A stretch of DNA of 35,127 bases. Source: a virus. This document shows positions 1-35,127 of the stretch, piece after piece. Under the pieces are notes generated by a model that worked only from the letters and a program-made list of their open reading frames with translations, had not been told where the DNA came from and made no database searches. Both the position numbers and the translations under genes were made by a program. How positions within the stretch are numbered: the first letter of the stretch is position 1; the number at the start of each line of letters is the position of its first letter. The stretch is from IMG/VR virus record IMGVR_UViG_3300033142_000579, positions 1 to 35,127 of that record; one strand, written 5' to 3'.

Positions 1-1316
1 GCTGCCTTTAGCTTGTTAATAGAACCCTGAAGACTATCGGCCAAGTCCTCATTCTTGCGCATTACAGCAATCGTGCTCTCTACGGCGAACTTAACTCTCT
101 CCTCTTCGTTGCCAAACTTCTCAACAGATTCTCTTAGCTTGTCGATATTTAGAGCATAGGCAAGTGTTTGTTCAATGTTTCGGCCACCAAAAGCTCGCGC
201 TAGTTCTTCAGAGATAGCAGTTCCAGCGGTATCACGAATTCTCTCTAGAACATCAAGAACGACCCTTAGTCCCTTAATTTGACCAGTAGTTGGGTCGATA
301 ATCTCAATGCCGCTGATTTCCTTAATCAACTTTTGGTTCTTTGCGGCGAATGTAATCATTCTTCTCAAGCCAGTTGATAGACGACTTACGCTAGCACCAG
401 TAACGTTGAAACCAGTGGCGATAAAGGCCATGGTCTGGTCTAGGTTGATATTCTGAACGTTTCTGAACGCCGAACCAACCCTACGCGTTGCCTCCATCAA
501 TTCCTTGACGTTAGCAATGGTCTTACTGGACGTTGCGGCAAGTTGACTGGAAATCTTCGTAAAGATGCCCATTTCTGTGGAGGCGTCCTTACTTACGCCA
601 ATGAACTGGAGCTTAATGGCAGTAAGGCTTCTTACGGCATCGGTAGCACTCAATAGTCCATCCTCAAGACGGACAAGTGTTGTTACGGCTGTAAGGAATT
701 CGCTACTTGCTGTCGCTGTTGCAGAACCGAGCTTTGTTGTTACGCCAATTAGGTCTTGACCAACACGAGCGGTCGTTAGAATGGCATCGGTAACATCTTC
801 TAGCGAAAGACCAAGTTTCCTAGCAGTATTGACAATTAGGTTAATGCCTGCCGAAGTTCTCCTGGCCTCAGACCCAAGCTTTTGGAAGGCTTTTGCTGTG
901 GTTCCCAGTTCCGACATCGCCTTTGAAAGACCTGAAATGTCACGCGTAAGACCCTTGGTTGCGTTACTTGTGTCTACGAAAATACGACCGCCACTGGCAA
1001 AGAATGAAAGCCTACGAGCTTGGGTGTCTAGTTTGACGATTTGCTGAACGGCAGATTTTAGCGCACCGATAGTAGCGAAAATAGCGGCTGCTGGAGCAGT
1101 CCATGCCATTAGTCTCTTGGCAGCAAATTGAACCTGTCTACCAAACTGGAACGCATTGGAGGTTCCTTGCTTGATAGCCTTGTTCAAATTGACTTGATTT
1201 TTGGTTACCCTATCAATCAGCCTAGAGCTTTGCCCCATGAATATCCTGTTGATATCCATTTGGGCTCTTTTGACCGATGCGGGGGAGATACCAACATCAA
1301 ATAGTATCTTAGCCAT
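1..1316 (-). CDS. Tail tape measure protein, N-terminal part (cut by window edge)
   Basis: The reading frame opens at ATG 1314-1316 behind AGGAG and stays open to base 1, giving about 438 codons without a stop, so only the N-terminus is present. The protein begins MAKILFDVGI and continues as a long alanine- and threonine-rich helical sequence. It includes a stretch ending GGRNIEQTLAYALN, of the kind found in TP901-type phage tape measure proteins. Such proteins sit inside the tail tube, set its length and are ejected with the DNA. Position supports the call: it follows the tail tube and three chaperone-like genes. The true length cannot be seen. A run of several + strand frames over this region is only the antisense of this gene. 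Confidence 0.85.
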   Translation of the reverse strand, partial: MAKILFDVGISPASVKRAQMDINRIFMGQSSRLIDRVTKNQVNLNKAIKQGTSNAFQFGRQVQFAAKRLMAWTAPAAAIFATIGALKSAVQQIVKLDTQARRLSFFASGGRIFVDTSNATKGLTRDISGLSKAMSELGTTAKAFQKLGSEARRTSAGINLIVNTARKLGLSLEDVTDAILTTARVGQDLIGVTTKLGSATATASSEFLTAVTTLVRLEDGLLSATDAVRSLTAIKLQFIGVSKDASTEMGIFTKISSQLAATSSKTIANVKELMEATRRVGSAFRNVQNINLDQTMAFIATGFNVTGASVSRLSTGLRRMITFAAKNQKLIKEISGIEIIDPTTGQIKGLRVVLDVLERIRDTAGTAISEELARAFGGRNIEQTLAYALNIDKLRESVEKFGNEEERVKFAVESTIAVMRKNEDLADSLQGSINKLKA

Positions 1317-1333
1317 TTGTTAATTCTCCTACG

Positions 1334-1375
1334 AAGAAAGACCATGTGCGCAGTTAATTATCTGAGCAACATGGC
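1334..1375 (-). terminator. Hairpin with T-rich tail before tape measure gene
   Basis: On the minus strand CCATGT (1370-1375) pairs with ACATGG (1343-1348). A further GC and CAG/CTG continue the stem with one bulge and one mismatch around an AT-rich loop. The stem is followed by TCTTTCTT. It lies in the 85-base gap between the chaperone-like gene and the tape measure start. It could be a weak intrinsic terminator or attenuator that lowers tape measure expression. The imperfect stem and broken T-run make this uncertain. Confidence 0.45.
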
Positions 1376-1401
1376 CTTTAGTTTAGTCCGTTTGAGAGGA
1401 T

Positions 1402-2148
1402 TTAGTCTTTGGGTGCAGCCTTCTTTTTCTTTTTCTTAGCCTTTTTTGGCTTTACTTCTTGTTCTTGTTCGTCAGCCTTGGTTTCTTTTGCTTCTTCCGC
1501 TTCTAGTTTCTCTTGCTCTTCTTTGGCCATTCTCTCTGAATAGTCTGTCAACCACCTGTTTTCAGAGTAGATTTGGCTAAGGTCGCTTGGAAGCTCCTCA
1601 CCCATAGTAACCTCTAGGGATGCAATTACCGTCTCCATGTAGGAGTCCCTAGCGGCCTGTTCTTCGCCTCGACTTTTGAATTCCTCTACACTCTTATATA
1701 CACGAGAACCGGCAGCCTTATGGTAGATACATTGAGTAACTAGGAACTGATTGCGCTCCTCACCACTAATAGACTCACATGTGTTTTCGGCAATCGAAAC
1801 CACTGGTTCATTGTGATTCATGAGTTCTGTTCTAAGCACTACAAGCTCTTCACACAAAGCCTTGGCTTCCTCATCCTCAAGTTCACCATCCTTGAGCTTC
1901 GCTTCTAGTTTAGCAATCTGAAGCTGGAACATTGCGGCTTCGCGTTCCTTATCGTCATCCCAAATGCCACGCTCACGTAGAATCTTCTCTACTTCTGAGG
2001 TAGTAAGGATACCGTCCCTAAAGCATTTCGAGAATGTCTTTTTGAAAACCAACTCTGCCTTGTTAAGTGCGCCTTGACTTGGTGGACGAAACTCCAAAAC
2101 CATGTCATTTCCGTCCTCGCCTTTTGTCGTGAAAACCCTAATCCTCAT
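1402..2148 (-). CDS. Putative tail assembly chaperone-like protein, 248 aa
   Basis: Not recognised by family. The protein is helical and charged, with a lysine-rich C-terminal tail (KPKKAKKKKKKAAPKD). An N-terminal segment, residues about 28-65, reads like the same region of the gene at 2459-3652: both contain a GILT...E...IL.ER...W pattern. Its place between tail tube and tape measure is where siphophages encode tail assembly chaperones, which bind the tape measure during tube polymerisation. No classic slippery heptamer linking it to a neighbour was seen. The stop is TAA. The chaperone role is inferred from position only. Confidence 0.55.
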   Translation of the reverse strand: MRIRVFTTKGEDGNDMVLEFRPPSQGALNKAELVFKKTFSKCFRDGILTTSEVEKILRERGIWDDDKEREAAMFQLQIAKLEAKLKDGELEDEEAKALCEELVVLRTELMNHNEPVVSIAENTCESISGEERNQFLVTQCIYHKAAGSRVYKSVEEFKSRGEEQAARDSYMETVIASLEVTMGEELPSDLSQIYSENRWLTDYSERMAKEEQEKLEAEEAKETKADEQEQEVKPKKAKKKKKKAAPKD

Positions 2149-2159
2149 CCTATCCTCCG

Positions 2160-2459
2160 TTATTCTGGTGGTGGGATAATCTTGAAATCAATGTGATAGT
2201 TCAAGAACTCAATGTTATACTGATTATCCAACTCAGATTCCATGTTCCGAATTTGGTCATTGCCAATATTCAATATTTTAGACCTTAGCTTCTTAAAGGT
2301 CTCATCTTCAAGTAGACCGTCAGCCCTCTCTTTATCAAGGGCGTCAAGAATCCCCACATAAATGCGCTTCATCTTGTGACGGACGCTAGCCTTCAACTTC
2401 TTTTTTGACTTATCAGACCAATTGTCTGTTTTTTTGTCAACGTGTTTGCCAAGCCTCAT
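2160..2459 (-). CDS. Small basic helical protein, chaperone region, 99 aa
   Basis: A lysine-rich N-terminus is followed by a helical segment, RIYVGILDALDKERADGLL, that resembles the shared segment of the two flanking genes. The ATG overlaps the TGA of the upstream gene by one base (TGATG), so translation is probably coupled. Function is unknown. Context suggests tail assembly. It may be a third, shortened copy of the chaperone-like domain. Confidence 0.6.
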   Translation of the reverse strand: MRLGKHVDKKTDNWSDKSKKKLKASVRHKMKRIYVGILDALDKERADGLLEDETFKKLRSKILNIGNDQIRNMESELDNQYNIEFLNYHIDFKIIPPPE

Positions 2460-3652
2460 CAGATTGTCCCTCCTGGGAACTGCTTGAATGCGCTCCGTCC
2501 ACCCTGTCGCCCACCTCGTCCACTACGGCTCTTCTTATCCAGCACTGCGTCGGTAGAACCGATTATTCTTCGCGCATTTCTATTTTGACGATTGCGCAAA
2601 TCCTTTTCGTTCAATACCTTGTTATTCTGGATTCTATCAAGTTCTTTAGATTTGAACTTACGAGAAAGAGATGAGTTTAGCTCATCAACATCGGCTGCGT
2701 CGGGTGCGTTCGGGTTAATGTCTGGATTGGTAACAATAAAAACTTCGCCATGTCTTCCAACGTCATGTGACACCTTGATGCCACGACCAACGTCTTCTTT
2801 AGTGTCAGAAGACTTGAATACATTCTTCTTACGTTGCTTGTCTTGTGCCTCAAACCAGGCGTCTAGTTTAGCATCGTTTTCAATAACTTCATCTGGAGGA
2901 GGCTCTGGCGCTTCATATACTGAATCATATACCTGACTCCAGTATAGTAGATTTTGCTGGTTATTGTCAAATTCAATTATTGGTTTTCCAAATAAATTAT
3001 CCACGTTACTTTTCGCACCATTCCATCTAAATCGCCAAGAAGAACTTCTAGCAACTTCTCTCGTTTCACCCAAAGATACAACGTCGTCTTTTGCTAGTGC
3101 GACAATTAGTTCACCAATGAAAGTTACATCTGTTTCATCCAAGAAGTCATCCCAGGTTTTCCATAACCTCTTATCGTTCTCATCATACGATAAGCAGTAG
3201 GCCAGTGCAAGACTTCTAGCTTCTTCTGCATATACTTCTGCTGAAACGGCAAACATAGACCGCTTCTTTTGCTCTAGTTGTTGTAATGCTCTGTTTTGAG
3301 CCTCTATAACCTTGACTGTTCGTTTGAATATCCTGGAGTTTTTCTTTACGTCGTGTATTTCTTTCTTTAACTCTTTAATTCGTTCTTTGGCTCGCTTGAT
3401 AGCATCGTCCTCATGTGGACCCCAAAGAATGCGCTCATTCAAAATGCGCTTAAGCTCGAAGCGAGTTAAAATACCAGTAGATACAGCTTCCTTGTATGCC
3501 CTATCATAAATGAAGGACACGAAGCCTTTTTGTCTGCTATTAAGGGATTTGAGTATGACAATCTGTTCCTTGCCACGTCCATTTTGAACGTAATGATACC
3601 TTGCTCCCCATGTGATTTTAGCAATCCTATCCTCAATCTCCTCTGGAGACAC
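2459..3652 (-). CDS. Putative tail assembly chaperone-like protein, 397 aa
   Basis: It starts at GTG (3650-3652) behind AGGGGG. There are three visible parts: an N-terminal helical domain with a GILTRFELKRILNER segment shared with the 248-aa gene downstream; a charged coiled-coil-like region (KRAKERIKELKKEIHDVKK); and a basic, arginine- and glycine-rich C-terminus (KKSRSGRGGRQGGRS) that looks disordered. It directly follows the tail tube gene after a strong hairpin. Siphophages often place tail assembly chaperones here, but nothing in the sequence proves that role. The stop is TGA and is coupled to the next ATG. Confidence 0.55.
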   Translation of the reverse strand: MSPEEIEDRIAKITWGARYHYVQNGRGKEQIVILKSLNSRQKGFVSFIYDRAYKEAVSTGILTRFELKRILNERILWGPHEDDAIKRAKERIKELKKEIHDVKKNSRIFKRTVKVIEAQNRALQQLEQKKRSMFAVSAEVYAEEARSLALAYCLSYDENDKRLWKTWDDFLDETDVTFIGELIVALAKDDVVSLGETREVARSSSWRFRWNGAKSNVDNLFGKPIIEFDNNQQNLLYWSQVYDSVYEAPEPPPDEVIENDAKLDAWFEAQDKQRKKNVFKSSDTKEDVGRGIKVSHDVGRHGEVFIVTNPDINPNAPDAADVDELNSSLSRKFKSKELDRIQNNKVLNEKDLRNRQNRNARRIIGSTDAVLDKKSRSGRGGRQGGRSAFKQFPGGTI

Positions 3653-3673
3653 ACCAACCCCCTATAGGGTTAA

Positions 3674-3694
3674 GGGGCGAGCAAAGCTCACCCC
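3674..3694 (-). terminator. Strong GC hairpin downstream of tail tube gene
   Basis: On the minus strand GGGGTGAGC, loop TTT, GCTCGCCCC forms a 9-bp stem with one G-T pair, starting 21 bases after the tail tube stop. It is followed by TTAACCCTATAGGG rather than a T-run, so it is not a textbook Rho-independent terminator. It may stabilise the 3' end of the tail tube transcript or attenuate read-through into the chaperone genes. The adjacent CCCTATAGGG (3659-3668) is itself a perfect palindrome. Confidence 0.5.
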
Positions 3695-3715
3695 GGACCT
3701 TTCCTTAGCCAAATC

Positions 3716-4873
3716 TTACTGGAACACCTCATGCGTGATTGTCAAATCGTTGAAGGTGCTGTAGTTGTAAGTCGCACTCATGTTATCGCCACCGGCTTCT
3801 CCACCAGTTAGGTCGATAGACTGCAAGCGACTCTTCGTTCCAAGGTTAATCCTCAAGCCTTCACATAGCTTGATGATAATTTCCTGGTCGCTGGTGTTCT
3901 CGGCTACAACGCAGTTCTCTGCTTCGTAGGAGATGGCATCGACCAAATCACCCTGAGAAGTAATTGCTTCGATGGAACAAGTAACCTCTACTGGATAGGA
4001 AACATACTTGAAGAACGGACGCTTGGAGCCAAGCTCGAAGATGTCCTCACGTCCAAGGTCACAGGAAATCGTGATGCCCTGGAGATGCTCAGTAATGTTC
4101 GCTAGTGTTCCTGAAGAACTAACACCAGGAATTTCGGTTGGCAGACGAGACTGGATAAGGTCGAAACCTTCGCGCCTCTCAACACCAGAACCGACAACTG
4201 TAGCGCTCTCGCCACCAGTAGTCGTGAATGGAATAATTCCACCAGGGAAAGGAGCATAAACGCCACTTGGGTAACCTAGCTGCGTCTGGGTGCTTCCTTG
4301 GTCATCAAGTCCGCTTCCACGAGCAAGCGAAATTGGTAGTGGGTCTCCACCCTCGAAGTTGGACCAAATCTTGTCGTTACCTACTAGGGTCGCAGACTCG
4401 GTAAAGTTTCCATCTACTGGGAAAGAGTAGTTGATGGAACTTAGATACATACCGGAACCGTATGCCATGGATAGTGGAGTTCCTACAGCATTCGTCTGAG
4501 TGTCTGCATAGATAGGAACGGCAATATCTGCTCTATAGCTGGCAGTTCTTCCGATAAGTGTTTGTGTTCCGCGAGGGCCAGTAGTCATAAACCAGAGAGG
4601 CTTGGTTCCATCAAGAACCTTCTCAATGGTAAACTCAATCTCTGGCTCAAGCTCTACATACTCATATAGCTGGATTTGACCAAGCTGGAAAACTTGCTCG
4701 AAGTTGAATGTTGTTGTCATTCCGACTGACTGAACACCGCGTGGGATATCCCAGCGACCGGAAGGAGCAACGTCAACTCCTGCGATAATTGGAACTACTT
4801 CATTAGTAGGTGTAGTCCCATTCTCTTTAATTGCTACGCTGTGAATAGCATAGAATACTCTGTTGTTAGGCAT
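3716..4873 (-). CDS. Major tail tube protein, 385 aa
   Basis: A beta-rich protein without signal peptide or membrane segment. It has the hallmarks of phage tail tube subunits: alternating short strands, many Gly/Thr/Ser, and phrases such as MTTTFNFEQVFQLGQIQLYEYVE, which is typical of proteins whose subunits measure interactions along the tube. At 385 residues it is longer than lambda gpV. It has its own spaced upstream region with a GGTGTATAAT motif and GGAGGG before ATG, and is followed by a strong hairpin. Both suggest a highly expressed separate unit. It lies between the neck genes and the chaperone/tape-measure block, the standard place. No sheath gene lies beside it, which argues for a non-contractile tail. 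Confidence 0.7.
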   Translation of the reverse strand: MPNNRVFYAIHSVAIKENGTTPTNEVVPIIAGVDVAPSGRWDIPRGVQSVGMTTTFNFEQVFQLGQIQLYEYVELEPEIEFTIEKVLDGTKPLWFMTTGPRGTQTLIGRTASYRADIAVPIYADTQTNAVGTPLSMAYGSGMYLSSINYSFPVDGNFTESATLVGNDKIWSNFEGGDPLPISLARGSGLDDQGSTQTQLGYPSGVYAPFPGGIIPFTTTGGESATVVGSGVERREGFDLIQSRLPTEIPGVSSSGTLANITEHLQGITISCDLGREDIFELGSKRPFFKYVSYPVEVTCSIEAITSQGDLVDAISYEAENCVVAENTSDQEIIIKLCEGLRINLGTKSRLQSIDLTGGEAGGDNMSATYNYSTFNDLTITHEVFQ

Positions 4874-4926
4874 TTTCTACTCCCTCCGAATTAGGACTGC
4901 TGATGTCTAAAACCACTGGCTACTTG

Positions 4927-4936
4927 ATTATACACC
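4927..4936 (-). promoter_or_regulatory. GGTGTATAA motif upstream of tail tube gene
   Basis: GGTGTATAAT on the minus strand, 54 bases before the tail tube ATG. It is one of seven similar sites ahead of leftward genes and a candidate late-promoter -10 element. No good -35 hexamer is present. Confidence 0.45.
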
Positions 4937-4942
4937 AAACAC

Positions 4943-5863
4943 CTAAAAGTTCGGGTATACTCTAGCGTTAAAGTTGATTCTGCTACGTTCCACTTCGAAC
5001 AGTGGCACATCTTTCGTTGGTCCAGTCTGGTCTAGATAAATACGCCTCCAAAAATATGGACCATTGACATCAGCCAAGGTTGAATAGCTTGTAAAGCTCG
5101 GGTTGCGCTCCCCTCTACTTAAGAGCGGATATTGAGCCGTATTGAAATTGATTCCAAGAAGCACTTGTCTTTGTTCATCCGCAAGAATGTCTTCAATCAT
5201 ATCCCTTTGGAAATCATCGCGTGCCCATACATGGAATACACCGAAATAATCAGCCACGAGAGACCTCCAGCCAAGTTCGTATCCACTTGACTGTCTAGAC
5301 AGAATATCAATGAATACAGCGGGAAGTGTTCTAGAATCAGATGTTGGATAACTCTCTACTCCCGTTTGTGCTGGATTATCTTTCATGGATGTTTCAATTT
5401 GCAAAGGCATATTTTCGTTATTGAACACATTTGCAAAATCAACTGTAACTTCCTTGAATGAATAGTCTGCTTGAATTACCGGGCTTCCAGCGAGTGGACT
5501 GTCGAAAATTACCCTTCCATTTGGATAATCAATTATGTGTGCATATGTTCCGGTGGTTTCTGTTGTCTGATGAAAGGTCCCATCTACTATAACACCAGAT
5601 ACTACAATTGGGGCAGAAATTACCCCAACTTCAATCGGAATAATTCCGCTCTCATAGACCCAATTCTTGTATGGGCTCTGGAACACAGTTCCATCTACTG
5701 GAAACGTTGGGTCATTTGATGGTCGCAGGCGACTTATATCATTACCATACACATCGGTCGCACCGGACGCAATCGTGGTAAATAGCCCATGCCTGAGAAA
5801 TAGGTCGTTAAGCCACAATTCTAGGTTTGACTTCAATAGTGCTTTCTTTCCCATTGTAGCCAT
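4943..5863 (-). CDS. Virion structural protein, neck/tail region, 306 aa
   Basis: The protein starts with a helical segment (LELWLNDLFLRHGLFTTIASGATDVYGNDI) and then becomes beta-rich, with phrases like GRVIFDSPLAGSPVIQADYSF that are common in phage structural proteins. Its ATG overlaps the preceding stop (TAATG). The stop is TAG. By position, between connector genes and tail tube, it may be a tail terminator or neck protein, but no family was recognised. Length and lack of catalytic motifs favour a structural role. Confidence 0.6.
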   Translation of the reverse strand: MATMGKKALLKSNLELWLNDLFLRHGLFTTIASGATDVYGNDISRLRPSNDPTFPVDGTVFQSPYKNWVYESGIIPIEVGVISAPIVVSGVIVDGTFHQTTETTGTYAHIIDYPNGRVIFDSPLAGSPVIQADYSFKEVTVDFANVFNNENMPLQIETSMKDNPAQTGVESYPTSDSRTLPAVFIDILSRQSSGYELGWRSLVADYFGVFHVWARDDFQRDMIEDILADEQRQVLLGINFNTAQYPLLSRGERNPSFTSYSTLADVNGPYFWRRIYLDQTGPTKDVPLFEVERSRINFNARVYPNF

Positions 5864-6507
5864 TACATTCTTCTCCTAGGTGTTAGAATTTTAGCACCAC
5901 GAGACTTAATTGCTCTGGCAGCATCAACTCTGACATCATCCATCGTATCTAGCAGTATAAACAGCCTCGGTAGAAACATCCATAGACCGCCAGAAATCAT
6001 TATGCCTCTACCAGTTCTCGATGTTTTCGGAATAGGTAGATGCCTACTAAACCTAGCACCAACAATGGTTTTACCGTCGATAAACCACTCCATCCATGGA
6101 ATGTTAGGAAAAGCCGTATCTGAAACTTCAACATTGCATTCGGGTGCATCAAACCATATATCTGTATTTAGATTTATTTCAACAGTTCCATTTCCTCCTA
6201 TGCCACCGATAACCTTCACCGTCATAACCTTAGAAGGATGTTTTGGAGACAACAACTTCCATGCACCCTGAGTTTTGTCTGTCCTAAGCGCCCCTCCAGT
6301 TCCAATACCCAGTTGAGCAGCCTCATCGTCAGAAGGAATGAATCTCTCCTTGTTTTCAGTAATGGTCCGCTCAACAGCATCCTCGACTAGTGGCTTTAGG
6401 TTTGCAAAGTTGTCCTTGAACTCTCTACGTATGAACTGGCCGAAAAGGTTCTTGGCCTTCTCTAAGCTACCTCTCACGATTTTGAATTCAATTAGTTCTT
6501 TGGCCAT
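5863..6507 (-). CDS. Neck or tail-completion-like protein, 214 aa
   Basis: A helical N-terminus (residues 1-55, many Lys/Glu) is followed by a mixed region and a strongly basic C-terminus ending TPRRRM. It lies in the neck cluster, overlapping its neighbours on both sides at start and stop. The place and the helical start would fit an HK97 gp10-like or minor neck component, but no diagnostic motif is visible, so the function is left open. Confidence 0.55.
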   Translation of the reverse strand: MAKELIEFKIVRGSLEKAKNLFGQFIRREFKDNFANLKPLVEDAVERTITENKERFIPSDDEAAQLGIGTGGALRTDKTQGAWKLLSPKHPSKVMTVKVIGGIGGNGTVEINLNTDIWFDAPECNVEVSDTAFPNIPWMEWFIDGKTIVGARFSRHLPIPKTSRTGRGIMISGGLWMFLPRLFILLDTMDDVRVDAARAIKSRGAKILTPRRRM

Positions 6508-7025
6508 TACTTATCCATTTTCTTCCATGTGGCAACCACGTATAGAACTGTTCCGGCAAATCCTGTCTTTTCTAGGTCCCCATGTAGTTTGTATTCCTCT
6601 CCATCTATCGTGGCCCCAAGGCACTTTTGTAGATGAGTGTATGCGATAAGAGCCATCTTTGTTCTAACTACTCTTTGTGATATTCTTCCTGCTGGAGTAT
6701 CTTGTCCACCACTATCGGCACTCTCAAGTGGCATATCTATATGTCTGATGTTTGCCTTATATGTAGTGTAGCGATGTTCGAGTAGGTATCCTTCGCCCTT
6801 ACATGTGCTACAAATGCCACCAGTGGCACTTATGAATTTCTTATAGGCAGAGTTGAATCTGCACGAACCAGGACATTGCGACTTTTCTGGAGGAAGATGT
6901 ATAATCACATCGCGGCCTCCCTGCAACATTGTGTCCATTGAAATTTTGAACTTAGCAATCAGGCTTGGAATTAGCGTGCTGCTTGAGTCCGGATGGAAAT
7001 ATTCGCTATTTGCTACTTCACCCAT
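6507..7025 (-). CDS. Neck-region protein with Cys motif, 172 aa
   Basis: The start chosen is ATG 7023-7025 (MGEVANSEYF), because AGGAG lies five bases upstream and the previous gene stops at 7034. A longer frame back to 7070 would overlap that gene. Residues around the middle hold CPGSC and CSTCKG, a C-x3-C plus C-x2-C pair that could bind zinc. Phage neck and head-closure proteins in this position sometimes carry such a ribbon. No family was recognised. The stop TAA touches the next gene. Confidence 0.6.
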   Translation of the reverse strand: MGEVANSEYFHPDSSSTLIPSLIAKFKISMDTMLQGGRDVIIHLPPEKSQCPGSCRFNSAYKKFISATGGICSTCKGEGYLLEHRYTTYKANIRHIDMPLESADSGGQDTPAGRISQRVVRTKMALIAYTHLQKCLGATIDGEEYKLHGDLEKTGFAGTVLYVVATWKKMDK

Positions 7026-7033
7026 GACAACTC

Positions 7034-7417
7034 CTAGTAGATAAGTCTTCCAGAGGTATTCGCCATACAATAAAGTTTCACTGCCTCAGTCAGTTCGGCA
7101 CATGGACTGTATGTGCTATCAAAGAATGTGCCACGGCCAATTGTCTGGCCGCGAGTGTCGAGCTTCTGTTCTCCATCGACCGCAAGGAGCCCAGCAGTGC
7201 CGTCTGTTAATTCCTGCTGGAATTCTCTAGAGGCTATCATGCACTCGGCCTGAAGGAGCACCATGTCCTCAAGGTCGTCATTGTCAGGGGTTACTACGCC
7301 GCTTGCGCTGACTGAAAGCTGGTCGCTCGTTCCAGTCAAATGGAGACGACGGTTAATTCGTCTCCCTGCTTTTTGTAGTATGGAAATTAGTGTGGCATCT
7401 GTGAAGCGCGCTGCCAT
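7034..7417 (-). CDS. Head-tail connector (adaptor-like) protein, 127 aa
   Basis: A short, mostly helical protein: ATLISILQKAGRRINRRLHL, then a loop, then DLEDMVLLQAECMIASREFQQEL. This is the layout of phage head-to-tail adaptor proteins that bind under the portal. It starts at ATG behind AGGAGG, with a possible promoter (TATAAT) upstream. It is the first gene of the neck cluster. Assignment rests on length, helical pattern and place. Confidence 0.6.
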   Translation of the reverse strand: MAARFTDATLISILQKAGRRINRRLHLTGTSDQLSVSASGVVTPDNDDLEDMVLLQAECMIASREFQQELTDGTAGLLAVDGEQKLDTRGQTIGRGTFFDSTYSPCAELTEAVKLYCMANTSGRLIY

Positions 7418-7445
7418 GATTCCTCCTAAGTGTAAGTTCTATGAA

Positions 7446-7476
7446 ATTATACACTCACCAACGGGGCAGTGGTCAA
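7446..7476 (-). promoter_or_regulatory. Possible promoter upstream of connector gene
   Basis: On the minus strand TTGACC (7471-7476) and TATAAT (7446-7451) are separated by 19 bases, two more than the sigma-70 optimum. The TATAAT is part of AGTGTATAAT, a version of the GGTGTATAA motif seen before six other leftward genes. The start codon of the connector gene lies 28 bases further on. Confidence 0.5.
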
Positions 7477-7496
7477 AATAGGCAACACGCCTGATA

Positions 7497-9254
7497 CTAA
7501 AAATTCATTCCAAAGTGAGGAGCATTTTCTGCCGCTGCCTCTGCACCACGAGCATAGTAAATGAACAACCTTGGGTCTCTTGATGGATTGGCTGCTGCCG
7601 TTGCATTGATTTGGAATGCTCTATCAGTCGTAGCTTCATCTTCTGCCGTAAGTGCTACACTCCAATATGTAAGACCGCTGGCTATGTGATTGTGTAGGTC
7701 GTCTATTGCATTGGCATTTAGATATTCTGGAGAGACGTTTAGTATCATTTGCTGAGAAGAATATCTTTTATATTCACGACCAGTAGCCAAATCTGGGAAT
7801 ACTCTAGCAACCGGGTCTCCAGAGGGTTCAGACCAGCATCCACCAATTCTGTTCCACCAGCGGCCACTCCAAACACTAACACAGTATGGCTCGAATAGAA
7901 TTTTATCAATAACTGCATCAGAATGTATTGCTCTAATATCAAAAATACATGCAGCACGATAAAGTGTGCCACCAGAATCTCTACCAATATACTCGGTATC
8001 ATCAGCATCCCATCTGGTAGTGCTGTCACAACTTGTTGTGTGAACTCCAGTAATTACTGCACGATGGTCAAGGACTTCTACCCATGGACCATCAATATAG
8101 TCGTCGGTCGTATTGACTTGTAGCGTAAGGTCTTCAGCCTTGTGCAAAGCTGCATTGTTGCCTGTTATTACAATTTCAAGGCGGTCGGTTTCATCATCTA
8201 CAAGAACACCCCATGTGGTGCTTGCACCAGTTGTTGCAAGTTTCAAGCCAGTTCCAGTAAATGCACTTTCTGTTTGCTGATGTGCTGGGTGTGCATCTGC
8301 ATTATCATTTGCTTCATTTTGACGACCAAAATGTCCTGCATAAAACACATTGGAATCATCCAATATATTCAATAGGCCATATGTAACATCACCACCCGCC
8401 ACTGTAACATCTATTTGATGACGGTAGTTTCCTACTGGCCATTCAACACCAGGGAGACCTGACATAGAAGTGCTACAAAGTATAACACCACCCGTGCTAA
8501 GTGGCATTTCTGCGCCCATGTCTCTTTCTGTAATAGAGTCTGCATGCAAAGTTATAATTCCAGTATATACTCCGGTATGTGGAGTTTCTCCAGCAGCAAA
8601 ATATCCCATCCTACTATACATTGTCATTGTTCCACTAGGAATAGAATATCTGCCCTTCGACCTTTGTGATGGCAAGGCTCCATTTGGATTGACTTCTGTT
8701 ATATCAAGATGTTCGGTCCACATCCTCCATCCTGTGGATTCTTGAAGCTCATTGTGTTTACTAAGGAGTTCCAGGTCCATGTTTTTGCCATGACGAATAA
8801 GCTTAATGTCTGGAATGACAAAATCTGCCCAGTCCTTGAACACAGTATTTTGCGGGATACCGTTTATAAGGAGTTTTTGCATAGCCTTTTTCTCGGCATA
8901 TACAACCCTGAACTGTTTTGTGTTTATTGCTCCACCAAGATTGGGGTCTGGAGCAAGAGGCAGCAGTGTAATTTCGGTAGCCGTTTTACTTCCTGGCGGA
9001 TTCGTCCGTGGGTCATCCCACCACGTAGTTACTTTACATCCGCCTTCTACTGGTAAATCTTCGACAGCATAGTGGTCACCAGTGAAAATAACACCCTGAA
9101 CGTTGATTCTATTAACCCAACCGGCATCGTCAGTTGTAACTTCTTCTAGAGATGGGGATACGTCTGGTTTCTCTGGGACATCAGCCCAATCTGCACTATC
9201 CAGCGTTTCCCATCCGGACGGAATAGCTCTCGTCCATTGCACCAAAGTCTTCAT
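7497..9254 (-). CDS. Large virion structural protein, 585 aa
   Basis: Beta-rich throughout, with many aromatic and Gly/Asp residues and no catalytic motif. Segments such as AACIFDIRAIHSDAVIDKI resemble the stabilised beta-jellyroll domains seen in surface fibres. The C-terminal part, with SAEYL-like strands and TTDRAFQINATAAANPSRDP, looks like an outer domain. The gene follows four fibre-like paralogues and precedes the connector genes. A head fibre, decoration or minor tail role is possible. SD is AGGGGG, the stop is TAG. Confidence 0.5.
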   Translation of the reverse strand: MKTLVQWTRAIPSGWETLDSADWADVPEKPDVSPSLEEVTTDDAGWVNRINVQGVIFTGDHYAVEDLPVEGGCKVTTWWDDPRTNPPGSKTATEITLLPLAPDPNLGGAINTKQFRVVYAEKKAMQKLLINGIPQNTVFKDWADFVIPDIKLIRHGKNMDLELLSKHNELQESTGWRMWTEHLDITEVNPNGALPSQRSKGRYSIPSGTMTMYSRMGYFAAGETPHTGVYTGIITLHADSITERDMGAEMPLSTGGVILCSTSMSGLPGVEWPVGNYRHQIDVTVAGGDVTYGLLNILDDSNVFYAGHFGRQNEANDNADAHPAHQQTESAFTGTGLKLATTGASTTWGVLVDDETDRLEIVITGNNAALHKAEDLTLQVNTTDDYIDGPWVEVLDHRAVITGVHTTSCDSTTRWDADDTEYIGRDSGGTLYRAACIFDIRAIHSDAVIDKILFEPYCVSVWSGRWWNRIGGCWSEPSGDPVARVFPDLATGREYKRYSSQQMILNVSPEYLNANAIDDLHNHIASGLTYWSVALTAEDEATTDRAFQINATAAANPSRDPRLFIYYARGAEAAAENAPHFGMNF

Positions 9255-9267
9255 CTAGCCCCCTGCC

Positions 9268-9900
9268 TTAAGCAGTATTCTGGAAGTCCAAACTTGCGAC
9301 TCCGTAGTAGTCCGTTCCGTCATAGTAGAATGACAATATATCAATTGCGCCACTTCCTGTAGTAATCGTTGGAGCAGTTCCGCCAGGGAAAAGCACTTCG
9401 GCTGGAGATGCGGTATCCCACGTTGGAGCCGTAAACGTTCCCATCTGAGCAACCTTAAGTAGTAGATTGCATGGACCAGGAGGTGCAGTAAATGCGAATA
9501 GGCAATTTTGGTCCAACAGAACCTTTTGTTTTTGCCCCTCATTCCAATCAATAGCACACGTTGCGTGGGCCAATCCGTGGTCATATTCCGCACTAAAGCT
9601 AGCAGTTTTCAGCCCACTCATCTTATCATCATCATCCAACAGAACATTGCTTCCCTGGATATTTCTGCCAGATGTAGTATGGTATCTAGGAATTGCGTTA
9701 TCTAGCGACGATAGCTCCTCGTTACCAACGTTTCCAGTCGAAGACGCAACCGCCTCGTTCTTCCATTTCGGAATCAAGTCTACATTGAATGATAGAATCT
9801 GACCTTCGCTTCCTGGCGGAACACTCTGGGCCATACCTTCATCATTGTAGTAATACAAAACTCCGCTAGTTCCTGCGGCAGCTTCTCCACTATGAGTCAT
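9268..9900 (-). CDS. Fibre-like structural protein, paralogue 4 of 4, 210 aa
   Basis: The start chosen is ATG at 9898-9900, which overlaps the TGA of the upstream paralogue (ATGA). An upstream in-frame GTG at 9910-9912 is less likely. The N-terminal half carries DNAIPRYHTTSGRNIQGSN, a phrase typical of phage fibre shafts (DNA.PR....G..IQ.S). The C-terminal half ends in strands with YYDGTDYYGV, parallel to the NGTEW ending of its neighbours. It is probably an attachment or head-fibre protein. Confidence 0.6.
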   Translation of the reverse strand: MTHSGEAAAGTSGVLYYYNDEGMAQSVPPGSEGQILSFNVDLIPKWKNEAVASSTGNVGNEELSSLDNAIPRYHTTSGRNIQGSNVLLDDDDKMSGLKTASFSAEYDHGLAHATCAIDWNEGQKQKVLLDQNCLFAFTAPPGPCNLLLKVAQMGTFTAPTWDTASPAEVLFPGGTAPTITTGSGAIDILSFYYDGTDYYGVASLDFQNTA

Positions 9901-10598
9901 ACGATATTCCACTCCGTCCCATTAAAAAGCAACGAGTATGCTTGATAATTATTTATCATCACAATACTACTATTGCCATCTATAGTCTTTCCTGGCGCAA
10001 GAATGGTGATGTTGTTTGATTTCGCATCTCCCTTTCCATCTTTGACTAGAATCTCTTGACCGACCTTTGGTGATGCTGGGAGACTTACCGTAATGATTCC
10101 TGCAACTGCCTTATTGATAATGACCTTCCTACTACTAGGAGAAAGACTTACCGATGCGCCCGCAGTAACAATTTGCGGGGTGAATATACCATGCTCTATC
10201 CACTCAACGTCATCTCCATCATTACTTACGATTTGTCCAGAAGCGCCCATTGGGAAGCGGGTCCACTTTTGGGCCGCAGATGCTCGAACTAGGTCGCCCC
10301 TAGTAGGTGGTGTTACTGCAATGGTATCAGGGTGGGTTGCACTCAAAAGTTCGTGCGTAGAGCCACTGCCCAACACACTAGGTGAAGCTGGAGACCAACT
10401 AGACCCATCCCAAGCAAGGACGAATCCACTACTTGGGACTTCGGATGATACCGGATTTTGTTGAAGCGCAATTACGATTAGATTATCAAGAACTCCAGAT
10501 ACATCTCCGCGAGCCTCTTCCCACCCAATCTTAGCGACACTACCATTAACGTTTAGCGTTAAAATGCGGCCGCTAGGCGCTGTGCCATACCATGTCAT
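9897..10598 (-). CDS. Fibre-like structural protein, paralogue 3 of 4, 233 aa
   Basis: The N-terminal part starts MTWYGTAPSGRIL, close to the MTWIGVASSGEIL of the next gene. The middle holds HELLSATHPDT and VRASAAQKWTRFPMGASG, the HxLLSxxHxDT plus repeated W motif of phage fibres. The C-terminal part, VKDGKGDAKSNNITI then NGTEWNIV, is shared with two neighbours. The four genes look like a tandem expansion. They lie between capsid and neck genes, so head fibres are as likely as tail fibres. Confidence 0.65.
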   Translation of the reverse strand: MTWYGTAPSGRILTLNVNGSVAKIGWEEARGDVSGVLDNLIVIALQQNPVSSEVPSSGFVLAWDGSSWSPASPSVLGSGSTHELLSATHPDTIAVTPPTRGDLVRASAAQKWTRFPMGASGQIVSNDGDDVEWIEHGIFTPQIVTAGASVSLSPSSRKVIINKAVAGIITVSLPASPKVGQEILVKDGKGDAKSNNITILAPGKTIDGNSSIVMINNYQAYSLLFNGTEWNIV

Positions 10599-10682
10599 AA
10601 CCCGCCCTATCTAGGCATATGCCCATTCCGCAATAAAAGCCATTGCAATTACCAAACGAAAAACAGATAGATTATCAGCAGA

Positions 10683-11534
10683 TTAGATAATACTCCACTG
10701 GGTTCCGTTATACATTAGGGACAGGGCTGCGAAGTTGTTTCTGATTACAACGGTGCCGTTTCCATCAATGTTGTTTCCATTTCCATCAACAGTGATGTAG
10801 TTCGTCTTTGCATTACCATTTGCATCCTTGACTACGTGCATTTCTCCACTTGTTGGAGCAGCAGGCATCGTAATGGTAATTGGGTCGGTGTTCTTCACCG
10901 AAACAATATAGTCAGAAACTAGAACGGTATATGCACCAACCGTGTCTGTGTCTCTAATGACCTGTCCACCGTTCAGAACTAGCTTATCATTAGCACCATC
11001 TAGAGTCAACATGTCGTTGCCGCCAGCGGTTCCAATCATTGTGTTAGCTGTCTCGGCAGACCAACCAGTGTCCACATCACCAACGAAGGTCATTGATGGA
11101 GCGGCTGCTGTGCCTAGAGCAAACGGTGTTACTGCGCCTAGCTGAGTCCACTCAACATCAGAAGCGGCAGCATAGAGAACATAGCCTTCAGTTCCCTTGT
11201 CATACTCTTCCCACTTAGGAGTGGAGTTTCCTCTGATAAGACTGCCCTGCGATACAGCAGAAGCAACAGTATCAGGGTGAGTTGCGCTCAATAGGTCGTG
11301 AGTGCCACCGCTTCCACCTGAATCAGTAACCGGCGTCCATTGGCCGCCAAGGAATACTAGAAGCTCAGATGTTTGTGGTGGTGTTGGACTAATTGGATAA
11401 CCCTGGAGGCCAGAAACACTGGTGTCCCCAACGGTTCCTGTTACGTCACCAATTAGCTCACTATAAAATACTAGGTTCTCATCCCCCATTGCATGAAGGA
11501 TTTCACCACTACTAGCTACGCCAATCCAAGTCAT
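10683..11534 (-). CDS. Fibre-like structural protein, paralogue 2 of 4, 283 aa
   Basis: Same architecture as the gene downstream: MTWIGVASSGEIL start, GDVTGTVGDTSVSGLQG segment, HDLLSATHPDT repeat, and C-terminal VKDANGNAKTNYITV with final NGTQWSII. It is the longest copy because of an extra region about residues 140-200 (TFVGDVDTGWSAETANTM). SD is AGGGGG seven bases before ATG. A surface-exposed fibre role is inferred from the motifs. Confidence 0.65.
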   Translation of the reverse strand: MTWIGVASSGEILHAMGDENLVFYSELIGDVTGTVGDTSVSGLQGYPISPTPPQTSELLVFLGGQWTPVTDSGGSGGTHDLLSATHPDTVASAVSQGSLIRGNSTPKWEEYDKGTEGYVLYAAASDVEWTQLGAVTPFALGTAAAPSMTFVGDVDTGWSAETANTMIGTAGGNDMLTLDGANDKLVLNGGQVIRDTDTVGAYTVLVSDYIVSVKNTDPITITMPAAPTSGEMHVVKDANGNAKTNYITVDGNGNNIDGNGTVVIRNNFAALSLMYNGTQWSII

Positions 11535-11548
11535 AAATGCCCCCTAGG

Positions 11549-12133
11549 TTATATCACGTTCCATTCTGTTCCATTGTAGATAAACGTGAATGCTTGGTAA
11601 TTCTGTGTTATCACAAAAGAGCTTAGGCCATCAATCGTCCCGGCAGATGCCTGGATACTGATGTTGTTAGTAAATGCATCACCTTTAGCATCCTTCACAA
11701 CTATCATTCTACCAGTATCAGGTGACGATGGCAACGTTACACTCGTTGCGGCCCCTATATTCTTCTTTACCATTATTATGTCATCGCTAGAAATTCCAGC
11801 AATGCTTCCAGCACCAGTTACAATTCTGACATTTCGCTTGAAATATCCACCAAGTTCAATTCCACCTGGCGTTACGATGTTACCATTGTCATCAAGCGTA
11901 GCCAGACTGTTTTGTATCGCCTCACCTGTCGAGCCATTCCACCTAGCGACTGCATTATCGGTAGACACAATAGGTCCAGCAACCTGCGTTCCGGAAGCAG
12001 TTACGGCACTATCATCACCGATGTCAACTCTAAAGTCGGCTAGTAGACTCATACTCGGCGGGCTCCCTGTTAGTCCTGATGGAGTAGAGGTGTCGTCGGC
12101 AATGTTTGCTCTTATATCACCTACTAGGCTCAT
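11549..12133 (-). CDS. Fibre-like structural protein, paralogue 1 of 4, 194 aa
   Basis: The N-terminus contains two copies of a short repeat (MSLVGDIRANIADD and MSLLADFRVDIGDD), then DNAVARWNGSTGEAIQNS and the shared C-terminal domain VKDAKGDAFTNNISI ending NGTEWNVI. It lacks the HxLLSxxHxDT unit. A GGTGTATATT motif lies 20 bases before the start. It is the first gene of the four-copy tandem. Confidence 0.65.
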   Translation of the reverse strand: MSLVGDIRANIADDTSTPSGLTGSPPSMSLLADFRVDIGDDSAVTASGTQVAGPIVSTDNAVARWNGSTGEAIQNSLATLDDNGNIVTPGGIELGGYFKRNVRIVTGAGSIAGISSDDIIMVKKNIGAATSVTLPSSPDTGRMIVVKDAKGDAFTNNISIQASAGTIDGLSSFVITQNYQAFTFIYNGTEWNVI

Positions 12134-12153
12134 ACATCCCGCCTCTACATCTG

Positions 12154-12163
12154 AATATACACC
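12154..12163 (-). promoter_or_regulatory. GGTGTATAA-type motif before fibre genes
   Basis: GGTGTATATT on the minus strand, 20 bases upstream of the first fibre-like gene and inside the short gap after the hypothetical gene at 12179-12535. It is one of seven sites of this type and a candidate late-promoter element. Confidence 0.4.
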
Positions 12164-12178
12164 GTTCGGTAGCTACTC

Positions 12179-12535
12179 CTAGCTAGTGATTTTTGCTATT
12201 ACGGCCTTACGTAGCCCTAGCCTTTCTGAAAATGTAGGTTTGCTTCTCCCAACCCTGTAGTCTATACCAAATGCTCGTGCAATTGCAACAAGAACTTCAA
12301 AATCAACCAAGTGTATCTTGGATATCCTAAATGATACATCTGGGATGCTAATGCCGAACATTTCTTTTATGATAGACGGAGTATATACAGCATCCTCCAA
12401 TCTTGCCTTGTTTTTCTTATACAGCGCAAATGGAATGTCTGTTGGGCCGAACCTGCCATAACTGAAGCATTTGCCATAGACTCTGTGACCGTCTATAGTT
12501 GAATACCCCATAGGCTCATTTAGGTAAACCAGCAT
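12179..12535 (-). CDS. Hypothetical protein, 118 aa
   Basis: The start chosen is ATG 12533-12535 (MLVYLNEPMGYS) behind AGGA. An in-frame TTG at 12569-12571 lies inside the terminator hairpin after the capsid gene and is therefore unlikely. The protein is basic with mixed helix and strand (KIHLVDFEVLVAIARAFGIDYRVGR). No family was recognised. It sits between the capsid terminator and the fibre genes, so a virion or assembly role is possible. The stop is TAG. Confidence 0.55.
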   Translation of the reverse strand: MLVYLNEPMGYSTIDGHRVYGKCFSYGRFGPTDIPFALYKKNKARLEDAVYTPSIIKEMFGISIPDVSFRISKIHLVDFEVLVAIARAFGIDYRVGRSKPTFSERLGLRKAVIAKITS

Positions 12536-12549
12536 CTTAGTCCTAATAG

Positions 12550-12583
12550 AAAAGGCAGATACAGAACCCAATCTGCATCTGCC
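12550..12583 (-). terminator. Rho-independent terminator after major capsid gene
   Basis: On the minus strand GGCAGATGCAGA, loop TTGGGT, TCTGTATCTGCC gives a 12-bp stem with one G-T pair, followed at once by TTTTCT. It starts 27 bases after the capsid stop. Such a partial terminator behind the most abundant gene is common in phages. Its position also argues against the upstream TTG start for the next gene. Confidence 0.85.
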
Positions 12584-12609
12584 CTCTCATGTTTTGGTCG
12601 TCCTTCAGC

Positions 12610-13611
12610 TTAGAAGGTGCCTAGGATTACTCTACGGTTGTCGAGAACGGCGAAACCGTGCTCCATCCATCCGTAAATTCCAGCCCTTTGCTGACGATGT
12701 AGACTGTCATCCTCAAAGGTCTGTAGCTCCTGGCGAATTGGCTGGACGAAGCTGTCGTTGGTGCTTAGGTCAAGACCTACAACGAACTCCTGGTCAGCAC
12801 TAACTGCCGTCACGGAACGTCCAAGTGTGGTATCTAGATAGGTCTGATACTCCTGACCGACACCATACTCGGTCATGAAGTGAAGCGTGGTTCCATATAG
12901 GTTTGCCAAGTTTCTACCAGCACTAGTTAGAATCTCACGACGAGTTACTTCGTCAATCTCGGAAATGTCCCATGCTCTTAGGTCTTCCATGGCCTCCATT
13001 GACATATAGAGGTCAGTAAGCATACCAGCCTGGCCGTTTCCACCAGCGTTACGCGTCATGGCAGTTTGCATACGGGAGACAAGCTCCTTAGTAAACTGAC
13101 CAGCAGCGGCACCAGTATCAGCGACAACAAGACCGCGAGCGTCGGCTGCTGCTAGGAGCGTGTGCCAACCATCCTCGTTAATCTTGCGGACGAATCCCAT
13201 CTGGTAAACACGGATTGCGCGACCAACCACGTCAAAGCGTGCATCGCGGGCGTAGCGTAGGCTCCAGTCAATTGCGTTAGCAATCTGGAAAGTTGGAACC
13301 CATAGCTCGTCGCCTTCGACGTGACGCTCTGGAACCTTGCCCTGCTTAGGCAAAGTAATAGCGGTGAAGTCAAGGTCTTCCGTGCCTGGACGAACAAAGT
13401 CAAGTGGATAGTTTGCCTGAGCACCTGGTGCTAGAACTTCACGACGGAAGATTCCACCTAGGTTGTCCTCATCAAAAATACCCTGACGGAGTGGCTCACT
13501 TAGCGCTGCGGCAAGTGCCTTTTGCGCGGCCATAGCCACTTGGACATTATCAGAAGCAGTAGCTCTAAGTAGGGCAATCTGTTCTGGAGTTAGCTTAATC
13601 AATGCACTCAT
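12610..13611 (-). CDS. Major capsid protein, 333 aa
   Basis: HK97-fold type by length, composition and context. The helical N-terminus (MSALIKLTPEQIALLRATASDNVQVAMAAQ) is followed by a beta- and loop-rich body. The body includes RREVLAPGAQANYPLDFVRPG and YARDARFDVVGRAIRVYQMG, of the sort seen in actinophage and similar capsid proteins. It follows protease/scaffold and decoration genes and is followed by a strong terminator. The C-terminal motif GWMEHGFAVLDNRRVILGTF is typical of the P-domain end. Confidence 0.85.
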   Translation of the reverse strand: MSALIKLTPEQIALLRATASDNVQVAMAAQKALAAALSEPLRQGIFDEDNLGGIFRREVLAPGAQANYPLDFVRPGTEDLDFTAITLPKQGKVPERHVEGDELWVPTFQIANAIDWSLRYARDARFDVVGRAIRVYQMGFVRKINEDGWHTLLAAADARGLVVADTGAAAGQFTKELVSRMQTAMTRNAGGNGQAGMLTDLYMSMEAMEDLRAWDISEIDEVTRREILTSAGRNLANLYGTTLHFMTEYGVGQEYQTYLDTTLGRSVTAVSADQEFVVGLDLSTNDSFVQPIRQELQTFEDDSLHRQQRAGIYGWMEHGFAVLDNRRVILGTF

Positions 13612-13633
13612 AGTCTTCTCCTCCTTACCCTTC

Positions 13634-14089
13634 TTATAGGTCGATGTGGACTAGTGCGTAGCCATTGGCATTTGCAACTGTCCTAAAGTAACCAACTTGA
13701 GGAGAGTTCTTGCCGCTGGCACCGTCTAGAAGCAAGTTTGCGGAAATGTATCCACTTGCACCTAGATAAGCTGGCTTACCAGCTACAGGTGTTCCGACTA
13801 GAAGATTCGTCTCATAATCGCCCTTCACTCCAATGCCAACTACGCTGCCGACATCAGACACGTTACGGTTCAAAAATTCACCGTGACGGTCATAGTTCAT
13901 GTTCTCCACGTCGTCGAGAAGAACACCAACTGGATGGATGTTCAAACCTGTTGCAGTTGCAAGGCCAGTTACTTCACCAGCAGCCGTAGTGCCTGCGTTG
14001 ATGCAAACAATCTTGCCTCTTTCTGCAACCTCGTTCAATGCAAAGTGGACTTCTGTCCAGATTTGCTGTCTTCTTGGTGCTAGAGCCAT
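13634..14089 (-). CDS. Capsid decoration/stabilisation protein, 151 aa
   Basis: A small beta-rich protein with NAGTTAAGEVTGLATATGLNIHPVGVLLDDVENM and VVGIGVKGDYETNLL. This resembles phage head decoration proteins that bind the outer capsid face. It lies directly between the protease/scaffold gene and the capsid gene, the usual place. It has no transmembrane segment or signal. Confidence 0.7.
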   Translation of the reverse strand: MALAPRRQQIWTEVHFALNEVAERGKIVCINAGTTAAGEVTGLATATGLNIHPVGVLLDDVENMNYDRHGEFLNRNVSDVGSVVGIGVKGDYETNLLVGTPVAGKPAYLGASGYISANLLLDGASGKNSPQVGYFRTVANANGYALVHIDL

Positions 14090-14100
14090 GTTAATCCTCC

Positions 14101-14874
14101 TTAGTTGTCTTCACTGCTGACTGGCTTATTAGTCATCAGCATTGTCTTTACTAGGCCAGCATAAGCGTTTTCAAAGTCAATAGGCTCCGGAGTTTCTCCA
14201 GCGGATGGAGCTTCCTCAGAAGCAACTACACCTTCAAGAATAGACGCATCAGTTTCACCTTCTCCGTCATCCTCATCACTCTCGTCATCAGTGGCACTTG
14301 CCTCTGCTACGACTTCCGGCTTTGCTGGAACTGCTGCAAGTGCAACCGTCTCCTTGTAATCTTCAAGGTATGCTGCAAAAGCCTCATCATCCATATGCTC
14401 GGCAGCAGAAAGAATCTTCTGAGCCTTCGCATCAATCATGTCTGAATTCTCGTCAGTGCGTAGTGCGGATAGAACCTTGTCAATCTCAGACAGTCTATCT
14501 CTGCTCTTCGCCTCTGCGGCTTGTGCGGCTAGCTTTTCGTTAGCTTCAACTAGCTGCTTCTTAAGCTCATCGGTCTCAGTATTGCTAGCAGTAATTGCTT
14601 CAACTAGGACACCGAAAAACTCTTCTGCCTTTGCACTTGCCAACTTCTCGCCTACTCCTGGGAGAACTTCGTCGAGCGCGGCTGCGCCCTTGACAAATGC
14701 ACTGGTAATATTCTCGACCTGTGCCTGAAGCTCTACCTTTTCAGCAAGGGCAGCATCTTTCTCACTAGCAGTAGACTTAACTTCTGCGCGGAGAGTAACA
14801 GCTTCTTCTGTAGCAGCAGTATACTTGTCGAGAGGGACTCCAGCGCCGGTCTCTACATTCTTAGTATCACTCAT
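14101..14874 (-). CDS. Nested scaffold protein start inside protease gene, 257 aa
   Basis: In frame with the 532-aa gene, ATG 14872-14874 (MSDTKNVETGAG) is preceded by AGGAAGGA seven bases upstream, an excellent ribosome binding site inside coding sequence. Translation from here would give the coiled-coil scaffold alone, without the protease. This parallels lambda C/Nu3, where the scaffold is made from an internal start in the protease gene. Whether the site is used cannot be known from sequence. Confidence 0.6.
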   Translation of the reverse strand: MSDTKNVETGAGVPLDKYTAATEEAVTLRAEVKSTASEKDAALAEKVELQAQVENITSAFVKGAAALDEVLPGVGEKLASAKAEEFFGVLVEAITASNTETDELKKQLVEANEKLAAQAAEAKSRDRLSEIDKVLSALRTDENSDMIDAKAQKILSAAEHMDDEAFAAYLEDYKETVALAAVPAKPEVVAEASATDDESDEDDGEGETDASILEGVVASEEAPSAGETPEPIDFENAYAGLVKTMLMTNKPVSSEDN

Positions 14875-15699
14875 ATTTGAATCCTTCCTAGACTCGTTAA
14901 TGGCCTGACTTTTACTCCCCAAGTCACCAATAACGTTTTGGGCGATAGCTTTTACTGTCGCCTCGCTGGCTTCTATGGGCGTGTGAGTCACTGATTGAAT
15001 AACAGATGGTTCGTTTGCTGGTCTCTCTACTATACCTTTTCCACCAAAAACAATGTTTCTCAACACTCTCTTTACGGTAGAACTTCCAAATGAACCGTTT
15101 CCTCCGTTAGCTTTTAGGCTGTCGTCCAAAAAGGCTGTTTCTTCATTTCTCGCAATGACCTTGCTACCAACGAGATAATCGTAGTCGCTAAACCATGCTT
15201 CCATTGAAACAAAAAGCCTGCCTTCGTCGGCACCCTTCTCTATTCTAGCAGCAACAGTAGGAAACAGAGCCTTCCAAATTACGGATTCATCCACAATATG
15301 AAACTGAACTGGAACCTCAAAGTCTGCCGCAGACGCCTTATCTTCAGAAATCACAACGCCGTCGTTATCGGTAACGTATGCATTATACATTACACCAATT
15401 GTCTGGTTATCGACGACAACTTTTCCTGGATTTTCTTTTTGTTCATCCTCTGTTAGTTCTCTACCCGTATTATGCTCCCAATCGACTGGCTTCAGTGCTG
15501 GTGTTGCGCGAGCTTTCCATGTTTCTTCGGGCAAGAATACATCATCGTTCAAATTCGAACCAGTGCTAACCAAAACAGACTTCATATACAGAAGGTCTGG
15601 CTGTGCAACTACCGCCATCCCAGCCACAGCCTTATATGGGACCTGTGGGGATGCGATTACTTTACATGGCACTAGCAATCTGGTTTTGAACTGTTCCAT
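14101..15699 (-). CDS. Capsid maturation protease fused to scaffold, 532 aa
   Basis: Residues 1-230 look like a prohead protease domain: KSVLVSTGSNLNDDVFLPEETW, then PVDWEHN, then GRLFVSMEAWFSDYDYLV, of the type seen in capsid maturation proteases. Residues 280-470 are a long acidic coiled coil rich in Ala/Glu/Lys (LRAEVKSTASEKDAALAEKV), as in scaffold proteins. Protease and scaffold fused in one frame is a known arrangement. The catalytic residues could not be fixed by eye. The precursor should assemble inside the prohead and be cleaved out. A nested start for the scaffold part is listed separately. Confidence 0.75.
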   Translation of the reverse strand: MEQFKTRLLVPCKVIASPQVPYKAVAGMAVVAQPDLLYMKSVLVSTGSNLNDDVFLPEETWKARATPALKPVDWEHNTGRELTEDEQKENPGKVVVDNQTIGVMYNAYVTDNDGVVISEDKASAADFEVPVQFHIVDESVIWKALFPTVAARIEKGADEGRLFVSMEAWFSDYDYLVGSKVIARNEETAFLDDSLKANGGNGSFGSSTVKRVLRNIVFGGKGIVERPANEPSVIQSVTHTPIEASEATVKAIAQNVIGDLGSKSQAINESRKDSNMSDTKNVETGAGVPLDKYTAATEEAVTLRAEVKSTASEKDAALAEKVELQAQVENITSAFVKGAAALDEVLPGVGEKLASAKAEEFFGVLVEAITASNTETDELKKQLVEANEKLAAQAAEAKSRDRLSEIDKVLSALRTDENSDMIDAKAQKILSAAEHMDDEAFAAYLEDYKETVALAAVPAKPEVVAEASATDDESDEDDGEGETDASILEGVVASEEAPSAGETPEPIDFENAYAGLVKTMLMTNKPVSSEDN

Positions 15700-15720
15700 T
15701 GTATTCTCCGGACCTTACTG

Positions 15721-15731
15721 ATTTATACACC
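15721..15731 (-). promoter_or_regulatory. GGTGTATAA motif upstream of protease gene
   Basis: GGTGTATAAAT on the minus strand, 21 bases before the ATG of the capsid protease gene. It is one of seven similar sites and a candidate late-promoter element. The TATAAAT core recalls the T4 late -10 element. Confidence 0.45.
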
Positions 15732-15736
15732 AAGTC

Positions 15737-16474
15737 TTATGACTTTCGATAATGACTTCTAAACTCCTCACGCTCATCTTTTGTATAGAAGTGCTTGGCC
15801 AGTCTACTATTAAGCATTCTGTCCAAAAATGCATCTGACAGTGTTAATGTTTCTCTGTATTTATATGATGCCGCAGAACCACGATTTTCTCTATTTATAT
15901 TGCCAATAGATTCCATTCCAAGGAAGTCCTTTAGCATACTTTGCCAATGCTCCGAATCTTCTAGACGAAGAACCATTGCTTCGACGTTTCCTGAGCTTAT
16001 GATACTACTTCTGTTGACAAAGTCAAACGGAACTCCATATACATCTACGCCAAAGTCTTTCAAGAGGTGCGTATCGAACCAGTTTAGCGCCCAATCAGAA
16101 TTGTGATACTCTTCCATTACCTCTGTTGGCGAATGTCCTACAAACATCTTCTGATATATCTTCCAGTGATGAAATACACCAGAGATAATACGTTCGATAG
16201 GATTGCGAACTACCGTAATTAGTTTAATGCGTGGCTTATTCTCAATTATCCACTTTAGTCTTTCGACCTTAGCTCTAGGTATACTATTTAATGACTTCGG
16301 TCTAGTGAGGCCATCTATCATCCCAAGAGTAGATGTGTGTGCATTGTAGAATTTCGCATCACGCATTTGCTCTTCTGTGCGTGGTGTTCCGCCAAAGTGT
16401 GGTTGAATAGATGAGACGAGCGTGCTCGAACCCACCTTGCCCATTGTATATAGAATTGTGTAACTATAGGACAC
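15737..16474 (-). CDS. Sulfotransferase-like protein (NKWYS-like), 245 aa
   Basis: Residues 9-19, YTMGKVGSSTL, match the 5'-phosphosulfate-binding loop of PAPS-dependent sulfotransferases and of putative capsular polysaccharide synthesis proteins (NKWYS-type). VVRNPIERIISGVF, residues 88-101, matches the 3'-phosphate-binding motif (R.P.eR..S..). The C-terminus, KHFYTKDEREEFRSHY, is also typical. It would transfer sulfate from PAPS to a glycan or protein. It starts at GTG inside the end of the previous gene. An accessory enzyme inside a capsid operon is unusual and suggests an acquired moron or a modification of the virion itself. Confidence 0.7.
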   Translation of the reverse strand: MSYSYTILYTMGKVGSSTLVSSIQPHFGGTPRTEEQMRDAKFYNAHTSTLGMIDGLTRPKSLNSIPRAKVERLKWIIENKPRIKLITVVRNPIERIISGVFHHWKIYQKMFVGHSPTEVMEEYHNSDWALNWFDTHLLKDFGVDVYGVPFDFVNRSSIISSGNVEAMVLRLEDSEHWQSMLKDFLGMESIGNINRENRGSAASYKYRETLTLSDAFLDRMLNSRLAKHFYTKDEREEFRSHYRKS

Positions 16475-16859
16475 TGTCCGGCTTTTCTGGAATTAGGTCG
16501 GTTCCGGAATTATCGTCACACTCATCGTGATGATGCCAGCCTAGACCATTCCAGTCGTGGTAATGGCCACCATCAGCCAACGCCATTCCTTCAACATTCC
16601 CATGGACGTGTTCACCTTCTGGATTTATAAACGTGTGTCTATGTTCTCCATCAATGGTGTCCTCGATGTGATGTCTATGCTTACCAGTAGGATTTGTTTC
16701 ATCATGGATATGATAGCCAGGACTGGAAAAATCCTCTTCAGCATTCCACTGCTTCTCTAGAAGGGCCTCTTCTTCTGGAAGTAGGGCTCTAGTATACTTT
16801 CTCCTAATCTCAGTATATGCCTTACTTAGAAGTTCTTTTTCTTGCTTGCTTAGTCCCAT
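16464..16859 (-). CDS. Histidine-rich GxHxH-repeat protein, 131 aa
   Basis: The helical N-terminus (residues 1-42) is followed by a His-rich region with repeated GxHxH-like units: YHIHDETNPTGKHRHH, DGEHRHTF, GEHVHG, GGHYHD, WHHHDE. HxH motifs bind iron or zinc in trimeric phage fibres such as T4 gp12. Here they sit in a small protein between portal and protease genes. SD AGGAGG precedes the ATG. The N-terminal 38 bases overlap the previous gene and its end overlaps the sulfotransferase start. A metal-binding virion or accessory role is inference. Confidence 0.6.
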   Translation of the reverse strand: MGLSKQEKELLSKAYTEIRRKYTRALLPEEEALLEKQWNAEEDFSSPGYHIHDETNPTGKHRHHIEDTIDGEHRHTFINPEGEHVHGNVEGMALADGGHYHDWNGLGWHHHDECDDNSGTDLIPEKPDSVL

Positions 16860-17268
16860 CGTTCTTCCTCCTGGTCGCCTTCTTGGTTGTCTTGTTCTTA
16901 CTACCCTTTGGCCTACCCCTCTTCTTTGGGGCTCCTTCTGTGTCTTTTATTACACCAGCAGTAGGATTTTCAAGTGGAGTTTTCGCTACGGCCTTTGGCT
17001 TATGAATAAGCTTCTTTATATCGGTAGATGCATTGACTACAGGTTTGCCCTCTGTTGGACTAATCTTTCGTCTTTTGGGCTCACCTGGCTGAAAGTTAAG
17101 GCTTCTTGCCATCTTTGGCTTATTCACCCTAAAGTTGTCAATCTTTGCAGGAGGAATAGGCTTTCCGTCCTCATCGACATCAGCAGCCTTTGATAGTGCC
17201 TCACGAGCCCTACGTCTCTCGAAATACTTCTTACTCAGGTCCTCATAGATATCTTTGCCTTTAGGCAT
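16822..17268 (-). CDS. Basic protein with AT-hook-like motif, 148 aa
   Basis: Highly basic (many Lys/Arg), low complexity and probably disordered. KKRGRPKGSKNKTTKK near residue 115 is an AT-hook-like GRP core that binds the DNA minor groove. It follows the portal by a few bases, with GGAGAGG before ATG. It might be a DNA-binding head protein packaged with the genome or an assembly factor. No family was recognised. Confidence 0.55.
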   Translation of the reverse strand: MPKGKDIYEDLSKKYFERRRAREALSKAADVDEDGKPIPPAKIDNFRVNKPKMARSLNFQPGEPKRRKISPTEGKPVVNASTDIKKLIHKPKAVAKTPLENPTAGVIKDTEGAPKKRGRPKGSKNKTTKKATRRKNDGTKQARKRTSK

Positions 17269-17278
17269 AATCCTCTCC

Positions 17279-17288
17279 TTTATACACC
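17279..17288 (-). promoter_or_regulatory. GGTGTATAA motif at portal stop / AT-hook gene start
   Basis: GGTGTATAAA on the minus strand spans the portal stop codon (GGT GTA TAA), 10 bases before the ATG of the AT-hook protein. It matches the motif seen before six other leftward genes. At 10 bases it is too close for a normal leader, so here it may be chance. Confidence 0.25.
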
Positions 17289-19553
17289 CATCCTATAACT
17301 CGCAATTGCCGTCGCCATAGCATGTTTTCTTTCAACCAGAGTAGCAGTCTTATTCATTGTGCCACCTGGAATGATTTGTTCGAAACGCTCAAGGATATCT
17401 GGATGATATCCACAAGTGTCGCCATCCCTTAATGTATTGATAACAGACGCAGGAGTAACCTCTTCTAGGAGATATGATGCTGCTCCAAACGAAATGTTCT
17501 CAATACCAGTCCTGTCCTTCTTTGTGAGGGACTTCTTATACTTCTTGCCCTTTGTTTTCAATACTATCTTAGTGACGATATCATAAACCTTCTCTAGTCT
17601 ATCTAGTTCGTTAGCCCTAGTTACTTCCCAATCCATTAGCCACGCCATGCCCTTCGGCTTTGTTTCTCGCGGCTTTTGCTTGATGTCGGTCGTTCCGCCT
17701 GGCCTACCTCGTGGTGGCCTATTCTTGTTTTCTGGCTTGCCTCTTGGCGATGGCTTGTTTAGCGTAGGCATTCCTTCTTGCTCTTCTTCGTATTGCTCGG
17801 ATAGAGGCTCGGTAAATGGTCCATGCTTAATTAGCAATTCATCTCTCTCTCTAATCTTCTTCTCGTCGCGCATACGCTCAAGTTCAATCTCAAAGTCCTC
17901 GCCAAATGCCTCAAGGACTGCCTCAATCGAGATGATGTTTCTATCCAACAATCCCATAATGAGTTGCTTCTCGGCCTTCTCATCACGAAGTGACATCCTA
18001 CCGAACTTAATCTTCGGAATGTCTCTGTGGCCCATAATATCGGCAATCGTCTTCAATTGGCTGTTAATCCAGCGAGTTACCGTCTGGCGGCCTTCCTCTA
18101 GGCGCTCAAGAAGAGTTCTTACGCCAAGGAATCCTGTGCTAAAGCTAGAACCAGTAGTTCCTCCTAGGAGACTGTCTGGGACGCCCAAGCCACGAAGAAT
18201 ATCTCTATCAACTGCCTCATACTTGGCGACATTAAGAATCCTATCCACTGGAGGATAGTTGCTCTCAATACTAATGGCATCATTCCATACCATGTTCATT
18301 GCGGCTGTAGGTGTTCTCAAGAACTCAGCAAAAGCCCTAAAGTGCTCTTCTGGTGGAATAAAGCCATTCTTGAAGTCACCAATCTTGAAGATGGTTACTG
18401 CATTGATGACGCTATCCGCTACACTAATATCCATTTGGCGTAGCTTGTTCTTGTATGAGATGTCAGACATTACTGGCCACAACAATGGGTCAGCCCAGTC
18501 CTCGTGGTCATCCTTCATATAGTGAAGGGTCCACAGCTTCGCTGGGTCAACATCCACAATTAGCGGATTTTCTCCCTGCTGTGATAGATTCTTGAATTCG
18601 GGTGGCAAGTTGATTTCGGTTCTGTCCAAGAAATCTATTTCAGTATTTGAACTGTATTCTCCAGAATCAATATCATTTGCTGTCAGTGGGTCTAGGATGA
18701 ATACCCACTTTGATTGTCCAAAGTATTTAGAACCACGAAGGTCCATCTGGAACGGGTTGAGCATTGTGTAGCGCCATGGAATTTCCTTATCAGCAGCATT
18801 CTTTCCCTTTTCCTCATCTATCTTTTTCTTCTTATCATCTGCCGCAGGGTCATTAACATCACCACGAATCTCAACAAAGCCCTTAAGACTCCTAGTTCCC
18901 TTCGCCCTTCTCATCTTGTTATATGTGGCGGTATCAATTTTGCCATATGTTGTATAGATAAATACATTTGCATACTTGTAGTAGTATCTCAAAATGTCCT
19001 TTACCCTGCCCTGTAGGTCAACGTGTTCAGCCCATCTCTTGTAGAATTTCTCTACAGCCTTGCTCTTGTGCTTAATCGTAAGACCTTCTGATGCAAAGTT
19101 GGCCATCAAGTCAATTACGTTCTTGGCAACACCAAATCCCTTATATGCCTCAACGCATAGGCCCATCTTGTAGTGAGCCATTCTTGCACGTCCACTAAAC
19201 GCACTCATACTTCCGTGGATTCTAGAAGAACCACCAAAGCCGACCATGCCGCCCATGAATCCGCCGAATTGGCCAAATTCGCTTGCGCCACCAAACATGC
19301 CACTAAAGTCACGAGGCATTAGCCACGAATATGGCCATCCATGAATATTCCCAGCATTCATTCCAAAGTTCTGACCAGTATCACCACCAAGGTTAACACC
19401 ACGCCTTTGGATATCAGCAGCCTGCGCTCTGAATGTATCCACAGTATCCCTATTCGCCTGAATTGCTCCAGCTACGGAACTCTCCAATTGTTTCAGGATA
19501 GATGGGCTTAGACCAATAGTATTGATACCAAGTTCGACTTTATTCTCTGACAT
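17280..19553 (-). CDS. Portal protein, 757 aa
   Basis: Placed directly after the large terminase, with the expected size for a large-phage portal. A Gly/Phe-rich N-terminal region (residues 60-125, GMFGGASEFGQFGGFMGG) is unusual. The body contains YKMGLCVEAYKGFGVAKNVIDLMANF and WRYTMLNPFQMDLRG, then LGVPDSLLGGTTGSSFSTGFLGVRTLLERLEEGR, which is characteristic of the portal clip/stem region. The C-terminal region is proline- and lysine-rich. It forms the dodecameric ring at the capsid vertex through which DNA is packaged. Confidence 0.85.
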   Translation of the reverse strand: MSENKVELGINTIGLSPSILKQLESSVAGAIQANRDTVDTFRAQAADIQRRGVNLGGDTGQNFGMNAGNIHGWPYSWLMPRDFSGMFGGASEFGQFGGFMGGMVGFGGSSRIHGSMSAFSGRARMAHYKMGLCVEAYKGFGVAKNVIDLMANFASEGLTIKHKSKAVEKFYKRWAEHVDLQGRVKDILRYYYKYANVFIYTTYGKIDTATYNKMRRAKGTRSLKGFVEIRGDVNDPAADDKKKKIDEEKGKNAADKEIPWRYTMLNPFQMDLRGSKYFGQSKWVFILDPLTANDIDSGEYSSNTEIDFLDRTEINLPPEFKNLSQQGENPLIVDVDPAKLWTLHYMKDDHEDWADPLLWPVMSDISYKNKLRQMDISVADSVINAVTIFKIGDFKNGFIPPEEHFRAFAEFLRTPTAAMNMVWNDAISIESNYPPVDRILNVAKYEAVDRDILRGLGVPDSLLGGTTGSSFSTGFLGVRTLLERLEEGRQTVTRWINSQLKTIADIMGHRDIPKIKFGRMSLRDEKAEKQLIMGLLDRNIISIEAVLEAFGEDFEIELERMRDEKKIRERDELLIKHGPFTEPLSEQYEEEQEGMPTLNKPSPRGKPENKNRPPRGRPGGTTDIKQKPRETKPKGMAWLMDWEVTRANELDRLEKVYDIVTKIVLKTKGKKYKKSLTKKDRTGIENISFGAASYLLEEVTPASVINTLRDGDTCGYHPDILERFEQIIPGGTMNKTATLVERKHAMATAIASYRMGV

Positions 19554-19592
19554 GTCTCACCTCAACTAGATTGCAACTGTGTTACCAATCCT

Positions 19593-19603
19593 ATCATACA
19601 CCC
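19593..19603 (-). promoter_or_regulatory. GGTGTATAA-type motif upstream of portal
   Basis: GGGTGTATGAT on the minus strand, in the 49-base gap between large terminase stop and portal start, 39 bases before the ATG. It is one of seven related sites and the weakest match, with ATGAT in place of ATAAT. Confidence 0.35.
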
Positions 19604-21390
19604 TAGAGTCTAGAAGCCCAACCTCCAATATTCGGAACTATTTGTCTAGCTCCCATTGCGGTAAAAGACCTAGCGCCATATGAAGACAATAGCATAGCTG
19701 AATATCTGTCCTTCCTTTGGTGTGTTTTAAGTGTCCCTTGCTGTGATGCCGGAAGGTCAGGAGTATCGAAGTGCTGAACTCCGGTCTTTGTTGCCGTAAC
19801 AACAATCATGCACATCTCATTGATTTGCTCATCAATCTCATTCCAGACATCTTCATGTTCGGCTTCAGTCAACCCATCTCTGGAACGATTCGGGAATACA
19901 AGCCTGTGGTGCTCAATATCTGCTAGGAGTCCGTAGTTGGCCTCGCCAATCCACGATGGCGTAAAGTTGACCATTTCAAGGATATGGCGCCCTTCATATC
20001 TCACAGCCTCGTCATCATCGAAGCGCCAAATCGGGGCCTCTCCTGGTTGTAGCATATTCGGGTCGCACAGAAGGTCTTCAATTGTCGTTCCTCCACCACC
20101 GGCATCCATAGCAATGTGAACGATATTGAATCTACTTAGAACCTTCCTTACTCTACGAGTAGCCTCTGGCCACCTCTTGCCGTTCATGGATTCACAATAT
20201 ACATTTCTGTAGGTGCCATCTTTCATCATCTTGACGACACTAATTGCGAAGTTGTCTGTCTTGCGGGCAGGGTCAATTCCCATTACGTAGTTAAATCCAG
20301 GCGTCCCTTTTGTTTCAATACAGAACCCAGGCTTTGGCGTAGAGTCGTTAATCGCACTTCGTCTGATAAAGCCATCTGAATCTGTCGGGAAGACACATTC
20401 GTATTCCATCTGAAACAACGCCTTTGGCATTGTTAATCTGGCTTGCGCAATTTGCTTCTCATCCATGAATGAACGAGGTAATGCCTGATACGGAATTTGG
20501 ACTATGGCATAGTCTTTGTAATCTAGCATGCCATCAAAAAACGAATCGTCCTCCTCAATCTCAAGCCTATCTTCAATATCCTTTGCATCACCGACTATCT
20601 TGTTATCTATCAGATACTTATGAGCCAAGTAGACCTTATAGAAGTGATTGAACTGAAAGTTGGCGGTGCCACTATAGACAATTTGGTTACCTTGTGTTTG
20701 GGTTCTATCCGCAGGCTTCATTCTCCCCTCACGAATTGCTTTCTCTTCTTCGTGAGTTTGTTTTGCCGCTTCAATCGGGTCTGCGGCAACAGCGGCGAAA
20801 CCTCTAACGACCACCTGGAAGATTTCTGATGGGATTGACGCAAACTCATCAGTTAGAATGTGCGTTGCACGAATACCACGAATTTTCTCACCATTGCCCA
20901 GCGGCAGTGCTTGAATTGTTGAATAACCAACAGTCAACTTGCGAGAGTCACTTGGCTTCTCTGGACCCTTCGCACAGGCCGCCCTAAAGATTGGAGAGTA
21001 ATTGTAAAGCTGCTCAATGTATTCAAATACCAACTTGGACTGCCTGAACGAAGCGGCTACAATCACAATCTTCGACCCAGGCGTGAGCATGGCCCGTAAA
21101 ACCGCGTAAACTGCTAGCATAAACGTCTTGCCTCCACCACGGGTCATCAGTAGGATGGGAAAGGTCTTGTTCCACAGGGTTTCTAAAATTACGCTCTGGA
21201 ATGGTGCAAGCTGTAGCGGCTGGCCACGCCACATCAGTAGATGGTAGGCTGCCCATGTTAAGTTGTCGAGACAAATTGATGCAAACTCATCATATGGGTC
21301 AGAAAACTTTCCAAGATTCTCATAGAACGGATTGGATAGTTTGATGCCCTTTTCTATCTCATATGTGATTGGTAGTCTGTGTCTGCTCAT
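19603..21390 (-). CDS. terL: Terminase large subunit, 595 aa
   Basis: The packaging motor and nuclease. Residues 83-90 (TRGGGKTF) are the Walker A loop and HILTDE at about 177-182 is the Walker B motif with catalytic Glu. The C-terminal RNase-H-like nuclease shows MGIDPARKTDNFAISVV near residue 365 and HIAMDAGGGGTTIEDLL further on, with the acidic residues expected for metal binding. Its start overlaps the upstream nuclease gene stop (TGA/ATG). The stop is TAG. Confidence 0.95.
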   Translation of the reverse strand: MSRHRLPITYEIEKGIKLSNPFYENLGKFSDPYDEFASICLDNLTWAAYHLLMWRGQPLQLAPFQSVILETLWNKTFPILLMTRGGGKTFMLAVYAVLRAMLTPGSKIVIVAASFRQSKLVFEYIEQLYNYSPIFRAACAKGPEKPSDSRKLTVGYSTIQALPLGNGEKIRGIRATHILTDEFASIPSEIFQVVVRGFAAVAADPIEAAKQTHEEEKAIREGRMKPADRTQTQGNQIVYSGTANFQFNHFYKVYLAHKYLIDNKIVGDAKDIEDRLEIEEDDSFFDGMLDYKDYAIVQIPYQALPRSFMDEKQIAQARLTMPKALFQMEYECVFPTDSDGFIRRSAINDSTPKPGFCIETKGTPGFNYVMGIDPARKTDNFAISVVKMMKDGTYRNVYCESMNGKRWPEATRRVRKVLSRFNIVHIAMDAGGGGTTIEDLLCDPNMLQPGEAPIWRFDDDEAVRYEGRHILEMVNFTPSWIGEANYGLLADIEHHRLVFPNRSRDGLTEAEHEDVWNEIDEQINEMCMIVVTATKTGVQHFDTPDLPASQQGTLKTHQRKDRYSAMLLSSYGARSFTAMGARQIVPNIGGWASRL

Positions 21391-21878
21391 AGTAACTTGT
21401 CTGTATGATACTTAAACATTTTTGACATAAGCCTTCGGACATAGGCCCTAGCCCTGTCTTGTCTACCGGCAAAAATCACATGTAGGTTGTGCTTTGCCTG
21501 TAGCGAAATCAGCTTTGCATGAATGTTGTTTACTGGGACCTGTGAATAGCTATATCCCCTATCGACATCTGCGAGAGTCGCCTCAACTATCAGGAACTTA
21601 ATCCTGTGGTCCTTGGCTCTATCCATCTCGCGTAGAAATCGCTGATAGTTTTTCTGTGGACCAAGTGTGCCCCACAGGTCACCTAGCGTCTTGCGCTCAA
21701 TCATCAGGATATCTTCCATACCTTCTACGGTATAGTCTCCAACATCAAGCTTTTGAACCTTCTGACCATAGCAATTCGCTGAGGCCCTAAAGTTCCAGCC
21801 CTTCCCCTTTTGTTCCCTCGTATCTCTGATAATCCTGAATTTCTTCGGCGGCACGAAGCCTTTTTTTACGGTCGCCAT
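21387..21878 (-). CDS. ERCC4/XPF-type nuclease domain protein, 163 aa
   Basis: The start chosen is ATG 21876-21878 (MATVKKGF) with AGGAGAGG upstream. A longer frame lacks such a site. RDTREQ (residues 18-23), LDVGDYTVEG (44-53) and ERK with following D (61-67) form the GD..ERK..D nuclease signature of ERCC4 domains, as in XPF/MUS81. These cut branched or flapped DNA. Its place between the terminase subunits suggests a role in resolving or trimming replicated DNA during packaging. It overlaps the large terminase start. Confidence 0.8.
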   Translation of the reverse strand: MATVKKGFVPPKKFRIIRDTREQKGKGWNFRASANCYGQKVQKLDVGDYTVEGMEDILMIERKTLGDLWGTLGPQKNYQRFLREMDRAKDHRIKFLIVEATLADVDRGYSYSQVPVNNIHAKLISLQAKHNLHVIFAGRQDRARAYVRRLMSKMFKYHTDKLL

Positions 21879-21923
21879 AGCTGAACCTCTCCTTGTGATT
21901 TCCAAGCCATCTTGCTTGGCATT

Positions 21924-22103
21924 CTAAAATCGTCGCCTTCCGTCTGGACTTTTTCCTTCTAAAATGAGGCATATCTCACGCTTCCCCTGCGCTCTGCGGC
22001 GCTTAGATGTAAGTCGTTTAGTTCCATGGCGCTTCCTGACATGACCCGCCCATTCACCATTTAGGTATGAGTTCATCTTGTTGCCAACGTTAATACGCGA
22101 CAT
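21924..22103 (-). CDS. Small basic protein, 59 aa
   Basis: The start is ATG 22101-22103, one base after the small terminase TGA, with AGGGGG before it and a clear stop TAG at 21924-21926. It begins MSRINVGNKMNSYLNGEWAG and is rich in Arg/Lys in its second half. Function is unknown. A competing frame at 21787-21972 would overlap both neighbours, so this one fits the operon spacing better. Confidence 0.5.
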   Translation of the reverse strand: MSRINVGNKMNSYLNGEWAGHVRKRHGTKRLTSKRRRAQGKREICLILEGKSPDGRRRF

Positions 22104-22104
22104 A

Positions 22105-22857
22105 TCAGCCCCCTATTAGAAAATCCATCTTGTTCATATCATCTCGACATTTGTCAGTAAAGTAACTCATCATGCCTGCTGTGTTACCAGCCTTCGCCCT
22201 ATTTCTTGCCTCCAGCAATGATGACACCATACTAGTGATTGTTATTCGTTCTTCTCTGTTGGTCTTGAGTCTTTGTTCTCTAGTAAGGTTCATGTCCTTG
22301 TGATACCTGGCATAGCGACTCTCGGCATCATTTAGGTCCTTGTATAGATATTGTGGCGGTGGACGCTTGTCTTCATCATCACTATCCCTATAAGCCACAA
22401 CTGCTTCGGCTATTTGCTCTTGAATACGCAAGATTTGAATTTCAGTCATAAGCATATTGTGCAGGATTTCTTCTTCCTGCAATGTGATGCTATCGACATT
22501 GTCCAAGAACTCAATGTATTTGTGCTGATAGTATGGCAGTTCGTCACCAATTAGAATCTTAACCAAAAATGGATATCTATGGTTTTTATCGAATTGACTC
22601 TTGTAGAACGCAATTCTATCATCCTTGGATAACGTAGCAAGCGAATACTCAGTAGGATTGGCAATTACTGCCTCCTTCTGTGTTTTCTTTGCTGGTCTAC
22701 CAGCTTTTTTCGAAAGACCCAGGGCTTTGCGCCTACGAGCAACAGCCTCAGTCGTTCTACCAACCTCTTTAGCAATTTGCTCATCAGTGGTAGTCTGCCA
22801 CTTATCACGAATGATTTGGTCTTCCCAACCCTTAAAGTGATGTTTCTTATTTGACAT
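22105..22857 (-). CDS. Terminase small subunit, 250 aa
   Basis: The N-terminus, WEDQIIRDKWQTTTDEQIAKEVGR then TTEAVARRRKALGL, is a Myb/SANT-like helix-turn-helix as seen in small terminases that bind packaging sites. A lysine-rich linker and a long helical region for oligomerisation follow. It is the first gene of the morphogenesis operon, behind GAAGGAG, after a strong terminator. The assignment is by DNA-binding motif and place next to the large subunit. Confidence 0.7.
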   Translation of the reverse strand: MSNKKHHFKGWEDQIIRDKWQTTTDEQIAKEVGRTTEAVARRRKALGLSKKAGRPAKKTQKEAVIANPTEYSLATLSKDDRIAFYKSQFDKNHRYPFLVKILIGDELPYYQHKYIEFLDNVDSITLQEEEILHNMLMTEIQILRIQEQIAEAVVAYRDSDDEDKRPPPQYLYKDLNDAESRYARYHKDMNLTREQRLKTNREERITITSMVSSLLEARNRAKAGNTAGMMSYFTDKCRDDMNKMDFLIGG

Positions 22858-22938
22858 GTGTAGTCATCTCCTTCAACCTACCCCTTACCTACTCATTCTA
22901 TCAGAAGTATCAGACGTTTCTACCTGCTACTACACCAC

Positions 22939-22974
22939 AAAAAAAAGACGCGGGCCAAAAATGACACGCGTCTT
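22939..22974 (-). terminator. Rho-independent terminator before terminase operon
   Basis: On the minus strand AAGACGCG pairs with CGCGTCTT (stem 22945-22952 with 22967-22974), and a few extra pairs continue inside the loop. It is followed by eight T. It ends the accessory operon after the small protein at 22997. The remaining 80 bases up to the terminase start must hold the promoter for the morphogenesis operon. TAGAAT and GATACT are possible -10 boxes, but no clear -35 was found. Confidence 0.9.
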
Positions 22975-22996
22975 CATATTCTACAAGATTGTTTGG

Positions 22997-23206
22997 TTAT
23001 CTACATTTTAAGTCACGCAGAACTCTGGCTATAGCCTCAATTTCCTCATCTGTTAGTTCTCGTGCCTTAGCCTTCTTCCATTGACTATTGCATATGGCAA
23101 CGCGCTGCTTGGCGTCCTTGCCTTCTCCCTCCTTGGTCATAAACGACACGCAGCGACTAACAAAATCCTTGCGCTTCTCTTTGCCCTTTGGGCCTGGAAG
23201 TGGCAT
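22997..23206 (-). CDS. Conserved small phage protein, 69 aa
   Basis: The core reads RKDFVSRCVSFMTKEGEGKDAKQRVAICNSQWKKAK. The pattern FVSRC...Q..AIC.SQW recurs in many tailed phages, often near head genes, with a conserved Cys pair. Function is not known to me. It overlaps the end of the sulfotransferase-like gene by 50 bases and is followed by the strong terminator. Confidence 0.7.
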   Translation of the reverse strand: MPLPGPKGKEKRKDFVSRCVSFMTKEGEGKDAKQRVAICNSQWKKAKARELTDEEIEAIARVLRDLKCR

Positions 23207-23819
23207 GAGGGAACCTTACTCTTTCTCTATCAACACAGTTTATTAAGCATGCTGAATCACAATTCAGAAATTCGGCAATCCTATCAAACTCATCTGTATC
23301 TCTATCTATCAGTTTTTCAAAACTCACTCTTAGGTGTGTATATTGCGAAAGTATTAGCTCTCGCTCGCACAAAACTTTGTCCTGCAATAAGATACGTTCG
23401 CGGCGCATAAATTCTGTCTTTCTATCTAGCTCCTCTTGCGTAAATGGTGGAGTCCCAGTGCGGCGCATTACTTGCCCTGCCACATTCCTGCTGCGAATAC
23501 TTTTTCTTCTCGTCTCCTGTTCTCTATACGGCGCAAGAATTTTTATATCAAATTTAGTGGCTAAAAGCTGAATCCAGTCATAGAACCCGATAATCTTGGC
23601 ACAACTTATCCTTTGATTTCTAATTGCTCTCCATGCGTTTTCATTGTCTATCGACGTTTTACCAAATAGAGGATGTTCATTCCTCCCAGCCCTCTTATCT
23701 GACGACGCTTTATGACATACTCCAGCACAATATCCGGCAGCTTGAACTATATCCATACATAGACTAGTGCCAGTTCTGGGAGCACCATATACGACTATGA
23801 ATGTTATAGGAACTTCCAT
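23157..23819 (-). CDS. Sulfotransferase-like P-loop protein, 220 aa
   Basis: Residues 10-29 (VYGAPRTGTSLCMDIVQAAGY) form the 5'-PAPS-binding loop of sulfotransferases (aPRTGTS). IKILAPYREQETRRKSIR takes the place of the 3'-phosphate-binding motif, and VSFEKLIDRDTDEFDRIAEFLN matches the conserved C-terminal vsyEdL...eFLg segment. It is distinct in sequence from the other sulfotransferase-like gene at 15737. It likely transfers sulfate to an unknown acceptor. The stop is TAG. The end overlaps the next gene by 50 bases, so the last residues could be misjudged. Confidence 0.65.
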   Translation of the reverse strand: MEVPITFIVVYGAPRTGTSLCMDIVQAAGYCAGVCHKASSDKRAGRNEHPLFGKTSIDNENAWRAIRNQRISCAKIIGFYDWIQLLATKFDIKILAPYREQETRRKSIRSRNVAGQVMRRTGTPPFTQEELDRKTEFMRRERILLQDKVLCERELILSQYTHLRVSFEKLIDRDTDEFDRIAEFLNCDSACLINCVDRERVRFPHATSRPKGQREAQGFC

Positions 23820-24046
23820 TTTCCAATCTCTATGCCCTCATATATTGGACCTGCTACAAAAAATGTTGGTCCATTATCTGGAAATACATGAAGTGCAACA
23901 GTCGAACTGCCTGGATGTGGCTTGTCATCTGGAACTGGAAGCATCCAATTATCAACAGCAGATACCAATGCGGGAACCCAACGTTCATTTCCTGGTATTA
24001 CAGCAATATTAAACAAAACTATTCTTCCAGCTTTTGTATTACTCAT
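23804..24046 (-). CDS. Hypothetical protein, 80 aa
   Basis: The start chosen is ATG 24044-24046 (MSNTKAGRIVLFN), overlapping the previous stop by eight bases (ATGAGTAA), as elsewhere in the operon. An upstream start would run deep into the neighbour. Beta-rich with GNERWVPALVSAVDNWMLPVPDD. The family is not recognised. The end overlaps the sulfotransferase start. Confidence 0.5.
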   Translation of the reverse strand: MSNTKAGRIVLFNIAVIPGNERWVPALVSAVDNWMLPVPDDKPHPGSSTVALHVFPDNGPTFFVAGPIYEGIEIGKWKFL

Positions 24047-24455
24047 TTCTATTCTTTCTAATATCTGCTCTATAAATCGTCCACGGCTCTCCTGGGTCTT
24101 TACAGTATTTTGTCCTACTGCTCTTATCGGCACCAAGTTCGTGAATCATAGCAAGGCCACCCTGGGCATATCCAACACATATACATGCTCCACTGGTAGC
24201 TCCAGTAGACCATATCTTTTTCTTTTGAATGTAGCCTTCTTGATTCTTGGGCAGCTTTACTTCTAGCCCACCTATTTGGACGCGCAATTGCGTAATCGAG
24301 AGGCCATTTTCCTCAAGATATTCCTTAAGGCGCACCCATGTAGGCTGCGCCCCACGTCTTGCGTCTTCGAAGATTGTTTCTCCGTTAGACAATGAAGCAA
24401 TCCACCGATTTTTCGGCACGAACTTATCCGCACTCCTAGAAAGTGCAATCTCCAT
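24039..24455 (-). CDS. Hypothetical protein, 138 aa
   Basis: A mixed protein with a helix (RLKEYLEENGLSITQLRVQI) and a C-terminal part with four Cys (SGACICVGYAQGG, KYCKDPG). No family was recognised. It lies between a virion-like gene and a smaller hypothetical in the same operon, with translational overlap. It could be a metal-binding or accessory protein, but nothing fixes a function. Confidence 0.5.
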   Translation of the reverse strand: MEIALSRSADKFVPKNRWIASLSNGETIFEDARRGAQPTWVRLKEYLEENGLSITQLRVQIGGLEVKLPKNQEGYIQKKKIWSTGATSGACICVGYAQGGLAMIHELGADKSSRTKYCKDPGEPWTIYRADIRKNRNE

Positions 24456-24469
24456 ATATCACCTTTGGC

Positions 24470-25066
24470 TTATAGGAATTCCGTTTCGAAGTAGAAACCG
24501 ATATTTGTCTTCTCGCCAATGCTCGTTGGCGTTGCTGATAGAGCGATGAAGAAGTTGTGAGTAGTAAAGTCTGCCGTCGTCTGGTCGTAAAAACCTAGAG
24601 TCGAGCCTGAACCAGCAATTGCTGTCCAGTTCGCGTTACCAGAACCTCTAGCAGTCGGCTGGTCCTTACGAATCTCTGCTGCTCTAATTGTCACACCACT
24701 TGGGTTGTTATCAATATCAACACGGTCAAATGCTCTCAAAGATGCATTTTGTGTCTGGATAGCGTTATCAGTAGTTAGTGTGATTTTTAGTGTTGCCTCG
24801 TCGTTATCAACTTCTCTAAGTTCAGTGGCCGTAAGCTCTCCAGCGACATATGCACCAGATGCATTTGCCCAACGAAGATTAGGCAGCGCGCCACCATTGG
24901 AGCTTCCATTCTGATTTGTTCGGAATGAAGTGTTATTGTATTCTCCGACTCGGATAGAGAATCCGAAGTTTGAGCCGAAGAATCCTAGAGTGTTAAGTCC
25001 ACCAGAAGCGGCTGGTAGAATTTCTGGGCTGCCGTCGCCAGCATACCATCTAATAGTTGTTGACAT
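24470..25066 (-). CDS. Virion structural protein-like, 198 aa
   Basis: The N-terminus, STTIRWYAGDGSPEILPA, followed by beta strands rich in Asn/Thr/Gly, resembles small virion proteins of large tailed phages. TNIGFYFETEFL at the C-terminus is typical of a final strand. It has AGAGAGG before ATG. It is isolated from the main head cluster and may be a late-added virion or baseplate component. No enzyme motif is present. Confidence 0.5.
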   Translation of the reverse strand: MSTTIRWYAGDGSPEILPAASGGLNTLGFFGSNFGFSIRVGEYNNTSFRTNQNGSSNGGALPNLRWANASGAYVAGELTATELREVDNDEATLKITLTTDNAIQTQNASLRAFDRVDIDNNPSGVTIRAAEIRKDQPTARGSGNANWTAIAGSGSTLGFYDQTTADFTTHNFFIALSATPTSIGEKTNIGFYFETEFL

Positions 25067-25155
25067 TGTTACCTCTCTTTGTCAATGATTTGTCTATGAC
25101 AGATTAACGCCACTCAACGCTATGAAGGTAAACAACCCAGCAATACATCAAGTAA

Positions 25156-25812
25156 TTAAGCCAGTAGTTTTTTAACGAACGACTGGATTTTCCTTTTGTC
25201 CTTTTTGGGGACATTCTTTCCTTGCCCTTTAAGCATCTTGCGCAATGATTCTTTTAGGTCTGGAGCTATCGAATCAACGACATACTTCTCCAAGTCTTTA
25301 TACTCCAATTCCTGCTCGAATCGGGCATGTTTTATTGTATCTCCTAGCATATCAATAGGTATAGGATGGAGTATCCTCAGCTTCCTCTGGAGGTTAGCCT
25401 GGAACTTCTGCCATCTCGCATAATCCTGAGTTTTTTTGAATTCAAGCACTTCCGCTGGTGTCATCCCATCTAGGTTGACACGAATCGGAGGTGATGTGCG
25501 CAGGTAATTATCGCGCTTAAGGTTTTTCAGCCCATTGTCAACACATCGTCCAAAAAAATTCTTCCAGCGGTCAGCCTTGACCCTAGTAGAATCAAAATGT
25601 TCAATGGCCTTAAAACAAATGAGCCGGATTTCCTGTGCAATATCATCAGGCGCCCAACAACCAAATGAGTATGAGTGGGACTTGGTTTTGACTAGGTATT
25701 CTACAATATCAGTGATATCGTCGTAGCTAATCTTCGCCTTCGTTGTCTCCGTCGTCTCCGCTCTCGTCTCCGTCTCGTTCTTCTTCGTATTCACCAATCG
25801 TATGTCTCTCAA
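25156..25812 (-). CDS. Sigma-like transcription factor, 218 aa
   Basis: Residues about 50-110 (WAPDDIAQEIRLICFKAIEHFD then WKNFFGRCVDNGLKNLKRDN) resemble sigma-70 region 2 with the core-binding and -10-recognition helices. The rest is helical. It would redirect host RNA polymerase, as T4 gp55 does for late genes. The start is uncertain: TTG 25810-25812 is given, but GTG at 25794 is possible. Both lie within the acidic gene at 25727. The GGTGTATAA motifs before the structural genes are plausible targets. Confidence 0.55.
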   Translation of the reverse strand: MRDIRLVNTKKNETETRAETTETTKAKISYDDITDIVEYLVKTKSHSYSFGCWAPDDIAQEIRLICFKAIEHFDSTRVKADRWKNFFGRCVDNGLKNLKRDNYLRTSPPIRVNLDGMTPAEVLEFKKTQDYARWQKFQANLQRKLRILHPIPIDMLGDTIKHARFEQELEYKDLEKYVVDSIAPDLKESLRKMLKGQGKNVPKKDKRKIQSFVKKLLA

Positions 25813-25921
25813 TCAGTTCGGCTTCGCTCAATCCTGCGACAGCCTTACGTTGCACTTTTCTTAGGTCCGAGGACTTTTTAACAGTGACAGACGACTTGAC
25901 GACAATTTTCTTTTCAGTCAT
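25727..25921 (-). CDS. Small protein with acidic tail, 64 aa
   Basis: A basic N-terminal half (KKIVVKSSVTVKKSSDLRKVQRKAV) is followed by an acidic tail (EEERDGDESGDDGDNEGED). The ATG overlaps the preceding gene's stop (ATGACTGA). Its last 86 bases overlap the start region of the sigma-like gene in another frame. Function is unknown. The stop is TAG. Confidence 0.5.
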   Translation of the reverse strand: MTEKKIVVKSSVTVKKSSDLRKVQRKAVAGLSEAELIERHTIGEYEEERDGDESGDDGDNEGED

Positions 25922-26168
25922 TTCTTATCCTATCAGTTTGCTCTTGTGCTTCCTCTTCGGAAATTTGGACTAGCTCACCGCCACATCCAATCGCAACATT
26001 TTGTCCGTATGGTTCGCCTTCTCGATATACCGTTCGATACTCAACAAACGCACCACAGATATCCGGATTCTTGTCTCCAGCACCCGCAAACATATGACCG
26101 CACTTAGTGCATCGGAAAAACATAACTTCCTCCATGTTCAACAAACCTTTGTCGTTCATAACAGCCAA
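25914..26168 (-). CDS. Small zinc-ribbon protein, 84 aa
   Basis: FRCTKCGHMF (residues about 18-27) gives a CxxC knuckle, with further Cys in DICGAF and AIGCGGELV, a likely zinc ribbon. Its start follows the ribonucleotide reductase stop by two bases. Small zinc ribbons like this are often found in phage replication or expression operons. The partner is unknown. Confidence 0.65.
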   Translation of the reverse strand: MAVMNDKGLLNMEEVMFFRCTKCGHMFAGAGDKNPDICGAFVEYRTVYREGEPYGQNVAIGCGGELVQISEEEAQEQTDRIRND

Positions 26169-26170
26169 CC

Positions 26171-28177
26171 CTACTTAATCGGGCAGCTTCCCCTTGAGCA
26201 TTCACGCTCATGGTCAATAACTAGCTTCTTGCCCTCATAGTTTTCATAATCCATACGCGTAATTTCTGTATAAGGCGGCTGTGGTCTGCCCCCGACTCCC
26301 ACCAAAACGGTGGTCCCCTTGAGCTTTGGAAGGAACTTAATCACAGTGTGGTAAAGCTCCTTCTCAGTTGTAGCAGGAGTTAGGTTGACTGTCAAGGAAA
26401 TTGAATTGTCAGCCCATTCTCGTTGCAACATAGCCTGAATTGCCAGGGTGTCGTGCATTGAAATGTCATGCTGACCCTCAACAATCTCATCTGCATCATA
26501 ACCTAATGCAGAAACTTCGTCAACAAGTGGATGTTTACAAACATGCTTGGCAATGGTTGTGTTTATACCCTCTTCTCTGTTAATACACTCTTCAAACTCT
26601 ACTCCGTCAGCCATAAGTTTAGGAATGTTCGGGTCATCCTTTTGGTAACGCATACGCTGTTCGTAGTATGGGAATAGTAGAGCTTGGCCACCTTCAGTTG
26701 CTCCAGCCAATTTTGCAATTGTCCCGGTAGGTGCCAATGTTGTGTTCTTAATTGGAGAAGGAATTCTTAGTTCGTGTGCATACTCCATGCCGGTCTTTTT
26801 CACCACACGGTAGAATTGACGGAGGGTGCTATGAACCTCTGGGTCATTGTGGCAATCGCTGTATTTCTTGCCCTGCTTACATAGCCAACCCTGGAAGCCA
26901 AAGAAACCAACACCAATGCGCCTGTTACGACTAACGACCTCTCGTTGCCACGGCGAGTAGATATCCCCAAAGGTAGCACGAATAAGGAAACGAGTCATCA
27001 TCATAAATGCTCGCTTTGCTCCCTCTATGTTGTCATAAAACTCTGCTAGGTTGATATGTCCGAGATTGCAATTGCCAAATGGGAGAGCGAAAATCTCACC
27101 ACATGGATTTGAACTTACGACTTCTTCGGTCTCTCCGTGTTGCGCAAGCGACATATTGCAAAAACCAGGCTCACCGCTAACATACATTGACTCAATGCAC
27201 TTCTTGTAGACCATCCTTGCGTGCTTGTCGCCCTTCTTGAATAGTCTGAAAAACGCATTGTCCACACCAACAGAAATGTTTGTAGTCCAATGGGAAACTC
27301 TGGCATCATCGCTCTTGCAGTGAATGAACTCAAAGATGTCTGGGTCTTTCCAATGCTTAATTGACATACGTGCGCTACGACGAACATTGCCAGCAACCAC
27401 ACACATTGCGATGCGATGGTCAATTTCCATGTGGTCTAGGGATGTGAGCTTTTGTCCATGCCTGTCATTCAACAGTTCTGCAACAGCCTGGAGCATTCGG
27501 ATAAGTGCCTCTGGCCCCGAAGCGGTGCCACCAAATGACCTAATAGGAGAGCCATAGGGTCTTACGCGGCTCATATCAAATACAAGTGGTTGTGGGTTTT
27601 TAGCAAATGCCTGCTCTAAAACCAACACAAGGGCTTCGACCCAGCCCTCGCGGCTATCCTCTACTGGAATACATCCATCCCACGTATAGTGATAATCACT
27701 AGATAGAGTATCCCCAATGCGTTCGGAATCAGCATGCTTTGGGTCGCATACAATATGAACGTCGAGTTTGTTTCTAATAGGAGGATATTGTTTGATGAAT
27801 CTATCGGAATAGTTTGCGCCTACACCGCCACCCTTCATAAGCTCATCGAACATGAATGAATAGTGGTCACTCATATTATCGCGCCAACCTGAGACGTGAC
27901 AGTTAAACAAAAACTGGCGGCCCTTAACGCCACTGACCCACAGGTGTCGGCCTGCGGGCAGTGCTTTGAAATCAAGGAATAGGTCTATGAGGTCTTGGCG
28001 CTCGTTCCTTCTCCAGAATTTTTTGTCTACTAGAGCAAGATTACCGTCTACAACCCTATTGATGGTTTCTGGCCATGTCTCCTTTGAGCCGTCTGGTTTC
28101 CTCCTACTATACGTCCTCTCGTAAACTTCCTTGCCTATCGGCCCCCACTTAATCTGCTGCATAGTAGGCATACTCAC
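26171..28177 (-). CDS. nrdJ: Class II (cobalamin-dependent) ribonucleotide reductase, 668 aa
   Basis: It reduces ribonucleotides to deoxyribonucleotides using adenosylcobalamin. FLFNCHVSGW near residue 90 holds the first active Cys. NPCGEIFALPFGNCNLGHINL in the middle holds the conserved N.CGE loop and radical-carrying Cys, and PTGTIAKLAGATEGG is the second conserved loop. The C-terminus ECSRGSCPIK carries a Cys pair for re-reduction by thioredoxin. At 668 residues it is near the monomeric lactobacillus type. It would supply dNTPs for phage DNA synthesis. It is followed immediately by the zinc ribbon gene. The stop is TAG. Confidence 0.95.
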   Translation of the reverse strand: MSMPTMQQIKWGPIGKEVYERTYSRRKPDGSKETWPETINRVVDGNLALVDKKFWRRNERQDLIDLFLDFKALPAGRHLWVSGVKGRQFLFNCHVSGWRDNMSDHYSFMFDELMKGGGVGANYSDRFIKQYPPIRNKLDVHIVCDPKHADSERIGDTLSSDYHYTWDGCIPVEDSREGWVEALVLVLEQAFAKNPQPLVFDMSRVRPYGSPIRSFGGTASGPEALIRMLQAVAELLNDRHGQKLTSLDHMEIDHRIAMCVVAGNVRRSARMSIKHWKDPDIFEFIHCKSDDARVSHWTTNISVGVDNAFFRLFKKGDKHARMVYKKCIESMYVSGEPGFCNMSLAQHGETEEVVSSNPCGEIFALPFGNCNLGHINLAEFYDNIEGAKRAFMMMTRFLIRATFGDIYSPWQREVVSRNRRIGVGFFGFQGWLCKQGKKYSDCHNDPEVHSTLRQFYRVVKKTGMEYAHELRIPSPIKNTTLAPTGTIAKLAGATEGGQALLFPYYEQRMRYQKDDPNIPKLMADGVEFEECINREEGINTTIAKHVCKHPLVDEVSALGYDADEIVEGQHDISMHDTLAIQAMLQREWADNSISLTVNLTPATTEKELYHTVIKFLPKLKGTTVLVGVGGRPQPPYTEITRMDYENYEGKKLVIDHERECSRGSCPIK

Positions 28178-28179
28178 TC

Positions 28180-28861
28180 CTAGTGTAAGTCTTTGATATC
28201 ACCCCTTAGAAACCTTTTGAGGGATGACTTCTTATTTGTTCTGTGGTCTACAACCAGGTCTTTGCGCTCGCAATAGGTTCTAACTTTGTCCCCTCTTGCC
28301 CCTCGACCGACCTGGCTTTTTCTCTTGGCGTTCTTTTTATCTTTGTTCCGTGCGCTGTGAGCACTAAATAACTTAGCCCGTAGAGCGTTCAGGGCCAACG
28401 TCTTATTACGTCCCTGTTTACGCCCGTATTGGGCTATTACAACTATTCCTGTTGGGATGTGTGTTAATCTAACTGCGCTGTCAGTTTTATTTTTATGCTG
28501 TCCCCCAGGTCCACTACCTCTAAAGAAAGTAAATCTGAGGTCTTGCTGTCTAAGCACCGCTTTAGCTTCTTCTTTGTGCTGCAAGATAGCAACGGTAATA
28601 GTGCTTGTATGAACTCTTCCCCTGCGCTCTGTAGGCGGGACTCTTTGGTATCTGTGGACCCCTGCCTCACTACCGAAAACTTCATATACTCTCCGTCCTT
28701 TTACTTCTAGGACGACGTGTGCGTCCGAGCGGTCCAATAACTCTATGCTAAAGATGCTCCTTAGTAGCGGCCTTCCTGTAAACGGCCTCGAACTTTGCGA
28801 CCAAGTCTTTTGCATCATCGCCACCAGCGGCGGCGCGTATTTCTAGCGTCAATCTATTCAT
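28180..28861 (-). CDS. RF1-like release factor with +1 programmed frameshift, 226 aa
   Basis: The gene needs two frames. From ATG 28859-28861, behind AAGGAGG, 37 codons give an RF domain 2 start (MNRLTLEIRAAAGGDDAKDL) and end CTT TAG. Skipping one T gives SIELLDRSDAHVVLEV and the rest without further break. The joined protein has PPT at residues 75-77, the PxT codon-reading motif of RF1 (UAA/UAG), GGQ at 119-121 for peptidyl-tRNA hydrolysis, and the RF C-terminus VRTYCERKDLVVDHR. It lacks domain 1 (about 100 residues), as do other short RFs. The final stop is also TAG. A simple sequencing error cannot be excluded, but the shift site copies prfB. Confidence 0.85.
28747..28762 (-). promoter_or_regulatory. 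prfB-like +1 frameshift site (SD, CTT TAG)
   Basis: On the minus strand: AAGGAG (28757-28762), spacer CAT, CTT, TAG, C. In bacterial prfB the order is AGGGGG, TAT, CTT, TGA, C with the same three-base spacing. There an internal Shine-Dalgarno sequence and slow stop reading push the CUU-reading tRNA one base forward onto UUU. Here the stop is UAG, the codon an RF1 would read, so low RF1 activity should favour the shift and more factor. Confidence 0.8.
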
Positions 28862-28875
28862 GGCCTTTGGCCTCC

Positions 28876-29283
28876 TTATTCATTATCTTCTGTCCAGAAA
28901 CAGTCGTCATCGACCATCTCTTCTACCGTAGTGTCACCTTGATTCAAGCTCTCTTCTATGCGGGTGTCCCAAATGTCGAAGTCAACGAATTTATTGCGTT
29001 TCATATAAAACAAAAAATTGCGCACGTTCTTGACCATGAAGTAGTCGGCGTCCTGACCGCCCCTGTGCGCGTTCCAATAGTATTCGATGAAGTAGGCATA
29101 CCTTGTGCATCTAAGTATACAGACATCGGGACCGTTAGACAACATGAAGAAAACCATATCACCAAATTCCTCGGCATTGTCCCGCACTGGGCCAATTTCG
29201 AGGTCCATTTTCTTAGCGGCATTGCCAACCTTAGTAGCTCGCTTTAGCGTCTCGATTGAAAACTTTGGCTTGTTCAACTTCAT
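28876..29283 (-). CDS. Hypothetical protein, 135 aa
   Basis: The start chosen is ATG 29281-29283 (MKLNKPKFSIETL) with GGAGG just before. An in-frame GTG at 29302-29304 is an alternative. The protein is acidic at the C-terminus (VDDDCFWTEDNE). It contains GDMVFFMLSNGPDVCILRCTRYAYFIEYYWNAHRGG, compatible with a small alpha/beta fold. The family is unknown. It is the first gene of the leftward operon and stops 14 bases before the release factor start. Confidence 0.55.
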   Translation of the reverse strand: MKLNKPKFSIETLKRATKVGNAAKKMDLEIGPVRDNAEEFGDMVFFMLSNGPDVCILRCTRYAYFIEYYWNAHRGGQDADYFMVKNVRNFLFYMKRNKFVDFDIWDTRIEESLNQGDTTVEEMVDDDCFWTEDNE

Positions 29284-29295
29284 TCCTCCCACCTT

Positions 29296-29306
29296 TCTAT
29301 ACACCC
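29296..29306 (-). promoter_or_regulatory. GGTGTATAA motif upstream of first leftward gene
   Basis: GGGTGTATAGA on the minus strand, 12 bases before the chosen ATG of the first leftward gene. It matches the motif set before the structural genes. The short distance leaves little room for a leader, so if it is a promoter element the true start may lie elsewhere. Confidence 0.3.
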
Positions 29307-29404
29307 GCAGACTTTACAGCACACCTTCCCCTATAGGCTTACATCACGGTTGTCCTCTAGTAGTAGAAGAGTCTCCGCAAATGGGAAAGTCTAGGGAGAA
29401 TCTT

Positions 29405-29458
29405 AGAATCTCTTTAGATTCTTTGTCATGGGCCTCATCATGTCAGAACAAAGAATCT
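29405..29458. promoter_or_regulatory. Competing inverted repeats in divergent region
   Basis: AGAATCT (29405-29411) can pair with AGATTCT (29416-29422). The longer AGATTCTTTGT (29416-29426) can instead pair with ACAAAGAATCT (29448-29458), an exact 11-bp inverted repeat. The two hairpins exclude each other. They lie in the 235-base gap between the divergent operons, upstream of TTGACT (29471). They could be operator halves or alternative RNA structures. Confidence 0.4.
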
Positions 29459-29470
29459 TTCGGCATGTGC

Positions 29471-29493
29471 TTGACTTTCGATTTGTTGCTCAC
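29471..29493 (+). promoter_or_regulatory. Possible promoter region of rightward genes
   Basis: TTGACT (29471-29476) resembles a -35 box. A good -10 is not at 17 bases. The segment ATTTGTTGCTCAC (29481-29493) recurs exactly at 30992-31004, the start of the next long gap. The shared 13 bases may be a phage-specific promoter or operator element. Confidence 0.35.
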
Positions 29494-29518
29494 TCTTGGT
29501 AAGTAGAAGGAGGATGTC

Positions 29519-29962
29519 ATGCCAAACGATGGAATCATAAAATTCTGGAGCAGCAAGGGGCCATATGGATGTTTCAGTAACTTTTCTAGACATCCGATTG
29601 AGTTAGACGGCATTACATATAAGACCACAGAGCACTATTTTCAGAGTAAGAAGTTTCTGGGAACAAAATACGAGAGGATAGTTAGAGAATCTAAAGGTCC
29701 AAAACATGCCGCAAAGGAAGGACGAGATAAAAGTAAGCCGCTAAGGAAGGACTGGGAAGAGGCTAAAGAGGCAGTTATGTATAGGGCGCTCAAGGCCAAA
29801 TTCACTCAGCATTCTAGGTGTAAGGAAACACTGCTTTCTACAGGTGATGCCCTTATTATTGAAGACAGTCCATACGATTATTACTGGGGCTGCGGCAAGA
29901 CCCACCTTGGTAAAAACCGCCTTGGATGGTTATTGATGAAACTAAGAGGAGAATTAAGATGA
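29519..29962 (+). CDS. NADAR-domain protein (YbiA-like), 147 aa
   Basis: The NADAR/YbiA signature is clear: IKFWSSKGPYGCFSNFSRHPI at residues about 7-27, then YKTTEHYFQSKKF, then SPYDYYWGCGKTHLGKNRLGWLL near the C-terminus. NADAR enzymes remove ADP-ribose from guanine in DNA, or act on riboflavin-type N-glycosides. Some are antitoxins to DarT1-like toxins, so in a phage this may counter host ADP-ribosylation defence. SD AGGAGG, ATG. It is the first rightward gene. Confidence 0.85.
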   Translation: MPNDGIIKFWSSKGPYGCFSNFSRHPIELDGITYKTTEHYFQSKKFLGTKYERIVRESKGPKHAAKEGRDKSKPLRKDWEEAKEAVMYRALKAKFTQHSRCKETLLSTGDALIIEDSPYDYYWGCGKTHLGKNRLGWLLMKLRGELR

Positions 29963-30258
29963 AAGTCAGTTATCGACTAGGATGGATGAAACGGGGCAGA
30001 ACCCCTAGTGTGTTTAGGGCCATGGTCTATGAAGCGGGAAATGCCAACTGGGTCGAGAGACTTATAGGGAGAAATAGCTATAGGCGTAGCGACGAATATA
30101 TTGGCCACTCTATATGGTTTCGTGAGGGAACCAAGATAAGAGCCGTGAAGGCTCTTGAGAAGTTCCTCGAAGACAAAACACGGTATGCGGATATGAAGCA
30201 TGGAGGAGGTAAGAAGTGCGCTCTTCCATACGGCATGATTACATTCAGGCAACGTTAA
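29959..30258 (+). CDS. Hypothetical basic protein, 99 aa
   Basis: The start is ATG 29959, overlapping the NADAR stop (ATGA), with AGGAG upstream. A longer in-frame start at 29926 lies inside the NADAR gene and lacks a site. Rich in Arg/Lys, with KHGGGKKCALPYGMITF at the end. Function is unknown. Translational coupling to the NADAR gene suggests the two act together. Confidence 0.65.
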   Translation: MKVSYRLGWMKRGRTPSVFRAMVYEAGNANWVERLIGRNSYRRSDEYIGHSIWFREGTKIRAVKALEKFLEDKTRYADMKHGGGKKCALPYGMITFRQR

Positions 30259-30324
30259 CACTATCCACATGGCCCGCATGGTATAAGGTGGGCAAGTATT
30301 GGATAAAGAGAGAAGAGGCTAAAT

Positions 30325-30633
30325 ATGTCTGGCAATTTGAAAGAATTCAGAAACAATGTTGAGGATGGTCTTGGTGGTCTGACTGCTGCGCAGCTTGATG
30401 CGCTTTACGACGAGGTGCTGAAGGAATATGCGGGACGTGCGTGTGGTGGCTACGGAGCCGCTAGCGGTGGGATTGAGGTGCAATTGAGCGCCACAGTCAT
30501 AGTGGGTCACAGTGTGAGTGCTGTGTTGCGCAAAGAACACCAAACTGTTACGCAGAAATTAACCGCATATGTTCCTCGCAATGCTGACAGCCCTGGATGG
30601 GTTGACCCAAGGGAACCATTTAGTGGGTGTTGA
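30325..30633 (+). CDS. Hypothetical protein, 102 aa
   Basis: A helical N-terminus (FRNNVEDGLGGLTAAQLDALYDEVLKEYAG) is followed by a beta-rich part. It starts at ATG 30325 after AGAAGAGG. A ggtataag sequence 45 bases upstream might be part of a promoter. The stop TGA is separated from the next ATG by one base. No family was recognised. Confidence 0.6.
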   Translation: MSGNLKEFRNNVEDGLGGLTAAQLDALYDEVLKEYAGRACGGYGAASGGIEVQLSATVIVGHSVSAVLRKEHQTVTQKLTAYVPRNADSPGWVDPREPFSGC

Positions 30634-30634
30634 T

Positions 30635-30973
30635 ATGACTACTAGCGACAAACCTTGGGATGGGCGTAAGACCCTAATACCAACTGAGTGCGTAGTATGC
30701 GGCCAATACCATCATTTAATTCCCGGCTCTGGGGGTTTTTATCTGGAGCAAAATGAGTTTAGGACACTCAAACATGATTGTATCGTGGCGATGAGGCAAG
30801 CCTGCGCATGCGAGTGGAATGTGGTAATATCCAATTTGTATGGCCTCCCTGGAAGGGAATTTCCTAATGGACCGCTGAAGGTCGAAACAGAGAGGAACTG
30901 GCGCGAACCTTTGGCTCAGGATATCATCGGGCCTATAAGTGCCTGCGGCGCACCTAGCGGCGTGTGTGAATGA
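30635..30973 (+). CDS. Hypothetical protein with CxxC, 112 aa
   Basis: The start chosen is ATG 30635 (MTTSDKPWDGRK), one base after the upstream stop. A longer in-frame start would overlap the neighbour by 65 bases. TECVVCGQYHHL (residues about 18-29) holds a CxxC followed by His, with further Cys and His residues (KHDC, CACEW), so zinc binding is possible. Last gene before the 730-base gap. Confidence 0.55.
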   Translation: MTTSDKPWDGRKTLIPTECVVCGQYHHLIPGSGGFYLEQNEFRTLKHDCIVAMRQACACEWNVVISNLYGLPGREFPNGPLKVETERNWREPLAQDIIGPISACGAPSGVCE

Positions 30974-31024
30974 TTAGGTGAAACGTCTATTATTTGTTGC
31001 TCACACTAAATTAGGGCCCCGGCG

Positions 31025-31389
31025 TAAGTCCTTTGTTTTCGACCCCGTCGTAACTTCAATAATACCAGGGGGTTATAACTCCTTACCTCACAGTGCTTTA
31101 TAACCTCTTATCTCCCAACGGGTTATAAGTCCTTTGTTCTCGGCGCCCATGTAAGGCCACCCTACATTACATGACACGCGGCGTCATAACGCACTGCGTA
31201 ACAACGACCTCCAGGTCCATTGACGTAAGTCCTTTGTTTCCGTCGCGGCCCGTTCGTCTCACTTTTCCCAGATTCGGTGGCACGAATGGCGCCATTCTGC
31301 TACACCCCCCGTCATAACTCCTTTGTTTTCAACGGCTCCTAACTCCTTTGTTTGCATTGCGCACTGCGTCACGTCATAAAGCCTTTGAT
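31025..31389 (+). repeat. Dispersed 13-base TAASTCCTTTGTT repeats
   Basis: TAAGTCCTTTGTT is exact at 31025, 31126 and 31226 (spacing 101 and 100). TAACTCCTTTGTT is exact at 31315 and 31340. TAAAGCCTTTGAT lies at 31377. Weaker copies are at 31076 and 31101. All point the same way. Asymmetric short repeats in a gap recall repressor stoperators or promoter elements. On the other strand each reads AAAGGAGTTA, Shine-Dalgarno-like, but the spacing to any ATG is too short. Confidence 0.7.
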
Positions 31390-31622
31390 ACCAATGCTTT
31401 ATGAGTTTGGCACGGCGTCTGCTATAGGTAAGGCGGCGGCGGCGGGGCGGGGCGAGGCGAAGTTTGCGTCTCACTTGCGTTCCGCGCCCCACGGTCTTTC
31501 ACAATTCGGCTCATTTGCGTGTCACGGTCTCAGGGCTTGCTCCCTACGCCTCAAGGGCTAGGGCAGTTCGGTTCAGGCGGGGACGGATAATGGCACGCAA
31601 TGAGACGCAAATGACGCGCAAC

Positions 31623-31685
31623 TGACCGCCCTGAAGGCAGGGAGTCGCAAATGCGACGAATCCGGTTCGAATCCGGGACGGTCGA
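31623..31685 (+). ncRNA. tRNA-like element E1 with shrunken cloverleaf
   Basis: TGACCGC (31623-31629) pairs with ACGGTCG (31678-31684), six of seven. CCCTG/CAGGG forms a D-like arm with loop AAGG, and GTCGC/GCGAC forms an anticodon-like arm with loop AAAT. TCCGG, TTCGAAT, CCGGG form a normal T arm. The four arms are in tRNA order, but only 62 bases long. The middle loop of four bases cannot hold a normal anticodon. It precedes the zinc-finger gene at 31707. Confidence 0.5.
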
Positions 31686-31706
31686 TGACACGAAAGGGAG
31701 GCGCAA

Positions 31707-31931
31707 ATGACGCGCATAAAGCCTTACGTTCCTTGCCCTGGCTGCAAGGGAGACGGAACTGAGACGTATGAGTTTCCGTCTCATATCGTGAGACTGCTCG
31801 GTTTTCTCCGTGGCACGCAAAAGTGCCGAACGTGCGACGGTTTCGGAATCGTCTCACGGGCTGACTCGGTTCGGTTCGCTTCGACTCACTTCTGTTCCAC
31901 CAAGACTGACACGAAAGAGACACCAAAATGA
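31707..31931 (+). CDS. DnaJ-type zinc-finger protein, 74 aa
   Basis: Two CxxCxGxG units, CPGCKGDG (residues 10-17) and CRTCDGFG (40-47), match the DnaJ central zinc finger, one zinc site with two knuckles. No J domain is present. Such stand-alone fingers act in protein or nucleic-acid binding. SD GGGAGG, and the ATG sits inside a copy of the right-arm motif. The stop overlaps the next ATG (ATGA). Confidence 0.75.
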   Translation: MTRIKPYVPCPGCKGDGTETYEFPSHIVRLLGFLRGTQKCRTCDGFGIVSRADSVRFASTHFCSTKTDTKETPK

Positions 31932-32470
31932 CACCGTTTGAAATGATTCGTTCCAAGTTCGTCACGTTTGCGGTTCACGCCGCCGACAAGGTCTCAGTTG
32001 CGTCTCACGAGCACGCTACGCTTCACTTCTGCGTCATGACCGGCTCCGTCTCAATTCTGTCCCGCGAGACGACCCGCTCCGTGGCACGCAAGTGGGACGT
32101 AATTGGCGAGTGGGAGTTCCTGGCCACCGACCACGTCTCAATTGCGTTTCACAATCGGTGCAACGCGACGGCCCTCTGTGCTACGCAAATGAAGCGCATG
32201 GGCGTGGTGGTGTTCGGCATGGAACGAAGCGACTACTACCTCTGGGACGATTGTGAGACGATTGCCCTGGCCAGCGACGGAATTGTGACGAACCCTGACA
32301 CGATTCTGGGCACGGCTGACACGGAGAAGGACCGCGTGGGACGCAACACGGCACGCAAACGAGCCGATACCCAAATGCGGTTCGGCGCTATCGGGACGGT
32401 TGACACGGACGCTATGCGAAAGCGTATCGTTGAGGCACGCATTCGACGCGCAACTATCGCCCGCAGCTAG
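31928..32470 (+). CDS. Hypothetical protein, 180 aa
   Basis: The start overlaps the previous stop (ATGA), so it is probably coupled to the zinc-finger gene. The central part is beta-rich (VSVASHEHATLHFCVMTGSVSIL, WEFLATDHVSIAFHN), the C-terminus basic and helical. Several motif copies lie in the coding sequence, apparently tolerated by the protein. No family was recognised. The stop is TAG, followed by another motif copy. Confidence 0.6.
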   Translation: MTPFEMIRSKFVTFAVHAADKVSVASHEHATLHFCVMTGSVSILSRETTRSVARKWDVIGEWEFLATDHVSIAFHNRCNATALCATQMKRMGVVVFGMERSDYYLWDDCETIALASDGIVTNPDTILGTADTEKDRVGRNTARKRADTQMRFGAIGTVDTDAMRKRIVEARIRRATIARS

Positions 32471-32485
32471 CGGGTGATACGCAAC

Positions 32486-32583
32486 TGAGACGCACGGTGC
32501 GAGGGGCGGTTCGATTCCGCCTCGTCTCATTTCGGTTCCACCATACGTCCCACAGAGAGGGACGCAAACGAAACGGGAGTTTC
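32486..32583 (+). ncRNA. tRNA-like element E2 with two following hairpins
   Basis: GGCGG, TTCGATT, CCGCC is a perfect T arm (32505-32521). TGAGACG (32486-32492) pairs fully with CGTCTCA (32523-32529) as an acceptor-like stem, with 12 extra bases on the 5' side. Then CGTCCC, loop ACAGAGA, GGGACG (32546-32564), and GAAAC, loop GGGA, GTTTC (32570-32583). The last hairpin holds the ribosome binding site of the next gene in its loop, so it could control its start. Confidence 0.5.
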
Positions 32584-32586
32584 AAA

Positions 32587-32805
32587 GTGCATAACATTCA
32601 CGACCTGCGAGACGCATTTGACACGCTTCAGGCTGCGGCACGAGACGGAAAGAAGGCGTGCAACGGATTTGAGACGCTAGAGGCGTCCTGCGTAATGGAC
32701 CACGATATGCTGGCCACGATACTTCTGAGCATTGAGTCGCAATTGCGTCTCATTGCGGACCTGGCGAACCGAGCCTGTGGCCAGTCCGCTATCCGAATCG
32801 ACTGA
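32587..32805 (+). CDS. Small helical protein, 72 aa
   Basis: The start chosen is GTG 32587-32589 with GGAG seven bases upstream. A longer frame from 32497 would cross the RNA element. The protein is helical (DLRDAFDTLQAAARDGKKACNGFETLEAS, then MDHDMLATILLSIESQLRLIADLANRA). Function is unknown. The stop TGA is the first part of a motif copy. Confidence 0.6.
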   Translation: MHNIHDLRDAFDTLQAAARDGKKACNGFETLEASCVMDHDMLATILLSIESQLRLIADLANRACGQSAIRID

Positions 32806-32822
32806 CACGCATTTGAGACGGA

Positions 32823-32895
32823 TGGGCCGTAGGGTTCGATTCCTTACGGTTCATTTGCGGTTCACAATCCGTGAAACGCACAACTGCCTGGTGGC
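32823..32895 (+). ncRNA. tRNA-like minihelix E3 with two following hairpins
   Basis: TGGGCCG pairs with CGGTTCA (seven pairs, two G-U) and continues into TAGGG, loop TTCGATT, CCTTA, giving a gapless 12-bp acceptor/T-arm helix (32823-32853). GCG..TTCAC pairs with GTGAA..CGC, and GCC, loop TGGT, GGC (32886-32895) stands just before AAAGGA and the next ATG. No anticodon or D arm of normal size, and no CCA encoded. Confidence 0.6.
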
Positions 32896-32907
32896 AAAGG
32901 ATTTAGA

Positions 32908-33501
32908 ATGAACGTCAGAAAGAACGCGCTTCGTCTCATGGTCAACCGCAACGCAATTGAGACGGAGTTCGCTGCCCAGTTCGCTTACCGCACCGCACCG
33001 CTCGGCTCGACGGGACGCAAATGGGACGCAATGATGGACGAAGGCTGGTGGAGGGGCGACGGTAACGAGTGGGTCAAGGTTTACAAGGGTATCAGTGAGA
33101 CGCATTTGGACCCCACCGACTACAACTACCTCAACTGGGACGAAATTGACTCGATTCTGAGACGTGAAACGATTCGGTGCGTAAGCGTCTCAACGACTCG
33201 TCTGCGGCGTCTTCGGTCTCACTTGCGTCTCACCGAGGGGTCGTCGTTCGGTGGCAACGTGGGTCGCAAGGTTCGGTGGCTCAAGGACATACGGGACGAA
33301 GCGGAGCGAAACGCATTTGAGGCGAACGTTCTGCTCTGCTCCGATATGGACCAGTTGGCCGTAAGCCCTGGCGACGAATGGGATTACACCTACAATCCCG
33401 ACACCTACGGCTGGGACCACGCCGAGAACAGCGGTTCATTTGCGTTCCAGAACCGGCGCAAGCCCGAACTGGACTACGACGACATGGACGCCAACTTCTA
33501 G
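32908..33501 (+). CDS. Hypothetical protein, 197 aa
   Basis: ATG behind AAAGGA. The protein has a basic N-terminal part, an aromatic-rich segment (GWWRGDGNEWVKVYKG) and an acidic, Tyr/Asp-rich C-terminus (DEWDYTYNPDTYGWDHAENSG). No family or membrane segment was recognised. It sits between elements E3 and E4. The stop TAG is followed within two bases by a motif copy. Confidence 0.6.
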   Translation: MNVRKNALRLMVNRNAIETEFAAQFAYRTAPLGSTGRKWDAMMDEGWWRGDGNEWVKVYKGISETHLDPTDYNYLNWDEIDSILRRETIRCVSVSTTRLRRLRSHLRLTEGSSFGGNVGRKVRWLKDIRDEAERNAFEANVLLCSDMDQLAVSPGDEWDYTYNPDTYGWDHAENSGSFAFQNRRKPELDYDDMDANF

Positions 33502-33520
33502 GACACGCAACTGCGACGAA

Positions 33521-33588
33521 AGAGGCTAGCGGTTCGATTCCGTTAGTCTCTATTGCGTCTCACAGTGAGACGTGAAATGCCTGGTGGC
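33521..33588 (+). ncRNA. tRNA-like minihelix E4 with two following hairpins
   Basis: AGAGGCT pairs with AGTCTCT (seven pairs, one G-U), continuing into AGCGG, loop TTCGATT, CCGTT, a gapless 12-bp helix (33521-33551). It is followed by CGTCTCA/TGAGACG (three-base loop) and by GCC, TGGT, GGC (33579-33588) directly before AAAGGA. This is the cleanest of the five elements. Confidence 0.65.
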
Positions 33589-33605
33589 ACTGAAAGGAAA
33601 CGCAT

Positions 33606-33839
33606 ATGAGCCTTTTCATTCGTGAGTCGTATGAGCCGGATATGGCCGAAACCGTCGTCGAAACGCAAGTGGAACGATACACCGGCAACTGGGAAATGAA
33701 GGACGGTTCCCAGCCTGTCGGAATGGTAACAGGAATGAGACGAAAGGACAGCTTGTCCCGTTTGCGTCTCACTCTCGACCAGGCCGCATTCTTCCACGGC
33801 AAGCACAGCGAGATTTACTTCGAGATTCTCACCGACTGA
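33606..33839 (+). CDS. Hypothetical protein, 77 aa
   Basis: ATG behind AAAGGA, with the start inside a motif copy (ACGCATATG). A small beta-rich protein. Its ending, HSEIYFEILTD, resembles the ARLTVQVTD ending of the gene after the next element, so the two may be distant relatives. Function is unknown. The stop TGA begins a motif copy. Confidence 0.6.
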   Translation: MSLFIRESYEPDMAETVVETQVERYTGNWEMKDGSQPVGMVTGMRRKDSLSRLRLTLDQAAFFHGKHSEIYFEILTD

Positions 33840-33874
33840 TACGCATTTGAGACGAACGAACCTTGTTTGTCTCT

Positions 33875-33943
33875 AGAAGCAATCGGTTCGATTCCGTTTG
33901 TTTCTATTGCGGTTCACAATGAATCGCAGCAACGGCTGGTGCC
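33875..33943 (+). ncRNA. tRNA-like minihelix E5 with two following hairpins
   Basis: AGAAGCA pairs with TGTTTCT (seven pairs, one G-U), then ATCGG, loop TTCGATT, CCGTT (one mismatch), 33875-33905. GCGGTTC/GAATCGC follows, then GGC, TGGT, GCC (33934-33943), where the stem pair is swapped against E3 and E4 but pairing is kept. AAAGGA and the next ATG follow. Confidence 0.6.
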
Positions 33944-33958
33944 AAAGGACGAAACGCA

Positions 33959-34195
33959 ATGAACACGTATTTCCTGACGGTTTGGGACGCAACTGAGGCG
34001 AATGGCCTTGGTAAGACCTACAACTTGGGACGGTCAAAGGGGTTAGAGACGCCAATCCTCCAGTGCCTCCACCTTCTCTTTGTCTGGCACGCAAATGAGG
34101 CGAAGCTAAACCCCTGGCAGTATGAGGGTAACGGCATGTTCTATTGGGACGACGGCGGCAACGTGGCTCGTCTCACTGTTCAGGTCACCGACTGA
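33959..34195 (+). CDS. Hypothetical protein, 78 aa
   Basis: ATG behind AAAGGA, with the start again inside a motif copy (ACGCAATGA). Beta-rich, aromatic (LFVWHANEAKLNPWQYEGNG), ending ARLTVQVTD. Possibly a distant relative of the 77-aa protein upstream. Function is unknown. The stop TGA starts a motif copy. Confidence 0.6.
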   Translation: MNTYFLTVWDATEANGLGKTYNLGRSKGLETPILQCLHLLFVWHANEAKLNPWQYEGNGMFYWDDGGNVARLTVQVTD

Positions 34196-34245
34196 AACGC
34201 AACTGAAACGAATCACTCCTAGAACTGAAACGCAAAGGAAACGAA

Positions 34246-34467
34246 ATGCTGAAAAGTGAATTGATTGTTGAGAACAAGCGACTGCAACAGGCTGTGGACT
34301 ACCTTCAGGGTCAAATGCGTGTCATTCCGCAGAGTCGGTTCGACAAATACCGAAACGCAAGTGACACGAACGAGACCCTGCACTACCGCAAGGCTGTGCA
34401 AGAGGTAGACAGGCTGTGCGTAAGTGCTGTGGAGGTATCGAACGATATCCTGCTAGGCACCGAATAG
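34246..34467 (+). CDS. Small coiled-coil protein, 73 aa
   Basis: ATG behind AAAGGA. The N-terminal half is a likely coiled coil (LKSELIVENKRLQQAVDYLQGQ), followed by a second helix. The only gap without a tRNA-like element lies before it, 50 bases with two motif copies. Last recognised gene. The stop is TAG, followed at once by a motif copy. Confidence 0.55.
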   Translation: MLKSELIVENKRLQQAVDYLQGQMRVIPQSRFDKYRNASDTNETLHYRKAVQEVDRLCVSAVEVSNDILLGTE

Positions 34468-35127
34468 CACGCAAATGAAACGGACCTGAGTATGTCGCTA
34501 AACTGCTCGGTTTCTTTTGCGTCCCAACACTGGCCAGGCCAGGGGATAGTCTGTCTATAATGAATCAGCGAATGACACGCAAATGCAACGAACCATCTCT
34601 AGGAGTTACGAACGACACGCAAATGACACGAATGATGTTCTACCTTATCTTTCATGCGAGACCGCCCGAGGTGCTGGGGAAGGAGGAGTAGAATGAGACG
34701 CAAATGAGACCCACTACATATGGTATGCCCATTTGTTGTGACACGCAAATGAGACCGAGTGTTCCCGTAGGGGAGTTTGGCATGATTCCAACGTAAGTTA
34801 AGGAGTTATAAATGAGACGCAAATGAGACAAATAGGTGTTCCACTTTAATACACCCACTACATGTAGTGGTATGGCACGCAAACGACACCAAAGCTATTT
34901 GTTGACACGCAAATGAACCTCATTCTATTCGTTTCAGCTTACGTCTCATTGACGCCGCGCCGAGGTGCTGGGGAGTAGGGAGTAGAACGCAAATGGAACG
35001 AAGCACCGCCATGCCGCATTGTGTCATCTTTTCATTTCACTCTGAAACGCATTTGTGGCACAAGGTCACCTAAAGGCTTTACAGCGTTTCACTTACGTCG
35101 CATATGTTGCACCGTATGTGACACGCA
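34468..35127. other. 660-base non-coding end region
   Basis: No gene of normal size was found. The stretch holds about fifteen motif copies, a TATAAT (34556-34561) without a good -35, two ordered sets of repeats (34666-34974), the palindrome CCACTACATGTAGTGG (34855-34870), and two tiny frames reading MRRK (ATG at 34693 and 34812), each with a good Shine-Dalgarno sequence. It could be a control region, replication origin or genome terminus. Confidence 0.6.
34666..34974 (+). repeat. Ordered repeat set X-Y-Z / Y-Z-X
   Basis: CCGAGGTGCTGGGGA is exact at 34666 and 34960. CCCACTACAT is exact at 34710 and 34854. ATTTGTTG followed by ACACGCAAATGA lies at 34731 and 34897. The copies keep their order with spacings of about 145-295 bases. 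The pattern suggests partial duplication of a control region, or a repeat array as seen in origins or packaging regions. Confidence 0.6.

What the first reader, a model, noticed from the sequence alone, without database searches (positions are those of the whole stretch)
28747..28861. Phage release factor with prfB-style +1 frameshift at UAG
Seen directly: a 37-codon frame with RF domain 2 start ends CTT TAG C, with AAGGAG three bases upstream, and the rest of the factor continues in the +1 frame. Bacterial prfB uses AGGGGG, TAT, CTT, TGA, C with identical spacing to sense low RF2. Here the stop is UAG and the protein carries RF1-type PPT. This implies a self-regulating RF1 circuit, which I do not know from bacteria or phages. 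About ten leftward genes in the window, including this one, end in TAG, so UAG reading matters to the phage.
Basis: partly seen in the sequence, partly recalled or inferred. Interest (0 to 1): 0.93.

Follow-up and report, generated by a model that had tools for sequence, protein, structure and literature searches.

The report
Phage release factor needing ribosomal frameshift
Many large uncultured phages carry a short copy of the protein that ends translation, and its gene contains a built-in stop signal that ribosomes must slip past, probably so that the phage makes the factor only when termination runs slow; this gene uses the rare UAG form of a trick known from bacterial RF2.

Summary
On the minus strand an ATG (28861) opens a 37-codon frame ending AAG GAG CAT CTT TAG C. 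The rest of an RF1-type release factor (PPT loop, GGQ) follows in the +1 frame. It is not a sequencing error: the closest relative, a 177-kb phage contig colinear with the window, keeps the site exactly although 38 of 189 conserved codons changed silently, and dN/dS is 0.19 on both sides of the stop. In 118 distinct phage genes of this domain-1-less family, 69 need a +1 shift at this spot (70 with one copy from a bacterial MAG). In all 70 the codon before the stop is CTT; 62 carry a Shine-Dalgarno-like box. The stop is TGA in 53, TAG in 14, TAA in 3; TAG arose repeatedly. Another 40 have in-frame stops instead, usually UGA, 23 at the ancestral tryptophan. So this is a programmed, prfB-like switch in a phage RF1-type factor. 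Literature held here reports no RF1/UAG counterpart in bacteria; the nearest precedent is the Mimivirus release factor (CUU UAG C).

The parts
28871..28877 (-). Shine-Dalgarno AAGGAGG for initiation of the release factor gene; overlaps the stop codon of the upstream gene
   Evidence: read directly
28751..28861 (-). zero-frame ORF1, 37 codons: start of RF domain 2 including the EIRAAAGGDDAK motif and the helix that follows it
   Evidence: dN/dS 0.188 against L001
28757..28762 (-). internal Shine-Dalgarno-like stimulator AAGGAG, 3 nt before the shift codon
   Evidence: SD-like box in 62 of 70 family members against 14% at control positions
28751..28753 (-). shift codon CTT (P-site slip CUU to UUU, inferred from prfB)
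   Evidence: CTT in 70 of 70 shifted members
28748..28750 (-). shift-site stop codon TAG, followed by C at 28747
   Evidence: TAG in 14 of 70 members, C next in 50 of 70
28180..28749 (-). +1 frame ORF2: PPT codon-recognition loop, GGQ domain, end of factor (TAG 28182-28180)
   Evidence: Pfam RF-1 and PCRF; RF1 structures E 5e-49
26171..28177 (-). next gene downstream, class II (B12-dependent type) ribonucleotide reductase, starts 2 nt after the factor ends; context only
   Evidence: PHROG 367 E 1e-205, Pfam RNR-II
28876..29304 (-). gene directly upstream, no family found; no RtcB-like partner as prfH has; context only

Best explanation
This is a phage-encoded class-I release factor of the RF1 family that lacks domain 1 and is made only when ribosomes shift +1 at CUU-UAG-C. 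Steps: (1) ribosomes translate 37 codons; the internal AAGGAG pairs with 16S rRNA (inferred from prfB). (2) With UAG in the A site, release by RF1 or by the phage factor competes with slippage of tRNA-Leu from CUU to UUU. (3) Fast termination gives a useless 37-residue peptide; slow termination lets the ribosome shift and make the 226-residue factor. (4) The factor, with its RF1-type PPT loop and GGQ, would then terminate at UAG and UAA and close a negative feedback loop. That the shift is programmed and selected is strongly supported by the sequence evidence; steps 2 to 4 are inferred. Family-wide the same switch is mostly built on UGA, which RF2 reads, or on in-frame UGA readthrough. The general function is therefore best described as 'make a phage release factor when termination in the infected cell is limiting'; the UAG version in this window makes the sensed factor RF1-type, hence potentially self-sensing.
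For: Site and joined protein. Invariant CTT (70 of 70), SD-like box 62 of 70, ATG-to-stop distance 34-38 codons in 69 of 70. Purifying selection on both sides of the stop in the right frames only; shift block unchanged between two colinear phages that are mostly 72-85% identical at the nucleotide level. Phage members group apart from bacterial prfA (support 92/89); TAG needs 12 changes on the tree, at least 7 forced by well supported branches. Standard genetic code in every contig checked, with UGA and UAG both ending genes. An uninterrupted relative is predicted to fold as RF1 domains 2-4 (pLDDT 88.8; TM 0.91 to ribosome-bound RF1). [quoted passage not shown] +1 shift at CUU UAG C of the Mimivirus factor shown in E. 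coli (PMC3521657); domain 1 is dispensable for stop recognition and release, and truncated RF1 works in vivo (PMC1586002).
Against: No expression, mass-spectrometry or shift-efficiency data for any member. Most members have UGA although the loop is RF1-like, which does not fit simple self-sensing family-wide. The nucleotide spacing matches prfB, but the shift lies in domain 2, not domain 1, so it is not simply the inherited prfB cassette. Codon specificity of the factor is inferred from motif only.
Confidence: 0.8

Rival explanations
1. The switch senses host termination capacity (mostly RF2 at UGA) rather than its own product. Stop identity drifts between UGA and UAG because either single-factor stop works; UAA, read by both factors, is avoided.
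For: 53 of 70 shift sites are TGA with RF1-type loops; TAG 14 exceeds TAA 3 although TAA is the one-step intermediate; TAG and TGA exchange repeatedly on the tree.
Against: Bacterial prfB never has TAG in 8,164 genomes (PMC12421855), so 14 TAG here suggests that RF1 reading is tolerated or useful in this family.
Confidence: 0.3
2. The factor recognises all three stops, so any stop gives true autoregulation.
For: Would make UGA, UAG and UAA sites all self-sensing; some members have shortened or lost the PxT loop (L005, L069, L184, L199, L244).
Against: The loop and its flanks (HRxQRVPPT) match RF1, not RF2; the acidic residue of the GGxE region is kept as Asp, not charge-flipped.
Confidence: 0.12
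3. A ribosome-rescue factor of the PrfH kind rather than a stop-codon release factor.
For: Lacks domain 1 like PrfH (PMC1586002).
Against: PrfH model scores 93.7 bits against 230.7 for RF1; for the modelled relative, PrfH structure E 3e-12 against RF1 1e-22; no RtcB-like gene upstream.
Confidence: 0.1
4. Programmed but unregulated: the shift only sets a low constant level of the factor.
For: Frameshift signals can set fixed ratios; no regulation has been measured here.
Against: A stop codon is always present in the slippery A site, and in 40 relatives an in-frame stop replaces the shift, which points to release-factor competition as the conserved element.
Confidence: 0.15
5. Sequencing or assembly error, or a decayed gene.
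For: The frame is broken in the assembled sequence.
Against: Same break with invariant CTT in 70 separate genes; dN/dS 0.19 on both sides.
Confidence: 0.01

Closest known systems
Bacterial prfB (RF2) programmed +1 frameshift
   Same: SD-like box, 3-nt spacer, CTT shift codon, stop in the A site, C after the stop, release factor product, early in the gene
   Different: RF1-type gene without domain 1; stop is UAG here (UGA in most relatives); shift point lies in domain 2 (codon 37), not in domain 1; phage-encoded; TAG never found in prfB of 8,164 genomes (PMC12421855)
Mimivirus R726 / Megavirus mg280 release factor
   Same: virus-encoded class-I release factor expressed through CUU UAG C (CUU UAA C in Megavirus) +1 shift, and UGA readthrough in the same genes
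   Different: eukaryotic/archaeal-type factor of giant viruses of amoebae; two genes described in that paper; both recodings occur in one gene, whereas the phage genes seen here use one or the other
Bacterial RF1 (prfA)
   Same: PxT loop, GGQ, domains 2-4 in sequence and predicted fold
   Different: no domain 1; needs recoding; no programmed frameshift found in bacterial prfA (PMC12421855)
PrfH (RF-H)
   Same: class-I factor without domain 1
   Different: different recognition region, rtcB-linked operon, much weaker similarity

Membership tests
prfB-type autoregulatory +1 frameshift | CTT followed by a stop with the rest in the +1 frame | tested here: met
prfB-type autoregulatory +1 frameshift | SD-like stimulator 3 nt upstream of CTT | tested here: met
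   AAGGAG-CAT-CTT in window; 62 of 70 in family
prfB-type autoregulatory +1 frameshift | stop codon is UGA (or rarely UAA), read by RF2 | tested here: not met
   UAG in the window; UGA in 53 of 70 relatives
prfB-type autoregulatory +1 frameshift | gene product is RF2 (SPF loop) | tested here: not met
   PPT loop, RF1 models best
prfB-type autoregulatory +1 frameshift | shift efficiency falls as the factor rises | not testable with these tools
   needs reporter assay
RF1 (prfA) | PxT codon-recognition motif | tested here: met
   PPT at residues 75-77
RF1 (prfA) | GGQ catalytic motif | tested here: met
   GPGGQ at 117-121
RF1 (prfA) | domain 1 and full-length NCBIfam cut-off | tested here: not met
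   230.7 bits against cut-off 400; median 18 open codons before the motif in phage genes, 117 or more in bacterial prfA
RF1 (prfA) | releases at UAG and UAA, not UGA | not testable with these tools
   needs release assay
PrfH | no domain 1 | tested here: met
PrfH | prfH model cut-off and rtcB-linked upstream gene | tested here: not met
   93.7 bits against 166.65; upstream gene has no family match
Mimivirus R726-type viral release factor | eukaryotic/archaeal class-I factor | tested here: not met
   bacterial RF1 family

The most novel reading that the evidence does not exclude
Large phages evolved, independently of prfB and of giant viruses, a stop-codon-sensing switch on an RF1-family release factor. 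The sensing element can be a +1 shift at UGA, UAG or UAA, or in-frame readthrough of UGA at the ancestral tryptophan. The UAG form is a self-limiting RF1 circuit, and readthrough replaces frameshifting as the sensor in related genes, a substitution that a 2016 review (PMC5009743) says was not known in any organism.
Probability: 0.55. Interest if true: 0.92.

Novelty: new variant of a known kind. Interest (0 to 1): 0.82.

Why it matters
A 2016 review states that no RF1/UAG counterpart of the RF2 circuit is known, and a 2025 survey found neither UAG in prfB nor a programmed shift in prfA. Here are 14 phage genes with exactly that site inside a family of at least 118 distinct genes, which also shows frameshifting and stop readthrough at nearly the same spot in related release-factor genes. 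It gives a natural series for testing what the frameshift sensor really reads (UGA against UAG against UAA), bears on why phages carry their own termination factor beside large tRNA sets, and flags a class of phage genes that standard annotation is likely to split or miss.

Tried and rejected
Link between TAG at the shift site and TAG use in the phage: rejected, flanking genes 25% TAG in TAG carriers against 26% in TGA carriers. Recoded genetic code as the reason for in-frame TGA in the readthrough class: rejected for the contigs checked, where TGA ends 5 to 39 long ORFs per sample with mostly short extensions and no UCA-anticodon tRNA was seen in the parts scanned. Difference in recognition loop between TAG and TGA carriers: none. 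Bacterial homologues with the same shift: the genome scan gave 78 uninterrupted prfA genes and one shifted copy in a Hydrogenophilales MAG, probably phage-derived. Ribosome recycling factor in the same phages: none in 17 contigs. A DNA-pattern scan for the exact UAG site found 13 contigs, of which the only one recognised as a relative is the contig already known. Class counts come from best-80 lists of three scans and are not an unbiased census.

Full report
Observation. On the minus strand the sequence AATAAGGAGGCCAAAGGCC precedes an ATG at 28861. The zero frame runs 37 codons (MNRLTLEIRAAAGGDDAKDLVAKFEAVYRKAATKEHL) to TAG at 28750-28748 in the context ACT AAG GAG CAT CTT TAG C. The +1 frame from AGC at 28749 is open to 28180. 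Joined, the 226-residue protein has Pfam PCRF and RF-1 domains. Its best NCBIfam models are RF1, then RF2, then PrfH, and its closest solved relatives are RF1 of the 1rq0/2fvo entries (E 5e-49; RF2 E 4e-35; PrfH 2e-15). It starts at domain 2; domain 1 is absent.

It is not an error. The IMG/VR contig of L001 (177,375 bases) is colinear with the window at mostly 72-85% nucleotide identity. Its factor gene has the same AAGGAGCATCTTTAGCAT. Between the two genes 38 of 189 same-residue codons differ silently, but none lies between -15 and +3 of the stop. dN/dS is 0.188 before and 0.189 after the stop when each part is read in its own frame, and 1.7 and 1.0 in the two wrong frames.

The family. Profile scans of IMG/VR returned 268, 235 and 347 relatives, with the best 80 kept each time. 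After removing duplicates there are 118 distinct phage genes plus one shifted copy from a bacterial MAG. They fall into three states. Seventy need a +1 shift: TGA 53, TAG 14, TAA 3. Forty have no frame change but one or two in-frame stops, of which 23 have TGA 26 codons after the GGxD motif. Nine are uninterrupted. In the 70 shifted genes the codon before the stop is CTT without exception (CTT is 16.5% of Leu codons and 1.1% of all codons elsewhere in these genes), the base after the stop is C in 50, and an SD-like tetramer lies in the box before it in 62 against 14% at control positions. The most frequent hexamer is CGGAGG, three bases before CTT. The distance from the nearest ATG to the stop is 34-38 codons in 69 of 70.

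History. A maximum-likelihood tree puts the phage genes apart from bacterial prfA (92/89). TAG needs 12 changes, at least 7 forced by well supported branches, so UGA and UAG have been exchanged many times; TAA is rare. One reading is that a stop recognised by a single factor is favoured over UAA, which both RF1 and RF2 read; that is inference.

In-frame stop class. In bacterial prfA the position 26 codons after the motif is Trp (TGG) in 65 of 78 genes. In 23 phages it is TGA, while their other Trp codons are TGG. Sampled contigs of this class use the standard code, with TGA ending 39 of 127 long ORFs in G005, and no UCA-anticodon tRNA was seen in the parts scanned. The simplest reading is in-frame readthrough as Trp, nearly at the spot where relatives shift. 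All 23 end in TAA. Some members of the other readthrough subgroup have two in-frame stops, and L012, L013 and L092 have an in-frame TAG. A 2016 review states that frameshifting in RF2 has not been replaced by regulated readthrough in any known organism and that the RF1/UAG counterpart is unknown (PMC5009743). A 2025 survey found no TAG in prfB of 8,164 genomes and no convincing programmed shift in prfA (PMC12421855).

Function. An uninterrupted relative (L033) is predicted with mean pLDDT 88.8 and matches ribosome-bound RF1 (TM 0.91, E 1e-22), better than RF2 or PrfH. Domain 1 is reported dispensable for stop recognition and release, and truncated RF1 works in vivo (PMC1586002). The phages are large (many contigs 100-480 kb) and several carry large tRNA sets; the L001 phage also has a tmRNA. 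The factor is thus probably part of a phage-run translation kit (inference). Huge phages were already reported to encode release factors 1 and 2 (PMC7162821), but without mention of recoding in the passages I read.

Mechanism. By analogy with prfB, slow termination at the in-frame stop lets tRNA-Leu slip from CUU to UUU, so the factor is made when termination is limiting. [quoted passage not shown] coli for the Mimivirus release factor gene (PMC3521657). For this window UAG is read by RF1 and, from its PPT loop, presumably by the phage factor itself, so a self-limiting loop is plausible. It is not proven. Family-wide the stop is mostly UGA with the same loop (PPT in 34 of 52 viral TGA carriers and 9 of 14 TAG carriers), so sensing of host RF2, or of termination in general, is a serious rival. 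The choice of TAG is unrelated to TAG use in flanking genes.

Verdict. This is a new variant of the prfB kind of circuit, in a new protein branch and position, with the Mimivirus gene as nearest precedent for UAG.

Noticed in passing
L077 (G005), L054, L042 and 20 other loci: Release factor gene with a single in-frame TGA exactly at the Trp conserved in bacterial RF1, in phages whose sampled contigs use the standard code: candidate regulated UGA readthrough in a release factor gene.
   Followed up: partly
L012, L013 (TGA and TAG in frame), L092 (TAG in frame): Relatives with two in-frame stops of different kinds, or an in-frame TAG, in the first third of the release factor gene.
   Followed up: no
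L344:3699-4065 and L344:4125-4207 (phage contig G001): The close relative carries a tmRNA gene and, next to it, a tRNA called with a four-base anticodon (tccg), besides more than 40 tRNAs.
   Followed up: no
L378:13136-13207 (G013) and L381:5653-5726 (G021): tRNAs with a CUA (amber-reading) anticodon in two phages of this family, one with a TAG shift site and one with TGA.
   Followed up: no
L005, L069, L184, L199, L244: Members with a shortened or missing PxT codon-recognition loop; all have TGA as their recoded stop (TGA shift site in four, in-frame TGA in L069).
   Followed up: partly
L322 (NCIF01000008.1): A Hydrogenophilales MAG contig holds a shifted copy (CTT TGA); the MAG also holds an uninterrupted RF gene on another contig.
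   Followed up: no
L096: A viral release factor with an RF2-type SPF loop and uninterrupted frame, an outlier to the family.
   Followed up: no
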